A DNA stretch of 64,000 nt, from contig NZ_CP104003.1 in NCBI RefSeq assembly GCF_025231485.1, positions 248,001 through 312,000 on the forward strand, written 5' to 3'. The notes under the pieces were generated by a model, which made no database searches, was not told the origin of the DNA, and saw only the letters and a program-made list of their open reading frames with translations. Shown here one piece after another: positions 1 to 64,000 of this stretch (its first letter is position 1; every line of letters starts with the position of its first letter). The DNA comes from Salinirubellus salinus. GTDB lineage: Archaea > Halobacteriota > Halobacteria > Halobacteriales > Haloarculaceae. Position numbers and translations under genes: made by a program.

Positions 1-150
1 GCCACAGTCGTCACACACCAGTTCCCCGCGGTCCGCGTCTTTCACGATGGTCTCCGAAGCACACTCCGGACACGTCCGCGCCCCCTTCTCCTGCTCCCCC
101 TCTGACTCGGTGTCGCGCTCGCGCTCCCGTTGACGGGTGGGCCGTGTCAT
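1..150 (-). CDS. tfb: Transcription initiation factor IIB (TFB), N-terminal part
   Basis: Only the first 50 codons are in the window; the gene runs off the left edge. TFB bridges TATA-bound TBP and RNA polymerase at archaeal promoters. The visible part is a charged, flexible start (about 25 residues rich in Arg and Glu) and then a zinc ribbon whose pairs read CPEC and CDDC, followed by Gly at the edge, which is the typical TFB N-terminal layout. The ATG lies in an AT-rich stretch at about 151-190. Haloarchaea carry several TFB paralogues, so which one this is cannot be told from 50 residues. A different zinc-ribbon protein is possible but less likely. Confidence 0.8.
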   Translation of the reverse strand, partial: MTRPTRQRERERDTESEGEQEKGARTCPECASETIVKDADRGELVCDDCG

Positions 151-312
151 TACAGTTAAATAGTAGTTATCGGCAGACACAAAAACCCTGCGTGGTAAAC
201 CTTCTGGCCGACTCGGAACCGCCAGACGGCGACGCATTCTGACCGTTCAGGTGGCCGAACGTTCCGGTCCGCACCGGCACGTTTAGGTGGCGTTTCGCCC
301 GACGTCAGACGA

Positions 313-912
313 ATGCCGGTCGTCGAGTGTGACCCCGAGGAGGCCCGTGAACGACTGACCGAAGCCGGCGTCGAGGTCCGGGACGGCAACACCGACCACG
401 AACTGTGGCGTGCCAGTCACGCCGGGTCGACACTCGTCGCCTACGACGGGAAGGTGGTCGTCCAGGGCGGCGACCCCCAGCGAGCGGTGGCGCTCCTCCG
501 CGGCGGTGGTGGCCGCGCGCACGTCTACTTCGACGGCGCCTGCCGGGGGAACCCCGGTCCCGCCGCCGTGGGCTACGTCGTCGTCAGTGGAGACGGCATC
601 GTCGCGGAGGGGGGCCGCCGCATCGGCCGCGCGACCAACAATCAGGCGGAGTACGAGGCCCTCGTCGCCGGGCTGGAGGCCGCGAGCGACGCCGGTTTCG
701 ACGAGGTGGTGATCAGAGGTGACTCGCAACTGGTCGTCAAGCAGGTCCGCGGCGAGTGGAACACGAACGACCCGCAACTGCGTGAGCGGCGGGTCCGCGT
801 CCACGAACTCCTGCGCGAGTTCGACGACTGGTCCATCGAACACGTCCCGCGCGAGATAAACGACCGGGCCGACGACCTCGCCAACGAGGCGCTCGACGGC
901 GACCGAAACTGA
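313..912 (+). CDS. rnhA: Ribonuclease HI
   Basis: Cleaves the RNA strand of RNA/DNA hybrids in replication and repair. The 199-aa protein has a family-typical catalytic domain from about residue 68: FDGACRGNPGP carries Asp74, NNQAEYEAL carries Glu113, RGDSQLV carries Asp137 and NDRADDLAN carries Asp184, completing the DEDD set. About 65 extra residues precede the domain, as in other haloarchaeal RNase HI proteins. A TATA-like TTTAGG at about 285-290 sits some 27 nt before the ATG, which fits a leaderless mRNA. The next gene follows after 35 nt and is its usual haloarchaeal partner. Confidence 0.93.
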   Translation: MPVVECDPEEARERLTEAGVEVRDGNTDHELWRASHAGSTLVAYDGKVVVQGGDPQRAVALLRGGGGRAHVYFDGACRGNPGPAAVGYVVVSGDGIVAEGGRRIGRATNNQAEYEALVAGLEAASDAGFDEVVIRGDSQLVVKQVRGEWNTNDPQLRERRVRVHELLREFDDWSIEHVPREINDRADDLANEALDGDRN

Positions 913-947
913 AGCATTCTTGCGGGACCGGCCCGTCCCTCCGAGCG

Positions 948-1541
948 ATGACGGCCGAGACGTCCCCGGACGCGGAATCGGACGACACCGACGCGGAGCC
1001 GCCGCTCCCCGACGACGTGGTCGACGAGGCCGAGCGGCTCACCCGACTCGCCCGGAACGCCGTCGACGACGCCGAGGCCGTGGCCTGCCGCGAGCGACGG
1101 GCGGCACTGCTGGCCGACCACGAGTACACCTCGCGCCTGCGCTCGGAGGACCACGGCGAGACGCTCGTGCTCCACCCCGAGGCGTGGGTCCGCGACGGGA
1201 ACGTCGACGCGACGCTCGTCGAGGACGTCTCGCGGGCCGTGGAGGTCCCCCTCGACGGCGTCGGTGACCCCGGCGAGTGGGAGGACGTGGAGGCGCACAA
1301 CCGCGCCGTCGCCGAACGGGTCACCGAGGAACACGGCGAGGTCCACGGCGCCACCGCCGAGGCGTTCGCGGACTTCATGGGCAACCACTACGCGCGCCCG
1401 GTCGAACAGGCCACGGAGTCGATGGTCCGGGAGTTCCGCGCGGAGTACTTCGTGCGCAACGCGTGGCCGACCGACGCACAGCGTGAGGTCGTTGCGGAGT
1501 CGGTCGAACTGACCGTCGAGACGGCACGCGACGAGCGCTGA
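948..1541 (+). CDS. RnhA operon protein (haloarchaeal, function unknown)
   Basis: A 197-aa acidic soluble protein of the family usually labelled 'rnhA operon protein' in haloarchaea because it follows rnhA, as here. It has an acidic, probably disordered first 25 residues and then a mostly helical body; no signal peptide, membrane helix or catalytic motif is visible. Conserved-looking stretches are HPEAWVRDGNVD and the C-terminal FRAEYFVRNAWP. Co-transcription with rnhA suggests a link to nucleic acid metabolism, but that is inference from position only. Confidence 0.8.
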   Translation: MTAETSPDAESDDTDAEPPLPDDVVDEAERLTRLARNAVDDAEAVACRERRAALLADHEYTSRLRSEDHGETLVLHPEAWVRDGNVDATLVEDVSRAVEVPLDGVGDPGEWEDVEAHNRAVAERVTEEHGEVHGATAEAFADFMGNHYARPVEQATESMVREFRAEYFVRNAWPTDAQREVVAESVELTVETARDER

Positions 1542-1628
1542 GTCGGGACCGCCGAGCCGAGCCCCTGGCGTGGCAGTCGCTCGGCGTGTGGCGTCCGAAG
1601 AATGGGTGCCCGGATACCGGATCCGTGT

Positions 1629-1988
1629 CTACTGGGTCGAGTCGACGAGTTCGTGGAGCGTCTCCGCGCGCCCCTCCTCCGTGACGAACTTCGAGAATAT
1701 CCACTCGAGCTGGCCGAGGACGGCGGCCTCGCCGTCGTCGGTCAGCGCGTACTGGTTCGTCCGCTTGTCGAGTTCGGACTTCTCGACCAGCCCCATCTCG
1801 ACGAGGTCGTCGAGGTTGGGGTAGAGCCGCCCGTGGTTCACTTCCTCCCCGTAGTACTCCTCGAGTTCGCGCTTGATGGCGAGCCCGTAGCGCGCCTCCT
1901 CGGCGAGGATGACGAGGATGTTCTGCTGAAACGCGGTAAGTTCGCGTGCGATGCCCGGTTCGACAGTGACTTTACGTGCCTCTGACAT
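1629..1988 (-). CDS. PadR family transcriptional regulator
   Basis: A 119-aa winged-helix DNA-binding protein. The core matches PadR proteins: FQQNILVILAEEARYGLAIK forms the first helices, the recognition region contains NHGRLYPNLDDLVEMGLV, and the wing contains TNQYALTDDGEAA. A short C-terminal helix probably serves dimerisation. The ligand is unknown. On its own strand a TATA-like TTAAGTA at about 2008-2014 lies some 25 nt upstream of the ATG, so the message is probably leaderless. It is divergent from ppa across about 220 bases that contain an inverted repeat (2124-2145). Confidence 0.88.
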   Translation of the reverse strand: MSEARKVTVEPGIARELTAFQQNILVILAEEARYGLAIKRELEEYYGEEVNHGRLYPNLDDLVEMGLVEKSELDKRTNQYALTDDGEAAVLGQLEWIFSKFVTEEGRAETLHELVDSTQ

Positions 1989-2123
1989 GGATATCCAGAT
2001 GTCACGGCCCTACTTAACACTTCGTGAACATCTCCTCAGTTATCGGTCGATGCCCCCGCAGTGGTCTTGGGGGGTTCCTTCGGTATTATCTCGGTCGTAT
2101 CTCGCGGGAATCTTCGAGTAAAC

Positions 2124-2145
2124 TCTGTCTCGATTGTGAGACAGA
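2124..2145. promoter_or_regulatory. Inverted repeat between padR and ppa, candidate operator
   Basis: Perfect 8-bp arms, TCTGTCTC and GAGACAGA, are separated by 6 nt in the divergent intergenic region. The site lies about 65 nt before the ppa start and 135 nt before the padR start. It is the right size for a dimeric winged-helix protein, so the neighbouring PadR protein is the obvious candidate, but nothing in the sequence proves binding. Confidence 0.35.
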
Positions 2146-2209
2146 CTCCCGTCCAGGCTCTTCGGGCCGTCCCGAAAACCCCTTTTACCCGCCAGACGCA
2201 CGCCCGGCC

Positions 2210-2743
2210 ATGGTGAATCTCTGGGAAGACCTCGAGACGGGCCCGAACGCTCCCGAGGAGATATACGCGGTCGTGGAGTGTCTGAAGGGCGAGCGCAACA
2301 AGTACGAGTACGACAAGGACATCCCCGGCGTGATGCTGGACCGCGTGCTCCACTCGAACGTCCACTACCCCTCCGACTACGGGTTCATCCCGCAGTCGTA
2401 CTACGACGACGAGGACCCGTTCGACGTCCTCGTGCTCGTCGAGGACCAGACGTTCCCCGGCTGTGTCATCGAGGCCCGCCCGGTGGCTCTGATGAAGATG
2501 GACGACGACGGCGAGCAGGACGACAAGGTCATCGCCGTCCCCGTCGAAGACCCGCGCTACGACCACATCGAGGACCTCGAGGACATCCCCCAGCAGACCC
2601 TCGACGAGATCGACGAGTTCTTCGCGACGTACAAGAACCTCGAGGAGGGCAAGGAGGTCGAGACCCTGGGCTGGGAGGACAAGCAGGCCGCGATGGACGC
2701 CATCGAGCACGCCCAGGACCTCTACGAGGAGCACTTCGGGTAA
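2210..2743 (+). CDS. ppa: Inorganic pyrophosphatase (family I)
   Basis: Hydrolyses pyrophosphate to two phosphates, driving biosynthetic reactions in the cytoplasm. The 177-aa length is normal for the soluble family I enzyme. Signature residues are present: the nucleotide-independent core motif DYGFIPQSYYDDEDPFDVLV supplies the Mg-binding aspartates, with KYEYDKD upstream and YDHIEDLEDIP downstream. An open frame runs further upstream, but the ATG at 2210 is preferred because it gives the standard protein start MVNLWEDLETG and because CTTTTAC at about 2182-2188 is a well-spaced TATA element for a leaderless transcript. Confidence 0.95.
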   Translation: MVNLWEDLETGPNAPEEIYAVVECLKGERNKYEYDKDIPGVMLDRVLHSNVHYPSDYGFIPQSYYDDEDPFDVLVLVEDQTFPGCVIEARPVALMKMDDDGEQDDKVIAVPVEDPRYDHIEDLEDIPQQTLDEIDEFFATYKNLEEGKEVETLGWEDKQAAMDAIEHAQDLYEEHFG

Positions 2744-2912
2744 CCCTCGGAGCGGACTCGCACCGTCTGCCGACCACCACCTCGCCACGTTCTCGCCGTC
2801 GTCCCCACCGCCCAGCGTCCGCCGTGCGATACCCACCGCGCATACCGGATGCACTGCAGGATTATTTATGCGTATGGATAATATTTAGTGCGTGTAGCGG
2901 CAACCCGCTGGT

Positions 2913-3035
2913 ATGAGCGCGAAGCGCCGGCGACCCACGTTCGGGATGCACCACCTCACTGTCGTCCCGCGGAACGCGGAGGGCGCGGCCGCCCAGAGCG
3001 ACGACCCCGACGAGGGGCGGCGGGACGACGAGTAG
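2913..3035 (+). CDS. Small basic/acidic protein of 40 aa, hypothetical
   Basis: A short frame from ATG at 2913 to TAG. The product starts MSAKRRRPTFGMHHLTVVP and ends in an acidic tail; no domain was recognised. Support comes from two features: third positions are almost all G or C, like neighbouring real genes, and a strikingly AT-rich promoter-like stretch (about 2863-2887, with TTATTTATG and ATAATATTTAG) lies immediately upstream. It is convergent with the SIMPL gene, 14 bases apart. It could still be a chance frame. Confidence 0.5.
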   Translation: MSAKRRRPTFGMHHLTVVPRNAEGAAAQSDDPDEGRRDDE

Positions 3036-3049
3036 CGACCCGGCTCAGT

Positions 3050-3675
3050 TCAGTTCTCCAGTTCGTAGACGGCCTCGACCGTCGCACGCACCGTGATGGG
3101 GTCCGGGCGGACCGACGACGCCGGTCCACTCGCGAGTGCGCCGTCCACGATGGAGTGCATCCCGGACCCACTCCGCCCCCCGACCTCGCCCGTCTCGACA
3201 CGCTGGAGCTCCCCGAGCGACAGTCCCTCGGTGGCGGCGACCCGCTGGGCCTTCTCGCGTGCCCGTTCGGTGGCCGCTGCGAGCGTCTCGTCCTGTCGCT
3301 CCCGGCGAGCGGCCTCGTGAAGTGCGTACTCGACGCCGCGGACGCTCGCCCCCGCGTCCGTGACCCCGACGACCACGTCCTCGGCCGTCTCGGGCGCGCA
3401 GTCCACGGCGAGGCGTTCGGTCGCCCGGTAGGGGGGTCCGTCTCGGCGTCGAACAGGTCGCCGGTCTCGGCCACCTCGAACTCGGTGGTCCGGACCCGGT
3501 CGGGGTCGACCACGTCCGCGAGCGTCTCGCGGAGCGTGGCCGCGCGGTCACGGGCCGCCCGTCGGGCGCCCGCTGCGGTCGTCCCCTCGCCCCTCGCGGC
3601 CACCTCGACGACCGCCGTCTCCGGGGGTGCGCTCCGTTCGGCCGTCGCGTCCACCGTGATGGTCCGGTCCGTCAT
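3050..3675 (-). pseudogene. SIMPL-domain (DUF541) protein, frameshifted
   Basis: Two frames on the minus strand together make one SIMPL-domain protein of about 208 aa. The first frame starts at 3675 with MTDRTITVDATAERSAPPET and keeps good family character to about residue 80 (VAETGDLFDAETDPP). The second continues with YRATERLAVDCAPETAEDVV and runs to TAG-free end VEAVYELEN at 3050. The break is at a run of six G (3431-3436; six C on the coding strand); seven would join the frames exactly. It may be a true inactivating indel, a sequencing error, or a slippage site. The family is often periplasmic, but no signal peptide is seen here. A TATA-like ATTTATG at about 3701-3708 fits a leaderless start at 3675. 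Confidence 0.8.
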
Positions 3676-3846
3676 CGGTCAGCTGGCTCGTGTCGCCGAG
3701 ACATAAATTCGGGGGGCGGCGCCCGTGTCCCTCACTCCGTGCTCGACGGCGCCACGGGGAGTGGCAGGAATCGCCGGCATCGGCGAGCCGTGGCCGCTTC
3801 GGTCGGGTAGGGAACCTTCTTGTAGCCCGCTCGCGCTAGCCGGGGT

Positions 3847-5196
3847 ATGGGTCTGTTCGACCGGCTCCGCGGCGGCGGGGAGCCCCGCGTCGCCTTCTTC
3901 GGCATCGACGGGGTCCCGTACAGTCTGATCGCGGACAATCCGGACATCTTTCCGAACCTGACCGCGCTGGCCGAGGACGGGGCCGGCGGGGCAATCGACA
4001 GCATCGTGCCGCCCGAGTCCTCGGCCTGCTGGCCGTCGCTCACGACCGGTGTGAACCCCGGCGGGACCGGCGTCTACGGCTTCCAGGACCGCGAGAACGG
4101 GAGTTACGACACCTACGTCCCGATGGGTCAGGACGTGCGCGCCACCCGCATCTGGGACCGCGTGGCCGAGAAGGGCCGCGACGCCACCGTCCTCAACGTC
4201 CCGGTGACGTTCCCGCCCCAGCGCAACGTCCAGCGGATGGTCAGCGGCTTCCTCTCTCCCTCCGTGGAGAAGGCCGCGTACCCGGACGAACTCCGCGAGT
4301 ACCTCCAGCACTCGGGCTACCGCATCGACGTGAACGCGAAACTCGGTCACGACGAGGACAAGACCGAGTTCGTGGAGGACGCCCACGAGACGCTCGACGC
4401 GCGCTACGAGGCGTTCTCCCACTACGTCGAACAGGACGACTGGGACCTCTTCTTCGGCGTGTTCATGACCACCGACCGGGTCAACCACTTCCTGTTCAAG
4501 GACTACGAGGAGGGTGGCCCGAACGAGGAGCTGTTCCTCGAGTTCTACGCCAAGGTCGACGAGTACCTCGGGAAGCTCCGCGAGCAGCTCCCCGAGGACG
4601 TGACGATGGTCGTCGCCAGCGACCACGGGTTCACCTCGCTCGACCACGAGGTCCACTGCAACGCGTGGCTCGAGGAGGAGGGGTGGCTCTCCTACGAGTC
4701 CGACGAGCACACCTCGCTCGAGGACATCGCCGAGGAGTCGAAGGCCTACTCGCTCATCCCCGGCCGGTTCTACATCAACCTCGAGGGGCGCGAGCCACGC
4801 GGGAGCGTCCCGCAGGAGGAGTACGAGTCGGTCCGCGCCGAGCTGAAGGCCGACCTCGAGGCGCTCGAGGGGCCGGACGGCCGGAAGGTGGCCGAGCGCG
4901 TCGCCACGAAGGAGGAGGTGTTCCGCGGCGAACACGACGACATCGCGCCGGACCTCGTCGTCGTTCCGAACCACGGCTTCGACCTCAAGGCCGGCTTCAA
5001 GGGGACCCACGACGTGTTCGGTGTCGGCCCACGCAACGGGATGCACTCGTTCGACAACGCCTGCCTGTTCGTCGACGACGAGAACACCCGCATCGCGGAC
5101 GCCGACCTGCTCGACATCGCCCCGACCATCCTCGAACTGCTCGAGGTGGACGTCGACCGGACGGAGACGGACGGTCGGAGCCTCATCCAGCGCTGA
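3847..5196 (+). CDS. Alkaline phosphatase superfamily hydrolase (nucleotide pyrophosphatase/phosphodiesterase-like)
   Basis: A 449-aa predicted metal-dependent phosphodiesterase or phosphatase. The alkaline phosphatase fold ligands can be traced: FGIDG near residue 21 (metal Asp), a serine at about residue 58 in PPESSACWPSLTTG in the nucleophile position, TTDRVNHFLF (Asp and His), ASDHGF (Asp and His) and NGMHSF (His). No signal peptide or membrane segment is seen, so it is probably cytoplasmic, unlike many bacterial relatives. Substrate unknown; type I phosphodiesterase is the closest description. CTTCTTG at about 3818-3824 could be the promoter. The gene precedes the pilus-like cluster but is separated by 46 nt. 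Confidence 0.85.
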   Translation: MGLFDRLRGGGEPRVAFFGIDGVPYSLIADNPDIFPNLTALAEDGAGGAIDSIVPPESSACWPSLTTGVNPGGTGVYGFQDRENGSYDTYVPMGQDVRATRIWDRVAEKGRDATVLNVPVTFPPQRNVQRMVSGFLSPSVEKAAYPDELREYLQHSGYRIDVNAKLGHDEDKTEFVEDAHETLDARYEAFSHYVEQDDWDLFFGVFMTTDRVNHFLFKDYEEGGPNEELFLEFYAKVDEYLGKLREQLPEDVTMVVASDHGFTSLDHEVHCNAWLEEEGWLSYESDEHTSLEDIAEESKAYSLIPGRFYINLEGREPRGSVPQEEYESVRAELKADLEALEGPDGRKVAERVATKEEVFRGEHDDIAPDLVVVPNHGFDLKAGFKGTHDVFGVGPRNGMHSFDNACLFVDDENTRIADADLLDIAPTILELLEVDVDRTETDGRSLIQR

Positions 5197-5242
5197 CCGC
5201 ACGCCCGTAGCTTCTTGTCCGGTGGGGCGAGCAAGCCCCCGC

Positions 5243-5686
5243 GTGAGCGACCCGAGCCCCGACACCAGTGACGCCGACCACGTCGGACCCAGCGCCGCCC
5301 CCACCGACCTCGCCCTGCTCGCGACTCGTCTCGCCGCCGTCGAGCGTGCGCTGGGCGCCCGTGCCTGTGACTGCGCTCACGAGGCGTTCGAGCCGTCGGA
5401 ACACCCCCCGCCCGCCCGGTCCAGAGGCGAGCCCCCCGGCCACCGAGACGAGCCTCACGAGGACCTCCGTGCGGCCGTGCGTGCGCTCTGCGAGTACGTC
5501 CTCGCCCTCGAGCACGCGGACGGCACGGGAGCGGAACGGACCGCGGCGGTGCGGGTAGCGCTCGACGACCTCGGCCCGGTGCGGGCCGACGACACGTCCG
5601 ACCGGGACGAGACGGCCGACGAGCGGGTGGAGACCCTCGGCGTGCGGGCGTGGCTCGAACGGGTGGCGGCGGCGACCTTCGAGTGA
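5243..5686 (+). CDS. Haloarchaeal coiled-coil-type protein at the head of the pilus-like cluster (DUF7310-like)
   Basis: A 147-aa soluble protein starting with GTG. Most of it is helical: DLALLATRLAAVERALGAR followed by a CDC pair and a second helix DLRAAVRALCEYVLALEHAD. No membrane segment is present. It begins the run of overlapping genes encoding the secretion ATPase and its partners, and its stop overlaps the next start (GTGA). In haloarchaea an equivalent protein sits in front of the same genes; the DUF number is recalled from that synteny and not checked. Its role is unknown, perhaps an accessory factor of the ATPase or pilus assembly. Confidence 0.65.
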   Translation: MSDPSPDTSDADHVGPSAAPTDLALLATRLAAVERALGARACDCAHEAFEPSEHPPPARSRGEPPGHRDEPHEDLRAAVRALCEYVLALEHADGTGAERTAAVRVALDDLGPVRADDTSDRDETADERVETLGVRAWLERVAAATFE

Positions 5687-6156
5687 TCCGCGTGGTGCTG
5701 GGGGTCGTGCTCGCGGCCGCGCTCGTCGGCGTCTCCCTCCCGGCGCTCGAGGTCGCCGACCGGACGGGTGCGGCGACACGGACCGAGGCCACGGCGACCG
5801 ACCTCGCGGCCACCGTAGAGCGGTTCGCCGCCACCAACGACCCGGTCCGTGCCGGCGAGCCTGGCGCACGACGGGTCGTGACCATCCACCTGCCGGCGGG
5901 CGCGAGCCTCCGCATCGGCACTCGGCTTCGCTGGCGGGCGGGCGGCCAGCGTGGGGACGCCCGCCTGGCTCCAGCGATCGAAACACCCGGAGACGGAGTG
6001 CTGACCCTCGCCGGCGGCACCCACCGACTCCGGCTGGGATACGTCCGCCGACCGGCCGGCCCGGTGGTGACCGTCCGGAGGTTCAAGCCGGAAGCCGGGA
6101 CCACTCCGACGCGTGTTCCGGAACGATGGCGACGCGGGCGGCGCGTGCGGGTGTGA
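5683..6156 (+). CDS. Membrane-anchored protein of the pilus-like cluster (DUF7311-like)
   Basis: A 157-aa protein with one N-terminal hydrophobic helix, IRVVLGVVLAAALVGVSLPA, directly after the start, followed by an extracytoplasmic-type domain rich in beta-strand patterns. The GTG start at 5683 overlaps the previous stop. The short positive start and immediate helix resemble pseudopilin or TadE/TadG-like minor subunits. The 3' end overlaps the ATPase gene by 44 nt, which suggests co-translation. Function is inferred only from position. Confidence 0.65.
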   Translation: MIRVVLGVVLAAALVGVSLPALEVADRTGAATRTEATATDLAATVERFAATNDPVRAGEPGARRVVTIHLPAGASLRIGTRLRWRAGGQRGDARLAPAIETPGDGVLTLAGGTHRLRLGYVRRPAGPVVTVRRFKPEAGTTPTRVPERWRRGRRVRV

Positions 6157-7963
6157 GCCGACGTTCGAGGCGGACCGACTGCACCTCGACGCGCGGGAGT
6201 GCCCCGGTTCGGGACGGCTCGCCGAGCGGCCGGGCTGTCGTGAGACGGTCGTCGGGGCCCTCGAGCGACGGGACGCGGCGGCCGTCGTGGTCCGGACGGC
6301 GGGCGTCGAGCGGCGGTACGCCGGCGACGGCGCGGCGCTGCTCCTCGCGGCCGGCCGGTTCGCGGCCCGCGTCGGGCACCTGGACGGGGCGCTGGTCCAG
6401 CGGGCACGCCGCGACCCACTCGGCGCCGCGACCCGGGCGGCCGGCCGCGGTCGAACCTCGCCCGTCGCACGCATCGCGGCCGAGACCGGCCTGAGCGCGT
6501 GTGACACCACGGACTACCGATCACTGTTCGCCCCCGTCCGTCGCCCGGCCGTCGCCGACGCGCGACTCCGGCGTGGCCCGCCGCCGGACGCCCGGTTCCT
6601 CGACCGGTCCGATCTTCAGACGGGGGCCGTCGTGCGCCGGTACGCGCGCCCGGACGGGACGCGGACCTACCACCTCGACCCGCCGGCGTGGCGACTCGAC
6701 GACGACACGCTGGCGACGCTCGCCGACGCCCACGAGCGACTGGCTCGTGTGGCGCCGCCGACCAGCGGGAGGCGTCTCCGAACGGCGAGCGTGGAGTCCC
6801 GATCCGCGAGCGGCGAGCGCGGGGGTGACCGGGCGGCGCGCCGAGCCGTCGCCGCTGTCGCCGGACCGGAGGAACCGACCGAGCTGCTCGCGGCCGTCCT
6901 CGAGAAGCACACGGGCGGGCTCGGTGTCGTCGCCGACCTGCTGGCCGACAGCCGGGTCTCGGACGTGTTCGCTACGACCCCCGTCACCGAGAACCCGCTT
7001 CGGGTGCGCGTCGCCGACGAGACGCTCGAGACGAACGTCACGCTCACCGAGGCGGGGGCCGCGGCGCTCGCCTCGCGGTTCCGGCTGACCTCCGGCCGGT
7101 CGCTCTCGCGGGCGTCGCCGACGCTCGACGCCACCACCCGCGTCGCCGGTCGCCGGGTCCGGGTCGCCGCGGTCACGGGGCCGCTCAGCGACGGCACCGG
7201 GTTCGCGTTCCGCGCACACGACCCCGACCCGTGGCGGCTCGCAGACCTCGTGGCGAACGGGACGCTCCCACCCGAGACGGCCGCGCTCCTCGCCACCGCC
7301 GTCGCTCGCGGGGCGGCCGTGCTCGTCGCGGGTCCGCGTGGGGCGGGCAAGACGACGCTCCTCGGCGCGCTCTGCTGGGCGGTCCCCGAACGCACGCGCA
7401 CCCTCGTCGTCGAGGACACGCCCGAACTCCCGGTCGGGCCGCTCCAGCGGGCGGGCCGTGACGTCCAGGCGCTCCGGGTCGCGAGCGACGACGGCCCGAG
7501 CGTCCCCGTCGCCGAGGCGCTCCGGACCGCGCTCCGCCTCGGTGACGGCGCCCTCGCACTCGGCGAGGTCCGCGACGCCGAGGCCGCCAGCGTCCTGTTC
7601 GACGCGATGCGCGTCGGTGCGGGAGACGGTGCCGTCCTCGGGACCGTCCACGGCGAGGGGGCCGGCGCGGTCCGCGAGCGAGTGGCCTCCGAGTTCGGCG
7701 TCGCCCCGACGGCGTTCCGGGCCACCGACTGCGTCGTCACGCTCGGCCGCAGCGGGGACGAACGTCGGCTCCGTGCCGTCGAGGAGGTGGTGCCCGGTGA
7801 CGACGGGCCGGCGTTCGAGGCCCTCTACGACGGTGTTCCGACCGGGCGCGTCGACCGCGGGCAGAGCCGACTGCTGGCGACGCTCACCGGTCAGGACGAG
7901 ACGTACGCCGACGTCCGTGCGGCCGTCGACCGTCGCCGCCGCGCGTTCGAGGGCGAGCCGTGA
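6113..7963 (+). CDS. Type II/IV secretion system ATPase (PilB/TadA/GspE superfamily)
   Basis: A 616-aa ATPase expected to power assembly of a pilus-like fibre. The C-terminal half holds the motor: Walker A GPRGAGKTT near residue 408, an Asp box around VVEDTPELP, a Walker B region ALALGEVRDAEA and a His-box-like TVHGEGAGAVRERV. The N-terminal 50 residues carry CGC, ECPG and GCRET cysteines, so a metal-binding module is possible. The ATPase core is divergent from bacterial PilB but has the right motif order. The start is GTG at 6113, inside the preceding gene; a later start would remove the cysteine region. Its stop overlaps the start of the GspF-like partner, the standard pairing. Confidence 0.88.
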   Translation: MFRNDGDAGGACGCEPTFEADRLHLDARECPGSGRLAERPGCRETVVGALERRDAAAVVVRTAGVERRYAGDGAALLLAAGRFAARVGHLDGALVQRARRDPLGAATRAAGRGRTSPVARIAAETGLSACDTTDYRSLFAPVRRPAVADARLRRGPPPDARFLDRSDLQTGAVVRRYARPDGTRTYHLDPPAWRLDDDTLATLADAHERLARVAPPTSGRRLRTASVESRSASGERGGDRAARRAVAAVAGPEEPTELLAAVLEKHTGGLGVVADLLADSRVSDVFATTPVTENPLRVRVADETLETNVTLTEAGAAALASRFRLTSGRSLSRASPTLDATTRVAGRRVRVAAVTGPLSDGTGFAFRAHDPDPWRLADLVANGTLPPETAALLATAVARGAAVLVAGPRGAGKTTLLGALCWAVPERTRTLVVEDTPELPVGPLQRAGRDVQALRVASDDGPSVPVAEALRTALRLGDGALALGEVRDAEAASVLFDAMRVGAGDGAVLGTVHGEGAGAVRERVASEFGVAPTAFRATDCVVTLGRSGDERRLRAVEEVVPGDDGPAFEALYDGVPTGRVDRGQSRLLATLTGQDETYADVRAAVDRRRRAFEGEP

Positions 7964-9615
7964 CTGCCGTCCCCGGCTCCGGCCCGAGGGACGAGCGCGT
8001 CCGCCGGGCGAGCCGTGCTGCGGCACTCGTCACCCCTCCGCTCGGTGGGGTGGTGCTCCTGCTCGTCCCGGTCTCGGCCCGTATCCACGTCGTGGTCGCC
8101 ACGGCGGCGCTCGTCGGCACTGCGCTGGCCGCGAGACGGTGGCTCCCCGACCTCCTCGCGACGGCACGGCTGACCCGCGCCCTCGGGGCCGTCCCGGGGC
8201 TGGTCGGGCGCCTCGTGCTCCGGCTGCGGCTCGACCCGACGGTCGAGTCGGCAGTCGCGTTCGCCGCCGACGGTGACGGCCCTCTCGCCCGGAGTCTCGC
8301 ACGTGAGGCCCACCGCGCCCGTGGCACGGGCCGCGCTGGCCTGGACGCATTCGCCGACCGCTGGGCCGACCGGTTCCCGTCGCTGCGCCGTGCCTGTTCG
8401 CTCGTCGCCGCGGCGGCGAGTGCCGGGCCGGCGAGTCGCGAACGGTCGCTCGACCGGGCCGTAGCGGCCGTCCGCGAGGGGACCCGCGAGCGCGCCACCT
8501 CCTTCGCCGCCGACCTGCGTGGCCCGGCGACGGCGCTCTACGCGTTCGGCGTCCTCCTCCCGCTGGCGCTCGTCGGCGTCCTCCCCGCCGCTGGGGTGGC
8601 GGGACTCGGCGTCTCGCTGGCCACCATCGTCCTCGTCTACGACGTGCTCCTGCCGCTCGGGCTGCTGGGCGCCGCCGCGTGGCTCCTCGCCCGCCGCCCG
8701 GTCGCGTTCCCGCCACCACGGGTCGACCGCGCTCACCCTGCCGTGCCGGACGACTCCCGCCGAGCGATGCCGGTGGGGGTCGCCGTCGGCGCGCTCGGTG
8801 CCGCGCTGGGGTCGCTCGTCGCACCGTGGCTCGCCCCGGTCACGGCGCTCGGCGGTGGCGTCGGCGCCACGCTCGTCGTCGCCGCCCGGCCCGTGGTCAG
8901 CGTCCACGAGCGCGTCCGGGCCGTCGAACGGGGCCTCCCGGATGCGCTCGCCATCGTGGGGCGCCGGGTCGCCGAGGGGGTCGCCGTCGAGCGGGCGGTG
9001 GCCGACGCGAGCGAGCGCCTCGACGGTGCCACCGGTGAAGCGTTCGCGCTCGCGGCGCGTCGACAGCGACGACTCGCCGTGGGTATCGAGCGCGCGTTCG
9101 AGGGCGAGCACGGGCCACTCGCCGACCTGCCGAGCGAGCGCCTCGCCGACGCCGTCTCCCTCCTCGCGGTCGCCGGCCGGCAGGGAGCCCCCGCCGGGAG
9201 CGCGCTCGTCGCCACGGCGGACCACGTGGAGGACCTCCGCGAGGTCGAACGGGAGGCGCGTCGGTCGGTGCGGCGAGTGACACGGACGCTCTCGGACACC
9301 GCGGCCGTCTTCGGCCCACTGGTCGGCGGCGTCACCGTCGGCCTCGCGGGGCGCCTCTCGACGGGGGTGCGGGCGACCAGTTCCGCGGTCGGCCCCGCGG
9401 GCACGCTGGCGACGGCCGACCCGCTGCCCGTGGCCGGGCTCGGACTCGCCGTCGGTGCCTACGTCTGCTGGCTGGCCGTGGTACTGCCGACGCTCGCGAC
9501 GGGACTCGCACGCGGCGTCGACCCCGCGCTCGTCGCCACGCGAGTCGGGCAGTCGTTGCTCGCGGCGGTCGCGCTCTACACCGCCGCGTTCGCCGCGACG
9601 ACGATGCTCACCTGA
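7960..9615 (+). CDS. Type II secretion system F family membrane protein (PilC/TadC-like)
   Basis: A 551-aa polytopic inner membrane platform protein. Hydrophobic blocks lie near residues 25-60, 185-250, 270-310 and 480-550, with two soluble helical segments between them that correspond to the duplicated GspF/TadC domain. The motif REVEREARRSVRRVTRTLSD before the last block is typical of TadC-type proteins. GTG start overlaps the ATPase stop (GTGA). It should anchor the ATPase and the growing pilus. The protein is longer than single-domain TadC, which is usual for the archaeal form with two F domains. Confidence 0.87.
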   Translation: MTAVPGSGPRDERVRRASRAAALVTPPLGGVVLLLVPVSARIHVVVATAALVGTALAARRWLPDLLATARLTRALGAVPGLVGRLVLRLRLDPTVESAVAFAADGDGPLARSLAREAHRARGTGRAGLDAFADRWADRFPSLRRACSLVAAAASAGPASRERSLDRAVAAVREGTRERATSFAADLRGPATALYAFGVLLPLALVGVLPAAGVAGLGVSLATIVLVYDVLLPLGLLGAAAWLLARRPVAFPPPRVDRAHPAVPDDSRRAMPVGVAVGALGAALGSLVAPWLAPVTALGGGVGATLVVAARPVVSVHERVRAVERGLPDALAIVGRRVAEGVAVERAVADASERLDGATGEAFALAARRQRRLAVGIERAFEGEHGPLADLPSERLADAVSLLAVAGRQGAPAGSALVATADHVEDLREVEREARRSVRRVTRTLSDTAAVFGPLVGGVTVGLAGRLSTGVRATSSAVGPAGTLATADPLPVAGLGLAVGAYVCWLAVVLPTLATGLARGVDPALVATRVGQSLLAAVALYTAAFAATTMLT

Positions 9616-9644
9616 GCGGCACGCGGACCCGAGGTTCAAGTCCG

Positions 9645-10127
9645 ATGCCGGGACCACCCCGCCCCGTGCTCTCCCCACCAGTCGAGGCCTGGGCCCTCTG
9701 GGTCGGTCTCACGCTCGTCAGTGTGGCGATGGTCGGTGTCGCCGCCGAACCCCCCAGAGCGGCGCCGGCGGACGCGGCCGCACTCGCCCGGACCGTCGAC
9801 GGCGTCGCCGCCAGCGACCACGCCGCCGTCGCCGAACACCCACTCCGAGCGGCCGAGATACGCGTCCGTCGCGGCCGTCTCGCACTCCGCCGTGGCGACC
9901 GGACCGCGCGTGCGACGCTCCGCTACGGTCCGGTGGTCCCCGCGTTCGACGGGCCTCTCGCCCGGGTCCGCCGCGGGACGCCACCGGACCGCGTGTTCGA
10001 CTCCGCCGCGGCGTTCCGGGCAGCCGTGTCGGCCGCCCGCGAGCGCTCGGCGTGGCGACCTGCTCCGGAGCGATTGACGGCCCGCGCCGTCTCGTGGGGA
10101 GGTGTCGATGTCACGCTCGTCGGCTAG
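9645..10127 (+). CDS. Single-helix protein of the pilus-like cluster (DUF7283-like)
   Basis: A 160-aa protein with one transmembrane helix near the N terminus (about residues 13-35, EAWALWVGLTLVSVAMVGVA) and an exported-type domain with many Arg. No known domain was recognised. It follows the F-family protein after 29 nt and its 3' end overlaps the next gene by 20 nt. Its shape, a short cytoplasmic start, one helix and a globular outside, fits a minor pilin-like subunit. The start ATG lies within a 30-bp sequence that nearly repeats 6078-6107. Confidence 0.62.
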   Translation: MPGPPRPVLSPPVEAWALWVGLTLVSVAMVGVAAEPPRAAPADAAALARTVDGVAASDHAAVAEHPLRAAEIRVRRGRLALRRGDRTARATLRYGPVVPAFDGPLARVRRGTPPDRVFDSAAAFRAAVSAARERSAWRPAPERLTARAVSWGGVDVTLVG

Positions 10128-10518
10128 GGGACAGGTCGCCCCGGAGGTGGCGCTGGCCGCCGTCTTCGTGGTGACGGCGGGCCTCGCCCTCTACGCCGGG
10201 GTGGCCGCCGACGTCCTCGACGCCCTCGGTGCCGGTCGGGAGCGGGAGGCAGGGCAACGCCTCGCTGCGCAGACGGCCGACCGGGTCGCCGACACCGCGC
10301 GCGTCGACGGTGCGGTCCGGCCTGCACGACTCGCCGCGGGCGTCGCGGACGGACCGGCGGGCTACCGAGTGAACGCGACGCTCCTGACACGGGCGGGGCG
10401 GTGGACGGCCGGCCCAGCTCCCCCGGCACGTGCGCACCTCGCCGAGCGACGCGTCGCGACCTACCTCGGTCCCGGTCGGGTCCGACCGGCGGTCCTCCGG
10501 GTCCGGATGTGGCGATGA
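10108..10518 (+). CDS. Pilin-like or TadE-like protein of the pilus-like cluster
   Basis: A 136-aa protein. The start RGQVAPEVALAAVFVVTAGL is like the N terminus of TadE-type pseudopilins and archaeal pilins: Arg-Gly, then a short polar stretch with Glu, then a long hydrophobic helix. ATG at 10108 is preferred over GTG at 10102 because GGAGGTG at about 10097-10103 makes a well-spaced ribosome binding site. The remaining 100 residues are a small soluble domain. Its stop overlaps the next ATG (ATGA). I infer that it is a structural subunit; it belongs to the DUF7283-7286 group that co-occurs in haloarchaea. Confidence 0.65.
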   Translation: MSRSSARGQVAPEVALAAVFVVTAGLALYAGVAADVLDALGAGREREAGQRLAAQTADRVADTARVDGAVRPARLAAGVADGPAGYRVNATLLTRAGRWTAGPAPPARAHLAERRVATYLGPGRVRPAVLRVRMWR

Positions 10519-11432
10519 GTCGAGGGGCACGGGCCACCCCGCCTCGGACTCGGGCGATCGCCTCCCTCGTCGACGCCACGCTGTTCCTGTTGCTCGTCAC
10601 CGTCGCCGTCGGGGCGCTGACCCTCGCGCCGGTCGCCCCCGTGACGACGGCACCCGCGCCCGACGCGGGCGCGTCGCTCCAGCGGCTCCAGACGGTGACC
10701 GCGAACCCCGAGTACTCGCTGGCGAGCGGCGCGCGCCACGCAGACGAGTCGCTCGTCGCGTTCCCCCGCGAGTCGGGGCCGACGTTCGACCGGTACGCAC
10801 ACGGGTCCGTCGCGTCGCTGCTCGCGGACGCCGCCGTCGGTAACCTCATCGTCGACGGACGGGCGGTGACCCACACCGGCGACGGGTTCGAGCGAAGGGT
10901 GGTTCTGGCCGCCCGGAACGCGACCGGCCCCCGTGTCCACGTCCGGGCCGTCTGGACGCCGTACGCCGGTGCCCCGGTTCGGGGCTGCGTCGCCGCCGGC
11001 CCGACCCCGCCACCGGGTGCGCGTGTCTCGACGGCCGCTGCGACGCTCGACTCGGGATTCCCCCCTGTTCGCGACCGGGCACTCCGGGCGGCCCAGCGGG
11101 ACGGCTACGCCGGCGTCGCGCGGGTGGTCGCCAGAGCGACCGTCCGCGGCCTGTTCCCACCGACGTCGACCGCCCGGGCGCTACGGGGTGACTACCCGGT
11201 GGACGCGCTCGTGACCTACCGGTACCGACGGGTCGCGGCCCTGCTGGGTACGTCGGTCCGCGGTCCGGTCGAACGGGTGGAACCGCGCGCGGCCAACACG
11301 CGACTCTCGCGGGCGCTCGCCGCCGCCCTCGAACGCGACCTGCGACGGTCGTTCGACTCACCGGTGGCGGCCGCCCGTGCCGTCGAGGGTGGCGAGGTCA
11401 GGGTCGTCGTCCGGCGGTGGGCACGTGCCTGA
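10515..11432 (+). CDS. Single-helix protein of the pilus-like cluster (DUF7284/7285-like)
   Basis: A 305-aa protein beginning with a short positive segment (SRGARATPPRTRAIA) and one helix, SLVDATLFLLLVTVAVGALTL, at about residues 17-38. The rest is predicted to be outside the membrane, with a Pro-rich linker and a domain containing QRLQTVTANPEYSLA. The ATG overlaps the previous stop. The pattern again suggests a pilin-like or assembly subunit. No catalytic motif was seen. Confidence 0.62.
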   Translation: MSRGARATPPRTRAIASLVDATLFLLLVTVAVGALTLAPVAPVTTAPAPDAGASLQRLQTVTANPEYSLASGARHADESLVAFPRESGPTFDRYAHGSVASLLADAAVGNLIVDGRAVTHTGDGFERRVVLAARNATGPRVHVRAVWTPYAGAPVRGCVAAGPTPPPGARVSTAAATLDSGFPPVRDRALRAAQRDGYAGVARVVARATVRGLFPPTSTARALRGDYPVDALVTYRYRRVAALLGTSVRGPVERVEPRAANTRLSRALAAALERDLRRSFDSPVAAARAVEGGEVRVVVRRWARA

Positions 11433-14400
11433 CGGGACCGACCGTGGCCGGGTCCCGTTCGCGGTGGTCGCCGTCCTGCTGCTGGTCAGTGCGTCGACAC
11501 TCGCGGCGACGAGTCGAACCGGGCCGACGGCGACCACCGAGCCAGCCGCGGAACGTGCCATCGAGCGTGCCGAGGCCGCGGTGGTGACCGCGCTCCGGCG
11601 AGCCACCCGCGAGGCGGCGCGGCAGTCGGCCGCGAGGCCGCTCACCACGCCGGCCGACACGCCGACCGGCCGAGCGCTGAACGGGAGCGACCCGTTCCGT
11701 GCCGCACTCGAACTCCGGGTAGCGCTCGCGCTCGAGGACCGACTACGACACCTCGACACCCGGGTCGGCGACGTTCGCGTGGTCGCCCGCCAGTCACCCC
11801 GCCCATCGGAACCGGGGCCGGGAGCGAGCGTCCGGGCGGCGCTCGAACGGGTCGAGACCACCGCGGTGGGACCCGACGGGACGGCGCTCCGGGCGACCGT
11901 CCGGAACGTCACGCTCGTGGTCACGCGCGACGGGCGACCGCTTGACCGGGTCCAGCTGTCGCCGTCGGTCGTCGTCGAATGGCCACTGTTCGCGCTCCAC
12001 GAGCGCGTCGAGCGGTTCGAGCGTCGACTGGCCCGCTCGCCCCTCCGACCGGGGTTCGCGAGACGCCTCACCGCTCGTCTCGCCGCCGCGACGTGGGCCC
12101 GCGGGACGGCGCAGTACGGCGGCGCGCCCGTCGTGAACGTGCTCGGCACGCGTCACGTCGAACTGCTGGCGAACGGGGCGCTCCTCGACACCCAGCGCGC
12201 GACGCTCGGTGGCCTCGACGCCCGCGCCCCGAGGGAACTCCGCGAGGCCACCCGACGGGTGGCCGCCGCGGACGTGGCCGGTGGCGTCCGCGAGGCGCTG
12301 GCCCGCTCGAACGGGACGGTCACGGGCGGCTCGCCGACCACCGACCGGCTGCCCGACACTCGTCGTCGCACCGTCTCGGCCGCTCCGGCGGCCGACAGCG
12401 CGCTCGCGAACCTCAGCGGCGGCCGACTCGACGCGGTGCTCGCGCGGGCCTACACGGCCACGGTCCGGACCCGCGCGACCGTCCAGCGGGACGGACGGAC
12501 CGGTGGCTCGGGTGGGCCACCGGGGCCGGGGTGGTCTCTCGTGGACCGACGGGTCGACACCGAGTGGTCGGCACGACCCCTCGGGGATGGCGTCACACCC
12601 CCCGACCCGGCGACGGGGTGGCACGGCCTCGGGACGGCCACGCGCCGTGTCGTCCGCACCCGGACGGTGACCGAACGCTGGGCACACGACGGCGAGACAC
12701 GACGGACCCGCCACACGGACCGGGCCACCTACGCTGTCGCCCTGGTCCACGAGGGGCGACCGAGTCGCCGGACGGCGGCTCCAGTCCGACCCGTCCGGTC
12801 GGCGTTCGTCCGTCGCCCGGACCCGACCGGCGGTTCGAACCTCGCCGACGCCGGGCGTACCGCGACGCGTCGGTTCGAGGCCCGCACCGACCGACTGGCC
12901 GTGCGGGCGGTCCGCGAGGGACTGGACGGAACCGAGTCCGTCGCCGGCGAGGTCCCCGCGGCGCTCCGGGACCGGGCGCTCGCCGATCTCGTCTCGCTGC
13001 ACCGTCGCGTGCGGAACGTCTCGGTGTCGGTGGAGCGTGGTGACCTCGCCACGCTCACGGTCTCGCCGGCTGCCCGGCTGGCCGACCGTCTCCGGGAGCG
13101 GCGCGCGGACCTCGTGGCTGCGCCAGCGCGGTACGACCACGTCGCCGACCGGGCGCGGGTGGCGGTACGAGCCGCGTACCTCGACGCCGTCCTCGCCAGC
13201 CTCGACACCCAGACCGCCCGCCACGGTGTCGCCGAGCGCCGCCTCGACGCGCGACTCCGGGCAGCGGGCCTCGGCGACCTCCACTGGCTCCGCGAGGTGA
13301 CGAGCGTCGGCGTGGCGGCGCCCAGCGTGGGGCGCGAGTCGGCGGGGCGGGCGGGGCCGTTCGCCCCTCGCGTCTCCACCACCCCGGTCTACCTCGGCGC
13401 GACGGCGTCCTCGTCCGTGCCCGGAGGGGCACCGCTCGTCACGCGGAACGTGAACCTCGCGGTGCCGTACGCCGACGCCGGCGACGGGGCCGCTGCCGCG
13501 GTGACAGCGGCGCTGTTCGACGACCGGACGGTGGGACTCGGGACGGCCGCCCGGACGCTCCGGTCGTCGCGCCGGGTCGCCGCCCGGACGGGTGATTCGA
13601 GCCTCCGAGAGGAGACCGGACGCCTCCGCAGAGCGGTGAACCGCTCGGTCGGTCGCGTCTCGTGGCGCCTGCGGCGGACCCTCCGGCGGCGTGGGGTGGG
13701 TCGCGAGATGCGGCGGGCGGCGGTGCGGTCGGCGTTCGCGCGGTGGGACGACCCGTCCGGGCGCGCGCTCGCGCTCTCGCACGGGTCGGTCGTGCCTCGG
13801 GTGGTCGACGCCGTCGCGCGCCGGGTCCCTCGTTATCGGGCCGAGGCCCGCCGCCTCGCACTCCGGACCGCGCTGCGTGCGACGCGCAGACGGGCGCTCC
13901 GGTCGGCCTCCGTCCGGGTGGCGGCGCGACCGGTCGACCGCACCGGTCGTCGGCTCCGCTGGGTCGCCCGGACGGCCACGCGCGAGGTGACGACGCGAGC
14001 GGTCGAGACTGGAGTCGGCCGCCTCCGCGAGCGGCTCCCCGGGCCGTTGAGCGCCGTCCCGGCGGGCGTCCCCGTGACCCCGGTGCCCGGGTACTGGTAC
14101 GCGACGGCGAACGTCTGGCACGTCACGGTCCGGGGCCGGTACGAGCGTGTGACGCTCCGAGCACCGACGGGCCGCCCGCCTACCGGGACGCTCACCTACG
14201 TCCGCGAGGCCGGTGTCGTCCGACTGGACGTGGACCGCGACGGCAGCCCGGAGCGGCTCGGGCGGAGCGACGCCGTGGCCTTCGACGTCTCGACGGCCGT
14301 CGCCGTCGCGGTGCCCCCCGGGCCACGCGGGGTCGGGGACAAGGACGGGAACGCCGACGAACGCTCGGCCGGGTGGCCACGACCCGGCGCGCCAGACGTC

Positions 14401-14445
14401 GCGGCGGCGACCGCGAACGAAACCACTTACCCGCCGCCCTCGTAG
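11425..14445 (+). CDS. Very large single-helix protein of the pilus-like cluster (DUF7286-like)
   Basis: About 1,006 aa from GTG at 11425, which overlaps the stop of the previous gene. The N terminus DRGRVPFAVVAVLLLVSAST is one pilin-like helix after Arg-Gly; the remaining 970 residues appear to be on the outer face. The protein is exceptionally rich in Arg, Thr and Val, and has long helical segments (for example 290-330 and 520-640). No known domain was recognised. It is far too large for a pilin, so it may be a tip adhesin, a scaffold, or a substrate. Third-position G+C is as high as in neighbouring genes, so it is not recently acquired. Confidence 0.7.
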   Translation: MPDGTDRGRVPFAVVAVLLLVSASTLAATSRTGPTATTEPAAERAIERAEAAVVTALRRATREAARQSAARPLTTPADTPTGRALNGSDPFRAALELRVALALEDRLRHLDTRVGDVRVVARQSPRPSEPGPGASVRAALERVETTAVGPDGTALRATVRNVTLVVTRDGRPLDRVQLSPSVVVEWPLFALHERVERFERRLARSPLRPGFARRLTARLAAATWARGTAQYGGAPVVNVLGTRHVELLANGALLDTQRATLGGLDARAPRELREATRRVAAADVAGGVREALARSNGTVTGGSPTTDRLPDTRRRTVSAAPAADSALANLSGGRLDAVLARAYTATVRTRATVQRDGRTGGSGGPPGPGWSLVDRRVDTEWSARPLGDGVTPPDPATGWHGLGTATRRVVRTRTVTERWAHDGETRRTRHTDRATYAVALVHEGRPSRRTAAPVRPVRSAFVRRPDPTGGSNLADAGRTATRRFEARTDRLAVRAVREGLDGTESVAGEVPAALRDRALADLVSLHRRVRNVSVSVERGDLATLTVSPAARLADRLRERRADLVAAPARYDHVADRARVAVRAAYLDAVLASLDTQTARHGVAERRLDARLRAAGLGDLHWLREVTSVGVAAPSVGRESAGRAGPFAPRVSTTPVYLGATASSSVPGGAPLVTRNVNLAVPYADAGDGAAAAVTAALFDDRTVGLGTAARTLRSSRRVAARTGDSSLREETGRLRRAVNRSVGRVSWRLRRTLRRRGVGREMRRAAVRSAFARWDDPSGRALALSHGSVVPRVVDAVARRVPRYRAEARRLALRTALRATRRRALRSASVRVAARPVDRTGRRLRWVARTATREVTTRAVETGVGRLRERLPGPLSAVPAGVPVTPVPGYWYATANVWHVTVRGRYERVTLRAPTGRPPTGTLTYVREAGVVRLDVDRDGSPERLGRSDAVAFDVSTAVAVAVPPGPRGVGDKDGNADERSAGWPRPGAPDVAAATANETTYPPPS

Positions 14446-14453
14446 CCACGCCC

Positions 14454-14879
14454 ATGTTCCACGAGGCGGTCGAGGACCCCGGTACCCACACGCCGGCGGA
14501 CCTGCACGCGGCCTACGAGGCGATGCTCGTCGAGTCGGTCGAGTCGGTCGGCGTCGAACGCGCGGCGGCCGAGTCGGGCGTCGACGAGGCGACGGTCGAG
14601 GCACTGGTCGACGGCGAGAGCCCAGAACTCACGCTCGAGGAGGGTGCGGCCCTGCTCGCGCTCGACGGCGCGGTGTCTGCCGACGACGTGGTCGCGCTCT
14701 CGCGCGACGCCCTGTTGATGGGGATGACCACCGCCGTGGTCGACGTGGACTCGCTCTCGGCGGGCATCGACGGCGAACTCTCCGGCCGCGAGATCCAGGC
14801 CAAGGTCGAGGGTCGGTTCCCCATCACGCTCCGGGAGTTCGCGCGCATCCACCAGTTCCTCGACGAGCGGTCCCGGTAG
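14454..14879 (+). CDS. DUF5791 family protein
   Basis: A 141-aa acidic soluble protein, function unknown. It is mainly alpha-helical: AYEAMLVESVESVGVERAA, then a helix-turn-helix-like segment AAESGVDEATVEALVDGESP and a C-terminal part with IQAKVEGRFPITLREFARIH. The middle resembles a small HTH module, so DNA binding is possible but not shown. It starts 8 nt after the pilus-like cluster and ends one base before the epimerase gene, so it could be on either transcript. Confidence 0.72.
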   Translation: MFHEAVEDPGTHTPADLHAAYEAMLVESVESVGVERAAAESGVDEATVEALVDGESPELTLEEGAALLALDGAVSADDVVALSRDALLMGMTTAVVDVDSLSAGIDGELSGREIQAKVEGRFPITLREFARIHQFLDERSR

Positions 14880-14880
14880 C

Positions 14881-15771
14881 ATGCGGGTCGTCGTACTCGG
14901 GTGTGGCTACGTCGGCCTCGAACTCGGGCGGCAGCTGGCGGCCGCCCACGACGTCGTCGGCGTCCGGCGGTCGGACGACGGTGCCGCGGCCGTCGAGGAC
15001 GCGGGCCTCGAGGCCGTGCAGGCCGACGTGACCGACCCTGATGGACTCGCACGCGTGCCCGACGCCGACTGGGTGGTGTTCGCCGCCTCCTCGGGGGGCC
15101 GGGGTGCGGACCGCGCCCGCGAGGTGTACGTCGAGGGCCAGCGGACGGCCATCGACGCGTTCGGCGAGCGCGACGCTCCCCCCGAGCGGTACGTCTACAC
15201 GTCCAGCACGGGCGTCTACGGTGACCACGGCGGCGACTGGGTGGGCGAGGACACCCCCATCGAGCCGACGACGGACAAGACGCGTGTCCTCGCCGAGGCC
15301 GAGCGGGTCGCCCGTGAGCGGACCGCCGAGTACGGCATCGGGGGGTCGGTCGCCCGGTTCGCCGGTCTCTACGGTCCCCGGCGCTACCGCCTCTCGCGCT
15401 ACCTCGAGGGGCCGGTCACGGCGGGCTACCTCAACATGGTCCACCGGGACGACGCCGCGGGCGCCGTCGCGTTCCTGCTCGAACACGGCGTCGACGAGGA
15501 CGTCCTCGTCGTCGACGACGAACCCGTCGAGAAGTGGGCGTTCGCCGACTGGTTGGCGGACGAGTGCGGGGTCGAGCGCCCGGCCAAGCGGACGAAGGAG
15601 GAGCGCCTCGCGGCGGGTGACCTGTCGGAGGCGGCCGAGCGCCGTGTACTGACGAGCAAGCGGTGCTCGAACGAGCGCCTGCGCGGACTGGGCTACGAGT
15701 TCCGGTACCCGACGTTCCGCGAGGGGTACCGGGCAGCCATCGAGGCGTTCCGTGAGGGCCACGAGCCCTGA
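14881..15771 (+). CDS. NAD(P)-dependent epimerase/dehydratase-like protein (extended SDR)
   Basis: A 296-aa Rossmann-fold protein. The dinucleotide motif GCGYVG is at residues 8-13, followed by acidic ends of beta strands; YTSSTGVYGD at about residue 101 supplies the SDR Ser and Tyr region, but the usual YxxxK is not evident there. It matches the atypical SDR group (YeeZ-like) more than true sugar epimerases. Substrate unknown. Located on the same strand directly after the DUF5791 gene and convergent with the ATP-grasp gene. Confidence 0.82.
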   Translation: MRVVVLGCGYVGLELGRQLAAAHDVVGVRRSDDGAAAVEDAGLEAVQADVTDPDGLARVPDADWVVFAASSGGRGADRAREVYVEGQRTAIDAFGERDAPPERYVYTSSTGVYGDHGGDWVGEDTPIEPTTDKTRVLAEAERVARERTAEYGIGGSVARFAGLYGPRRYRLSRYLEGPVTAGYLNMVHRDDAAGAVAFLLEHGVDEDVLVVDDEPVEKWAFADWLADECGVERPAKRTKEERLAAGDLSEAAERRVLTSKRCSNERLRGLGYEFRYPTFREGYRAAIEAFREGHEP

Positions 15772-15781
15772 CGCCGGACGG

Positions 15782-16723
15782 TCACTCGCCGCCAGCGACC
15801 GCGCGCGCCACGGCGTCCGCGAACGTTTCGACCGCGCCCTCGCGTGCCCCGAGGTCGAGGTACGGCTCGACCAGTTCCAGTTCGAGCAGGTGGAACGCGC
15901 CATCGCGATGGACGCCGTCGACACGGGCGTAGGTGAACGCCGAGGCGTCGGTGTCGAGTACTTCGGCGGCGACATCTAGTGCGCCCGCGGCCGTCGCGCG
16001 CGTCTCCTCGTCGGAGGTGAACGCGCCTGCCGGGGTGGCCGTCGGTTCGACGCCGATGGCGTCGTCCGCCCGGATGCTCTCCCACGCGTGACTGAACTCC
16101 CCCGCGAAGAAGACGAGCGAGCGCTCGCCGCCGGCCACCTCTGGGTAGAACTCCTGGACGAGCGCGCCCTGGTTCGGGAGCGTCTCGCTGCCGTCCTTCG
16201 AAGCGCTGTCGCCGACCCGCCGGGAGGCGTCGAACGGTCGCTCGAACCGGGACTGGTCGGCGGTCGCCGTCTCCCGACTGGTCCGCCAGACGCCAGCCGA
16301 ACTCGTCCCGACGGGGGGCTTCACGACGGCCTCGTCCCAGCCGCGCTCTGCCAGTATCGTCGCGAGGTCGGCGTCCTCGTCCGGGCCGACGTACTCCGTG
16401 GGGACCACCCGGACGCCCGCCCCGGCGAGGTCACGGAGGTACGACTTGTGGACGTTCCAGCGGACGACCTCGGGTGGGTTCCGGACCGTGACGTCGGCCG
16501 CTTCGAGTCGCTCGAGCAGTCGAAGGAACCGCTCGAGGTCGCGGTAGTACTCCCAGCACGACCGGAACAGCGCGGCGTCGAACCGCCCCCAGTCCACGCT
16601 CGGGTCGTCCCAGCGTGCTGCCGCAGCGTCGACGCCGTGCGTTCCGAGGGCCGCGGCGAGTCGCTGCCCGTCGTCGGTCAGGTCGGGGGCGTCCACGCCG
16701 GTGACGATGGCGAGTCGGGTCAT
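15782..16723 (-). CDS. ATP-grasp domain enzyme
   Basis: A 313-aa protein of the ATP-grasp type, which joins a carboxylate to an amine or thiol using ATP. The N-terminal domain has FRSCWEYYRDLERFL, the central domain has NVHKSYLRDLAGAGVRVVPT and AVVKPPVGTSSAGVWR (nucleotide-binding Lys and the glycine loop), and the Mg site corresponds to LLELELVEPYLDL. It resembles the small ATP-grasp proteins grouped with RimK and DcsG-like ligases. Substrate cannot be told. CTTTTTAGG (minus strand, about 16749-16757) is a clear TATA element some 30 nt before the ATG. Confidence 0.83.
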   Translation of the reverse strand: MTRLAIVTGVDAPDLTDDGQRLAAALGTHGVDAAAARWDDPSVDWGRFDAALFRSCWEYYRDLERFLRLLERLEAADVTVRNPPEVVRWNVHKSYLRDLAGAGVRVVPTEYVGPDEDADLATILAERGWDEAVVKPPVGTSSAGVWRTSRETATADQSRFERPFDASRRVGDSASKDGSETLPNQGALVQEFYPEVAGGERSLVFFAGEFSHAWESIRADDAIGVEPTATPAGAFTSDEETRATAAGALDVAAEVLDTDASAFTYARVDGVHRDGAFHLLELELVEPYLDLGAREGAVETFADAVARAVAGGE

Positions 16724-16869
16724 GGCGTGGAGATAGACGGAGGTCGTACCTAAAAAGCACCCCCGGGGCCAGTGCGCTACCCCCGGCGTTAGAGCCGAGA
16801 CAGTTCGTCGCGTGGACTGTACACTCCCGACCCGGAGAGTTATGCGCGCTCGGCATCGCTAGTCCCGAC

Positions 16870-19800
16870 ATGTCTGACGTGAGCGAGGACCGACTCGGGG
16901 AACTCGGGCAGACCGAGGACTGGTTCCGCCTGGTCACCGAGAACGTGGACGCGGTCGTCTTCCTCGCCCGTGTCGCCGACCTCGAGGTGGAGTACGTCAG
17001 TCCGGCGTACGAGGCGGTGCTCGACGCCTCGACCGACAGGCTCTACGAGGACCCGTGGTCGTTTCTGGAGGCACTCCACCCAGCCGACCGAGCGGCGTAC
17101 CGGGCCGACACGGCGTCGATGGTGGACGCGTTCGAGTCGGGGACGTACGACGACCGCTACGTGGACGAGTACCGAGTCGGGGAGGAGTCGGACCCGACCA
17201 GCTGGATACGGGTCGAGCGGTACCCTGTCGTCGAGGACGGGAGCGTCGACCGGTTCGTCGGCATCGTCGCGGACGTCACCGACCGCCGGGAGTTGGAGCG
17301 GACCTACCGGGACGTGTTCGAGGGCGTCTCCGACGGTCTGGTCGTCCACGACCCGGAGACGGGCGAGATACTGGAGGTGAACGGTCGCTACTGCGAACTG
17401 ACTGGCTACGACCGCTCGGAACTGGTCGGGGACGACATCGGTCTCATCGTCACCGACCGGACGGCTCACGCGCTCGACGTGGCCCGCGAGCGCATCGACC
17501 GGGCCCGCGAGGAGGGGCCACAACTGTTCGAATTCGAGGGGGAACGGAAGGACGGTGGCGTGTTCGTGGGCGAAGTCCACCTGAGTCTGGTCGAACTCTG
17601 GGGCGAGGAGCGTGTGCTGGCGAGCGTCCGCGACGTGACCGAACGGAAACGGCACGAACGTATCGTCCGCTCGCTCCACGAGTCGACCGAGCGACTCCAG
17701 AACGCGCGGACCCGCGAGGCGGTGTGCGAGGCGGCCGTCGACGCCGCGAGCGAGGTGCTCGACCTGTCGATGCCGGCCTGCTGGCTGGCCGCTGGTTCGG
17801 GCGACCGGCCGGTCCTCGAACCGGTCGCCGCGAGCCAGTCGGCGTGGTCGGTCCCCGGCGGCCCCGGGCGGCTCGAACCCGGAATGCGGCCGTACGAGGC
17901 GTACGAACGCGGTGAGACGCTCGTCTACACACCGAGCGACCACCGCGAGGAGAGTACCCTCGAGGTGGGTGTGCTGGTGCCACTGGGCGACCACGGGTTG
18001 CTCGGGGCCGCCGACCCGGCCGTCGAGGAGTACGACGACGTGGTGGTCGACGCGGCCCGGACGCTCGGCCGGCACGCGACGGCGGCGCTCGACCGGGTGA
18101 CCCGCGCGGCCGAGCGCCGCGAGAGCGAGCGGCGACTCCGGACGGTCCTCGAACGTATCGACGAGGCCGTCCTCCTGACCGACGAGGGGCACCTCGAGCG
18201 GGAGACGACCGCGCCGGACAGCCTCACATCCGGGTACGAGGCCATCTGGGGCCGGCCCTACGACGCTATCCTCGGGTCCGGTGGTGTCCTCGGGACCATC
18301 CACCCGGCTGACCGCGAGGCCTACCGCGAGACGTTCGAGGGCGTCCTCGACGCGATGGACCGGCGGGAGTCGCCCGGCGGGCAGTCGGTCGAGTACCGAA
18401 TCCACCGACCGGACGGGGAGTGCCGCTGGCTCCGGTCCGACGTGTATCCGTTGCTCTGGGACGAGGCCGGCCACCGCGTCGCCGTGGTCACACGCGACAT
18501 CACCGAGCGTCGCCGTCGGGAGCGCGAGTACGAACAGATATTCGACGGCGTGCAGGACGCCATCACCGTCCACGACCCGGAGACGGGCGAGGTGGTGGAC
18601 GCGAACGCGGCGGCACACGACCTGTTCGGGTACGCGCCCGGGGAACTGACCGGCCTCGGGGTGGGTGACCTGAGCGCGACGAACGAGGGGTTCACCACGG
18701 AACGGGGCCGCGCGGTCATCCACGAGGTGATGGAGACGGGCGAGTCGACCACGCTGGAGTGGCTGTCCGAGACGGCCGACGGCGAGCACCGGTGGCTGGA
18801 GGTGAAGGGGACGCCGGCGGAGGTAGGCGGTGCCCCCGTCTACGTCTCGATGATACGGGACGTGACCGAGCGAAAGCGGACCGAGCGACACCTCCAGCGC
18901 ATCGCCGACCGGGTGGACGAGGTGGTCTACATGGCCAGCGCCGACATGACGGCGGTCGACTACGTCTCGCCCGGCTACGAGGACATCTGGGGCCACCCCG
19001 TCGAGCAGCTCTACGAGGAGCCGTTCTCCTTCGTCGACGGCATCCACCCGGAGGATCGCGAGAGTTACCGCGACGGGATGGAGCGGATGCTGAGCGACGT
19101 GGAGCGGGGGGACCCACGCGAGCGCTACGAGTTCGAGTATCGCGTCGAGCGGCCGGACGGTGAGGTCCGGTGGGCAGAGGCGGCGGCCTACCCGCTCCGG
19201 GGACCGAGCGGCGCTGTGGACCGCATCGTCGGGACGATACGTGACGTGACCGAGCGCGAGCGGCGCCGCCGGACGCTCTCGTCGTTCCACGACGCCACCC
19301 GCGAACTGACCGAGGCGGCGTCTCGCGAGGCCGCCAGCACCCGGGCGGTCGAGGCAGCCGAGGAACTCCTCGGCCTCCCGTTCGTCGGTGTCCACCTGTA
19401 CGAGGAGTCGTCGGGTGCGCTCGAACCGGCCGCCGCGACGGACTCGCTGCGCGAGCGTGCCCCCTCGCTCCCTGCGTTCGACCCCGGCGACGGCCGGCCG
19501 TGGGCGGTGTTCGTCGAGGGCGAGGCCGTCCTGGGTGACGGCGAGGCAGGTCCAGCCACCGACGTCTACGGTCCCGAGGTGCCCGCTCCGGCGCTCGTGC
19601 TGCCGCTGGGCCAGCACGGCGTGATGCTCGTCGCCGCGCCCGACCACGAGTTCGAGGGCGAGACGGTCGAACTCGCGCAGATACTCGCGGCGACGCTGGA
19701 GGCGGCGCTCAACCACGTCCGCGGCCGGGACGAGCTGGCAGAACGCGAGGAGCGACTGGCCAGCACCCGCGAGCGAGCGGACCGCCTCGAACGGCTCAAC

Positions 19801-21009
19801 ACCGTCATCCGCGAGATCGAGCAGGCGACGGTCGACCACGCCTCGCGGGACGCCATCGAACAGTCGCTCTGTGAGCGGCTCACGGCCGTCGAGGAGTACG
19901 AGGCCGCGTGGGTGCTCGAACCCGACGCGGCGGCCACCGACCTCCGCCCCTGGACACGGGCCGGCGAGTCGGGGCCCGTCGGTTCGGCCACCGTCGATCT
20001 GCCCGATGATCGGCCGGCCGACCACCCGGCCGCCGAAGCTCACGCGTCGGCGTCGCCGGCCGTCGTCCAGCATCTCGCCACGGGGGCGGGGACAGACGCC
20101 TTCGGTGGGACGGGCGAAGAGTGGCGAAAGCGTCTGCTCAGGGCGGGCTACCAGTCGCTCGTGGCCGTGCCACTCGCGTACGACGGGACGGTCCACGGCG
20201 TCGTCTGCGTCGTGGCTACCGACCCCTCCGCGTTCGAGGAGCGGACGGAAGCAGTGCTGGCGGAACTCGGCCGGTCGGTGGGACACGCCATCGCGGTGCT
20301 CGAGCGACAGACGGCACTCGAGTCGGACACCACCGTCGAACTGGAGTTCGAGACGGACGACGAGTCGCTCCTGTTCGTCGCGCTGGCGGCCGAGACGGGC
20401 GGGACGGTGTCCCTCGAGCGGACCGTCCGGCGGTCGGACGGCTCTTTCAGTGCGTTCTACACCGTCGAAGACGTGTCGCCGGCCCGTGCGCTCGAGGTGG
20501 CACGGGGCGTCTGCGGGCCAGAGTCGGTGACCCGGGTGAGCGCCGACGAAGCGGGTTCGGCGTCACTGCTGGAGGTGACGACGGAGCGGTGGTTCGGGAC
20601 CCCGTTCGCGGAGCGTGGCGCAGTGGTCAGAACCGCGACGGCGACGGCGACGCCGTCGGAATCTGGGCGACTGGTCGTCGAAGCTCCACGTGGGACGGAC
20701 GTGCGGTCGCTCGTCGAGTCCGTCCGCGAGTCCCACCCGAGGACGGAACTCGTCGCCCAGCGCACCCAGGAGCGCGCTGTCGAGTCGCTCCTCGAACTGC
20801 GCGACAGGCTGGACGACCGCCTGACCGACCGGCAGATGGAGGTGGTCGAGACGGCCTACTCGGCGGGCTACTTCGCGTGGCCCCGCGAGAACAGTGGCGA
20901 GGAGGTCGCCTCGCTCCTCGGCGTGACACAGCCGACGTTCAACAAGCACCTCCGGGCGGCCGAGCGCGAGGCGTTCGGGATGCTGCTGGAGTGGACGGCG
21001 AGCGAGTGA
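16870..21009 (+). CDS. Multi-PAS/GAF transcriptional regulator with Bat-type HTH
   Basis: A 1,379-aa soluble sensor-regulator. Reading from the N terminus: PAS about 17-140, PAS 145-263, GAF 267-413, PAS 420-550, PAS 555-670, PAS 675-797, GAF 800-957, a short coiled coil, GAF 977-1147, a bacterio-opsin-activator-type domain about 1155-1310 and a C-terminal HTH_10 segment with LTDRQMEVVETAYSAGYFAW and SLLGVTQPTFNKHLRAAERE. There is no histidine kinase core, so signals are passed directly to the DNA-binding domain, as in Bat. PAS/GAF ligands may be redox, light or oxygen related. The small regulator downstream lies 92 nt away. Confidence 0.93.
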   Translation: MSDVSEDRLGELGQTEDWFRLVTENVDAVVFLARVADLEVEYVSPAYEAVLDASTDRLYEDPWSFLEALHPADRAAYRADTASMVDAFESGTYDDRYVDEYRVGEESDPTSWIRVERYPVVEDGSVDRFVGIVADVTDRRELERTYRDVFEGVSDGLVVHDPETGEILEVNGRYCELTGYDRSELVGDDIGLIVTDRTAHALDVARERIDRAREEGPQLFEFEGERKDGGVFVGEVHLSLVELWGEERVLASVRDVTERKRHERIVRSLHESTERLQNARTREAVCEAAVDAASEVLDLSMPACWLAAGSGDRPVLEPVAASQSAWSVPGGPGRLEPGMRPYEAYERGETLVYTPSDHREESTLEVGVLVPLGDHGLLGAADPAVEEYDDVVVDAARTLGRHATAALDRVTRAAERRESERRLRTVLERIDEAVLLTDEGHLERETTAPDSLTSGYEAIWGRPYDAILGSGGVLGTIHPADREAYRETFEGVLDAMDRRESPGGQSVEYRIHRPDGECRWLRSDVYPLLWDEAGHRVAVVTRDITERRRREREYEQIFDGVQDAITVHDPETGEVVDANAAAHDLFGYAPGELTGLGVGDLSATNEGFTTERGRAVIHEVMETGESTTLEWLSETADGEHRWLEVKGTPAEVGGAPVYVSMIRDVTERKRTERHLQRIADRVDEVVYMASADMTAVDYVSPGYEDIWGHPVEQLYEEPFSFVDGIHPEDRESYRDGMERMLSDVERGDPRERYEFEYRVERPDGEVRWAEAAAYPLRGPSGAVDRIVGTIRDVTERERRRRTLSSFHDATRELTEAASREAASTRAVEAAEELLGLPFVGVHLYEESSGALEPAAATDSLRERAPSLPAFDPGDGRPWAVFVEGEAVLGDGEAGPATDVYGPEVPAPALVLPLGQHGVMLVAAPDHEFEGETVELAQILAATLEAALNHVRGRDELAEREERLASTRERADRLERLNTVIREIEQATVDHASRDAIEQSLCERLTAVEEYEAAWVLEPDAAATDLRPWTRAGESGPVGSATVDLPDDRPADHPAAEAHASASPAVVQHLATGAGTDAFGGTGEEWRKRLLRAGYQSLVAVPLAYDGTVHGVVCVVATDPSAFEERTEAVLAELGRSVGHAIAVLERQTALESDTTVELEFETDDESLLFVALAAETGGTVSLERTVRRSDGSFSAFYTVEDVSPARALEVARGVCGPESVTRVSADEAGSASLLEVTTERWFGTPFAERGAVVRTATATATPSESGRLVVEAPRGTDVRSLVESVRESHPRTELVAQRTQERAVESLLELRDRLDDRLTDRQMEVVETAYSAGYFAWPRENSGEEVASLLGVTQPTFNKHLRAAEREAFGMLLEWTASE

Positions 21010-21010
21010 C

Positions 21011-21044
21011 GGGATGGGGCTACGTGTGTAGCCCCTCCTATCCC
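21011..21044 (+). terminator. Hairpin just downstream of the Bat-type gene
   Basis: A strong stem of GGGGCTAC and GTAGCCCC with loop GTGT (21016-21035), flanked by a second GGGA/TCCC pair (21011-21014 and 21041-21044). It starts 7 nt after the stop codon. There is no T-run, so it may stabilise the 3' end or regulate the next gene rather than act as a classical terminator. Confidence 0.4.
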
Positions 21045-21101
21045 GGTCGTCCAACGGGCGTAGCCGAGAGCGTGGAGTGGGCAGGCGTTCTCTACCCTTT
21101 C

Positions 21102-21509
21102 ATGGCAACAGGAACGCCACTCCCCCACCGGCCGCCCGTCGAGTCCGTCGATGGCGGTACCCGGGTGGTCGAACTCGGTACCGACGAGATAGACACGCTC
21201 TGTGCGGTCCTCGCCTCGGAGACGGCCCGGGCGCTCCTCACGGCCATCGAGATGGAGCCACGGACGGCCTCGGACGTGGCCGACCACGTCGACACGTCTC
21301 TCCAGAACGCGCTCTATCACCTGCGTCGACTCCGCGAGGCCGGCCTCGTGTCAGTCGTCGACACCTGGTACTCCTCCCGTGGGAGCGAGATGAAGGTGTA
21401 CGACACGACCCACTCACGACTCGTGTTCGCCATGCAGGCGTCCGAGCAGACCGAGGGGAGCGAAGAGGGCGAGGAGGAGCGCCACCGGCTCGTCACCGCG
21501 GCTGACTGA
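21102..21509 (+). CDS. Winged-helix (ArsR-like) DNA-binding protein
   Basis: A 135-aa regulator starting at ATG 21102; the open frame extends upstream but overlaps the Bat-type gene, so the shorter start is preferred. The core LCAVLASETARALLTAIEME, ASDVADHVDTSLQNALYHLR and REAGLVSVVDTWYSSRG is a typical helix-turn-helix with wing of haloarchaeal ArsR-like proteins. The C-terminal tail is strongly acidic (EQTEGSEEGEEE). It lies directly upstream of a flavin monooxygenase gene on the same strand (3 nt gap), which it may co-express with or control. Confidence 0.82.
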   Translation: MATGTPLPHRPPVESVDGGTRVVELGTDEIDTLCAVLASETARALLTAIEMEPRTASDVADHVDTSLQNALYHLRRLREAGLVSVVDTWYSSRGSEMKVYDTTHSRLVFAMQASEQTEGSEEGEEERHRLVTAAD

Positions 21510-21512
21510 CTC

Positions 21513-22547
21513 GTGCGTGCCCTCCAGCACGGCACCGACGGCCAGACAGACCGGCAGGTCCTCGTCGTCGGGACGGGTGTCGCTGGACTCCTGACGGCCG
21601 CCGCGTGCCGCGAACGCGGGTTCGACCCCGTCGTCACCGCTGGAGCCGGCCGGGACCGGGACCGGAACCCGATCCTCACGCTCTGGCGCCCGACGGGGAC
21701 CCTCCTCGATGGACTCGGCGTCGGAGACGCGCTGGCCGCGGGGACGCCCGTCCGACGCTGGGTGTGTCGGCACCCCCGCGGGAGGACCGCCGAGACGCTC
21801 GTCCACGAGGGGGAGCCGCAGGCCGCTCCCTGCGTCCGGGTGCGCCGGTCGCGAGTCGAACGGGCCCTCGCGGCCACGGTCCCGGACAGCCGCCTCTGGC
21901 GCCGACGGACCATCAGACGGGTCGAGCGCGGCCGGTCGGGCCCCGTCGTCACCTTCGACGACGGCGTCCGCGAGCGGTTCGACCTGGTGGTCGGAGCGGA
22001 CGGTCCGGGCTCCCGGGTCAGGGACGCCGTCGTCGACGACGCGGCCGACGGCGTCGACCCCGTCGTCCCGACGCCCGTGGTCGGGGTTTCGGAGCGTCCT
22101 CCACGACTCGAGGCCCGCCACACCGTGTACGAGCACTGGTCACCAGCGGGGTCGGTGACGCGACTGAGCCACCTCGAGGGTAGTGACCTGTGGCGATACG
22201 TGGCCCCGGGCAGGACCGACGGGGTCGTCGGGACCGAACACTGGGCGGGAGACGGGCTGGCGCTGGTCGGCGAGGCGGCACACCCCCTCTCGCCCGTCCT
22301 GACGACCCACGACTCGCTGGCCGTCGAGGACGGGACCACCCTCGCGGCGGTGCTGGCCTCCCGGCCGACGACCCGAGCAGCCCTCCAGACCTACGAACGA
22401 CGCCGGAGTCACCGAACTCGTGGTCTCTACGGCGGGGCCCGTGAGGACACGGGCGCCGCGGGCGACACGCCCGTGCCCTGCCGGCAGGCGTTCCTCCGGA
22501 CGCGGTTCGACCGTCGTGACCCGGCCGGGCGCCCCGATGACTGGTGA
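21513..22547 (+). CDS. FAD-dependent monooxygenase-like protein
   Basis: A 344-aa flavoprotein of the aromatic hydroxylase/geranylgeranyl reductase superfamily. VLVVGTGVAGLLTAAA at about residues 16-31 is the FAD Rossmann motif; VVGADGPGSRVRDAV is the second FAD/NAD-binding motif; GDGLALVGEAAHPLSP is the third (GD box). The C terminus is short. The specific substrate is not evident. GTG start 3 nt after the HTH gene suggests a two-gene operon. Confidence 0.83.
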   Translation: MRALQHGTDGQTDRQVLVVGTGVAGLLTAAACRERGFDPVVTAGAGRDRDRNPILTLWRPTGTLLDGLGVGDALAAGTPVRRWVCRHPRGRTAETLVHEGEPQAAPCVRVRRSRVERALAATVPDSRLWRRRTIRRVERGRSGPVVTFDDGVRERFDLVVGADGPGSRVRDAVVDDAADGVDPVVPTPVVGVSERPPRLEARHTVYEHWSPAGSVTRLSHLEGSDLWRYVAPGRTDGVVGTEHWAGDGLALVGEAAHPLSPVLTTHDSLAVEDGTTLAAVLASRPTTRAALQTYERRRSHRTRGLYGGAREDTGAAGDTPVPCRQAFLRTRFDRRDPAGRPDDW

Positions 22548-22596
22548 GAGTGGGGGGCGAACCTTCTTTGTCGGTGGTGGTCAAGCCGTGGAGCGT

Positions 22597-23760
22597 ATGC
22601 AATTCGGGACCCTCCCGTTCGTCCCACAGACGGGTGGCGCCGTCGTGGGGCAGTCGGGAGTGGAGCTGCTGCTCCGACGGCGACCGGTGCTGTTGCTGGC
22701 GCTGGTCGGAGTGGTGGTGCTCGTCCTCGCCGGCTTCGCGATCCGGCGGTACCTGCGGACGCCAGGCGATCGGCTCTGCAAGGCGCTCGCGGCCGTCGAC
22801 GAGGTGACGGTGCTGATGCACCCCAACCCGGACCCGGACGCGATGGCCTCGGCGATGGGTATCGCACATCTCGCCGAATCGGTCGGAACGGACGCGAACG
22901 TCCAGTACAGCGGCCGGATCCGCCATGAGGAGAACCGCGCGCTGGTCCGAGCTCTCGGGCTGGCGTTCACGCGTCTCGAGGAGGCCTCGGCCCTCCGGGC
23001 CGACCACGTCGTCCTGGTCGACCACAACGAGGCCCGTGGCTTCGCCGGCGCCGGTGGGCTGAACCCGTACGCGGTCGTGGACCACCACCCCGGTGGCGGT
23101 CGGGGGCAGGCGTTCACCGACGTCCGGCCCGAGTACGGCTCCTGTGCGGCCATCGTGGCCGAGTACCTGCGTGACCGTGGGTGGGAGCCGGGCGCCCACG
23201 AGACGCCCCTCCCGAGCGACCTCGCCACGGCCCTGCTCTACGGCATCCAGGCCGACACCAACGACTTCTCGCGGGGGTGCACCAACGCGGACTTCGACGC
23301 CGCGGCCTTCGTCTTCCCCGCCGTGAAGGCGGAGGTCCTCGACCACGTCTCGAACCCACCCATCGACGAGGAGGCGCTCGACATCCGTTCCCGCGCGGTG
23401 CAGTACCGGACCCGCTCCGGGTCCTACCTCTGCTCGTTCGTCGGGGGGGTGGAGAACACCGACGCGCTCGGACAGGCCGCCGACGAACTGCTCCGGCTGG
23501 AGGGCGTGACGGCCGTCGTCGTCGGCGGCAGACTCGACGGGACACTCCACCTCTCCGCTCGGTCGCGCGACGACGGCATCCACGTCGGACAGGCCCTGCG
23601 CGAGGCCGTCGCCGACATCCCGATGGCCAACGCCGGCGGCCACCGGCAGATGGGCGGCGGCCAGCTCTCCATCGACCACATGCGCGGGCTGGGGCCGTCG
23701 AGCGGGGTATCGACGGACGAGCTGCGCGAGCGGCTCTTCGCGGCGCTGGCGTCCCAGTGA
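22597..23760 (+). CDS. Membrane-anchored DHH family phosphoesterase
   Basis: A 387-aa protein: one transmembrane helix at about residues 28-48 (RPVLLLALVGVVVLVLAGFA) then a cytoplasmic DHH/DHHA1 domain. Metal ligands are visible as HPNPDPDAMASAMG, VLVDHNEARG and VVDHHPGGG, and the DHHA1 glycine-rich motif is NAGGHRQMGGGQ. DHH proteins cleave short oligonucleotides or cyclic dinucleotides (NrnA or GdpP-like); the substrate here is unknown. ATG at 22597 is chosen over upstream in-frame starts because CCTTCTTTG at about 22562-22570 is a well-placed TATA-like element. Confidence 0.85.
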   Translation: MQFGTLPFVPQTGGAVVGQSGVELLLRRRPVLLLALVGVVVLVLAGFAIRRYLRTPGDRLCKALAAVDEVTVLMHPNPDPDAMASAMGIAHLAESVGTDANVQYSGRIRHEENRALVRALGLAFTRLEEASALRADHVVLVDHNEARGFAGAGGLNPYAVVDHHPGGGRGQAFTDVRPEYGSCAAIVAEYLRDRGWEPGAHETPLPSDLATALLYGIQADTNDFSRGCTNADFDAAAFVFPAVKAEVLDHVSNPPIDEEALDIRSRAVQYRTRSGSYLCSFVGGVENTDALGQAADELLRLEGVTAVVVGGRLDGTLHLSARSRDDGIHVGQALREAVADIPMANAGGHRQMGGGQLSIDHMRGLGPSSGVSTDELRERLFAALASQ

Positions 23761-23794
23761 GTCGGATACGGCTCCACGTGGTGGGACGACGGTG

Positions 23795-24085
23795 CTACGG
23801 CCGCACGCCGGGGCCGTCACGCTCCTCCTCGTAGGGGACGGCGTCGCTCTTCCGGGCCGTCCGCCAGACGACCACACCCAGCAACACGAGGGCGACGACG
23901 GCGAACACTGCCTCGCTGGCGGGTTCCGATGCCCCCAGCGAGGGGTTCACGAGCGCGTAGAGGAGCGTGCCGGCGAACAGCACCCCCGGCAGCAGGAAGT
24001 TCCACTCACCGAGAGCCGTCCTGACGACGGAGGCGATGCGGTCGCGTCGCGACGGGTCGTCTCCATCGAGACGAGTTCCGGACAT
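23795..24085 (-). CDS. Small two-helix membrane protein, hypothetical
   Basis: A 96-aa protein with two predicted membrane helices, FLLPGVLFAGTLLYALVN (about residues 30-47) and EAVFAVVALVLLGVVVW (about 57-74), and charged ends. No family was recognised. It is convergent with the DHH gene, 34 nt apart. Confidence 0.65.
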   Translation of the reverse strand: MSGTRLDGDDPSRRDRIASVVRTALGEWNFLLPGVLFAGTLLYALVNPSLGASEPASEAVFAVVALVLLGVVVWRTARKSDAVPYEEERDGPGVRP

Positions 24086-24218
24086 CGCGGCCGGGGATAG
24101 CGCCGTGAGACGGGTGAGCGCGGTGACGAGTTCCGTTCATCCGACGCACTCAAACTTGCAAGAGATCCGTGGAGCGGGACGTTCGCCGACGTGGCTGCCG
24201 TGAGCGTCCCTGGCGTGG

Positions 24219-24941
24219 TCACTCCCCGGCGACGCGCCCGGAGAGCAGGCCACAGAACCCGAGCGCGAACGTCTCGAACGTCCGGTCACGGGTCCGCGCG
24301 ACCAGTGCCTCCCGGCCGGCGTCGACACGCGTGGCGAGGACGTCCTCGGCGGCCGCACCCGGCAAGAACCCCCGGAGCACGTCGGCGGGACCGGCAGCGG
24401 GTGCGCTGGCGGCGGTGAACGCGCGGAACGGCGGGTTCAGCAGGCGGCCGACGGGGTGGCCCGAGGCCGAGAGGTCCATCAGGGCGATACGACCGTCTCC
24501 GCCCACGAGGTGACACCACGCCGTGACGACGGCGGCCGGGTCGCGGAACATCCCGGTCACGAAGGTGCCGAGGACGGCGTCGACGTCGCCGGTGGCGACG
24601 GGCGGGTGGGTGGCGTCCCCGCGGGCGAGCGACACCTGCGGCAGGTTCGCGGTCCGATCGCGGGCGACGGCCAGCAGTTCGGGAGTGAGGTCGACACCGA
24701 GGACGTGTCCCTCCGGGCCGACCCGGTCGGCGAGGTGCGGGAGGTTCGCACCGGACCCACACCCCATCTCGACCACGTGGTCGCCCGGTGAGAGCGCCAG
24801 CGAGTCGGCCGCCGCCGCGCGCCACCGGGCGACCCCCGGGAGCGTCGCGATAGCGTCGTAGAGTGCGGCGTACCGGCCGTAGAACCCGGCGACGGCCACC
24901 GCGCCCGCCGTCGCCGTCGTGCCGTCCCCACTCGCGGTCAC
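24219..24941 (-). CDS. Class I SAM-dependent methyltransferase
   Basis: A 240-aa methyltransferase. Motif I VVEMGCGSGANLPHL at about residues 55-69 is the SAM loop; motif II acidic residue is in VLGVDLTPELL; FYGRYAALYDAIATLPG precedes them, as in many UbiE-like enzymes. Motif post-II GDATHPP and the region VDAVLGTFVTGMF follow. Substrate unknown (small molecule or lipid). The stop codon of the ThiR-like gene overlaps its start by 4 nt, so the two are one operon. Confidence 0.85.
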   Translation of the reverse strand: MTASGDGTTATAGAVAVAGFYGRYAALYDAIATLPGVARWRAAAADSLALSPGDHVVEMGCGSGANLPHLADRVGPEGHVLGVDLTPELLAVARDRTANLPQVSLARGDATHPPVATGDVDAVLGTFVTGMFRDPAAVVTAWCHLVGGDGRIALMDLSASGHPVGRLLNPPFRAFTAASAPAAGPADVLRGFLPGAAAEDVLATRVDAGREALVARTRDRTFETFALGFCGLLSGRVAGE

Positions 24942-25849
24942 GGCTTCGGCTCCTCACTCGCCAGTCCCCGGACGGCCTCCGCGGCGGCGACGGCGTCTTC
25001 GGCGAGGACGTAGACGATGGGCTCGACGCCGAACCCTCCGGTGTGGTACAGCACCGTGACCGTGGGGTTCGACTCGATGGCCTCGCCGACGGCCGTCTCC
25101 ACGTTCACCTCGGCGTCGAACTCCACGGTCACGTGACGCTCGGCCAGCGCCGCCACGATGGCCGGGTCGTACCGGACGTTGACGGCCGCCCGCGCGTCGC
25201 TCCCGGCGCGGCGCGCGGCCAGCAGGACGCCCGCGACGTGCTCGCTGACGCCGAACTCCGGGTCCGAGGGGACCGTCGCGCGCCCCTTGACGTCGAGGAT
25301 GCGGCCCGGGACGGCGGCCACGTCGGTGATACCCTCGGCGTCGGGGAGCGCCTCGACGAGGTTCGACCCGACCGCGGGGATGAGCGCGGCGAACCCGCTC
25401 GTCGTCTCCAGCATCCGCAGGCCCTGCCGGACCGAGGCGAGGACGCGCGCGGCGGTCCGCGGTTCCGAGTCCGGGTCGTGGATGGCGAAGTCGCCCTCGT
25501 AGGCGGCCAGCGGCGGGAACGACTCCTCGTGGAGCCGCGCGAGCAGGTCGCCGTGCTCGAGTTGCCGGACGAGTACCTCCGCCTCGGCGAGCGCCTGCAC
25601 GGGCGACATGGACCCCTCGGCGAGGCCCTCCCCGAGCCGGGCGACGAGTCGCTCGACGCGCTCGTCGGCTGCCACGGCCTCGTTCACGTCGACCTCGCCC
25701 TGCGCGTACTTCGAGACGGCACTCTGGCTGATGCCGAGCAGGTCCGCCACCTCCGTCTGGGTCAGCCCTCGTCCGCGCAGGTCGGCGGCCAGCATCGACC
25801 GGAACGTGGGGAGGAACTCGTCGACGACCACCTCCTCGACGAAGCGCAC
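24938..25849 (-). CDS. thiR: ThiR-like transcriptional regulator with ThiN-type C-terminal domain
   Basis: A 303-aa protein: N-terminal HTH (about 25-50, LTQTEVADLLGISQSAVSKYAQG) and a C-terminal thiamine-phosphate-synthase-like (ThiN) domain from about residue 130, with the family stretch EPIVYVLAEDAV near the end. In haloarchaea, ThiR of this domain order represses thiamine synthesis genes in response to thiamine phosphates; the assignment rests on that layout. No thi genes lie in this window, so it probably acts elsewhere on the chromosome. The ATG is at 25849, 63 nt before the repeated segment behind dcd. Confidence 0.8.
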   Translation of the reverse strand: MRFVEEVVVDEFLPTFRSMLAADLRGRGLTQTEVADLLGISQSAVSKYAQGEVDVNEAVAADERVERLVARLGEGLAEGSMSPVQALAEAEVLVRQLEHGDLLARLHEESFPPLAAYEGDFAIHDPDSEPRTAARVLASVRQGLRMLETTSGFAALIPAVGSNLVEALPDAEGITDVAAVPGRILDVKGRATVPSDPEFGVSEHVAGVLLAARRAGSDARAAVNVRYDPAIVAALAERHVTVEFDAEVNVETAVGEAIESNPTVTVLYHTGGFGVEPIVYVLAEDAVAAAEAVRGLASEEPKP

Positions 25850-25911
25850 GTCAGGCCACCTCCTGTCGGTGGGGTCCCGTCACCCTCGGTGGCCTCCGAG
25901 CTCTCCCTCGG

Positions 25912-26045
25912 TCTCGGCGAGGCGCCTCGCCCTCGCCGGGTGGCTCGGGCGACTCACTGGTCGCCTCCGAACTCTACTCCGCTCTCGGCGAGGCGCCTCG
26001 CCCTCGCCGGGTGGCTCGGGCGACTCACTGGTCGCCTCCGAACTC
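25912..26045. repeat. Tandem direct repeat, two 63-bp copies at a 71-bp period, covering the 3' end of dcd
   Basis: Bases 25912-25974 and 25983-26045 are identical over 63 bp, separated by 8 bp. The right copy contains the last codons and stop of dcd (SEFGGDQ-stop); the left copy is a duplicate of that segment lying past the stop. A weaker third copy lies upstream at about 25880-25911. Each copy contains the 16-bp perfect palindrome GGCGAGGCGCCTCGCC (25916-25931, 25987-26002) and a GGCGAC-N6-GTCGCC hairpin (25949-25966, 26020-26037) over the stop codon. This is a tandem duplication of a gene end, possibly of a 3' processing signal. Confidence 0.92.
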
Positions 26046-26612
26046 GCTGTCCCCACCGATGCGCGACGCCTGCGGCCCCGTCTGGTCCTGGTACTTCGAC
26101 CCGCGCTTGCTCCCGTAGGGACGCTCGGCGGCCGTCTTGAGTTCCGTGAACAGTACCTGCGAGATCCGCATCCCCGGCGAGAGCGCGACGGGGGCGGCGC
26201 CGAGGTTCGAGAGTTCGAGCGTGATCTGGCCGCGGTAGCCGGGGTCGACGATGCCCGCGGTGGCGTGGATGACGATGGCGAGCCGGCCGAGCGACGAGCG
26301 TCCCTGGACGTGCGCGATGAGGTCGGCGGGGATCTCCACCCGCTCCATCGTCGTCCCGAGCACGAAGTCTCCGGGGTGGAGGATGAACTCGCCGCCCTCG
26401 TCGACGACCGTCTCGGTGACGTAGTCGTCCACCTCGCGCTCGCTGTTCGGGTGGATGCAGGGGATGTTGGTCCGGCGGAACTCGAGGAACTCGCGGCCGA
26501 GACGGAGGTCGACGCTCGCCGGCTGGACCTGCAGGTCGGGGTCGGCCAGCGGTTCGATGACGAGGTCACCCTCGCTCAGTCGCCCGAGGATGTCCGTGTC
26601 CGAGAGTATCAT
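26025..26612 (-). CDS. dcd: dCTP deaminase
   Basis: A 195-aa enzyme converting dCTP to dUTP on the way to dTTP. Family motifs are intact: [21 protein letters not shown] at the start, [45 protein letters not shown] (catalytic Arg/Glu region), [12 protein letters not shown] and the C-terminal Gly-rich [14 protein letters not shown]. Length is normal. The last seven codons lie in the tandem repeat described separately. The gene is divergent from the VOC protein gene. Confidence 0.95.
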
Positions 26613-26707
26613 TGGCGGGGAAGGGAGCGACGCGGGGAAAAGCGTTCAGGTAGCGCGCGGCCAGCGGTGCCGGAGCGGCTTTCACCGTACGGGGACTATC
26701 CGGTGGC

Positions 26708-27640
26708 GTGCTCACGGACACGCCCGGTCTCCACCACGTCACGGGTATCGTCGGCGACGCCCAGCAGGCCGTCGCGTTCTACGCCGGGACGCTCGGCCTG
26801 CGGCTCGCCCAGCAGACGGTCAACTTCGAGGACCTGCTGCAGCACCACCTCTACTTCACCGACGCGGCAGGCGAGCCGGGGTCGGTGGTGACCGTCTTCC
26901 CGGACCCGTACGCCGACGACGGTCGGGTCGGCCGGCCGCAACCGGAGCGGACGGCGCTCGCGGTGCCCGAAGGGTCGCTGGCGGCGTGGCGCGAGCGCCT
27001 TGTCGAGCAAGGTGTCGACGCGACTCCGGTCGAGCGACTCGGCGGCGACGAGCGCGCGCTCCAGTTCACCGACCCGGTCGGGACCCGTCTCGAACTCGTC
27101 GCGAGCGACGCGCCGGGTGATCCGCACACGGCCCGGGTCGACGCTTCGATGGCTGTCCGGGGGCTCCACGGCGTCACGCTGCAGTCCGGGAACCCCTACG
27201 CCACGGCCTCGGTGCTGGAGACGCTCGGCTACGAGTACGAGGTCGAGACGGTCGAACGGGTCCGCTACCGCGCCGGCGGCGAGCGGGCGACGGTGGTGGA
27301 CGTCCTGCTCGGTGACGCCGAGGGTGGCCGCGAGGGACCGGGGACCTACCACCACCTCGCCGTGCGCGTGCCCGAGGAGGAGGCGCTCTACGAGTGGCGC
27401 GACCTGTTCGTCGAGCGCGGCTACGAGTGCTCGCGGGTGAAAGACCGGCACTACTTCCACTCGCTGTACGTCCGCGAACCGGGCGGCATCCTGTTCGAGC
27501 TGGCGACCGAGACCGGCGGTATCGCGGCCGGCGCGGGCGACGCGACGGCGCTCTCGCTCCCCGAGTGGTTCGAGTCCGAGCGGGAACTGGTCGAGAGTCA
27601 GCTGCCGGTGCTGTCGGTGCCGTCGGTCGAGCGGTCGTGA
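26708..27640 (+). CDS. VOC family protein, ring-cleaving dioxygenase-like (glyoxalase fold)
   Basis: A 310-aa protein with two VOC domains (about 5-135 and 150-285). Typical signs are GLHHVTGIVGDAQQAVAFYAGTLG near the start, a metal His in LHHVT, GLHGVTLQSGNPYATASVLE for the second domain, and the paired metal ligands YHHLAV and ILFEL. Such proteins bind Fe or Mn and cleave catechol or hydroquinone-like rings, but the substrate is not certain here. GTG start; divergent from dcd. Confidence 0.85.
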   Translation: MLTDTPGLHHVTGIVGDAQQAVAFYAGTLGLRLAQQTVNFEDLLQHHLYFTDAAGEPGSVVTVFPDPYADDGRVGRPQPERTALAVPEGSLAAWRERLVEQGVDATPVERLGGDERALQFTDPVGTRLELVASDAPGDPHTARVDASMAVRGLHGVTLQSGNPYATASVLETLGYEYEVETVERVRYRAGGERATVVDVLLGDAEGGREGPGTYHHLAVRVPEEEALYEWRDLFVERGYECSRVKDRHYFHSLYVREPGGILFELATETGGIAAGAGDATALSLPEWFESERELVESQLPVLSVPSVERS

Positions 27641-27898
27641 CTACGCCGTCCCGTCGAGGTCAGCGAGCAGGCGGTGCAGGCGGGGCGCGACCTGGTCGGT
27701 GGCGAGGAGGTAAGCGAACGCGAACGGGACGAGCCCCATCACGCCCGCCCAGAGCGCCACGGTCGTGTCTCCGGTCCCCACCGTCGACAGCGTGAACCAC
27801 TCGATGTAGAGCCCCCCGAGCGAGAGGAGGGCGGTCCCGACGCTCAGGACGGCCAGTTCGACGAGTTCCGGCAGGAGTGCCAGCAGGTCGGCGCGCAT
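27641..27898 (-). CDS. Small two-helix membrane protein, hypothetical
   Basis: An 85-aa protein with two hydrophobic helices (LVELAVLSVGTALLSLGGLY and ALWAGVMGLVPFAFAYLLA) and a charged C-terminal end. It is adjacent to the VOC gene in convergent orientation with no gap. No family recognised. Confidence 0.68.
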   Translation of the reverse strand: MRADLLALLPELVELAVLSVGTALLSLGGLYIEWFTLSTVGTGDTTVALWAGVMGLVPFAFAYLLATDQVAPRLHRLLADLDGTA

Positions 27899-27982
27899 AC
27901 CCGTTCACGGCCACCCTCGCTCCTGTAGTTTGCGATTCCGTCGGGACGAAAAGGCTATAATCGCGCGGGAGGCCTCGCTGAT

Positions 27983-28213
27983 ATGGCCGGTCGATACGGG
28001 TCGCTCGACTACCCCAAACTGACGAAACGTGGGTTCCTGCTGGGACTCGGACTGTTCATCTTCGGCGTGACGGCGGAGTTCGCCATCGGCGTGCTCGGCC
28101 TGCAGGTCCCGGCGTGGGAGGAGGTGCTCCTGCTCGACGCCATCGGACTCGGCATCGTCGTCGCCCTGTTCTCGGTTCTCGTCTTCGGTATCGTCCTGCC
28201 GCTCACGGAGTGA
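27983..28213 (+). CDS. Small two-helix membrane protein (DUF7860-like), hypothetical
   Basis: A 76-aa protein: short charged start AGRYGSLDYPKLTKR, then two membrane helices, GFLLGLGLFIFGVTAEFAIG and IGLGIVVALFSVLVFGIVL. The TATA element GCTATAA at 27954-27960 is about 25 nt before the ATG, which is a convincing leaderless haloarchaeal promoter. Function unknown. Confidence 0.78.
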   Translation: MAGRYGSLDYPKLTKRGFLLGLGLFIFGVTAEFAIGVLGLQVPAWEEVLLLDAIGLGIVVALFSVLVFGIVLPLTE

Positions 28214-28264
28214 GTCTCGACCGGCGATGGCCACACATTTGCCCGCCGGCCCCACACGCCCGGT

Positions 28265-28609
28265 ATGAGTTACAAACAGGCCATCGTCGCCCGGACCGAC
28301 ATCGGCATGGGTGAGGGGAAACTAGCCGCACAGGTCGCCCACGCGGCGCTCTCGGCCTACGAGGACGCCGACGACCGGACGCGCAAGGCGTGGAAGGGGG
28401 GCGGGCAGAAGAAGATCGTCCTGCAAGCGTCGGGAGAGCAGGAACTGTTCCGCCTCGCGGACGTGGCCGAACGCGAGGGGCTGCCGAACGCCATCGTCCG
28501 CGACGCGGGCCACACGCAACTCGACCCCGGCACGGTCACCTGTCTCGCGGTCGGTCCCGGCCCGGAGGAACTCGTCGACGAGGTGACCGGCGACCTCTCG
28601 CTGTACTGA
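28265..28609 (+). CDS. pth2: Peptidyl-tRNA hydrolase, archaeal/eukaryotic type (Pth2)
   Basis: Releases tRNA from peptidyl-tRNA that has fallen off the ribosome. The 114-aa length and motifs are diagnostic: [15 protein letters not shown] (catalytic Lys/His region), [34 protein letters not shown] near the C-terminal end. Start ATG at 28265 with CATTTGCC at about 28234-28241 as promoter. Confidence 0.95.
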
Positions 28610-28615
28610 GCCGGC

Positions 28616-29194
28616 TCAGGTGTCCCCGCCGCGGCTCGCCTCTACCCGGTCGAGGTACTCGACGAGGTAGCCGGGCGCGTCGGGGTCGTCCCGGATCGCG
28701 TCCGGCGTGCGCCACGCCACGGCGGCCACCTCCTCCGGCGCCGCGCGGTGTGCCTCTCCGCCCGCGTAGGCACAGCGTGTGACGACGTTGAGACACGGCG
28801 TGCCGGTGTCGGACTCGAAGGCCCGACTGCAGACGTACTCGACGGTCCCGACCTCGACGCCCACCTCCTCGTGCACCTCACGCGCGGCCGTGGCCGCTAT
28901 CGGGTCGTCCGTGCCCGGTCCAGACTCCACCTTCCCACCGGGAAAGGCCAGCGCGCCGGCGGCGTGACGCTCGTCCGCGCCGCGCCTGACGACGAGGTAC
29001 TCGTCGCCACGGACGACGGCGGCGTCGACGTTCACGACGTAACCGTGCTCGTGGTCGGTCGCCTCCATGTCGACCGGGAATCTCGGCGCTCCCTGAAAGC
29101 GATGACGGAGGGCTGTGGCCCACTGTCTCGAACGAATCGCTCGTTCGTCGACCGGCGGTCGCGAGCGGGCCTCGTCCAGTGGGGTTCGACCCAC
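28616..29194 (-). CDS. NUDIX hydrolase
   Basis: A NUDIX domain protein, 192 aa from GTG at 29194. The Nudix box is FPGGKVESG, followed by an insertion of a few residues, then AAREVHEEVGVEVG; REVHEEVGV is intact. The start is uncertain: GTG at 29194 begins 5 nt after the stop of the channel gene with GGAG spaced before it, and gives a coherent N-terminal domain (DERAIRSRQWATALRHRF); ATG at 29068 would give a 150-aa core-only protein. Substrate unknown. It is likely co-transcribed with the channel. Confidence 0.82.
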   Translation of the reverse strand: MGRTPLDEARSRPPVDERAIRSRQWATALRHRFQGAPRFPVDMEATDHEHGYVVNVDAAVVRGDEYLVVRRGADERHAAGALAFPGGKVESGPGTDDPIAATAAREVHEEVGVEVGTVEYVCSRAFESDTGTPCLNVVTRCAYAGGEAHRAAPEEVAAVAWRTPDAIRDDPDAPGYLVEYLDRVEASRGGDT

Positions 29195-29198
29195 GACG

Positions 29199-30041
29199 TT
29201 ACTCCCGTTCCCGCGAGTCGTACTCGTGGTAGATGACGTGTCCACAGGACTTGCAGTGCGAGGCGTCCGGGTCGTGGTACTGGAGGCCACACTGGGGGCA
29301 CGTCACGTCGATCTTGTCGGTGGTCCACTCCTTGAGGATGCGAGAGGCCTGCCGCGGGACGAGGATGACCGCGGCGAGGATGGCCGCGACCGTGACCCAC
29401 CGGCCGGCCCGCGTGACGGGCGTGACGTCGCCGAACCCGACCGTCGTGAGCGTGACGACGGTGTAGTAGAACGCGTCCCCGAAGTTGTTCACCGCCGGGT
29501 TCGCGTCGACCTCGGCGCTGTAGAACAGGCCGGCAGAGACGAACAGGAGGACGAACACCATCGTCAGGAGTTTCGTCCCGCGGAGCGCCTCCTCGCTGAT
29601 GGTCCCGAAGAAGAACTTCGCGTCGCGCGTGAACCGGTAGAACCGCAATACACGGACGACTCGCAGCGCCCGGAGGAACGCGAGGTCGACCACGACGCCG
29701 GCCGGGAGGACGAACACGAGCAGGGCCGGGAGGATGGCGAGCAGGTCGACGACCGTGTAGGGGTCGGTGGCCTCCGCGAGCCGGTTCTCGGCGCCGTAGA
29801 GCCGGAGCAGGTACTCGACGAGGAACACCAGCGCGATGACGACGTCGAGGCGGGCGAGCACCGTCGCCGTGGCGGCCGAGACGGAGTACGTCTCCGCGAC
29901 GAACAGGCCGACGAACACGAGGTTCAGCGCGAGGAGCGCGATGTCGATGGCCTTGCCCACGACCGTCTCGTGGTCGAGGAGGTAGAACCGGACCTGCTCG
30001 CGTGGCCCAGCGCCGGGTGGGAGGGCCGCCTCACCTGCCAT
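29199..30041 (-). CDS. Voltage-gated-type potassium channel with C-terminal zinc ribbon
   Basis: A 280-aa ion channel. Six-helix pattern: helices near residues 35-55, 65-85, 100-125, and an S4-like segment LRALRVVRVLRFYRFTRDAK with regularly spaced Arg. The pore has TTVGFGD, the potassium selectivity motif, before the last helix AGRWVTVAAILAAVILV. After it comes a cytoplasmic tail with a zinc ribbon, CPQCGLQYHDPDASHCKSCG (pairs CPQC and CKSC). ATG at 30041 (MAGEAALPP) is chosen; an upstream in-frame start adds nine residues. The zinc ribbon is an uncommon addition for this family. Confidence 0.88.
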   Translation of the reverse strand: MAGEAALPPGAGPREQVRFYLLDHETVVGKAIDIALLALNLVFVGLFVAETYSVSAATATVLARLDVVIALVFLVEYLLRLYGAENRLAEATDPYTVVDLLAILPALLVFVLPAGVVVDLAFLRALRVVRVLRFYRFTRDAKFFFGTISEEALRGTKLLTMVFVLLFVSAGLFYSAEVDANPAVNNFGDAFYYTVVTLTTVGFGDVTPVTRAGRWVTVAAILAAVILVPRQASRILKEWTTDKIDVTCPQCGLQYHDPDASHCKSCGHVIYHEYDSRERE

Positions 30042-30117
30042 ACGGAGTCGCAGTCGCCCGGGTCGCATAACTCCGGCGTCGGTCAGTGACGGCCGGCGAC
30101 GGGGCTCGAGGCTCGGG

Positions 30118-31221
30118 CTACTCCGGCCGCGGGAACGCCCGAGCGTACTGTGGGGGCACGTCCACCTTCCCCATCTTCCCGAGTTCCTTCGCCGCCGTCA
30201 GCGTGAAGTAGGGGTCGCGCAGGTGCTCGCGGGCGAGGATGGACACGTCGGCTCGGCCGTTCAGTACCACCTCGTTCGCGCCCTCCGGCGTCGTGATACC
30301 GCCGACCGCCCCGACCGCCAGTGAGTCGCCGTACTCCTCCTTCACGGCCTCGGCGTAGGGTGTCTGGTAGTGTGGACCGAGGTGCGGGATCTGCTGGTCG
30401 GGGTGGATACCGCCCGCCGAGACGTCGATCAGGTCCGCGCCGTCGTCCGCGAGGTCGCCCGCCAGCCGGACCGTGTCGGAGACGGTCCAGCCACCCTGTT
30501 CGTCCATCCAGTCGGTCGCGGAGAGGCGGACGAAGACGGGCTTGCCGTCGGGCCACACCTCCCGCACCGTGCGCGTGACCTCCCGGATCAGCCGCGTGCG
30601 TCCCTCGTAGTCCCCACCCCACTCGTCGTCGCGGGTGTTCGAGATGGGCGAGTAGAACTCGTGGAGGAGGTAGCCGTGGGCGCCGTGGACCTCGGCGACG
30701 TCGAAGCCGGCGTCGAGGGCGCGTTCGGCCGCGGCCCGGAAGTCGTCGACGACCTGTTGGATGCCCCCCTCGTCCAGCCGCTCGACGTCGAGCGGTTCGT
30801 CGGAGGGGTACGGGGTCTCCGTCGGCCCGACGGGGGTCCAGCCGTGGTCCTCGTGGACCGGGCCGGACGCCTCGGCGAACGGGCGGTAGGTCGAGGCCTT
30901 GCGGCCAGCGTGGGCGAGCTGGATGGCCGAGGTGGCGCCGTGGGCGTTCACCCGCTCGACGACGGGCGCGAGCGCCTCGCCCTGTTCGTCGTTCCAGATG
31001 CCGAGGTCCTGTGGGGAGATGCGGCCATCCGGCGAGACGGCCGTCGCCTCGGTCATCACGACGCCGGCGCCGCCGACGGCGCGGGAGACGAGGTGCTGGT
31101 GGTGCCAGTCGGTGGCGACGCCGTCCATCGCCTCGCAGGAGTACTGACACATCGGGGAGACCATCACGCGGTTGCGTAGCTCGGTCTCTCGCAGTTCGAG
31201 CGGGTCGAAGAGGTCTGGCAT
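30118..31221 (-). CDS. NADH:flavin oxidoreductase, old yellow enzyme family
   Basis: A 367-aa FMN-dependent ene-reductase-like protein, closest in appearance to YqjM-type enzymes. LFDPLELRETELRNRVMVSPMCQYSC is the typical start (the Cys is in the position of the redox-modulating YqjM cysteine), then WHHQHLVSRAVGGAGVVMTE, the HGAHGYLLHEF and FVRLSATDW core, and a C-terminal FMN loop ADVSILAREHLRDPYF. The ATG at 31221 is preferred to one at 31230. It is divergent from the trans-sulfuration gene. Confidence 0.9.
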   Translation of the reverse strand: MPDLFDPLELRETELRNRVMVSPMCQYSCEAMDGVATDWHHQHLVSRAVGGAGVVMTEATAVSPDGRISPQDLGIWNDEQGEALAPVVERVNAHGATSAIQLAHAGRKASTYRPFAEASGPVHEDHGWTPVGPTETPYPSDEPLDVERLDEGGIQQVVDDFRAAAERALDAGFDVAEVHGAHGYLLHEFYSPISNTRDDEWGGDYEGRTRLIREVTRTVREVWPDGKPVFVRLSATDWMDEQGGWTVSDTVRLAGDLADDGADLIDVSAGGIHPDQQIPHLGPHYQTPYAEAVKEEYGDSLAVGAVGGITTPEGANEVVLNGRADVSILAREHLRDPYFTLTAAKELGKMGKVDVPPQYARAFPRPE

Positions 31222-31446
31222 GGCCGGCATTCGTGCGGGGTCGGTAAGACCACGGCGACGACGGCGTGATTCACCGGTAGGAGTGCCCCGACACCCCGCG
31301 CTGTGCGAGCGAGGCCCCCGCGTCGCCCAGTTCTGCCGACGACCCGACAGTACGTGCGACGCGTGATAACCCGCGTTCATGGGCGAGCGGTCCCATAATT
31401 ACGGACTTACGGCAACTTACTTCACCGGATACGGCCTCCGGCCGGT

Positions 31447-32679
31447 ATGGACGACCGGACCCGACGGTTCGAGACTGTGGCGGTGTCCGAGGGCGAGCAT
31501 CCCGACGGCGACGGCGTCGGTGACGTGGTGAGTCCCATCCACCTCGCGTCGACGTTCGCGCTGCCGGGGCTGGACACGTCGATGCGACTGGAGGACGTGG
31601 ACCCCGCGGCCGGCGAGTTCCTCTACTCGCGGCTGAACAACCCGACGCGTCACGCCCTCGAGAAGCGCCTCGCGGCGCTCGAGGGCGGCGAGTTCGGGTT
31701 CGCGTTCGCCTCCGGGACCGCGGCCATCTCCACCCTGTTCCTCGCCGTGCTGGAACCGGGCGACCACGTCGTCGCGTTCGACGACCTCTACGCCGGCACC
31801 CGGCGGATGCTCGAGGTGCTGTTCCGCGACCGACTCCGGGTCGACATCTCGTTCGTCGACGCCACCGAGGTCGAGAACGTGACCGACGCGCTCCGCCCCG
31901 AGACGCGACTGGTCTGGATGGAGACGCCGACGAACCCGACGATGAAACTCTGTGACGTGCGGGCCATCGCCGAGTCGCTCGACGAGGACACCGTCCTCGG
32001 CGTCGACAACACGTTCGCCAGTCCCTACTTCCAGCGGCCGCTCGAACTCGGCGCCGACGTCGTGGCCCACTCCACGACGAAGTACCTCAACGGCCACTCC
32101 GACTCGGTGGGCGGGGCGCTCGTCACGGACGACGAGGCGGTCGCCGAGTCGGTCCAGTTCCTCCAGCAGGTCGGTCTCGGCAACCAGGTGGCGCCGTTCG
32201 ACGCCTACATGATCATGCGCGGAACGAAGACGCTCCCCGCCCGGATGCGGACTCACGAGGCGAACGCGACGGTCATCGCGGAGTACCTCGCCGACCACGA
32301 CCTCGTCACGGCCGTCCACTACCCCGGGCTGGAGAGCCACCCACAACACGACCTCGCCGCGGCGCAGATGGACGGGTTCGGCGGGATGATCAGTTTCGAA
32401 CTCGCCGGCGAGATGGCTGACGCGAAGGCGTTCCTCGAGGGGCTGGAGCAGTTCACGCTCGCGGTGAGTCTCGGCGGCGTCGAGTCGCTCGTCGAACTCC
32501 CCGCCGCGATGACGCACGAGCCCATCCCGCGCGAGGAGCGACTCGCGAGCGGTGTCACCGACACGCTCGTCCGCATCTCGGTCGGTATCGAGCACGTCGA
32601 GGACCTCGTCGCGGACCTGGAACGCGGGTTCGAGGCGATGACCGCGGCGGCCGACGCACCGCTCGTCGCCGAGGACTGA
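31447..32679 (+). CDS. PLP-dependent trans-sulfuration enzyme (cystathionine gamma-synthase/lyase family)
   Basis: A 410-aa type I PLP enzyme. Lys212 in HSTTKYLNGHSD is the Schiff-base lysine; other signatures are YSRLNNPTRHALEKRLAALE, ASGTAAISTLFLA and ETPTNPTMKLCDV. Cys/Met gamma-lyase, cystathionine gamma-synthase and cystathionine gamma-lyase cannot be told apart here. The upstream region has direct TTACGG repeats at about 31403 and 31412 that may contain promoter or operator signals. Confidence 0.9.
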   Translation: MDDRTRRFETVAVSEGEHPDGDGVGDVVSPIHLASTFALPGLDTSMRLEDVDPAAGEFLYSRLNNPTRHALEKRLAALEGGEFGFAFASGTAAISTLFLAVLEPGDHVVAFDDLYAGTRRMLEVLFRDRLRVDISFVDATEVENVTDALRPETRLVWMETPTNPTMKLCDVRAIAESLDEDTVLGVDNTFASPYFQRPLELGADVVAHSTTKYLNGHSDSVGGALVTDDEAVAESVQFLQQVGLGNQVAPFDAYMIMRGTKTLPARMRTHEANATVIAEYLADHDLVTAVHYPGLESHPQHDLAAAQMDGFGGMISFELAGEMADAKAFLEGLEQFTLAVSLGGVESLVELPAAMTHEPIPREERLASGVTDTLVRISVGIEHVEDLVADLERGFEAMTAAADAPLVAED

Positions 32680-32707
32680 GTGGGACCGACCGAGACCGTC
32701 GGTCGGG

Positions 32708-33601
32708 TCAGTCGTCCGCGGGCGTCGACGCGACGCCGCCACGACGCTGTCTCGCCCGGAGCGTCGCCGCCCCGAACGCGAGGACGAGGACGGCGGCCAG
32801 CACGACGTCGAAGCCGGTGATGAGTGACGCCGAGAGCGGGCTCCCGGTCTGTGCGGGGTGGAGCGACACCAGCGGTCCCCAGAAGTTGTAGCCAGCGTGC
32901 AGCATCGTCGCGGCGAGGACGCTCCCGCCCGTGTTGTTGAACAGCCACGTGTAGACGACGGCGCTGGCGACGATGGAGACCCCCCACAGCGGCAGGGGGA
33001 ACGCCGCGTTCTGGCTCTCCGGGAGGAACACGAGGGGGACGTGCCACGCGAACCAGACCACCCCGAGGAGGAGGCTCGCGGAGAGCGCTCCCATCCGGGT
33101 CTGGAGGGCGGGGAGCAGGTAGCCCCGCCACCCGGCCTCCTCGCCGAAGGAGATAGCGACGACGACGAGGGCGGTGATGGGGGCGACTAACACCACGGTC
33201 CACCCGGCGTCGAGGAACGTCCGCGCCCGCTCGGCGAGGACGAACTCCCCGCCGAGTGCGAGGAACGCGCCGTAGAGCAGGGCGACCGAGAGCGGCGGCA
33301 GGAGGAGGTTGACCGCCCACCAGCGGGTGGGGAACCGGCCGTCGGTCAGGCCGGCGAAGAACCAGCGGACACCGTCGGGACCGTCGGTGCGCGCCCGGAG
33401 TACGAGGGCGGCGATAGCGGGGCTGAACACGCCCACGATGGCGAGTTCACCGGGCACGCTCGCGTTCACCCAGCCGCGATCGGTGGCGACGACCGGCCCG
33501 TACGCCGCCAGCGCGATGACGAAGGTCAGGAGGACGAACGCGACGGCGTGGCCGGGCACCCGCTCCCCGGAGGGGGTGCCGACGCTCGGGCGGAGACGCA
33601 T
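32708..33601 (-). CDS. CPBP family intramembrane protease
   Basis: A 297-aa polytopic membrane protein, Abi/CAAX protease-like. Catalytic motifs: FGEEAGWRGYLLPAL (EExxxR), FAWHVPLVF and a HAGYNFW His in the last part. Seven or so hydrophobic segments are visible. The ATG at 33601 is chosen; a GTG two codons earlier is possible. Substrate unknown. Confidence 0.88.
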   Translation of the reverse strand: MRLRPSVGTPSGERVPGHAVAFVLLTFVIALAAYGPVVATDRGWVNASVPGELAIVGVFSPAIAALVLRARTDGPDGVRWFFAGLTDGRFPTRWWAVNLLLPPLSVALLYGAFLALGGEFVLAERARTFLDAGWTVVLVAPITALVVVAISFGEEAGWRGYLLPALQTRMGALSASLLLGVVWFAWHVPLVFLPESQNAAFPLPLWGVSIVASAVVYTWLFNNTGGSVLAATMLHAGYNFWGPLVSLHPAQTGSPLSASLITGFDVVLAAVLVLAFGAATLRARQRRGGVASTPADD

Positions 33602-33680
33602 GCCCACCCTGTCCCTGCCGCCGAGTTAAACCTTCACCGAGCGGACGGCGAACGCTCGGACGGGCGGCCGGACGGGGCGC

Positions 33681-34187
33681 TCACTGCGCGTCGGCCCGCT
33701 TCTCGCGCTCCGATTCGGCCGTCCCGTCCCCGCCGAACCCGGCGAAGGGGTTGAACTGCTCGCCGCGGATGAGCTGCTCGTCCGAGACGTCGAGGCCGAG
33801 TTCCGTCAGTTCGCGGGCGATGCGGGTCAGGTCGTCGTCGTCCTCGGCGACGACGGAGACGAGGAGGTTGTTCGCGCCGGCGGCGATCTCCCGGATCGAC
33901 ACCACGCCCGCGACCTCCAGCGCGCGGTCGGCCTGTCGCTCCCGCTCGGTCACCGGGGCGGAACAGACGATCTGGACGCGGAGCTGGTAGCCGGCCCGGC
34001 CGTAGTCGACCTCCGCCCGGTAGCCACTGATGATGCCCTTCTCCTCCAGACGGGCGATGCGCTTGCGGACCGTGCTCGCGGAGACGTCGCGTCGCTCGGC
34101 GATCTCCTTCGAGGAGGCGTGTCGCGCGTCTCGTTGGAGGGTGAACAGGATGTGCCGGTCGAGGTCGTCGAGCCCCTTCAGCGTCAT
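33681..34187 (-). CDS. Lrp/AsnC family transcriptional regulator
   Basis: A 168-aa regulator. N-terminal winged HTH: DDLDRHILFTLQRDARHASSKEIAERRDVSASTVRKRIARLEEKGII; C-terminal RAM-like domain VRVQIVCSAPVT... with SIREIAAGANNLLVSVVAEDDDDL; a basic C-terminal tail. The start at 34187 (MTLKGLDD) is preferred over 34196. Positioned next to the antiporter operon but on the same strand downstream of DUF-type gene 34261-34695; whether it regulates them is unknown. Confidence 0.86.
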   Translation of the reverse strand: MTLKGLDDLDRHILFTLQRDARHASSKEIAERRDVSASTVRKRIARLEEKGIISGYRAEVDYGRAGYQLRVQIVCSAPVTERERQADRALEVAGVVSIREIAAGANNLLVSVVAEDDDDLTRIARELTELGLDVSDEQLIRGEQFNPFAGFGGDGTAESEREKRADAQ

Positions 34188-34260
34188 GTCGACCAACTGC
34201 GGCGGTCGGGGAGATGAGCCTTGCCGTCGGGAGCGCGCCGTCGCGCCCCCTCGACCGCCG

Positions 34261-34695
34261 TCACTCGTCCTCCGCCTCGCCGTAGAGCGCCTCGAGACAC
34301 TCGTCGACGAACTCGGGAAGCGTCACCGGGATACCGGCGCGGAGTTTCACGACGACCCCCTCGCGGTCCGAGAGGTAGATGTGGACGGCCGTCGCGCGCT
34401 CGTGTTGCAGGACGAGACACTGGGCGTCGCCGAGGTGGGTGTACACCTCCTCGACGTACGGCCGGTTGAACAGCGCCACCGTACGGTGGATGACGACGTC
34501 GAGGTCGTGCGTGGTGAGCTCCGTCGTCAGGTCGTCGCGGATGTACTCCACGTTGTAGCTGTAGCGTTCGCTGTCGAAGCAGGCGACCCAGCGCAGGCCG
34601 TCGCCGTGTTCGTCCAGCAGGTGCGCGACGAGCGCCTGGTAGTCTGGGGTCTGTCCCTCGCTGCGAGTCCAGTTGCGGATGATGTCGATTGGCAT
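34261..34695 (-). CDS. Conserved haloarchaeal protein, function unknown
   Basis: A 144-aa acidic soluble protein. Visible features: DEHGDGLRWVACFDSERYSYN, YIRDDLTTELTTHDLDVVIHR and LAGIP-like VVKLRAGIPVTLPEFVDECLE. It resembles a small haloarchaeal family often named by DUF number; I do not recognise a function. It follows the antiporter operon after 18 nt, so it may be the last gene of that transcript. Confidence 0.68.
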   Translation of the reverse strand: MPIDIIRNWTRSEGQTPDYQALVAHLLDEHGDGLRWVACFDSERYSYNVEYIRDDLTTELTTHDLDVVIHRTVALFNRPYVEEVYTHLGDAQCLVLQHERATAVHIYLSDREGVVVKLRAGIPVTLPEFVDECLEALYGEAEDE

Positions 34696-34713
34696 GGTTC
34701 TGTGTGTGGTGTG

Positions 34714-36399
34714 TCAGCCGAGTAGTGCGACCAGCAGGGTCAGGCCGAGGCCTGCCGCGACGACGAGCATCGCGGTGCCGATGGCCGACTCCGCCGGGCC
34801 GTCGGTGGAGCGTGCGAGCAGTCGGTCGCCGAGCGACCGGGCGAACACGCCGGCCGTCTTCGCGACGGTTCCGGCCGTGCCCGCGACTGCCCGCGAGGCG
34901 CCGTCGGCGAGGCGGAACGCCGCCGGGTGGAGCACCCGGTCGACGTCGCGGTCCGGAATCCGCGAGAGCGGCCCGCGGAGCGCGACGAAGCCGAGCACGC
35001 CGACGGCGGTGACGGCGGCCGCCTTGGTCAGTTCGCTCGTGGCGTACGGTTCGAAGCCGGCCGTGTCGCCCGGCATCGCGCCGAACAGGAGGTCCGGTGC
35101 GAGGCCGAAGACGACGCTCGGAACGGCGGCGACGACGAGGACGGCCGACAGCGCGGGACGCGACGGCCGCACCTCGAACGGCGCCGGGACCGCCCGGACG
35201 AACGCGTAGTAGCCGAACTTCGCGAACGAGAGGACGGTACCGACACCGCCGAGGACGAGCAGCCACCAGAGCACCTCCAGACCGGTCTTGTCGACGGCCT
35301 TGATGACGAGGCCCTTGCTGACGAACCCGGAGAAGCCGGGGACGCCGCTGATGGCGAGCGCCGCGACGAGGAACGCGGCGAACGTGAGCGGCATCCGACG
35401 GCCGAGACCGCCCAGCTCCTTCAGCGACCCCGTGCCGACCCGGTAGACGAACGCGCCGGCCACCATGAACAGCAGGCCCTTGTAGAGGACGTGCGTCGAG
35501 AGGTGGGCCACGGCGCCGGCCGTGCCGACGGCGGTGCCGATGCCGACGGCGGCGACCATGTACCCCACCTGCGAGACGATGTGGTACGAGAGGAGCCGCC
35601 GGGTGTCGGTCTGGAGGATGGCCATCCAGACGGCGTACACCACCGTCACGCCGCCGACGTAGGCGACGACGAGGTTCCCCTCGGGGATGAGGCGGGCGAG
35701 CGCGTAGACGGCCACCTTCGTCGTGAACCCGGCGAGGACGACGCTCGCGGCGACGTGTGGCCGGGGGTAGGTGTCGGGCACCCAGTAGTGCAGGCCGACG
35801 AACCCGAGGTTGATGCCGACGCCGAGCACGCCCAGCGCGGTGGGCAGGCCGGCCGTGAACCCGCCGGTGATGGCGAACGTGCCCTGCGCGGTGAAGTGCA
35901 GCGCCACGGCCGCCACGAGCAGGGCACCGGCTATCAGGTGGTAGACGGCGTAGCGGTACGCCGGGCGCACGGCGTCGCCGCCGTGGACCCAGACGAGCAC
36001 CGTCGCCGTGACGGCCATCGTCTCCCACGCGACGAGCAGGGTGAGCCAGTCGCCCGCCAGCACGGCTGCCATCGAGGCGCCCATGTACGCCGCGGCCCAC
36101 GCACCGGTCTTCCGGTCGGCGTCGGTGGCGTAGGCGTACGCCAGCCCGAGCGCGGCGACGAAGCCGAACACCGCCGTCACCGGGCGGGTCAGCCCGTCGA
36201 CCCGGAGCAGGGTCTGCTCGAAGCCGAGCGGGGTGACGACGAGGCTGGTGCCCGCGGGCGCGAGCAGGACCCACGGCACCGTCAGCGCCGACAGGGCGAC
36301 GGCGACGGCGTAGCCGAGGGTGCGGGGCAGGACCGCCAGCGCGCCCGCGGCGACGAGGAGCGCGACCCACATCGGGATGACCACGAGGAGGTCGCTCAT
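34714..36399 (-). CDS. Cation/proton antiporter subunit D-like (third D-type protein)
   Basis: A 561-aa protein with about 14 membrane helices of the NuoL/M/N/MrpD superfamily. The TM5 Glu is present (LLVAWETMAVTATVLVW) and TM8 Lys is present (FTTKVAVYAL), as is TM12 Lys (HVLYKGLLF), but the TM7 Lys position carries Asn (GVGINLGFVGLHYW). About 120 C-terminal residues with extra helices follow. It ends the D-type trio; start overlaps the previous stop (ATGA). It should form part of the ion path but may not pump in the usual way. Confidence 0.88.
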   Translation of the reverse strand: MSDLLVVIPMWVALLVAAGALAVLPRTLGYAVAVALSALTVPWVLLAPAGTSLVVTPLGFEQTLLRVDGLTRPVTAVFGFVAALGLAYAYATDADRKTGAWAAAYMGASMAAVLAGDWLTLLVAWETMAVTATVLVWVHGGDAVRPAYRYAVYHLIAGALLVAAVALHFTAQGTFAITGGFTAGLPTALGVLGVGINLGFVGLHYWVPDTYPRPHVAASVVLAGFTTKVAVYALARLIPEGNLVVAYVGGVTVVYAVWMAILQTDTRRLLSYHIVSQVGYMVAAVGIGTAVGTAGAVAHLSTHVLYKGLLFMVAGAFVYRVGTGSLKELGGLGRRMPLTFAAFLVAALAISGVPGFSGFVSKGLVIKAVDKTGLEVLWWLLVLGGVGTVLSFAKFGYYAFVRAVPAPFEVRPSRPALSAVLVVAAVPSVVFGLAPDLLFGAMPGDTAGFEPYATSELTKAAAVTAVGVLGFVALRGPLSRIPDRDVDRVLHPAAFRLADGASRAVAGTAGTVAKTAGVFARSLGDRLLARSTDGPAESAIGTAMLVVAAGLGLTLLVALLG

Positions 36400-38021
36400 C
36401 CGAACACCTCCGCCACGGCCGTCGTGGCGAGGTCCCAGAACGGCATCGCGGTCGGGACGACGCCGAAGGCGACGGCCATCGCGGCCGTGAACAGCACCGG
36501 GACGAGCAGCGCGGCCGCGGCCTCGCGGCCGAGCGGCAGACGCTCCCAGCCGGTGGTCTCGGCCGCCACGTCCGCCGAGGAGTCCCCGCCGCCGTTGCGC
36601 GACGGGTCGACCTGCTCCGGGGCCGGCGGCGGCACCTGTGCGACGCCCCCGTCCGGCGCGGCGTGCGGCGGTGCGAACGCGTGGCGACTCGCGGGCGTCG
36701 AGCGGTCACGCACGCCGAAGAACGCCGCGTAGACGATGGGCCAGAAGTACAGCAACTTCAGCACGCCCGCGACGAGGAACGCGGCGACGAACGCCGGGTG
36801 GACGCTCTCGGCCGCTCCGAGGACGAGGTGGAACTTGCTGACGAAGCCGGCGATCAGCGGGAACCCGACGAGACCGGCGGCTGTGACGGCGAACGCCACC
36901 ATCGTCAGCGGGAGTCGCTTGCCGATGCCCGCGACGTCCGAGACGTACTTCTCGCCCGTCTCGACGTAGATGAGTCCCGCCCCGAAGAACAGGGTGATCT
37001 TCATGAACGCGTGGGCGACGACGTGCAACAGCGCGCCGAACATCGCCAGCGGCGTCAGCAGGGCCACGCCGAGCACGATGTACGAGAGCTGGCTGATGGT
37101 CGAGTACGCCAGCCCGGCCTTGAGGTTGTCCTGTCGGAGGCCGACGAGCGCGGCGAACACCATCGTCACGGCGGCGGCCACGGCGAGCGGCAGGGCCATC
37201 CCGAGCGCCTCGGCCTGCTCCGGGCCGAAGACGTACAGCACGGACCGGGTGAGCGCGAACACGCCGCTCTTGACGACGGCGACCGCGTGGAGCAGGCCCG
37301 AGACGGGCGTGGGCGCGACCATCGCGGTCGGGAGCCACGCGTGGAGCGGCACGACGGCGGCCTTGACGCCGAAGCCGACGGCCAGCAGCGCGAACGCCGC
37401 CCGGCCGAGCGTCGGGTCGCTCGTCAGGCCCGCGATGCCGCCGGGGACGAACCCGAGCGTGCCGGCGACCGTCCCGACGAGCAGGATGCCACCGAACGCG
37501 AGCACGCCGCCGCCGAGCGTGTAGGCGAGGTAGGTCCGGCCGGCCGCGCGGGCCTCCTCGGACCCGGCGTGGACGACCAGCGGGTACGTCGCCAGCGTCA
37601 GCAGTTCGTAGAACACGAACAGCGTGAGCAGGTCGGCCGCCAGCGCGACGCCCATCGTGGCGGCGATGCTGGCGGCGAACGCGGCGAAGTAACGGGTCTG
37701 GTCGTGCTCACGCAGGCCCCGCATGTAGCCGATGCTGTAGACGCTCGTGGCGACCCAGAGCGTGCTCGCCAGCAGGGCGAACAGGAGGCCCGCCGCGTCC
37801 GCACGGAGCGCGAGGTCGAAGCCCGCGAACGAGGCGAGCGGCGTGACGTGCGTCTCGGGGGCGCGGACCAGCCACGCGACGACGGCGAGCGTGCCGAGGC
37901 CGGCGAGCAGGGTCCACGCCTCCCGGAGGTTCGGGCGGGCGCCCGAGGCGAGTATCAGGGGCAGGGCGAGCGCCGGCACCAGCACCGCCAGCAGCGGCAC
38001 CAGCGAGACGACGTCGCTCAC
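36396..38021 (-). CDS. mnhD: Cation/proton antiporter subunit D (second D-type protein)
   Basis: A 541-aa subunit with about 14 helices. All expected charged helix residues are present: TM5 FYELLTLATYPLVVH (Glu), TM7 GFGVKAAVVPLHAWLP (Lys), TM8 AVVKSGVFALTR (Lys) and TM12 HAFMKITLFFGAGL (Lys), so it is the best candidate for active proton translocation. Start: GTG at 38021 overlaps the stop of the upstream D gene, the pattern used throughout this operon; GTG at 38025-38027 is the alternative. Confidence 0.9.
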   Translation of the reverse strand: MSDVVSLVPLLAVLVPALALPLILASGARPNLREAWTLLAGLGTLAVVAWLVRAPETHVTPLASFAGFDLALRADAAGLLFALLASTLWVATSVYSIGYMRGLREHDQTRYFAAFAASIAATMGVALAADLLTLFVFYELLTLATYPLVVHAGSEEARAAGRTYLAYTLGGGVLAFGGILLVGTVAGTLGFVPGGIAGLTSDPTLGRAAFALLAVGFGVKAAVVPLHAWLPTAMVAPTPVSGLLHAVAVVKSGVFALTRSVLYVFGPEQAEALGMALPLAVAAAVTMVFAALVGLRQDNLKAGLAYSTISQLSYIVLGVALLTPLAMFGALLHVVAHAFMKITLFFGAGLIYVETGEKYVSDVAGIGKRLPLTMVAFAVTAAGLVGFPLIAGFVSKFHLVLGAAESVHPAFVAAFLVAGVLKLLYFWPIVYAAFFGVRDRSTPASRHAFAPPHAAPDGGVAQVPPPAPEQVDPSRNGGGDSSADVAAETTGWERLPLGREAAAALLVPVLFTAAMAVAFGVVPTAMPFWDLATTAVAEVFG

Positions 38022-39496
38022 AGCCACCCCTCCACCACGGGGGCGAACCAGTCGGTCAGCACGCCGGCGCCGAGGCCGAGGGCCACGACGAGCGCGGCGC
38101 TGGCGACGACGAGCGAGAGCGCGAGGGTGTCGGGGCGGGCCGGGAGGCCGCCATCGGCGGCCACCGCCCCACCGTGGGCCGACTCACCCAGATACAGCCG
38201 CTCCACCAGCCGACCCGCGTAGGCCAGCGAGAGGAGCGTGCTCAGGACGACCACCGCAGCGACGGCCCACTGGCCCGTCTCGACGGCGCCGAGCGCGAGG
38301 AGCCACTTGCCGGCGAACCCCACCGTGGGCGGGAGACCGACGAGACTCACGGCGAGCGCGGCGACGGCGAACGCGCCCAGCGGGGTCCGGCCCGCGAGGC
38401 CCGCGTAGTCGGCCACCGAGCGGACGCCGTAGGCCCGGTCGAAGGTGCCCGCGGCGACGAACAGGCCACCCTTGGCGACGGCGTGGCCGACCAGCGTCAC
38501 CAGCGCCCCCGTGAGCGCGGTGGGCGAGGCGAGGCCGACGCCGAGCGCGACCAGCCCGAACTGCGACACGGACGAGTAGGCGAGCAGGCGCCGGACGTCC
38601 GTCGCACGGAGCGCGAGGACGCCACCGGCGACGACGCTCGCGGCCGCGGCGGCCAGCAGGACCGTCCGCACGGTGGGGACGGCCTCGAAGAACGCCGCAC
38701 CGTAGACGCCGTAGGTGACGCGGACGAGCGCGTAGGCCGCGACGGTGGAGCCGAGCGCGGCGAGCGCGGCCGCCACGGCTGGCGGGGCCGCGCTGTACGC
38801 GTCCGGCTTCCAGGTGTGCAGCGGGAACAGCGCCAGTTTGACGGCGAGTCCCACCGCGAGCAGGGCGAACGAGGCGACGACGAGCGTCGAGTCGTGGCCC
38901 GCGGCGGCCAGCGCGGGGCCGAGGTCGGCCATCGCCAGCGTGCCCGTGGCGACGAAGGCGTAGCCGACCCCGAGCAGGTAGAGCGTCGCGCCCACCGTGC
39001 CCGCCAGCAGGTACTTGAGCGCCGCGAGCGCGGCGTCCGTCCCGCGTGCGTGCGCGACGAGTGCGTACGCCGCCAGTCCCGAGATCTCGAGGAAGACGTA
39101 GAGGTTGAACAGGTCGGCCGTGACGACCACGCCCGTCAGGCCCGCGACGAGCAGGAGCCAGAGGCTCCCGTACGGGCCGTCGTGGGTCGAGCGGTCGCTC
39201 AGGAACGCGCCGAGGGCACCCACCGCGACCAGCAGGGCGAGCGCCGCGCTCAGGCGGTCGGCCAGCAGGCCGATGCCGAACGCGGCGGGGATGCCCCCGA
39301 CGACGTACGAGAGCGGGCCGTCCGTGGCGACGACTGCGAGGACCAGCCCCGCGAGCGCCACCTGCCCGGCGAGGACGAGCGCCGTCCCGAACTGAGCGGC
39401 CCCGGGCCAGCGCCGGGCCAGTACGAGCGGGCCGACGGCCGCCAGCAGGGGCCACGCGACGAGCAGCGGCAGGAGGTCGGCAGCGTCGAGCGTCAC
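38018..39496 (-). CDS. Cation/proton antiporter subunit D-like (first D-type protein)
   Basis: A 492-aa NuoL/M/N-superfamily protein with about 14 helices. TM5 Glu is present (VFLEISGLAAYALVAHA), TM7 Lys is present (GLAVKLALFPLHTWKPDAY), TM12 Lys is present (GHAVAKGGLFVAAG); the TM8 Lys is replaced by Thr (ALGSTVAAYALVRV). GTG start overlaps the mnhC stop. With its two relatives it makes three D-type channels in one operon. Confidence 0.9.
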   Translation of the reverse strand: MTLDAADLLPLLVAWPLLAAVGPLVLARRWPGAAQFGTALVLAGQVALAGLVLAVVATDGPLSYVVGGIPAAFGIGLLADRLSAALALLVAVGALGAFLSDRSTHDGPYGSLWLLLVAGLTGVVVTADLFNLYVFLEISGLAAYALVAHARGTDAALAALKYLLAGTVGATLYLLGVGYAFVATGTLAMADLGPALAAAGHDSTLVVASFALLAVGLAVKLALFPLHTWKPDAYSAAPPAVAAALAALGSTVAAYALVRVTYGVYGAAFFEAVPTVRTVLLAAAAASVVAGGVLALRATDVRRLLAYSSVSQFGLVALGVGLASPTALTGALVTLVGHAVAKGGLFVAAGTFDRAYGVRSVADYAGLAGRTPLGAFAVAALAVSLVGLPPTVGFAGKWLLALGAVETGQWAVAAVVVLSTLLSLAYAGRLVERLYLGESAHGGAVAADGGLPARPDTLALSLVVASAALVVALGLGAGVLTDWFAPVVEGWL

Positions 39497-39891
39497 CGGG
39501 ACACCTCCTCGCCCGCGGCCTCACGGGCCGCCTCCGCACGGAGGTCCCGGATGACGTCCTCGCGGAGCGTGCCGTAGGTCTCGTAGAGCCGCACCACGAG
39601 CGCCAGCGCCACCGCCGTCACGCTCACGCCGACGACGATGGCCGTCAGGATGAGCACGTGCGGCAGGGGGTTGACGAAGGGGCCGGCCTCCGTCACGAGC
39701 GGCGCGCGGCCGTCCACGCGGTAGGCACTCGTGATGAAGAAGAGGAAGACCCCGGTCTGGAAGATGTTGAGGCCGACGACCTTCTTCACGAGGTTCTCGT
39801 CGTCGATCAGGACGAACAGGCCGACGCCGACGAGACACGCGTAGACGACGTGGGCGAACCAGCCATCGAGCGCGAGGGGGAGTTCAGTCAT
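39493..39891 (-). CDS. mnhC: Cation/proton antiporter subunit C
   Basis: A 132-aa NuoK-like subunit with three helices; VYACLVGVGLFVLIDDENLVKKVVGLNIFQTGVFLFF and LPHVLILTAIVVGVSVTAVALALV are typical of MnhC/MrpC. ATG at 39891 overlaps the mnhB stop by 8 nt. An upstream in-frame open frame exists but is a shadow. Confidence 0.93.
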   Translation of the reverse strand: MTELPLALDGWFAHVVYACLVGVGLFVLIDDENLVKKVVGLNIFQTGVFLFFITSAYRVDGRAPLVTEAGPFVNPLPHVLILTAIVVGVSVTAVALALVVRLYETYGTLREDVIRDLRAEAAREAAGEEVSR

Positions 39892-40369
39892 CGCTCCGCA
39901 CCTCCTCGGCCGTCCGGACGCCCGACCCGTCGGCAAGCGGTTCGGCGTACCCGTCCGCGATGCGGACGAACAGCAGGACGACGACGGCGGCGACGGTCGC
40001 GCCGATGCCGATCTCGATGGCCTCGGTGCCGTAGACGGTCGCCTTCGGTATCGGGAGGACGTCGAGCTGCAGGAACGCGCCGCCGGCGAGCAGGCCGGCG
40101 ACGGCCACCACGCCGAAGACGAGTGGCCCGGCGACGACGAGGCCGAGCAGCACCCGGCGGTCGAGCCACGCGGCGGTCTGGCGGATGCCGAGCGCGAACG
40201 CGAGCGTGACGACCATCGCGGCGGCGACGACGCCACCCTGGAACCCGCCGCCCACGGACTTCGTGCCGTGGAACAGCGTGAACAGCCCGTACGTGAGCAC
40301 GAACGGCGCGAGCAGTCGGACCGTCGTCGTGACGACGGGGCTGTCCGTGTACGCGCGCGGAGCGCTCAC
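39884..40369 (-). CDS. mnhB: Cation/proton antiporter subunit B
   Basis: A 161-aa MnhB/MrpB protein with four helices. Family stretch: LLAPFVLTYGLFTLFHGTKSVGGGFQGGVVAAAMVV and GIRQTAAWLDRRVLLGLVVAG, ending in EIGIGATVAAVVVLLFVRI. The GTG start at 40369 overlaps the DUF4040 gene stop (GTGA). Confidence 0.92.
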   Translation of the reverse strand: MSAPRAYTDSPVVTTTVRLLAPFVLTYGLFTLFHGTKSVGGGFQGGVVAAAMVVTLAFALGIRQTAAWLDRRVLLGLVVAGPLVFGVVAVAGLLAGGAFLQLDVLPIPKATVYGTEAIEIGIGATVAAVVVLLFVRIADGYAEPLADGSGVRTAEEVRSDD

Positions 40370-40917
40370 GTCTCCACCTCTCGGCCCAGCACCGCGAGGG
40401 CGGCGACGGCTGCGGCGAAGACGACGGCCACCTCGCCGAACGTGTCGAACCCACGGTAGACGACGAGGACGGCCGTGACGGCGTTGTCGACGCCGCGCTC
40501 CGCGCTGTCGGTCAGGTAGTAGTCCGCGACCGGACCGAACGCGGGCGTGTCGGCCGCGCCGACGGCCGGGAGCGCCGGCACCGTCGCCAGCAGGGCCACG
40601 GTGACGACGCCCGCGACGAGCACGGAGCGGGGACGCACGGAGCGCAGGTCGACGAATCCGCCCGCCTCGGCCGGTCGCACGGTCCGGCTGATGGCGAGCA
40701 GGAACAGCGCCGTCGTGACGCCGGCGCCGACGGCGGCCTCGGTGAGCCCCACGTCGGGCGCGCGGAAGAGGACCCACAGTCCGGCGAGGCCGAGGCTGTA
40801 GGCCGCGAAGACGACGACGGCGGTGAGCACGTCGCGGACGAGCGCGGTCAGCACCGCGACGACGAGGACGAACCCGAGCAGCGTCGTCGCCAGCAGCGCC
40901 TCGAACGGGAGGCTCAC
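40366..40917 (-). CDS. DUF4040 (MnhA C-terminal-like / MbhD-E-like) antiporter subunit
   Basis: A 183-aa membrane protein with about five helices: PFEALLATTLLGFVLVVAVLTALV, LTAVVVFAAYSLGLAGLWVLF, APDVGLTEAAVGAGVTTALF (the DUF4040 helices with conserved Asp and Glu) and a C-terminal pair with VVYRGFDTFGEVAVVFAAAV, as in the C-terminal part of MrpA or the separate MbhD/MbhE subunits. There is no full-length MrpA in this operon. GTG start overlaps mnhG stop. Confidence 0.88.
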   Translation of the reverse strand: MSLPFEALLATTLLGFVLVVAVLTALVRDVLTAVVVFAAYSLGLAGLWVLFRAPDVGLTEAAVGAGVTTALFLLAISRTVRPAEAGGFVDLRSVRPRSVLVAGVVTVALLATVPALPAVGAADTPAFGPVADYYLTDSAERGVDNAVTAVLVVYRGFDTFGEVAVVFAAAVAALAVLGREVET

Positions 40918-41297
40918 CGCTCGGGCACCTCCTCGTCGCCGCTCCCGTCGGCACGCAGGTCGGGCCGCTCGCGGACCCACGGCTCGATACCGCTGTCGGC
41001 GGCGGCCCGCGCGACGGCGTGGGCGGCGGTCGGCCCGGTGACGAGGACGAACAGCGCGAGCAGTCCCAGTTTGACCGCCTCGCTCGGGCCGAAGGCGATG
41101 GCCGCCGCGGCCAGCGCGAGCAGGGCGCCGAGCGTCTCACTCTTCGAGGCCGCGTGCGACCGGGTATAGACGTCCGGCAGGCGGTAGAACCCCACCGCCG
41201 CCGTGAGCGCGAAGAACGCGCTCGCCACGAGCAGGACGACCAGCACCACGGTGCCGGGGGTGAGGGTCACCCCTCCGAGGACGGCCACCTGACTCAC
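40914..41297 (-). CDS. mnhG: Cation/proton antiporter subunit G
   Basis: A 127-aa MnhG/MrpG protein with three helices: LVVLLVASAFFALTAAVGFYRLPDVYTRSHAASKSETLG is diagnostic (RLPDxYTRxHAxxKxxTLG), followed by two more helices and a soluble acidic tail. Start overlaps mnhF stop (ATGA). Confidence 0.94.
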   Translation of the reverse strand: MSQVAVLGGVTLTPGTVVLVVLLVASAFFALTAAVGFYRLPDVYTRSHAASKSETLGALLALAAAAIAFGPSEAVKLGLLALFVLVTGPTAAHAVARAAADSGIEPWVRERPDLRADGSGDEEVPER

Positions 41298-41581
41298 AGC
41301 ACACCTCCGCGCTCGATGGTGAACTTCGAGAGGCCCACGCTGAGCAGGAAGTTCAGGAGCGCGTAGACGAGCGCCACGTCGAGGAAGCCCGGCTCACCGA
41401 GCGCCGCGCCCACGAGCGCGATGACCACGACGGCGGTGGTGCCGACGACGTTGACCGCCACCACGCGGTCGGGCGTGGTGGGCCCGACGACGACCCGACC
41501 CAGCAGGGTCAGACCGATCAGGGCGAGGGCCGCGGCCGTCGCCAGCAGCGCGTCGGCGACGAACGGGGCGGGGGCACTCAT
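41294..41581 (-). CDS. mnhF: Cation/proton antiporter subunit F
   Basis: A 95-aa MnhF/MrpF protein with three helices; GRVVVGPTTPDRVVAVNVVGTTAVVVIALVGAALGEPGFLDVALVYALLNF contains the family GPTxPDRVVAxD-type motif (here with Asn). ATG overlaps the mnhE stop. Confidence 0.94.
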   Translation of the reverse strand: MSAPAPFVADALLATAAALALIGLTLLGRVVVGPTTPDRVVAVNVVGTTAVVVIALVGAALGEPGFLDVALVYALLNFLLSVGLSKFTIERGGVL

Positions 41582-42552
41582 CCGGTCTCACCCCCGACCG
41601 GGACGGTCGGGGTCGGGGCCGGTTCGCCGGTGACGAACGCGACCGCGCGGGCGAGGCCACCGGCCTCGAGTTCCGCGCGCGTCTCGGCCGTCAGCGCGTG
41701 GACGACCAGTTCGTCGTCCACGACGTCGACGGTCAGGGTTCCGGGCGTGAGTGTGATGCTGTTCGCCAGCAGTGCGCGGGCGACCCGGCCCTCAGGCGCG
41801 GGCACCCGGACCACGGACGGGTCGATGGGGAGCCGCGGGTGGAGGACGACGACGGCCATCGCGAGGTTCGCGCGCACGATGGCGTAGAGCAGGTACGGGA
41901 GGAACAGGACCGCCCGCGCGACCCGGCCGAGGCTCGCGGGCGTCGGCGTCGACTCGAGGACGACCCGCGAGAGGAGCGCGGCGACCACCGCGGCCGCCAG
42001 CACGCCCGTCGCGAGGTCGAACGGGTCCGTCGGGTCACCGAGTGCGAGGTAGAACGCGAACGAGACGCCGAACGTCGCTGCCAGCCGACCGGGGCTGCGC
42101 TCGAACGCCAGCGGAGGTCTGAGTACGCGGCGCTCGACCGGTGCGCGTTCGACGGTGACCGAGTCCGCCCGCTCTCGGGTGGCGAGCGCCTCGCTCACGG
42201 CCGCGGGGGTGAACTCCTCGAACGCGGGCGAGAGCAGGAGTCGGGTCGGGGTCTCGGGGAGCGCGCCGACGAGCGCCTCCAGCCGCGCCTCCGGGTCGGT
42301 GCCCGGCGTCGGGTGGAGGACGGTCTCGACGGTCAGGCGGCCCAGCGACTCGCGGCCGACGATGGCCTCGACGCGTTCGGCCAGGGTGGCCGCGGTCGGC
42401 CGCGGGAGGGTGTCGCCCCCCCGCCCGACGGGGACGACGAACCGCGCGGTGACGGTGGTCTCCTGCGCCGCGTCGCGGCCCTCGCGGACCGCGTATCGCA
42501 CGTAGTCACGCAGTCGGCCCCGCTCGCCGACGACCACCACGAGGTCACTCAC
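41578..42552 (-). CDS. mnhE: Cation/proton antiporter subunit E with N-terminal USP-like domain
   Basis: A 324-aa protein. The C-terminal 160 residues are MnhE-like (FYLALGDPTDPFDLATGVLAAAVVAALLSRV and ANSITLTPGTLTVDVVDDELVVHAL). The first 150 residues are a soluble universal-stress-like domain (SDLVVVVGERGRLRDYVRYAVREG) typical of haloarchaeal MnhE. It is the first gene of the operon; a GC-rich hairpin (42565-42583) lies just before its GTG. Confidence 0.9.
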   Translation of the reverse strand: MSDLVVVVGERGRLRDYVRYAVREGRDAAQETTVTARFVVPVGRGGDTLPRPTAATLAERVEAIVGRESLGRLTVETVLHPTPGTDPEARLEALVGALPETPTRLLLSPAFEEFTPAAVSEALATRERADSVTVERAPVERRVLRPPLAFERSPGRLAATFGVSFAFYLALGDPTDPFDLATGVLAAAVVAALLSRVVLESTPTPASLGRVARAVLFLPYLLYAIVRANLAMAVVVLHPRLPIDPSVVRVPAPEGRVARALLANSITLTPGTLTVDVVDDELVVHALTAETRAELEAGGLARAVAFVTGEPAPTPTVPVGGETG

Positions 42553-42564
42553 GCCGTGCCTCCG

Positions 42565-42583
42565 GGGCGGCCGTGGGCCGCCC
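42565..42583. promoter_or_regulatory. GC-rich hairpin in the 5' leader of the antiporter operon
   Basis: GGGCGGCC and GGCCGCCC form an 8-bp stem with loop GTG. It lies 13 nt before the mnhE GTG (minus strand), so it would be in the 5' leader of the antiporter mRNA. Function unknown. Confidence 0.35.
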
Positions 42584-42607
42584 TCGCCCGTCCGAACTCG
42601 CTAATCA

Positions 42608-42622
42608 TTACCAGTTCGGTAA
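42608..42622. promoter_or_regulatory. Inverted repeat TTACC-N5-GGTAA, candidate operator between mnhE and trkA-like gene
   Basis: A perfect 5-bp-arm palindrome with AGTTC in the middle; a second pair CGAACT/AGTTCG (42592-42597 and 42613-42618) overlaps it. It lies in an AT-rich divergent region with GTATATTTA (42633-42641) and CATTTTTTA (42652-42660), the likely TATA elements. Candidate for shared control of the divergent genes. Confidence 0.38.
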
Positions 42623-42695
42623 AGGATGCCTCGTATATTTACTGTTCCGGTCATTTTTTAGGAACTCTTATGTTTCGACGGGACCGAATCGGGGT

Positions 42696-43271
42696 ATGGC
42701 GACAGACCGACGGGGACCGAGTGGCGTGTCGCTGGACGGACCGGAGTCGGGGCCGGACCGCGAGACGGCGGCGTCGGCGGGGTCGGCAGACCGATCCACG
42801 AGGCGCCGCGTGTCACCGGGCGTCGTCACGACGGGCCGACGGCCCCCGCCGACCGACCGCGTCCTCGTGGTCGGTGGGGGACAGGTCGGGCGTCGACTGG
42901 CCGAGGGACTGGCCCGCGAGGCGCGCGTCCACCACCTCGACGACGACCCGGCCGCGGTGCGGGACCCGGTCGACTACGAGGCCTCCCACGTGCCCGACCT
43001 GACGGTCCCGGAGGCGCTCGGCGCGACCGGCGTCGGCCCCGAACACACCGCCGTGGTGGTCACGGGCGACGACGGACAGAACCTGCTCGTCGTCCAGCAC
43101 CTCCGTGGACAGCTGGGACTCCGGCACGTCGTGGTGGTGCCGGCGGACCCGCGGAACCGGTCGGTGTTCGAGCTACCGGGCGTGGCGGTGCTCTGCGGCG
43201 GCACGGTGCTGGCGGACGCGCTCGCTCGCGGCGTCGGCGTCGTCGACTCGCACCCACCCGGACCGCCCTGA
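42696..43271 (+). CDS. TrkA-N-like NAD-binding protein
   Basis: A 191-aa protein with about 55 disordered, Arg- and Ser-rich residues and then a Rossmann domain: RVLVVGGGQVGRRLAEGL (NAD motif), an acidic strand-end in VHHLDDDPAAV, and VVVTGDDGQNLLVVQHLR. This is the N-domain of Trk/KtrA-type potassium uptake regulators, without the C domain. It is divergent from the antiporter operon and shares its AT-rich promoter region, suggesting a link in potassium/sodium homeostasis. The ATG at 42696 is chosen over upstream frames. Confidence 0.83.
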   Translation: MATDRRGPSGVSLDGPESGPDRETAASAGSADRSTRRRVSPGVVTTGRRPPPTDRVLVVGGGQVGRRLAEGLAREARVHHLDDDPAAVRDPVDYEASHVPDLTVPEALGATGVGPEHTAVVVTGDDGQNLLVVQHLRGQLGLRHVVVVPADPRNRSVFELPGVAVLCGGTVLADALARGVGVVDSHPPGPP

Positions 43272-43323
43272 GGCACTCCCGGCGAACCCACAGCCACTTG
43301 CCGGCCCGTGTGGAACCGCGGGT

Positions 43324-43356
43324 ATGGACAGCGAGACGCCCGTGGAGGTGCCCTGA
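43324..43356 (+). CDS. Ten-codon leader ORF upstream of truD
   Basis: A short frame [10 protein letters not shown] that ends in TGATG: its stop overlaps the truD ATG. A TATA-like CCACTTGCC at about 43293-43302 lies some 27 nt upstream, so this ATG would be at or near the mRNA start, while truD's own ATG is internal. GGAGGTG inside this ORF gives truD a ribosome-binding site. Probably a translational coupling device; a chance frame is possible. Confidence 0.4.
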
Positions 43357-44705
43357 TGCGCGAGGCCGGCGCCCTCGAACGCGAGATGGGGATGTGCTGG
43401 TACGTGAGCGACGCCGACGGCACCGGTGGGCGCCTGCGCGCCTCGCCCGAGGACTTCCAGGTGACCGAACTCGAGCGGTTCGGCGCGGACGTCCAGCCGC
43501 CGGACGCCGACCGGGGGAGTTACCCGGAACTCGTCTTCCGGGCCACGCTTCGCGGCTGGGACACCAACGACTTCGCCGACTCGCTCTCGAAGCGACTCGG
43601 CATCTCTCGCGAGCGGGTCTCGTGGGCGGGGACGAAGGACAAGCGTGCGGTGACGACGCAACTGTTCTCCGTGCGCGACGTGGCGGCCGCGGACCTGCCG
43701 GCGGTCAGGGACGCCGAACTGGAGGTGCTCGGACGCGCCGGCCGGCCGCTGCTGTTCGGTGACCTCGCGGGCAACCGCTTCGAGATAACCGTCCGCGACC
43801 CGGACCACCCCCAGAACGGCGACGCCATCGCGCGGTCCCTGCGTGCGTTCGCCGACGGCGACCCGGACGACCCGGCGGCCCCCGCCGGCGTCCCGAACTA
43901 CTTCGGTCACCAGCGGTTCGGCTCGCGCCGGGCCATCACGCACCGGACGGGGCTCGACATCGTCCGCGGGAACTGGGAGGACGCGGTGCTGACCTACGTG
44001 ACCACGACGGCCGAGTTCGAGCCCGAGGACACCCGCGCGGCCCGCGAGTGGGTCGCCGAGACACACGACTGGGAGGGCGCCATCGACCGACTACCCCGGA
44101 AGCTCCGGTACGAGCGGTCGATGGTCCACTCGCTCGCGGAGACTGGTGGCGAACGCCCCGCGCACTTCCGCGAGGCGCTGGAGACGCTCCCCACGAACCT
44201 CCAGCGACTGCTCGTGAACGCCGCCCAGTCGTACGTGTTCAATCTGATCCTCTCCGAGCGCCTCGAGCGGGGTCTCCCGTTCCACGAGGCAGTCGAGGGC
44301 GACGTGGTGTGTTTCGCCGACGCCGACACCCCCGAGGGACTCGCCTTGCCGGACACCGACCGCCTGCAGGCCGCGAGCGGGAAGCGACTGGCGACAGTGA
44401 ACCGTCATTGCGCGCGTGGCCGCGCGTTCGTCACCGCGCCGCTGGTCGGGACCGAGACCGAGTTCGCCGACGGCGAACCGGGCGAGATCGCCCGCGAGGT
44501 GCTCGCGGACCTCGACCTCTCTCGCGAGTCGTTCGACCTGCCCGGCGAGTTCCACTCGACGGGGACGCGGCGGGCGATACTGCTCCGGACGAATCTGACG
44601 GTCGCGCTGGACCCGCTGACGTTCTCGTTCGCGCTGCCGAAGGGGTCGTACGCGACGGTGGTGCTCCGGGAGTTCCTGAAGAGCCACCCGGCGGACCTGA
44701 CCTGA
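43356..44705 (+). CDS. truD: tRNA pseudouridine synthase D
   Basis: Makes pseudouridine at position 13 of tRNAs. The 449-aa protein has the TruD core: [18 protein letters not shown] with the catalytic Asp at about residue 95, [20 protein letters not shown] and a TruD insertion domain, then [15 protein letters not shown] and the C-terminal [13 protein letters not shown]. The start at 43356 is chosen because it follows GGAGGTG and gives the usual start; in-frame codons continue upstream. Confidence 0.95.
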
Positions 44706-45014
44706 CCTGACCCGGCTTGACCGGTTCCGCCCGGACTTCCTCCGTCCTGCCCTGCAAGCGCGCGCCCCGACCTCGTAAGACAGGTGTCTGACACGACACT
44801 CGTCGCCACTGTGGACCACTCGGTGTCCTCTCGTCCCGTCGAGTGACCCTGCGTTCCGACGGGCCGAATCTGTGCCCATTTATGATACTGGTGGCAGCGA
44901 TTGCCGGAATGGATTCGGTGGTTGTGGGCCTCTAACACGGCGAATTCGGCACTTCGGAGGGTTCGGGAACACAAGACTATTAATGCCCCCACTCCTCGGA
45001 GCGAGTATCCGTCA
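44706..45014. other. Non-coding region between truD and the TauE-like transporter
   Basis: About 309 bases without a convincing gene. It contains overlapping inverted repeats, AGACA-GG-TGTCT and GTGTC-T-GACAC (44778-44794), a 17-codon open frame MILVAAIAGMDSVVVGL at 44882-44935 that I do not trust, and a likely promoter near the end (AGACTATTAATG, about 44976-44987, roughly 33 nt before the transporter ATG). Confidence 0.5.
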
Positions 45015-46142
45015 ATGAGCGACGCCTCTGGCGCCGACCGCATTCAACGGACGTTCCTGAAGTACCAGCACATCTTCGTGTTCCTGGCACCACTCCTGTT
45101 CGTAACGGGGGTGTACCTCGGGGCGCCACTTCCCGCCGAGACGAGTGGTGGCGCGGACTACTGGCTGCGGTGGTGGTGGCTGTTCCCGTTCTTCCTGCTC
45201 GGGGCGACCATCGTGAACACCGTGGGCATCAGTGGCTCCGCCCTGTTCGTCCCGTACCTCATCTTCGTGTTCCCGTGGCTGGCGACGCTGCTGGCCCCGG
45301 ACGCGCTGGTGTCGGCGAACCTCGAGCCCGAGACCATCGTGAAGATCGGCCTCATCAGCGAGTCGTTCGGCCTCTCCAGCTCCGCGCTGGCGTTCATCCA
45401 GTACGGGCTGGTCGACCGGAAGCTCGCGCTCTCGCTGGTCGGCGGGGCCATCCCGTTCGTCGTGGGCGGGGCGCTGCTCTCGTTCGTCATCCCGGCGCCG
45501 GTGTTCCGGTTCCTGCTCGGGGTGGCGCTCATCGCCGCCGCGTTCCTGCTGTTCCGGGTCGACCTCGACCACGAGGGGCCCGAGGAGAGCGACGCGAGTG
45601 GCGAGGACGGCAAGGCCGTCTCCGCGGACGGCGGGACGCTCCCGGACGACGACGACAAGCTCGGCCCGGCCGGCGTCGACACCGACGGCGACGGCAAGGT
45701 GACTCGCGTCGACCGCGACGGCAACGACTACCACTACACGCGCGGGGGCTGGCTCGAACGGTTCGGGAACTACTCCATCGGCGGCGTGTTCCAGGGGCTG
45801 GCCGGCTTCGGTATCGGCGAACTCGGCATCATCTCGATGCTCCGGACCGAGGTTCCGGTCCGCATCGCCATCGGGACGAACCACATCGTCGTCGCGCTGA
45901 CGGCGGTGCTCGCCTCGCTCGTCCACGTCTTCGGCGGCGGCCTGGTCGGCGGCCACGCCATCGACCTGGCCTCGACGCCGTGGAACATGGTCGTCTGGAC
46001 GGTGCCGGCGACCGTGACGGGCGGACAGATCGCCCCGTACGTCGCCTCCCGACTCGACACGGAGCTCCTGAAGAAGGGCGTCGGCGTGCTGTTCACCATC
46101 ATCGCGCTCGCCCTGTTCGGCATCGTCGTGGGGGTCGCCTGA
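45015..46142 (+). CDS. TauE/SafE family transporter with EF-hand-like loop
   Basis: A 375-aa membrane protein with about eight helices in two TauE/SafE halves (GISGSALFVPYLIFVFPWLA and GLAGFGIGELGIISMLRTEV). Such proteins are predicted exporters of sulfite or organosulfonates. The loop between the halves is acidic and contains DTDGDGKVTRVD (residues about 222-233), a perfect 12-residue EF-hand calcium-binding loop with Asp at 1, 3, 5 and 12 and Gly at 6. The ATG at 45015 is chosen. Stop overlaps the UspA start by one base. Confidence 0.85.
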   Translation: MSDASGADRIQRTFLKYQHIFVFLAPLLFVTGVYLGAPLPAETSGGADYWLRWWWLFPFFLLGATIVNTVGISGSALFVPYLIFVFPWLATLLAPDALVSANLEPETIVKIGLISESFGLSSSALAFIQYGLVDRKLALSLVGGAIPFVVGGALLSFVIPAPVFRFLLGVALIAAAFLLFRVDLDHEGPEESDASGEDGKAVSADGGTLPDDDDKLGPAGVDTDGDGKVTRVDRDGNDYHYTRGGWLERFGNYSIGGVFQGLAGFGIGELGIISMLRTEVPVRIAIGTNHIVVALTAVLASLVHVFGGGLVGGHAIDLASTPWNMVVWTVPATVTGGQIAPYVASRLDTELLKKGVGVLFTIIALALFGIVVGVA

Positions 46143-46591
46143 TGGTGTACGACGACGTCCTGCTCCCGACCGACGGGAGTCCGAGTAGCCACGCCGCGGC
46201 GGACCACGTCGCCGACCTCGCCCTCGACCAGGGCGCGACGGTCCACGTGCTGTCGGTCGCGGACACGCGCAACCGCTTCGAGAGTCCCTCCGCCGGCCTC
46301 GCGCCGGACGTCTGGGACGAGGCCGAGTCCGACCGCGCCCGCGAGGCCGCCGAGGCCACCGTGGACCGCCTCCCGGACGAGGTGGACACCGAGATCCACG
46401 TCGACGCCGGGGTGCCTCGGACGGTCATCCTCGAGGCCGTCGAGGACCTCCCGGTCGACCTCGTCGTGATGGGGACCCACGGTCGCACGGGCCTGGACCA
46501 CTACCTCATCGGGAGCGTCGCCGAGCGCGTCGTGCGGACCTCGCCGGTGCCGGTGCTCACGCTGCGCGCGAGCGACGAGGACGGGGCCTGA
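46142..46591 (+). CDS. Universal stress protein (UspA family)
   Basis: A 149-aa ATP-binding type Usp. DDVLLPTDGSPSSHAAADH is the N-terminal strand and the ATP-binding G-2X-G-9X-G(S/T) loop appears as GTHGRTGLDHYLIGSVAERVV. Co-transcribed with the transporter (overlapping ATG), so it may bind nucleotides to gate or protect it. Confidence 0.92.
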   Translation: MVYDDVLLPTDGSPSSHAAADHVADLALDQGATVHVLSVADTRNRFESPSAGLAPDVWDEAESDRAREAAEATVDRLPDEVDTEIHVDAGVPRTVILEAVEDLPVDLVVMGTHGRTGLDHYLIGSVAERVVRTSPVPVLTLRASDEDGA

Positions 46592-46688
46592 CCGCGCCGT
46601 CACTGCCGCCACCGGCCGTCCAGCGGTCCGTTCTCGCCAGACGGGAATCTTCTAGACTGGCTTTCAGGTCACCCGCCGTATCCCCGCT

Positions 46689-47363
46689 ATGGACACGAGT
46701 ACGAGCGGTGGCGACGCCCCGACGGGGACGGCCCCCTCGACGCTCTGGAGTCGGCTCTCGGCAGTGGTCAACCACGAGAACGTCCTCGTCCGGTTCGTCG
46801 CCTCGTGGGTAGTGTTCACGACGCTGTTCGTCGCCGCGTGGTACGTCGGCTACTACCTCCTGCCCGAGGGCGTCCTCCGGGGTGCCGCAGGGGTCGGCGC
46901 GCGCACGCCCTACCTCGGGAACGTCCGCGCGGAGTTCCTCAGCATCCTCGGATTCAACCTCCTGTTCGCGCTCGTCCTCGTGGGTGCGAACACGTTCCGG
47001 TCGGTGGAGACGCCGCTCGGCCACCTCGTCCTCCTCGTGACGTTCGTACAGGGCGGCCTCGTCTGGGGGTCGAACTCGCTGGTGATACAGGCGGGCCGGC
47101 TCGAACCATCGCTCGCGGTGGCGCTCGGCCGGAGCGGCCTCTACGAACTCACCGCGTTCGTCGCCATCGCGGTGGCCACGCGCGGCGTGATGCTCTGGCA
47201 CCAGCGGTCCGGCCCGCGCTGGCGCGAGGAGTTCGAGCGGGTCCGCTCCGTTCGGGACTGGCACGTCTCGCTCGGGGAGTGGGTGATGCTGCTGGCGGGA
47301 CTCGTGCTCCTCGCGGGCGCGAACTACGTCGAGGCGGTCCGCGTCGCTGCGGTCGGCGGGTGA
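46689..47363 (+). CDS. Polytopic membrane protein, hypothetical
   Basis: A 224-aa protein with about five helices (VRFVASWVVFTTLFVAAWYVGYYLL, FLSILGFNLLFALVLVGANTF, LVLLVTFVQGGLVWGSNSLVI, LYELTAFVAIAVATRGVMLW, LGEWVMLLAGLVLLAGANYVEA). The stretch NVRAEFLSILGFN to GSNS somewhat resembles SpoIIM-like proteins but the match is weak. A possible promoter, AATCTTCTAGAC, lies at 46646-46657, about 35 nt upstream. Confidence 0.6.
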   Translation: MDTSTSGGDAPTGTAPSTLWSRLSAVVNHENVLVRFVASWVVFTTLFVAAWYVGYYLLPEGVLRGAAGVGARTPYLGNVRAEFLSILGFNLLFALVLVGANTFRSVETPLGHLVLLVTFVQGGLVWGSNSLVIQAGRLEPSLAVALGRSGLYELTAFVAIAVATRGVMLWHQRSGPRWREEFERVRSVRDWHVSLGEWVMLLAGLVLLAGANYVEAVRVAAVGG

Positions 47364-47493
47364 GCCGTTCGACCGGTAGGACCACTGGGTCGGGGTCGGT
47401 CCCGCGGACGCGTCTCGAACCGTCCGTCCCGGCTGTCGCTGGCGGGACGATCGAACCGCCCTCCTTATCGGTCACGCGACCCGACCGTGGAGT

Positions 47494-48222
47494 ATGGAGT
47501 GTCGGCGCTGTGCGAACTCGCTGGAGCGGCCGGGAGACTACTGTCTCCAGTGCGAGACGGCCAACGCCGACGCCGTCGTCCTCGACCTGACCCGCGAGCG
47601 GGCGACCGTCACCGCCCTCGACGACGAGGAGGTGGTCGGTCAGCGCGTGGTCACGACCCGCCCCGAGTCCTCGGAGCGGTGGGTCGGGACCGAGTTGCGC
47701 AACTACGCGGGCCAGATCACCGACGACGTCCACCGCAAGCGCCCCGAGGAGGTGTACGCCACCGGCGACCGCGAGGTGCTGAACGCGGTGCGCGCGCAAC
47801 TGCACTACCCGCTCTACCGCGTGGGCGGGGACGGCGACCCCGTCGAGGCAGTCCTCGCACGCAAGGGGGACTCGCCGCTCGAGGTCGTCGAGAAGCCGGT
47901 CGCGGAGAAACTCGGTGGGTCACACTCGACCCTCATCGGGGACCGCGACGGCTACCAGGTGATACGCATCGCGGCCGAGCACCCGCACGTGAAGAAGGTC
48001 ATCCCGGGGCCCATCGACGCCGGCGGTTCGGGGTCACGCTCCGGCGTGCGGGCGAAGGCCACCCGGGCGGACGGGACGGGCAACGTCCGGTTGCTCATCC
48101 GCGACGGCTCCAGCGTCCAGGAGAACCGCGTCGTGACGACGGCGCGCGACCGCGAGTCGGGCGAGTGGGTCCGCGAGGACATCAACGAGGCGCTGACCGA
48201 AGCGGGCTTCCGGGAGGAGTAG
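47494..48222 (+). CDS. DUF2103 family metal-binding protein
   Basis: A 242-aa archaeal protein. Starts with a zinc ribbon, MECRRCANSLERPGDYCLQCE (CRRC and CLQC), then a domain with KLGGSHSTLIGDRDGYQVIRIAA and AEHPHVKKVIPGPID, typical of the DUF2103 family; it may bind nucleic acid. The C-terminal part is GNVRLLIRDGSSVQENRVVTTA. Function unknown. Confidence 0.82.
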   Translation: MECRRCANSLERPGDYCLQCETANADAVVLDLTRERATVTALDDEEVVGQRVVTTRPESSERWVGTELRNYAGQITDDVHRKRPEEVYATGDREVLNAVRAQLHYPLYRVGGDGDPVEAVLARKGDSPLEVVEKPVAEKLGGSHSTLIGDRDGYQVIRIAAEHPHVKKVIPGPIDAGGSGSRSGVRAKATRADGTGNVRLLIRDGSSVQENRVVTTARDRESGEWVREDINEALTEAGFREE

Positions 48223-48228
48223 CGGGCG

Positions 48229-48822
48229 TCAGAGGAACGTCGCGGCCAGCACCACCGCCAGCCAGACCCCGCCGAGCACGTAGGGTGCCCGCCGGAAGTC
48301 CGTGAACGCGACGAGCACGAGCGGGACCACGTGACAGACGCCGAGCGCGACGAACACCGCCGGCGAGGTCCCCGTCCCGAACGTCGTGACCTCGAAGAAG
48401 GCGGCGGTGAGGTAGACGTTCCGGTCGTTCCCCTCGGTGGCGCGGGCGCTGGCGTAGTAGCCCACGAGGCCAGCGAGCGCCCACGCGTCGGGGAGCGTCC
48501 ACGCCGGGAGCGGCCCGAACAGGACAGCGAGGGTGACGAGCGAGGCCAGCGCGTTCGCGGGACCCCAGACCAGCATCGGGCGGGAGAACCGCACCTCGTC
48601 GGGCGTCGCGAAGACGCCGACGCCGACCATCACGGCGACGAGGACGCCCCACAGCGCCACCGAGACGAGGACGGGGTCGGCGACGAGGTCGGGGCGGGCG
48701 GTGAGGAGTGCGGTCGCACCCCAGCCGACTGCGCCGACGAGGGCGCCGAGCGCGAGGAAGCGGTCGAGGTCGACACGCGCGAGGGTCGGCGGGGCGAGGC
48801 GGGCGAGGGAGGAGGGCGGCAC
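48229..48822 (-). CDS. Polytopic membrane protein, hypothetical
   Basis: A 197-aa protein starting with GTG at 48822 (MPPSSLARLAPPTLARVDLDRF). At least six hydrophobic helices alternate along it (FLALGALVGAVGWGATAL, VSVALWGVLVAVMVGVGVFA, ANALASLVTLAVLF, AWALAGLVGYYASA, FVALGVCHVVPLVLVAF, LGGVWLAVVLAATFL). Function unknown. A longer upstream frame exists but reads poorly. It is convergent with the DUF2103 gene. Confidence 0.68.
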   Translation of the reverse strand: MPPSSLARLAPPTLARVDLDRFLALGALVGAVGWGATALLTARPDLVADPVLVSVALWGVLVAVMVGVGVFATPDEVRFSRPMLVWGPANALASLVTLAVLFGPLPAWTLPDAWALAGLVGYYASARATEGNDRNVYLTAAFFEVTTFGTGTSPAVFVALGVCHVVPLVLVAFTDFRRAPYVLGGVWLAVVLAATFL

Positions 48823-48949
48823 GACTGACGGGACGGCCGCGCGGAAGAAAGGGCCGGCGATGCACGGCAGGACCGTCGAACGCCGGCCGGCGCTCGAGAT
48901 TCCGGCCGTTTCAGGAGGCTTATACGGGGCTACGGAGTACGGAGTGACA

Positions 48950-49513
48950 ATGACGCGTATCGTCGTGGTGGACAACCACGGGCAGTTCACCCACCTGGAG
49001 GGGCGCGCGCTCCGGGACCTCGGTATCGATTCGGACATCGTCGACAACGAGACGCCACCCTCGGAGGTGGAGGCCGATGGCTTCGTGCTCTCGGGCGGCC
49101 CGGACATGGACCGGGCCGGTCGGTCGGCGGAGTATCTGGAGACGGGCAAGCCGGTCCTCGGCATCTGTCTCGGGATGCAACTCATCGCCGAGGAGTTCGG
49201 CGGAACCGTCGGCTCGGGCGAGTACGGCGGCTACGCCGACGTGACCGTCCGTATCGAGGACCCGGACGACCCGCTCGTCGGGTCGCTCGCCCCCGAGACA
49301 CGGGTCTGGGCGAGCCACGCCGACGAGGTGAAGGAACTCCCGGAGGGGTTCGTCCGGACCGGCACCAGCGACGTCTGTGGTATCGAGTCGATGAGCGACA
49401 CCGATCGGAACCTCTACGGGGTCCAGTGGCACCCCGAGGTGGCCCACACCGAGGAGGGTGAGGCCGTCTTCGAGAACTTCCGTGACGTGTGTGAACAGGC
49501 GTCTGACGAGTAG
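48950..49513 (+). CDS. guaA: GMP synthase subunit A (glutamine amidotransferase)
   Basis: The separate archaeal amidotransferase subunit of GMP synthetase; supplies ammonia from glutamine to the synthetase subunit (GuaB-type partner, elsewhere). 187 aa; nucleophile Cys73 in GKPVLGICLGMQL; His and Glu in VQWHPEV near residue 160; SGGP at 48-51. TATA-like CTTATAC at 48919-48925 about 27 nt before ATG suggests a leaderless mRNA. Confidence 0.94.
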   Translation: MTRIVVVDNHGQFTHLEGRALRDLGIDSDIVDNETPPSEVEADGFVLSGGPDMDRAGRSAEYLETGKPVLGICLGMQLIAEEFGGTVGSGEYGGYADVTVRIEDPDDPLVGSLAPETRVWASHADEVKELPEGFVRTGTSDVCGIESMSDTDRNLYGVQWHPEVAHTEEGEAVFENFRDVCEQASDE

Positions 49514-49542
49514 TTAAGCGGACTCGTACGGAGGAACCAGAC

Positions 49543-51405
49543 ATGAGTAACACGCAAGGGGACCTCGCGTCGCTCTCGCGGTTCATCTTCCGGGCTCCCT
49601 CGTGGTACTCGAGCGTCGCCTTCTCCCTCCTCATCGCCGCGCTCGCCGGCGTCGCGGCGTTCGACTCCCGGTTCGTCCTCGAGGACGCGTGGCAGGGGGT
49701 CTTCTTCATCGGCGTCCCCACCGTCGTCGCCAGCGTAGTCACGCCGTACCTCGACCGGCTGGTCGGCGGGCAACTCACGCCGAACCGGGCGTCGCTGCTC
49801 GCGCTGCTCTGCGAACTGGTCGTCGTCGGCGTCCTGACGCTCGCCGGCCTCGGGGCCATCCTCTCGCCGTCGCTCGGGCAGGAGTTCGTCTTCGAGGCGC
49901 TCGTGGCCGCGCTCGCGAGCATCTTCGCACTCCGACTGCTGGTCGTGATGGCCGTCTCGCGTGACCGCCTCGGCGCCGCCATCGTCCCGGCGAGCGTCCA
50001 GACGGTGGCCGCCGCGGTCCTCCTGTTCGTCTACAGCGGCACGATGACCTACTTCGAGGTAGGTGGCCCCATCCTGCGGTCCTACCTCTCGCGGCCCGAA
50101 CGTGCGCCACCGGAGCTGACCGCCGTCGGCCCGGAGCTGTTCGTCCTGCTGGCCATCACCTGCGTCCTCTACGTGGGTGCCGTCTACGTGTTCCTGCTCG
50201 TCATCGACCGCCCGTGGCGCAACTCGATGGGCGTCTCGGTGCTCGACTTCATCCGCGGGTTCGTCGGCCACATCGCCGAGGGGACCCGCGAACTCGAGGA
50301 CTTCTTCGAGCAACTGGGCGAGGACGCCATCGTCCCCGTGAGCGTCCTCTCGTTCCGGACGAGCGCCGGCGAGAAAGCACGGTTCGTGCTCCCGATGATA
50401 CACCCCGGTCCGATGGGTGAGATCGGCGGGGGGAACCTCCCCGAGCGCATCGCCGCGAGCGCGGAGGGGCTGGCGTTCCCGCCGCACGCCACCGCGGGCC
50501 ACGACTTCAACCTCGTGACTGGTCGCGAGGTGGACACCGTCCTCGCCGCCGCCGACCGCGCCCACTCGCGCATCCAGTACGATGCCGAGGCCACCCGGAG
50601 CGAGCGTGTCGAGGCGGGCGAGGCGAAACTGCTCGGACAGGCGTTCGGCGACAGCGCGTTCCTCGCCTCCACGTTCTCGCCCGGCTTCGCCGACGACGTG
50701 GACTACGCGGTCGGACTCTCCGCCACCGCGGAGGCCCGGACGGGTGGCCTCCGCGACGTGATGCTCGCGGACGCCCACAACTGCAACAACGGGCTCGAGG
50801 GGGACGACCTCGGCCACGTCGTCCCCGGTTCGAAGCGTTCGTTCGACATGATCGAGTCGGCAGGCGCCCTCGGGGAGCGACTCGGCGTGGCCGACCGCCA
50901 CCCCGTCTCGCTCGGCGTGGCGTGGGACGAGACGCCGTGGGAGCCCATCGAGGGTGTGGGGCCGCTCGGCATCCGCGTCGCGCTCTTCGAGGTCGACGGC
51001 CAGCAGACCGCCTACGTCCTCGTCGACGGGAACAACATGGAACCCGGTCTGCGCGACCGACTGGTCGAGACACTCGTCGACGGCGCCATCGACGAGGCCG
51101 AGGTGCTCACGACCGACACCCACACGGTGAACACGGTGGAGGCGGAGAACCAGGTCGGCGACGCCATCGACCACGACGAACTCGAGACGCTCGTCCGGCG
51201 ACTGGTCGACGAGGCGGCGGCCGACCTCGAACCCGTGGAGGCCGGGATGGCGACCGAACGTACCGAGGTCCGCGTGTTCGGGAACGACCGGACGGAGTCG
51301 CTGGCGAGTCACGCCAACGCGATGCTCTCGATGGGCGGGGCGCTGGCGGGGGCGTTCATCCTCGCCGTGACGGCGGTGAGCGTGCTCATCTTCTTCCTCA
51401 CCTGA
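49543..51405 (+). CDS. DUF2070 family membrane protein
   Basis: A 620-aa archaeal protein with about seven N-terminal helices up to residue 230 and then a long soluble domain with conserved stretches (PMIHPGPMGEIGGGNLPERI; DAHNCNNGLEGDD) and a final helix at the C terminus. The soluble part looks like a metal or nucleotide hydrolase-like domain (HPGP, DAHNC) but function is not known. Follows guaA after 29 nt on the same strand, with GGAGG ribosome-binding-like sequence before ATG. Confidence 0.88.
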   Translation: MSNTQGDLASLSRFIFRAPSWYSSVAFSLLIAALAGVAAFDSRFVLEDAWQGVFFIGVPTVVASVVTPYLDRLVGGQLTPNRASLLALLCELVVVGVLTLAGLGAILSPSLGQEFVFEALVAALASIFALRLLVVMAVSRDRLGAAIVPASVQTVAAAVLLFVYSGTMTYFEVGGPILRSYLSRPERAPPELTAVGPELFVLLAITCVLYVGAVYVFLLVIDRPWRNSMGVSVLDFIRGFVGHIAEGTRELEDFFEQLGEDAIVPVSVLSFRTSAGEKARFVLPMIHPGPMGEIGGGNLPERIAASAEGLAFPPHATAGHDFNLVTGREVDTVLAAADRAHSRIQYDAEATRSERVEAGEAKLLGQAFGDSAFLASTFSPGFADDVDYAVGLSATAEARTGGLRDVMLADAHNCNNGLEGDDLGHVVPGSKRSFDMIESAGALGERLGVADRHPVSLGVAWDETPWEPIEGVGPLGIRVALFEVDGQQTAYVLVDGNNMEPGLRDRLVETLVDGAIDEAEVLTTDTHTVNTVEAENQVGDAIDHDELETLVRRLVDEAAADLEPVEAGMATERTEVRVFGNDRTESLASHANAMLSMGGALAGAFILAVTAVSVLIFFLT

Positions 51406-51482
51406 CGGACGCCCGCCCTCCTTCTCGGCGGCTGGGAACGAAGGACAGACAGTAAGTGCCACGGCACCTACGCCCGTCCAAC

Positions 51483-51650
51483 ATGCGTTCGGCGTCCACG
51501 TTCGCGCTGCAAGCACCGCTCCACACCAGCGGAGACACGTTCCACGTCGTCTCCGAGGTGGGAATCGCACTCCTCGCCGTCGTCGTCGGCATCGTCGTCG
51601 TCGTCGGCGCGTTCACCCTGTTCCACGAGTGGTTCGCCGCGGCCCGCTGA
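51483..51650 (+). CDS. Small single-helix membrane protein, hypothetical
   Basis: A 55-aa protein with one transmembrane helix near the C-terminal end (VGIALLAVVVGIVVVVGAFTLF) followed by a short HEWFAAAR tail. The N terminus RSASTFALQAPLHTSGD is uncharged. ATG at 51483 is preferred. Could be an accessory subunit of a membrane complex; no family recognised. Confidence 0.6.
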   Translation: MRSASTFALQAPLHTSGDTFHVVSEVGIALLAVVVGIVVVVGAFTLFHEWFAAAR

Positions 51651-51678
51651 GGGCCCGTCATCCGGCGTTCCTCCCCAC

Positions 51679-51972
51679 TCAGCCCTCCCGTCCGTCTCCC
51701 CCTTCCCCCTCCAGCCCCTCCGCTCGCGCCTGCTCGAACAGTTCGTCGACGGCCGCCTCGGCCGCCCGGACGGCGTCCTCGGCCACCTGTTCCGGGTCGT
51801 GGTCGACCTTCGGCGCGTTCAGGTAGACGTCCACCTCGAGCGTGCCGTCCTCGAACCGGACGGTCACGTCGAGGTCGGTCACGTCGCTCTGTTTGTAGCG
51901 GGAGAACACCAGCCCCTCGGCGGCGTCCGAGGCGGTGTCGACGACCTCCTGGTCGGTCGGGGTTGGGGTCAT
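51679..51972 (-). CDS. DUF3194 family protein
   Basis: A 97-aa acidic archaeal protein, DUF3194. Core: TDLDVTVRFEDGTLEVDVYLNAPKVDHDPEQVAEDAVRAAEAAVDELFEQA. It is found downstream of prefoldin beta and Pcc1 in many archaea, as here, and is probably co-transcribed. Function unknown. Confidence 0.85.
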   Translation of the reverse strand: MTPTPTDQEVVDTASDAAEGLVFSRYKQSDVTDLDVTVRFEDGTLEVDVYLNAPKVDHDPEQVAEDAVRAAEAAVDELFEQARAEGLEGEGGDGREG

Positions 51973-52029
51973 GGCTGTGGCTACCCCGTCAGGCTCGCGA
52001 GAGAAAGGTGGGTCGTTTCGGGCCGCGTC

Positions 52030-52425
52030 TCAGTCGCCGCCGGCGCCCGGGCCGCCCGGCCCCATCGGGCCGCCGCCAGCGCCGCCCTGGAGCAGCTGCT
52101 GGAGCTCCTGCTGGAGTTCCTCGAACTTGTCGCGGACGCGCTCTTCCTGCTTCTCGAGGGTCTGGACGCGCACCTCGAGCGAGTCGACCTTCTCGTCGAG
52201 CGCCTCGTGGGCCGAGTCGTAGTCCGTCTGGACGAGCAGCTCGCCGACCTCGCGGTACATCGTGGCGTCCTCCTCAATGTCGTCGAGCGCCTCGAGCGCC
52301 GTCCGGGAGTCACGCAGCGTGCTCTCGGCCGACTGTTTCTGCTGTGCGACCTGCTGTGCGGTCTCCTGGAGGTCCTGGAGCTCCTCTATCTTCTCCTGGG
52401 CCTCAGGCGGAAGGTTGCCCTGCAT
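52030..52425 (-). CDS. pfdB: Prefoldin subunit beta
   Basis: A 131-aa chaperone subunit. Two long coiled-coil helices ([22 protein letters not shown] and [26 protein letters not shown]) flank the short beta-hairpin region [13 protein letters not shown], the typical prefoldin beta shape. Binds unfolded proteins and passes them to the thermosome. ATG at 52425 is chosen. Ends with a Gly/Pro tail. Confidence 0.95.
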
Positions 52426-52650
52426 GGACGAGGGGTAGAGTCCCGCCCTGTTAAACCCACGCTTATCCGGACGAGATACCGTGTGAACGCGGGTCACGGA
52501 CGGGGTCGAGCGCCGCCGCAGGTGGCCGGTCGGTCCCCCGACCGAGGGGAGCGTCGGTGACGCTCATCGGGGGCGTAAACTCCGGAAAACCGAACGGAGA
52601 ACGCTCGTAATGGCCACGAAGCTTATTTCGGCGCGGCCGTCAGTCGACGC

Positions 52651-52857
52651 ATGGACCACGAAGTCATCGAGGTCACGTTGCAGGTCACAGTCGACAGCGG
52701 CTACCCGCGCGAGAACGCGCCGCTGGAACACGAGATTCGTGCGTTCGCCGACCGGATCGGTCGGCTGAGCAGCGTCCGCGACATCGAGGCCACGGCCGCC
52801 CACCCCGTCGACCTCTCTCGCGAGGCCCCCCGCCCCGAGTCTCCCGGAGTCAACTGA
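52651..52857 (+). CDS. Small hypothetical protein convergent with pcc1
   Basis: A 68-aa acidic protein, MDHEVIEVTLQVTVDSGYPR; a CTTATTTCG TATA-like element at 52622-52630 is about 27 nt before the ATG (leaderless), which supports it. Its 3' end overlaps the 3' end of pcc1 by 8 nt on opposite strands. No family recognised. Confidence 0.55.
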   Translation: MDHEVIEVTLQVTVDSGYPRENAPLEHEIRAFADRIGRLSSVRDIEATAAHPVDLSREAPRPESPGVN

Positions 52858-53101
52858 CCACACCGCCCGCCGCCTCGGCCACCTCGACGAGCGTACACCA
52901 GGTGTTACATCCCGCCCGGAGTGCGACGAGGTCGTCGGCCGAGACCCGGACCTCGACGGTCCGGCCGTCGCGGACGAGCGTCGCTCGCGTCCGGTCGCCG
53001 TCTATCTCGTCCAGTTCCTGTGAGACGGCGCGTTCGACGAGGCGGGCGCTCTCGGTGTCGGGATAGTCGAAGACGAGCGTCGCCTCGTGCGGGGCGCTCA
53101 C
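52850..53101 (-). CDS. pcc1: KEOPS complex subunit Pcc1
   Basis: An 83-aa subunit of the KEOPS complex, which makes the t6A modification of tRNAs; Pcc1 mediates dimerisation. Core: HEATLVFDYPDTESARLVERAVSQELDEIDGDRT and VEVRVSADDLVALRAGCNTWCTLVEVAEA match the family. Member of the RPL37Ae-RpoP-Pcc1-prefoldin cluster of archaea. Confidence 0.92.
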   Translation of the reverse strand: MSAPHEATLVFDYPDTESARLVERAVSQELDEIDGDRTRATLVRDGRTVEVRVSADDLVALRAGCNTWCTLVEVAEAAGGVVS

Positions 53102-53105
53102 GCCC

Positions 53106-53240
53106 TTACTGGACGTCGATCTCCTTGACGTCGGGGGCGCGCTCCTTCAACAGGACGCGGTGCCCGCAGTACGGACAGCGGACGCCGCCGTACTCGTCGA
53201 GTTCGACGTCGCGCTTGCAGCGGGAACACTTGTAGCTCAT
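53106..53240 (-). CDS. rpoP: DNA-directed RNA polymerase subunit P (RPB12 homologue)
   Basis: A 44-aa polymerase subunit [17 protein letters not shown]..., with a zinc ribbon made of CSRC and CPYC. Below the size of many gene finders. Stop TAA at 53106-53108; ATG at 53240, seven nt after the L37Ae stop, so it is in the same operon as L37Ae and Pcc1. Confidence 0.93.
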
Positions 53241-53247
53241 CCGTACG

Positions 53248-53514
53248 TTACTCCTCGCCGCCCTCGGAGAGGGCCGCGCGGATGGACCGTCGGACGGTCT
53301 TGCCCGCGGGGGTGACGGGACGGTACGCCCCGCCAGTGAACGTCTCGCCGGTCTCCTCGTTCACCCAGATGCCGGTGCCGACACGCTTCACGTCGTCGCC
53401 GTCGACCTTCGTGTTGCGCATGTCGTCCTCGATCTCCGCGACGCGACGGCGGGCGACCCGCCCGTAGCGGGCGCCGAACCGGCCCGCGCTCCCGGTCTTG
53501 CTTCGCTTGGCCAT
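53248..53514 (-). CDS. rpl37ae: Ribosomal protein L37Ae lacking the zinc-finger cysteines
   Basis: An 88-aa protein; [22 protein letters not shown] and [25 protein letters not shown] are the conserved ends of L37Ae. Usual L37Ae has CPxC and CxxC pairs in the middle; here the middle reads [26 protein letters not shown] and there is no cysteine anywhere in the protein. So the fold must be kept without zinc. Confidence 0.9.
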
Positions 53515-53578
53515 AGTAGTACCATTTGGCTCCAGCGCGGCTATAAAGCCTGCGAGTCACGCTCGGCACGCCCACGGC

Positions 53579-54061
53579 TCACACCCCGAACGGACTCTCG
53601 GTCTCGGTCCAGGGCCACCCCGGCAGCCGTGTCTGGAACCCCGCGGCGAGTGCCGCCGTCAGGTCGTCGACGCCTGCGTTCTCCGCGTTCGCACCGTGCG
53701 TGTGGATGTCCGCGTAGTGGAACGTCGCCTCCGCGATGAGGGCGTAGGCCCGTCCCTTCGAGGCCGCGATGGTGCCGGCGAGCTCCCGGCCGAGGAGTTC
53801 GTCGACGACGAAGCCGGGGTAGTCACCCTCGACGTCGAGGGTCCGGAGGAGTCCACAGAGCGCCGCGACGTTGACCGCCGTGTCGCCGTCCGCGAAGACG
53901 GCGTCCACCTCCGCACGGTACTGTTCGGGGGTGACGTGGCCCACCTCGACGCCGAACGCCTCGCCGAGTCGGTCCCGCGTCTCGTTGACGAGGGCGACCA
54001 CCCGGTCGTCCCCGCGCACCCGTTCGTGTTCGGCGGCCACCGTGGCCCGTGTCAGACGCAT
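53579..54061 (-). CDS. Conserved haloarchaeal protein, function unknown
   Basis: A 160-aa acidic soluble protein, mainly helical. Notable: RVVALVNETRDRLGEAFGVEVGHVTPEQYRAEVDAVFADG and a C-terminal WPWTETESPFGV. ATG at 54061 is preferred over an upstream start at 54091; the AT-rich TGTATAAAAG (54081-54090 minus strand) would be its TATA. Divergent from aCPSF1/FttA. No family recognised. Confidence 0.65.
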   Translation of the reverse strand: MRLTRATVAAEHERVRGDDRVVALVNETRDRLGEAFGVEVGHVTPEQYRAEVDAVFADGDTAVNVAALCGLLRTLDVEGDYPGFVVDELLGRELAGTIAASKGRAYALIAEATFHYADIHTHGANAENAGVDDLTAALAAGFQTRLPGWPWTETESPFGV

Positions 54062-54081
54062 ACCGTGAGGTTTGCGAAGGC

Positions 54082-54091
54082 TTTTATACAT
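54082..54091. promoter_or_regulatory. TATA element in the divergent region before fttA
   Basis: TTTTATACAT reads as a TATA box in both directions. It is about 24 nt before the ATG of the minus-strand gene at 54061 (leaderless distance), and about 170 nt before the fttA ATG, so the fttA transcript would carry a leader of roughly 150 nt. Confidence 0.5.
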
Positions 54092-54115
54092 TTAGTGGTG
54101 TATCGGGTGGTAACG

Positions 54116-54222
54116 CGGGTTTTACCCGGACCTTGCCCCGCAGTCGCCGCGTCGGCGACGTCTATCGCACATGAGAGTGCTACCAATCCACAGGCCACGC
54201 CAGTCCCGGAGTCCGTTCCGGG
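54116..54222 (+). promoter_or_regulatory. Three hairpins in the 5' leader of fttA
   Basis: CGGGT-TTT-ACCCG (54116-54128), GTCGCCG-CGT-CGGCGAC (54143-54159) and CCCGGA-N6-TCCGGG (54205-54222) are three perfect stems between the TATA element and the ATG. Long structured leaders are rare for haloarchaeal mRNAs. Confidence 0.45.
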
Positions 54223-54259
54223 TCGAGTGGCACGCACACACGTACCAGCCTATCCATTC

Positions 54260-56185
54260 ATGAGCTCCGTAGAGCGGCAACTCGAAGACCTGAAAGCAGA
54301 GATCACAGACGAAGTCCCGGACGACATCTCCATCTCCGACGTCCGTTACGAGGGACCGGAACTGGTCGTCTACACGCGCCACCCCAAGAAGTTCGCGCAG
54401 GACGGCGACCTCATCCGGCGACTCGCCTCGAAACTCCGGAAGCGCATCACCGTCCGCCCGGACCCCGACGTGCTCTCGCGACCCAGCGAGGCCCGTGCGG
54501 AGATCGAGGAGGTCATCCCCGAGGAGGCCGGCGTGACGGACCTCGACTTCCACGCCGACACCGGCGAGGTGGTCATCGAGGCCGCCAAACCGGGGATGGT
54601 CATCGGCCGCCACGGCTCGACCCTCCGTGAGATAACCAAGCGGGTGGGGTGGACTCCCGAGGTCGTCCGCACGCCGCCCATCGAGTCCTCCACCGTCTCG
54701 AACGTCCGGAACTTCCTCAAGCAGGAACGCGAGGAGCGACGGGACATCCTGGAGCGCATCGGCCGACAGATCCACCGCCGGCAGATGGCCGACGAACAGT
54801 GGGTCCGCATCACCACGCTCGGCTGTTGCCGCGAGGTCGGTCGCGCCGCGTTCGTCCTCTCGACGGCCGACACGCGCATCCTCATCGACTGCGGCGACAA
54901 GCCCGGCGCCGAGGGCGAGGTGCCCTACCTGCAGGTGCCCGAGGCGCTCGGGGCCGGCGCGTCGAACCTCGACGCGGTCGTCCTCACCCACGCTCACCTC
55001 GACCACTCAGCGCTCATCCCGCTGCTGTTCAAGTACGGCTACGACGGCCCCATCTACTGCACGGAGCCGACGCGCGACCTGATGGGCCTGCTGACGCTGG
55101 ACTACCTCGACGTCGCCGCGAAGGAGGGCCGCGCGCCGCCCTACGAGTCCGAGATGGTCCGCGAGGCCATCAAGCACTGCATCCCCATCGAGTACGGCGA
55201 CGTGACCGACATCGCCCCGGACGTCAAACTCACCTTCCACAACGCGGGGCACATCCTCGGCTCGGCGGTGAGCCACTTCCACATCGGCGACGGCCTCTAC
55301 AACGTCGCGTTCTCCGGCGACATCCACTACGACGACACCCGCCTGTTCAACGGCGCGGTCAACGAGTTCCCCCGCGTGGAGACGCTCGTGATGGAGTCGA
55401 CCTACGGCGGGCGAAACGACTACCAGACCGATCAGGAGGACGCCGAGCGCCAGCTCGTGAACGTCATCAACGAGGCCCACGAGAAGGGCGGGAAGGTCCT
55501 CATCCCGGCGTTCGCCGTCGGCCGGTCACAGGAGATCATGCTCGTCCTCGAGGAGGCGATGCGCAAGGGGAAGATCCCGGAGATGCCCGTCCACCTCGAC
55601 GGGATGATCTGGGAGGCGACGGCCATCCACACGACCTACCCCGAGTACCTGCGTGACGACCTGCGCGACCGTATCTTCCACGACGACGAGAACCCGTTCC
55701 TCGCGGACTACTTCAACCACATCGACGGTGGCGAGGAGGAACGCCAGGAGGTCGCCGACGGCGAGCAGGCCATCGTCCTCTCCACCTCGGGGATGGTCAC
55801 CGGCGGCCCCATCATGTCGTGGCTCCGGCACGTCGGTTCGGACCCGGACTCGACGATGGTGTTCGTCGGCTACCAGGCACAGGGGACGCTCGGCCGGCGC
55901 ATCCAGAACGGCTGGGACGAGATCCCGATCAACGACCGCAACGGCGGCGGGCGCTCGAACACGATGACGATGAAGATGGACGTGAAGACCGTCGACGGCT
56001 TCTCCGGCCACGCCGACCGCCAGGGGCTGATGAACTTCGTCCGCACGATGAACCCCCGTCCCGAGAAGGTGCTCTGCGTCCACGGCGACGAGAAGTCGAC
56101 GCAGGACCTCTCCTCCGCGCTCTACCACGAGTTCAACATGCGGACGTTCGCGCCGAAGAACCTGGAGACGTTCCGCTTCAAATGA
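54260..56185 (+). CDS. fttA: Beta-CASP ribonuclease aCPSF1 / termination factor FttA
   Basis: A 641-aa endo/exoribonuclease that ends transcription in archaea. Two N-terminal KH-like domains (about 1-140; PGMVIGRHGSTLREITKRVG is the second KH loop), then metallo-beta-lactamase (LTHAHLDHSALIPL, HxHxDH) with SGDIHYDDTRLF, and beta-CASP with YGGRNDYQTDQEDA, VLIPAFAVGRSQEIM and SGHADRQGLMNF. ATG at 54260 gives the standard 640-residue length; the in-frame upstream extension is leader. Confidence 0.96.
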   Translation: MSSVERQLEDLKAEITDEVPDDISISDVRYEGPELVVYTRHPKKFAQDGDLIRRLASKLRKRITVRPDPDVLSRPSEARAEIEEVIPEEAGVTDLDFHADTGEVVIEAAKPGMVIGRHGSTLREITKRVGWTPEVVRTPPIESSTVSNVRNFLKQEREERRDILERIGRQIHRRQMADEQWVRITTLGCCREVGRAAFVLSTADTRILIDCGDKPGAEGEVPYLQVPEALGAGASNLDAVVLTHAHLDHSALIPLLFKYGYDGPIYCTEPTRDLMGLLTLDYLDVAAKEGRAPPYESEMVREAIKHCIPIEYGDVTDIAPDVKLTFHNAGHILGSAVSHFHIGDGLYNVAFSGDIHYDDTRLFNGAVNEFPRVETLVMESTYGGRNDYQTDQEDAERQLVNVINEAHEKGGKVLIPAFAVGRSQEIMLVLEEAMRKGKIPEMPVHLDGMIWEATAIHTTYPEYLRDDLRDRIFHDDENPFLADYFNHIDGGEEERQEVADGEQAIVLSTSGMVTGGPIMSWLRHVGSDPDSTMVFVGYQAQGTLGRRIQNGWDEIPINDRNGGGRSNTMTMKMDVKTVDGFSGHADRQGLMNFVRTMNPRPEKVLCVHGDEKSTQDLSSALYHEFNMRTFAPKNLETFRFK

Positions 56186-56191
56186 ACCTTC

Positions 56192-56333
56192 TTGCGCGGC
56201 GGGTTCGCTCGCTGCGCTCGCGAACCGCTTGCGCAAAAACGTCCTCAGAAATCGAAGATTTCTGATGGGCTGCGGTAGAGCTTCGCTCTACCGAACGTTC
56301 ATGAAAAAGGCGCTGCTCGCTGCGCTCGCAGCG
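56192..56333. repeat. Four successive hairpins downstream of fttA, two with the same loop
   Basis: Hairpin 1, 56192-56236: TTGCGC...GCGCAA outside, GGTTCGC...GCGAACC inside with loop TCGCTGCGCTC. Hairpin 2, 56245-56265: 9-bp stem TCAGAAATC/GATTTCTGA. Hairpin 3, 56273-56293: CGGTAGAG/CTCTACCG with loop CTTCG. Hairpin 4, 56311-56333: CGCTGC/GCAGCG around the same TCGCTGCGCTC core. The shared 15-mer GCTCGCTGCGCTCGC suggests a repeated palindromic element. They lie in the gap between fttA and the next gene, starting 7 nt after the fttA stop. Confidence 0.8.
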
Positions 56334-56391
56334 GGTGGGTGTACTTGTCCGCTCCCGCGCAGCACAGCCTCGGCACTTCTCCTGCTCCGTT

Positions 56392-56790
56392 CTATCGTTC
56401 CAGCACGTCGTCGTCGAGGAGCGTGCGCACCTCGTCGCCGAGGTCGGTGAACAGCAGGCGACCGTAGAGGTAGATGGCGAGCAGGAGTGTTCCGACGAAC
56501 GCCTGCGTCCACTCGAGCGTCGTCTCGGGGCCGTCGAACCGGCCGAAGCCGTCGCTCCCCGCCGGGAACGCGCCGGGGAACGCCTCGGTGACCGCAGGCG
56601 TGAACACGAGGAAGACGAACGGGATGGCGACCGTGCCGTAGACGAAGAACTCCAGGACGAACCGACGCCCGGCGGGGTCGTTCAGGATGGTCCGGAGGTA
56701 CTCTAGGTCTCTCACGACTTCGCGTCTCGACGGCGGCACTTCAACCCCGGTCCGCCGAGCGGCGTTCGACGCCCCGACCAGAACGTTCAA
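56392..56790 (-). CDS. Two-helix membrane protein, hypothetical
   Basis: A protein of up to 132 aa with helices RFVLEFFVYGTVAIPFVFLVF and WTQAFVGTLLLAIYLYG; between them an acidic, Gly-rich loop. Start is uncertain: ATG at 56790, 26 nt from the divergent DsbA-like gene, or GTG at 56739 (VPPSRREVVRDLEYLR), which may be more natural. Function unknown. Confidence 0.65.
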   Translation of the reverse strand: MNVLVGASNAARRTGVEVPPSRREVVRDLEYLRTILNDPAGRRFVLEFFVYGTVAIPFVFLVFTPAVTEAFPGAFPAGSDGFGRFDGPETTLEWTQAFVGTLLLAIYLYGRLLFTDLGDEVRTLLDDDVLER

Positions 56791-56815
56791 CGACGAGAGG
56801 CGACTACGTCAGCCC

Positions 56816-57535
56816 ATGACGACCCGACGCGCCCTCCTGACCGCCGCCGGTGCGGGAACGACGGCCGCGCTCGCCGGCTGTACCTCCATCCTCGGCGGTG
56901 GGGGCGGTGGCGGCGGGGGCGGCGCCCCGGCGGAGACCGGGGGTCCCGTCGCCGACGCCCCCGTCCCCGACGAGTCGAGCACCTACGCCCGGATGGGGAC
57001 CGGCGGCCCCGTCGTGACCTACTACGGCAACTGGAAGTGCCCGTTCTGCGCGGAGTTCTCGACCGGGTCGGACCGCGTGTTCGGACTCGGCGACGTGGTG
57101 GCGGCGTACGTCGCCCCTGGTGACCTGACGCTGGAGCATCGCTCGGTCGCCTACCTCGGCGACGGCACCTTCCTCGGGGCCGACGCCCCCCGGGCGGCCC
57201 GCGCTGGGCTCTCGGTCTGGAACCGCGACCCGGAGCGTTACTGGTCGTACCACGAGCACGTGATGGCGAACCAGCCACCGGAGAGTCAGGAGTGGGCTAC
57301 TGCCGACCGGCTCGTCGAGTTCGCGAACGCCGTCGAGGTGAGTCAACCGGGCGGGCTGCGAGAGGACATCGACAGCGGGGCCTACGAGAGCGAGGTACGC
57401 GCCAACACCGGGCCGTTCCTCGACGCCTTCGGCGACGAGCGACCGGGGACCCCCGCCGTCGTCGTCGACGGCACCCCCTACTCCCCGTTCCAGCCCGAGC
57501 AGTTCCGCGGGGCGCTCGACTCGCTCGTCGGGTGA
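56816..57535 (+). CDS. DsbA-like thioredoxin-fold lipoprotein (Tat signal)
   Basis: A 239-aa exported thiol oxidoreductase. The start TRRALLTAAGAGTTAALAGC is a twin-arginine lipoprotein signal with lipobox Cys22, then a Gly-rich linker and a DsbA-like domain with active site WKCPFCAEF (Cys75, Cys78) and cis-Pro in TPAVVVDG. Probably on the outer membrane face. ATG at 56816. Directly followed by a DsbB homologue. Confidence 0.88.
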   Translation: MTTRRALLTAAGAGTTAALAGCTSILGGGGGGGGGGAPAETGGPVADAPVPDESSTYARMGTGGPVVTYYGNWKCPFCAEFSTGSDRVFGLGDVVAAYVAPGDLTLEHRSVAYLGDGTFLGADAPRAARAGLSVWNRDPERYWSYHEHVMANQPPESQEWATADRLVEFANAVEVSQPGGLREDIDSGAYESEVRANTGPFLDAFGDERPGTPAVVVDGTPYSPFQPEQFRGALDSLVG

Positions 57536-57539
57536 CCCG

Positions 57540-57950
57540 ATGGCGACCCCCCGCCCCACGGACCGCGCGCTGCTCCTCGGTGGCCTCGTCGTGGCGAGCG
57601 TCGCCACCGCCGGCAGCCTCTGGTTCTCGCTCGGGCTGGGGCTGGTCCCCTGCGAACTCTGCTGGTACCAGCGCATCCTGATGTACCCGCTGGTGGTGGT
57701 GCTGGGGGTGGCGGCGTTCGAGGACCGGGCCGGGGCGTGGCTGACCGCCCTCCCGCTCTCGGTGGGTGGGCTCGCCGTCGCCACGTACCACTCGTACCTG
57801 CAGGCTACCTCGACGGCGTGTGGCTTCGGGGCCGGTGGGTGTGCCGTCGTCCAGTGGCGGGCGCCGCTGGTCGGCCTCTCCATCCCGAACCTCTCGCTCG
57901 TGGCGTTCCTGTTGCTGACCGCGGTGGGCGTCGTGCTGGCGCGTCGGTAG
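57540..57950 (+). CDS. dsbB: DsbB-family disulfide bond formation protein
   Basis: A 136-aa four-helix membrane protein that would reoxidise the DsbA-like partner with quinone. Cys pairs: PCELCWYQR (Cys38, Cys41) and ACGFGAGGCAVVQW (Cys94, Cys101). The gene begins 4 nt after the DsbA-like gene stop; the two form an operon. Confidence 0.9.
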   Translation: MATPRPTDRALLLGGLVVASVATAGSLWFSLGLGLVPCELCWYQRILMYPLVVVLGVAAFEDRAGAWLTALPLSVGGLAVATYHSYLQATSTACGFGAGGCAVVQWRAPLVGLSIPNLSLVAFLLLTAVGVVLARR

Positions 57951-57958
57951 TCCGGCGG

Positions 57959-58771
57959 TCAGTCGCCCGACGCCTCGGGCGCCTCGCTCGGGTCGACCAC
58001 CTCGCCCGTCTCGGGGTAGACCCCCACCTGCTCGCAGCAGTCGGCCATCGGGCAGGCCTCCGGGTCGTCCAGACACGCTGGCTTGCGTGCCGTGCAGAAC
58101 TCGCGACCGAACTGTATCGTCGCGGTGTGGCCGAAGCCGCACTTCTCGGCGGGGACGTCGCGTTCGAGCGCCTCGCGGACGCCCTCGTGGTCGGCGTCGG
58201 CGGGCGCGAGCCCCACCCGCCGGGCGATGCGGTGGACGTGCGTGTCCACCGGGAAGACTCCACCGCGCCCGCCCGAGAACAGGAGGACGCAGTCGGCCGT
58301 CTTCGGGCCGACCCCCTTCATGTCCAGCAGGGCCGACCGGACCGTGCCCGGGTCCGCGTCCTTCACGAACGAGTCGAATCCGTCCGCTCCTCCGTGTTCC
58401 TCGACGACGCGACCGCCGAGCCGGACCAGCGTCTCGGACTTCTGGTTGTAGAGGCCCGCCGACGAGATGGTGTCGGCGAGTTCGGACTGATCGGCGTCGG
58501 CGAGCGTCGCCGCGAGATCACCCTCTCCGTACCGGTCCATCAGCGCGTCGTGGGCCGGCTGACTCGCCACGTCGGAGGTGTTCTGCGAGAGCACGGTCCG
58601 CACGAGACACTCGAAGGCCGGCTGGCCGCCGTAGGCCTTCTGCCAGTACCGCTCGCCCAGTCGATCCACGAACGCCTCGGCGCGGGTGGCCGGGTCGGCC
58701 GCCGGTTCGAACGGCGTGTCGCGCCCGCCGCCCGCCGCGCCCCCCGAGATGTTCTCGGCCGGTTCGTCCAT
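57959..58771 (-). CDS. nth: Endonuclease III (HhH-GPD DNA glycosylase)
   Basis: A 270-aa base-excision repair glycosylase/AP lyase. HhH motif LLDMKGVGPKTADCVLLF with catalytic Lys157; catalytic Asp176 in PVDTHVHRIARRVG. C-terminal 4Fe-4S region CTARKPACLDDPEACPMADCC: the spacing is C-X6-C-X6-C-X4-C-C instead of the bacterial C-X6-C-X2-C-X5-C. An N-terminal 25-residue extension is Gly-rich. Confidence 0.93.
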   Translation of the reverse strand: MDEPAENISGGAAGGGRDTPFEPAADPATRAEAFVDRLGERYWQKAYGGQPAFECLVRTVLSQNTSDVASQPAHDALMDRYGEGDLAATLADADQSELADTISSAGLYNQKSETLVRLGGRVVEEHGGADGFDSFVKDADPGTVRSALLDMKGVGPKTADCVLLFSGGRGGVFPVDTHVHRIARRVGLAPADADHEGVREALERDVPAEKCGFGHTATIQFGREFCTARKPACLDDPEACPMADCCEQVGVYPETGEVVDPSEAPEASGD

Positions 58772-58925
58772 ACCTACCAGTGGGGCCGTCGACCACCTGA
58801 GGCTACGGGTTCCGGTCGTCCACCGGGGTGATTAGTGCGGGGCGTGCTCACGGACCATAGCCCCTTGTTAATCGGGTAGTAACGGCGCGTTAGGACAGAC
58901 GGGTGCCACAGGTTCGCAGCCGCAT

Positions 58926-58951
58926 AACGAAACCCACACCACCCTTTCGTT
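58926..58951. promoter_or_regulatory. Inverted repeat AACGAAA-N12-TTTCGTT before a small gene
   Basis: Perfect 7-bp arms ending 5 nt before the ATG at 58957. It overlaps the position where a leaderless transcript would begin, so a protein bound there would block transcription. Confidence 0.4.
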
Positions 58952-58956
58952 CAACC

Positions 58957-59328
58957 ATGGAAACTCTGGGTGAACTCGTCGGGACAGTCGCGCAGTTCGA
59001 CGGCAGCCTCCCCCGCGTCGAGGTGACCTCACACGCCGAGCGCCGCCGGGTGGAACATCTGGACCGGTTGTTGCGCCGGGCCGAGGCCGACGGGACACTC
59101 AACACGATGTTCACGCCCGGCTACCCGCCGGTCCGCGTGCAGGTGGCGGCAGACGACGACACTGCGGTGGTCGTCGTCGACGACACGGACGCCGAGGCGA
59201 GCCTCGGCGAGGAGCGACAGGTGGAGGTCCACACGCACGGGCGGACGCGACGGGTCTCGCTCCCGTTCGTGCCCACGTCGCTCGACCAGCGGACCATCGC
59301 GGGTCGGACCGTGGTCTCCCTCGACTAG
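58957..59328 (+). CDS. Small conserved haloarchaeal protein, function unknown
   Basis: A 123-aa acidic soluble protein. METLGELVGTVAQFDGSLPRVEV at the start, a central helix RRVEHLDRLLRRAEADG and a beta-rich C-terminal region PPVRVQVAADDDTAVVVVDD with LPFVPTSLDQRTIAGRTVVSL. ATG at 58957 chosen because of the palindrome and good context; upstream in-frame codons are poor. Its 3' end overlaps the DUF371 stop. Confidence 0.68.
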   Translation: METLGELVGTVAQFDGSLPRVEVTSHAERRRVEHLDRLLRRAEADGTLNTMFTPGYPPVRVQVAADDDTAVVVVDDTDAEASLGEERQVEVHTHGRTRRVSLPFVPTSLDQRTIAGRTVVSLD

Positions 59329-59735
59329 ACCCGCAGGACGAGCCGGCAGTCGGCCCCGTCGGCGAGCGCCGCCACCAGCGAGCGGTCCAGGTCGCCCGCG
59401 GCGGCGTCGGCACCCACCATCACCGTCCGGTCGTCGACGTAGTCGGAGGTCCGGACGACGATACTCCGGTCGTCCTCGAAGGTGAGGTCCGGGTGTCCGC
59501 GGCCGGTCACAGTCACCGTGGTGTCACCGACCTCGAACGTCGCCGTCACCTCGCGGTCGGCATCGCGACAGGCCTCGCAGAACGCCTCGTCGAACGCCGC
59601 GGGCGTGCGGTCGGCCTCCACGCCGAGGATGCAGTCGCCGGCCGGCGTGAGCCAGTCGTCGCTCGTCAGCTCCCAGGTGCTCGCGTGTTCGGCCGTGACG
59701 TGCTCGTGGCCGCGGGCGTGGACGACCTCTTCCAT
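59325..59735 (-). CDS. DUF371 family protein
   Basis: A 136-aa archaeal protein of DUF371. Characteristic stretches: VVHARGHEHVTAEHASTWELTSDDWLTPAGDCILGVEADRTP, GRGHPDLTFEDDRSIVVRTSDYV. The combination of HARGHEHVTA and the C-terminal strand pattern marks the family; function is unknown. ATG at 59735 chosen. Convergent with the 58957 gene. Confidence 0.88.
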   Translation of the reverse strand: MEEVVHARGHEHVTAEHASTWELTSDDWLTPAGDCILGVEADRTPAAFDEAFCEACRDADREVTATFEVGDTTVTVTGRGHPDLTFEDDRSIVVRTSDYVDDRTVMVGADAAAGDLDRSLVAALADGADCRLVLRV

Positions 59736-60051
59736 ACCAGCGCTGGGTCGCCCCGGCACTTGAGCCCAGCCATCTCGCGGCACGCGGCCCACCGAGCCGC
59801 CGCCCGGCGAGCGGACGTTTAACTCGTCTCCCGCGGCGCGTGTCAAACCTTCTCGCGGCCGAGAACGAGGGTGTCACGGGGTACCGTGCTACTCCGGCCA
59901 CCAGTACTTTTATATGCGGCAATATCTTATTCGGAGTTACCAGAACGCCTCCAGCGTTCGGTGAATCGCACGCCGACCAGATGACAGGGAAACTGCTTAT
60001 CAGGGACCAGCCAGACCCGGCGAGCCGCGCTCATCGCGTGCTGGAGCGGTA
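59736..60051. other. Non-coding region with promoter upstream of the coiled-coil gene
   Basis: About 316 bases. CTTTTATATG at 59908-59917 is the strongest TATA box in the vicinity; if it is used, the leader to 60052 is about 110 nt and contains a GAACGC-N5-GCGTTC hairpin (59943-59959). A 70-codon open frame runs from 59840 through the TATA box and ends in TAATG, overlapping the next start, but its third positions are poor in G/C, so I do not call it a gene. Confidence 0.55.
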
Positions 60052-60960
60052 ATGGAATCGACAGCAACCATGGCAGAGAGCATTGACGAGAGCAAGAACG
60101 TAGAACTGACCGACGACGACCTCGCGAACAAATCCAAGGGCCAGCTGATCAAGATGGCTGGCCAGCTCCGAGACCGTCGCAACGACCTGAACCAGATGGC
60201 CTCCGAGCGCGCCTCCAAGCGCGACGAGCTCAACGCGAAGACACGCGAGAAGGTCGACGAAGCCCAGGAACACCGCGAGAAGCGAGACGAGCTCAACGAG
60301 CAGGTCCAGGAGCACAAGAAACAGCGCAACGAGCTGAACGCGAAGGCCAACGAGCTCTTCGACAAGGTCGACGGCCTCAAGGACGACCTCGAACTCAACG
60401 ACGGCAAGTCCGTCGACGAACTCAAGGAGGAGATCGAGGACCTCGAGTTCAAACAGCAGACGCAGGTCCTCTCGACGGAGGACGAGCGCGAGCTCATCGA
60501 GAAGATCGAGACCAAGCGCGAGCAGCTGGAGGAGCGAAAGTCCAAGCTCGACCAGAGCGGCGACCTCGAGGACGTCAAGGAGAAGGCCAAGGAGGTCCGC
60601 GCGAAGGCGTCGGAACACCACCAGAAGGTGACCGAACTCGCCGACGAGGCCCAGGAACACCACAACCAGATGATCCAGGCCTACCGCGAGGCCGACGACA
60701 TCCGTGACGAGGCCGACGAGTGGCACGAGAAGTTCGTCGACGCCCAGGAGGCGGCCGACCGCCACCACGAGGACTTCGTCCGCGTCCAGAAGCGCCTGCG
60801 CGAGATGGACAAGAAGGAGGAGCAGTCCCGCGAGCAGAACCGCGAGCAGAAGGCCGAGGAGGCCAAGCGCGAGGCCGAGGAGATCTACCAGAGCTTCAAG
60901 GACGGTGAGACCCTCGACACCGAGGACCTCATGAAGCTCCAGAAGGCCGGCCTGCTCTAG
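60052..60960 (+). CDS. Archaeal coiled-coil protein (COG1340-like)
   Basis: A 302-aa almost entirely helical coiled coil, rich in Glu, Lys and Gln: LRDRRNDLNQMASERASKRDELNAK to KLQKAGLL. Members of this archaeal family are thought to be structural or chromosome-related, but function is unproven. ATG at 60052 or 60070 (MAESIDESK) could be the start. Strong TATA upstream suggests high expression. Confidence 0.85.
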   Translation: MESTATMAESIDESKNVELTDDDLANKSKGQLIKMAGQLRDRRNDLNQMASERASKRDELNAKTREKVDEAQEHREKRDELNEQVQEHKKQRNELNAKANELFDKVDGLKDDLELNDGKSVDELKEEIEDLEFKQQTQVLSTEDERELIEKIETKREQLEERKSKLDQSGDLEDVKEKAKEVRAKASEHHQKVTELADEAQEHHNQMIQAYREADDIRDEADEWHEKFVDAQEAADRHHEDFVRVQKRLREMDKKEEQSREQNREQKAEEAKREAEEIYQSFKDGETLDTEDLMKLQKAGLL

Positions 60961-61085
60961 GTCCGACCCGGATTCTACGTTTCGTCCCCCGACCGGCCCC
61001 GAGCCACAGCACTCCCCCTCGGCCGGTCCGTGTCCCGGCGCCAGACCACGGCGGCTTTAACTGTCTCTCCCCCGAACCCCGGCGC

Positions 61086-61106
61086 ATGCGACGTGATACA
61101 GCGTGA
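61086..61106 (+). CDS. Six-codon leader ORF before the SppA-like gene
   Basis: ATG-CGA-CGT-GAT-ACA-GCG-TGA, MRRDTA, whose TGA overlaps the GTG of the next gene (GTGA). A TATA-like GCTTTAACTG at 61054-61063 lies about 28 nt upstream of this ATG, so it would be the first codon of a leaderless mRNA and the SppA-like GTG would be reached by re-initiation. A chance arrangement is possible. Confidence 0.4.
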   Translation: MRRDTA

Positions 61107-62110
61107 GCGACACGACCGACCGACTCGGCCGCCTCGCTATCCTGCTGGTGGGCCTCGTCGTCGTCGCCGTCGCCGCGTTCGCACTGTTCGTGGACTACCC
61201 CGCCGACCTCGCGGAGCTGCTGGGAGTCCTCCTCGTAATCCTCGTACTGGTGGTGGCGTTCGGTGTGCTGGGACGCATCGCTCGGAGCGTCTTCCCCGGC
61301 TACAACGTCGCCGAGGTGACCGTCGAGGGGCCCATCACCCGCGACGGCGGGAGCCCGTCGTTCCCTCCCTCGGGACCGACCCAGCCCGGCGCGGACGCCG
61401 TCGTCGACCGCATCGAGGCCGCGGACGCCGACGACGCCGTCGAGGGGCTCCTCCTGCACCTGAACACGCCGGGTGGGGAGATCGTCCCGAGCGACGACAT
61501 CCGGCTCGCGGCCGAGGCGTTCGACGGCCCCGTCCTCGCGTACACGACCGACGTGTGTGCCTCGGGTGGCTACTGGATCGCCAGCGCGTGTGACGAACTC
61601 TGGGCACGCGAGGCGAGCATCGTCGGCTCCATCGGCGTCCGTGGCTCGCGCGTGACCGGCAGGGAGTTGCTCGAGAAGGTCGGCCTCTCCTACGAGCAGT
61701 TCACCGCCGGCGAGTACAAGGAGGCCGGCGTCGCCCTCGACGACATCGACGAGGACGAACGCGAGTACCTGCAGGGCATCATCGACGGGTTCTACGACGT
61801 GTTCGTCGAGACGGTGGCGGAGGGCCGCGAGATGGACCCCGCGTTCGTCCGCGAGACGGAGGCGAAGGTGTACCTCGGGCGCGACGCCGTGGCGAACGGT
61901 CTCGCCGACGAACTCGGGACGCGTGAGGACGTCCTCGACCGGCTGGAACGGGACCTCGGGCCGGTGACGGTCCGCGAGCTGAAACCGCGGGCGGGGCTGC
62001 TCACGCGGTTCCGGGGCGGGGCCGCGTCGGTCGCGTACGCGCTCGGCGCCGGCGTCGCGAGCGCCTTCCTGCCGGACGACGGGGCGGAGGGCGGCCGGTT
62101 CCGGTTCTGA
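61103..62110 (+). CDS. sppA: Signal peptide peptidase SppA-like protease (S49)
   Basis: A 335-aa membrane protease. Two N-terminal hydrophobic helices (LGRLAILLVGLVVVAVAAFALFV and LLVILVLVVAFGVLG), then the S49 domain with catalytic Ser154 in DVCASGGYWIAS and Lys206 in TAGEYKEAG. It should degrade signal peptides or membrane protein fragments. GTG start at 61103, overlapping a six-codon leader ORF. Confidence 0.9.
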   Translation: MSDTTDRLGRLAILLVGLVVVAVAAFALFVDYPADLAELLGVLLVILVLVVAFGVLGRIARSVFPGYNVAEVTVEGPITRDGGSPSFPPSGPTQPGADAVVDRIEAADADDAVEGLLLHLNTPGGEIVPSDDIRLAAEAFDGPVLAYTTDVCASGGYWIASACDELWAREASIVGSIGVRGSRVTGRELLEKVGLSYEQFTAGEYKEAGVALDDIDEDEREYLQGIIDGFYDVFVETVAEGREMDPAFVRETEAKVYLGRDAVANGLADELGTREDVLDRLERDLGPVTVRELKPRAGLLTRFRGGAASVAYALGAGVASAFLPDDGAEGGRFRF

Positions 62111-62158
62111 CCGGACCGACTGGCGGCTTTTTTATCCGGGGGCACCTTCTCCCCGCAC

Positions 62159-63286
62159 GTGAGTACGCTCGTCCTCTGCATCGACCGGGGTCAGCTGGCC
62201 GCCGACGGCCCCGTGGTGGGGACCGACGCGGTCGAGGCTCTCGTCTCGGAGGTGGGCGTCGAGGACCCGGAGGACTCCCGGGTGAACTGCCTGCTGGAGA
62301 CGCTCCGCGTGGCTCGTGACCTCGAGGCGGAGGGAGACGACCCCGTCGTCGCCGTCGTCTCGGGGCACGGCGACGCCGTGAGCGCGGACCGGGCCGTCGC
62401 ACGGCACACCGACGACCTGGTGCGGCAGTACTCGCCCGACTCCGCGGTGGTCGTCGTCGACAGCGCCGAGGACGAGCGCCTCGTCCCCATCGTCGAGTCG
62501 CGGGTCCGGGTCGACGCCGTCGACCGGGTGGTCGTCCGGCAGGCCCACGACATCGAGTCCACCTACTACCTGCTGAAGCAGTTCCTCGCCGACGAGGAGT
62601 TGCGCGCCACCATCCTCGTCCCGGTTGGTGCGGCGCTCCTCGCGTTCCCCGTCCTCCTCCTGCTGGCCGACAGCCTCACGATCGCGCTGTCGGCCATCGC
62701 CGCCGTCATCGGCGTGTTCCTGCTCTACAAGGGACTCGGTATCGACGACTGGCTGGCCGCGCTCCCCGGACTGGTCCGGGACGCGTTCTACTCGGGGCAG
62801 GTGTCGCTCGTCACCTACGTCGTCGGCGGGGGGCTCGCGCTCGTCGGGGTGTTCGCCGGTGCCATCGGCGTCCGGGGGATGGCCCCGGAGACGGCCGAAC
62901 TCATCGTCGGGATGCGGTTCGTCTTCGACGCCGTGCCGTGGCTGGCACTCGCGGCACTGACCGCCTCCACCGGGCGACTGCTGGACGAGTTCCTCGCCGA
63001 CGAGGACGTGCGCAACTCCTTCCTCAACCTGCCGTTCGGCGTCGTCGCCGTCGGCCTCGTCGTCCGCGGGTTCGCGGGGTACTTCCTCGAACGAGCGGGC
63101 GTCATCGACCCACTCCGGTTCCCCGCGCTCTCGTTCGGCCCCGTCAGCGTCGAGGGCGTCGGGTTCTCGGTGTGGACACGCCTCGCCATCTTCGTGTTCG
63201 CGGGCATCCTCATCTCGCTGTTCGGGGTGCGCTTCGCCAGCTACGTCTCCGGTGCGAGCGTCGAGGAGGAGTTGACCGAGCCCTGA
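62159..63286 (+). CDS. DUF373 family membrane protein
   Basis: A 375-aa protein: an N-terminal soluble domain (MSTLVLCIDRGQLAADGP... VVAVVSGHGDAVSADRAVARHTDDLVRQY) to about residue 155 and then five or six membrane helices. The archaeal family has no proven function. GTG start; TATA-like CTTTTTTATC at 62127-62136 about 27 nt upstream gives a leaderless mRNA. Confidence 0.9.
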   Translation: MSTLVLCIDRGQLAADGPVVGTDAVEALVSEVGVEDPEDSRVNCLLETLRVARDLEAEGDDPVVAVVSGHGDAVSADRAVARHTDDLVRQYSPDSAVVVVDSAEDERLVPIVESRVRVDAVDRVVVRQAHDIESTYYLLKQFLADEELRATILVPVGAALLAFPVLLLLADSLTIALSAIAAVIGVFLLYKGLGIDDWLAALPGLVRDAFYSGQVSLVTYVVGGGLALVGVFAGAIGVRGMAPETAELIVGMRFVFDAVPWLALAALTASTGRLLDEFLADEDVRNSFLNLPFGVVAVGLVVRGFAGYFLERAGVIDPLRFPALSFGPVSVEGVGFSVWTRLAIFVFAGILISLFGVRFASYVSGASVEEELTEP

Positions 63287-63355
63287 CCGGGCCTCGGCCC
63301 CGACTGGCACCGACGGATAGACACCCTTTCCCGGCCGCCCGGCCAACGCCCGTCG

Positions 63356-64000
63356 ATGACTGACGACGCCGAGACCGACGGTTCGGACGGTGCGGAGTCG
63401 ACCGGCCGTACCCGGCGCCACGGCACCCTCGTCGACTGGTTCGACTGGGGCGAGACGCCCTTCGACCGGGCGCGTGCCCGCACCGAACCGGTCCTGCTCT
63501 CGTTGTCGGCGCCGTGGTGTGTCGCCTGCGAGGAGATGGACGAGGAGGTCTTCTCGGACCCGATGCTCGCCGCGCACGTCGGCGAGGGGTTCGTCCCGAT
63601 ACGGGTCGACGCGGACCGACACCCCCGTGTGCGCGAGCGGTACAACATGGGCGGGTTCCCCTCCACCGTGTTCACCACCCCGGACGGCGAGGTGATGACC
63701 GGTGCGACCTACCTCGGGGCCGACGGCTTCCGTGGCATCCTCGACTCCGTACGCGAGACGTGGGCCGCGAAGGGCGTCGAGGCGGGCCGGATCCCCCGTG
63801 CGCTGCAGGACCCAGACCCGCCGGTTGGCCGGGTCGACGCCGGCATCGAGGCGCACATGGTCGAGCAGGTGGCCGAAGCGTTCGACGAGGAGTTCGGCGG
63901 GTGGGGTGAGCGCGCCAAGTTCCCGCTCGCCCGCACGGTCGAGTTCGCGCTGAAGCGCGACCGCGACCGCGCGACCCGGACGCTGGAGGCGATACAGACC
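63356..64000 (+). CDS. DUF255 thioredoxin-domain protein, N-terminal part
   Basis: 215 codons, cut by the window edge. The N-terminal region has WFDWGETPFDRARARTEPVLLSLSAPWCVACEEM, with CVAC (Cys55, Cys58) in a thioredoxin-like fold; followed by FVPIRVDADRHPRVRERYNMGGFPSTVF. This is typical of the DUF255/YyaL (spermatogenesis-associated protein 20-like) family, which has a C-terminal six-hairpin glycosidase-like domain that would lie beyond the window. ATG at 63356. Confidence 0.85.
   Translation, partial: MTDDAETDGSDGAESTGRTRRHGTLVDWFDWGETPFDRARARTEPVLLSLSAPWCVACEEMDEEVFSDPMLAAHVGEGFVPIRVDADRHPRVRERYNMGGFPSTVFTTPDGEVMTGATYLGADGFRGILDSVRETWAAKGVEAGRIPRALQDPDPPVGRVDAGIEAHMVEQVAEAFDEEFGGWGERAKFPLARTVEFALKRDRDRATRTLEAIQT

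Follow-up and report, generated by a model that had tools for sequence, protein, structure and literature searches.

A conserved haloarchaeal operon for a probable surface machine of the type IV pilus kind

A type IV pilus regulon located beside cetZ2, containing pilB2/C2, has already been reported (PMC9856176), and in Haloferax the early biofilms of a cetZ2 deletion strain have cells of altered length (PMC10606840). The PilB1-C1, PilB3-C3 and PilB4 pili of Haloferax share with the system described here the use of PilB, PilC and PibD-processed pilins, and so belong to the same superfamily, but have other ATPase clades and pilin families; PilB3-C3 works on pilins that are encoded in trans (PMC4858521, PMC6491452). 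The bacterial Tad pilus is similar in having a TadA-type ATPase and a TadC-like platform, although the match to TIGR03819 is only 111 bits, far under the cut-off of 373, and none of the eight proteins of our operon matches the Flp, TadE, TadG or RcpC families.

The operon comes from Salinirubellus salinus, and was found in a window of 64,000 nucleotides (positions 248,001–312,000 of contig NZ_CP104003.1), within which all coordinates below are numbered unless stated otherwise. It resembles the cetZ2-adjacent regulon in two respects: in relatives the operon is divergent beside a CetZ2 orthologue, and the epimerase downstream and phosphodiesterase beyond match the list in PMC9856176. It differs in that S. 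salinus has no CetZ2 orthologue, either in the usual slot beside the operon or elsewhere in the genome.

Gene content and conservation of the operon

The eight genes predicted between 5243 and 14445 on one strand were all found there, all on the plus strand, seven of them by Pfam matches and the first through its relatives. The first gene (5243..5686) encodes a divergent cytoplasmic coiled-coil protein of 147 residues, which scores under the Pfam threshold. It is identified as DUF7310-type because it matches (E 3.2e-5) the family of proteins that relatives encode at this position, and those proteins match PF23991 (DUF7310) at 1e-27 to 1e-32. It is followed by DUF7311 (5683..6156; Pfam 5.9e-25), which has one N-terminal helix and a small domain, and whose start is placed at GTG 5683 by the family consensus MIRVVLAVLL; by a PilB/TadA-type ATPase of 616 residues with an N-terminal four-cysteine module (6113..7963; PF00437, T2SSE, 8.5e-23); and by a PilC/TadC/GspF-type membrane platform of 551 residues (7960..9615; PF00482, T2SSF, 4.1e-7, above cut-off). 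The remaining genes encode DUF7283 (9645..10127; PF23954, 3.6e-46), with one N-terminal helix; DUF7285 (10102..10518; PF23956, 1.7e-27), whose start is likely to be ATG 10108; DUF7284 (10515..11432; PF23955, 1.9e-88), a prepilin-like minor subunit; and DUF7286 (11425..14445; PF23957, 2e-290), a protein of approximately 1,007 residues with a prepilin-like N-terminus and a large multi-domain extracellular part.

The genes were described originally as overlapping or nearly so, and each of the seven junctions is indeed either an overlap or a gap of no more than 29 nt. The overlaps are 4 nt for DUF7310/DUF7311, 44 nt for DUF7311/PilB, 4 nt for PilB/PilC, 20–26 nt for DUF7283/DUF7285, 4 nt for DUF7285/DUF7284 and 8 nt for DUF7284/DUF7286, while the widest junction is the gap of 29 nt between PilC and DUF7283. 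A conserved haloarchaeal gene order had also been proposed: among named haloarchaeal loci in which all seven alignable genes are present, the order is identical in 65 of 66, which puts the operon far beyond chance. DUF7310 is present in 68 of 80 loci. The eight genes are a real and widely conserved operon of haloarchaea.

DUF7286 was found in 224 of 292 Halobacteria, so that about three quarters of the haloarchaeal genomes sampled carry the machine. In a set of 97 genomes, the ATPase clade is accompanied by DUF7286 in every case (70/70; Fisher p 1.6e-18, uncorrected for relatedness), making DUF7286 an obligatory marker of the system. No DUF7286 turned up in a search of plasmids, the sole finding being an ATPase-PilC pair on plasmids of Haloterrigena.

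The operon is flanked by a type I phosphodiesterase gene (3847..5196, plus strand; PF01663, 1.3e-52) and by two conserved neighbours on the same strand, DUF5791 (14454..14879; PF19104, 4.6e-44) and an NAD-dependent epimerase (14881..15771; PF01370, 8.2e-15), the latter lying downstream of DUF7286 in the majority of haloarchaeal loci. DUF5791 is probably outside the machine proper, and is likely to be the arCOG04674 neighbour of PMC9856176. In relatives, cetZ2 sits between the phosphodiesterase gene and the operon, and in 41 of 65 loci it is the operon's divergent neighbour. The CetZ genes in these loci score above 400 bits to CetZ2 in 65 of 66 cases; CetZ2 of a Haloferax relative is ~87% identical over 348 residues to PDB 4b45, and the genus that we label g32 was taken as Haloferax from CetZ2 identity of up to 98%. 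The two CetZ proteins of S. salinus share 86% and 53% identity with CetZ1, but only 49% and 38% with CetZ2. As the remaining neighbourhood is kept, we read the absence of cetZ2 as a loss in this lineage; the loss from its usual slot is a new observation.

Prepilin-like proteins and the assembly ATPase

The original prediction described four proteins that each begin with a positive segment and a hydrophobic helix. A single N-terminal helix is present in five, DUF7311 being the fifth, and the description of these proteins as pilin-like holds for some better than for others. The class III prepilin motif ([KR][GAS]) is present in 77 of 80 relatives of DUF7285 (96%) and in 76 of 80 relatives of DUF7286 (95%), for which the term is appropriate; it is partly so for DUF7284, where the motif occurs in half (40/80). 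DUF7283 lacks both the motif and the positive prepilin-type segment, in all 80 relatives, and is not pilin-like on this measure. In DUF7311 the motif occurs in 11 of 67 relatives (16%). For DUF7285 and DUF7286, the motif is also found in copies from Methanosarcinales, for example DERGVTEPYTD and DARVPFAVIG.

The model of DUF7285 (pLDDT 92.7) has a lollipop shape, with a long N-terminal helix at residues 14–66 and a four-stranded sheet; that of DUF7286 has a pLDDT of 82.2. Foldseek searches with the two models gave best E values of 0.19 and 0.11 respectively, and none below 0.001, so that structural comparison does not establish a pilin fold. VIA-align ranked domains of ribosomal protein S3 highest for DUF7285, with Z up to 7.7; these were rejected, as unrelated models reach scores in this range. 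For DUF7286 there was no significant match (Z below 5), and its size far exceeds that of any ordinary pilin. DUF7285 is the leading candidate for a structural pilin. The operon itself contains no Pilin_N (PilA family) gene and there are 15 elsewhere in the genome, so that the true major pilin may instead be encoded in trans.

The ATPase forms a clade with support of 100/100, apart from the FlaI, PilB3-, PilB4- and pil-2-type ATPases. Across 21 ATPase sequences the Walker A motif (GxxGAGKT) and the E-box and H-box residues are invariant, as are C14, C30 and C42 of the N-terminus, and four N-terminal cysteines are present in every haloarchaeal and Methanosarcinales ATPase sequence displayed. This conserved four-cysteine N-terminus is a new observation. 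Several ATPase matches appeared to contain internal TGA codons; in the one case where coordinates were checked (locus L052, that is, G010), the TGA proved to be the terminal stop, into which the match extends. The ATPase and PilC genes are intact and belong to one coherent clade.

It had been stated that genes for a prepilin peptidase and an archaellum are absent from the window. This is correct: the only A24 prepilin peptidase of the genome (51.4 bits) is at 3,427,219 in contig numbering, and the archaellum operon is near 2,344,000, both outside the window. Since the ATPase of the operon also falls outside the FlaI clade, the operon is not an archaellum. The genome has further loci of PilB3, PilB4 and pil-2 type, these labels being assigned from gene content.

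Relatives of the system in Methanosarcinales, which are a new observation, are split, with the PilB-PilC pair located apart from the pilin set. The PilC orthologues match at about 1e-107 and there is a DUF7311 homologue (E 2.7e-11 by profile comparison); for DUF7283, profile comparison with the second gene of the Methanosarcinales cassette left position alone to support kinship. A sarcinarray/MAST surface protein comes after DUF7286 in 11 of 11 loci there, and in one genome an A24 peptidase gene overlaps a DUF7311-like gene near the PilB-PilC pair of the system.

Proposed mechanism and its alternatives

The sequences give good support to the view that the operon would encode a machine of the type IV pilus superfamily, with an ATPase, a platform, two conserved prepilin-like subunits and a PibD-type peptidase elsewhere in the genome; its most probable product is a machine at the cell surface that resembles a type IV pilus. 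We suggest that the single PibD-type peptidase would cleave DUF7285 and DUF7286, together with DUF7284 where the motif is kept. ATP hydrolysis by PilB would then allow PilC to extract these subunits. DUF7285 would be the subunit that repeats along the helix of a pilus, or of a short pseudopilus, while DUF7284 and the large DUF7286 would form a minor or tip complex exposed on it. Remaining in the membrane as assembly parts may be DUF7283 and DUF7311, and the DUF7310 coiled coil may dock onto PilB from the cytoplasm. The putative machine is likely to serve in surface contact, either adhesion or contact between cells. A type IV filament-superfamily machine with subunit roles of this kind is the best explanation overall (probability roughly 0.68), in view of the conserved gene order, the co-occurrence of ATPase and DUF7286, the prepilin motifs, the single A24 peptidase, the DUF7285 model, the distinct ATPase clade and the invariant catalytic residues.

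PilB-PilC might alternatively assemble PilA-family pilins encoded elsewhere, leaving the helix proteins of the operon as base and tip only. The 15 Pilin_N genes in the genome stand alone, Haloferax PilB3-C3 provides a precedent, and in Methanosarcinales not only is the ATPase apart from the pilin set, but two of the loci examined (L099 and L102) have a small prepilin-like gene after PilC. We nevertheless consider this arrangement unlikely, because the ATPase clade tracks DUF7286 perfectly, and because DUF7285, a small and highly conserved protein whose prepilin motif is the best, is available as a dedicated major pilin.

Less probable again is a pseudopilus resembling that of type II secretion, in which a short piston exports or displays a surface protein and DUF7286 is a large tip pseudopilin. 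The haloarchaeal operon has no adjoining client gene, and the cells have neither an outer membrane nor a secretin; to our knowledge, a type II-like secretion system is not established in archaea. These points have to be set against the helix proteins, which form a constant group, each in one copy and of widely differing size, and in this do resemble a pseudopilin set, and against the sarcinarray/MAST protein, which is a possible client in Methanosarcinales. The frequent position of cetZ2 beside the operon, and the change in cell length on its deletion, could finally be taken to indicate a complex in the membrane that is linked to cell shape through CetZ2, and whose helix proteins form no filament. 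This we regard as very improbable: S. salinus keeps the operon without CetZ2, the Methanosarcinales loci examined yielded no cetZ gene, and the prepilin motifs are conserved.

Comparison with known systems

The operon was originally described as under-described. This is true of its families, in that the DUF7283–7286 names are absent from a body of 5.39 million open papers, a literature search for the Haloferax locus tags beside cetZ2 likewise gave nothing, and no experiments on the machine were found; the available text of PMC9856176 contains neither DUF family names nor Methanosarcinales counterparts. It is less true of the locus, given the regulon beside cetZ2 in that source, and the operon is very likely within the 2016 census of Makarova (PMC4858521).

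The pil-2 locus of Halobacterium salinarum (PMC4292770), of subclade 4C, is also haloarchaeal, has PilB-PilC and several prepilins, and carries the printed labels pilB2 and arCOG01818, from which identity with our operon was suspected. It is a distinct system: its ATPase, picked by exclusion among the three ATPases of the H. salinarum genome, scores 39.7 bits to the profile of our system, compared to 400–940 for true members, and groups in the tree with a separate system of S. salinus (L079). Expression data for pil-2 can therefore not be transferred to the operon, despite the shared label.

The haloarchaeal system is connected by this analysis with Methanosarcinales and with the sarcinarray/MAST surface proteins. 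We put forward, tentatively, the idea of a distinct and old class of type IV filament in Halobacteria and Methanosarcinales, in which an obligatory thousand-residue prepilin-like DUF7286 might be at the tip or be pushed to the surface, with sarcinarray/MAST in Methanosarcinales, and the cysteine module of the ATPase might be metal-binding or redox-sensing. Within the published census, the operon fits subclade 4F, an assignment based on its described traits rather than on the published tree or arCOG tables (PMC4858521): a cysteine-rich ATPase N-terminus, seen here as four cysteines; an intracellular coiled-coil partner in halobacteria, arCOG07564 in the census, for which DUF7310 is the candidate counterpart here; and occurrence in both methanogens and halobacteria.

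Gene content and prepilin-type subunits

The operon consists of eight genes on the + strand at 5243-14445, and at each of its seven junctions the neighbouring genes overlap or are separated by no more than 29 nt. Pfam assigns seven of the genes, to DUF7311, T2SSE (PilB), T2SSF (PilC), DUF7283, DUF7285, DUF7284 and DUF7286. The first gene encodes a 147-residue coiled-coil protein that falls below the Pfam threshold; it matches (3e-5) the DUF7310 genes that occupy this place in 68 of 80 relatives. The eight-gene cluster of the original prediction is borne out, and the family names given there are correct. DUF7311 most likely begins with the GTG at 5683, which overlaps the stop codon of the coiled-coil gene and yields the family N-terminus MIRVVL. 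In 97% of 78 loci the operon has a higher GC content than its flanks; in the window, codon positions 1 and 2 account for the excess. Here the subunits that are membrane-anchored or extracellular (5650-14445) are strongly basic, with pIs of 11.3–11.9, as compared to a median of 4.9 for the other genes of the window; across relatives, DUF7286 varies widely in pI around a median of 9.

Four pilin-like proteins in a row had been predicted. As a test for prepilins, a [KR][GAS] motif immediately ahead of the hydrophobic core was scored in relatives. The motif is present in 77/80 sequences of DUF7285 (typically as RGQTEPLAALVAVFAV) and 76/80 of DUF7286 (DRARVPFALVGVLLLV), in 40/80 of DUF7284 (RAVSTVVDATVFLLLV), and in none of the 80 relatives of DUF7283. 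By this test the row of four therefore becomes two clear cases, one partial and one negative. DUF7311, with the motif in 11 of 67 relatives, is a further anchored protein beyond these four. The genome contains a single A24 peptidase, at 3,427,219, outside the window.

The AlphaFold model of DUF7285 (mean pLDDT 92.7) has a helix from 14 to 66, a second, short one and a sheet of four strands, a predicted lollipop shape that resembles a pilin. Foldseek gave no match to it with E <0.001, and the best VIA matches were ribosomal S3 domains with Z up to 7.7, which is in the noise range for such models. DUF7286 (mean pLDDT 82.2) is modelled as a lone N-terminal helix and then several alpha-beta domains, for which Foldseek and VIA searches gave no significant match. 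A pilin fold is therefore plausible from the models but unproven.

Conservation and genomic context

The order DUF7311-PilB-PilC-DUF7283-DUF7285-DUF7284-DUF7286 was found again in 24 haloarchaeal loci, with one contig ending before DUF7311. Among 80 named haloarchaeal loci (L123-L202), collected with a DUF7286 alignment, the full set of seven is present in 66, of which 65 share the same order and strand; the sole exception in order is L202 (Halorussus ruber), where PilB lies downstream of DUF7286. DUF7286 occurs in 224/292 Halobacteria. In an alignment search for the ATPase type, members scored 692-938 bits and all other proteins ≤187 bits. Across 97 genomes, the ATPase is present in 70, all of which have DUF7286, and no genome has an ATPase of the operon's clade without it; 23 have neither, and four have DUF7286 without the ATPase, two of them as a low-scoring remnant only. 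The association has p = 1.6e-18, a value that overstates independence because the genomes are related.

Two genomes (G045 and G056) have DUF7286 but no ATPase of this clade. In three Halobacterium genomes (G012, G067 and G235) only a low-scoring DUF7286 match is left, which in G012 (locus L051) covers the C-terminal 256 positions, with the rest of the operon absent; the operon thus seems to be undergoing decay in this genus. A Haloterrigena plasmid (L117, 8397-12664) carries a PilB-PilC pair of the clade with no adjoining annotated pilin genes.

In 41 of 65 named loci the operon is immediately preceded by a divergent cetZ gene, and the CetZ genes of the loci are nearly all CetZ2. In the window, cetZ2 is missing from its usual place, between the phosphodiesterase gene and the operon (5197-5242), and the genome has no CetZ2 orthologue, its two CetZ proteins being nearer to CetZ1. 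We take 4b45 to be CetZ2 and 4b46 to be CetZ1. Since the operon is kept where cetZ2 is gone, the machine is not strictly dependent on CetZ2. The operon is the pilB2/C2 regulon described beside cetZ2 (PMC9856176), and the phosphodiesterase, DUF5791 and epimerase genes next to it agree with this as well.

Counterparts in Methanosarcinales

DUF7286 relatives are encoded by 11 Methanosarcinales-type genomes, a lineage inferred from a control hit in Methanosarcina acetivorans, sequence content and the presence of sarcinarray proteins. Several contain a cassette of a DUF7311-like gene, a 200-residue protein, DUF7285, DUF7284 and DUF7286. Profile comparison showed the first gene to be homologous to DUF7311 (E 2.7e-11) and gave no link between the second and DUF7283. 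In the eight genomes examined, the ATPase and PilC of the operon's clade are encoded apart, in a two-gene locus found once per genome. Close to one such locus, the gene for an A24 peptidase (4.8e-11) overlaps one that is DUF7311-like (1e-5). A sarcinarray/MAST surface protein directly follows DUF7286 in 11/11 loci (L039-L049), two being identified by NCBIfam scan (7e-48 and 2e-61) and the others by a profile made from those two. This protein, from a family with no known role, is a possible functional partner of DUF7286.

Proposed function and relationship to known pili

In a maximum-likelihood tree, rooted at midpoint only, the ATPase of the window groups with the haloarchaeal copies and eight Methanosarcinales copies (100/100) on a branch of length 2.76, separate from the FlaI, PilB3-type, PilB4-type and pil-2-type ATPases. 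Identity with the pil-2 locus of Halobacterium salinarum was considered and rejected: the ATPase of pil-2, which was identified by exclusion in a genome with a 100% match to pNRC100 DNA over 1,246 bases, scores only 39.7 bits against the profile of the operon's ATPase and clusters elsewhere. The finding that attached cells induce pil-2, as reported in PMC4292770, therefore has no bearing on the operon. The genome of the window also has a pil-2-type system (L079, G000:C1:3839000-3852000) with four small prepilin-like genes, whose ATPase shares the tree's longest inner branch with that of Halobacterium pil-2.

The operon encodes an intact motor ATPase and platform and two conserved prepilin-type subunits, the link between ATPase and DUF7286 is obligatory, and a peptidase is present in the genome. 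A pilus, as originally predicted, is the best reading of the operon, though the pilus itself is not demonstrated. PibD would cleave the prepilin-type subunits, and DUF7285 would then assemble into a filament or pseudopilus, with DUF7284 and DUF7286 as a putative minor or tip complex. DUF7283 and DUF7311 may be anchored assembly parts and DUF7310 the cytoplasmic partner of the ATPase, in a machine that could serve adhesion or cell contact.

Four conserved cysteines are found at the N-terminus of the ATPase in both haloarchaea and Methanosarcinales. N-terminal ATPase cysteines and a coiled-coil partner are traits of subclade 4F (PMC4858521), and the operon shares both; it is probably subclade 4F, assigned by these described traits rather than from the published tree. 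The system is of a known kind, already noticed through comparative genomics. The present analysis adds its separation from pil-2, the obligatory presence of DUF7286, a counterpart in Methanosarcinales that has a MAST partner, and the cysteine module conserved in the ATPase.
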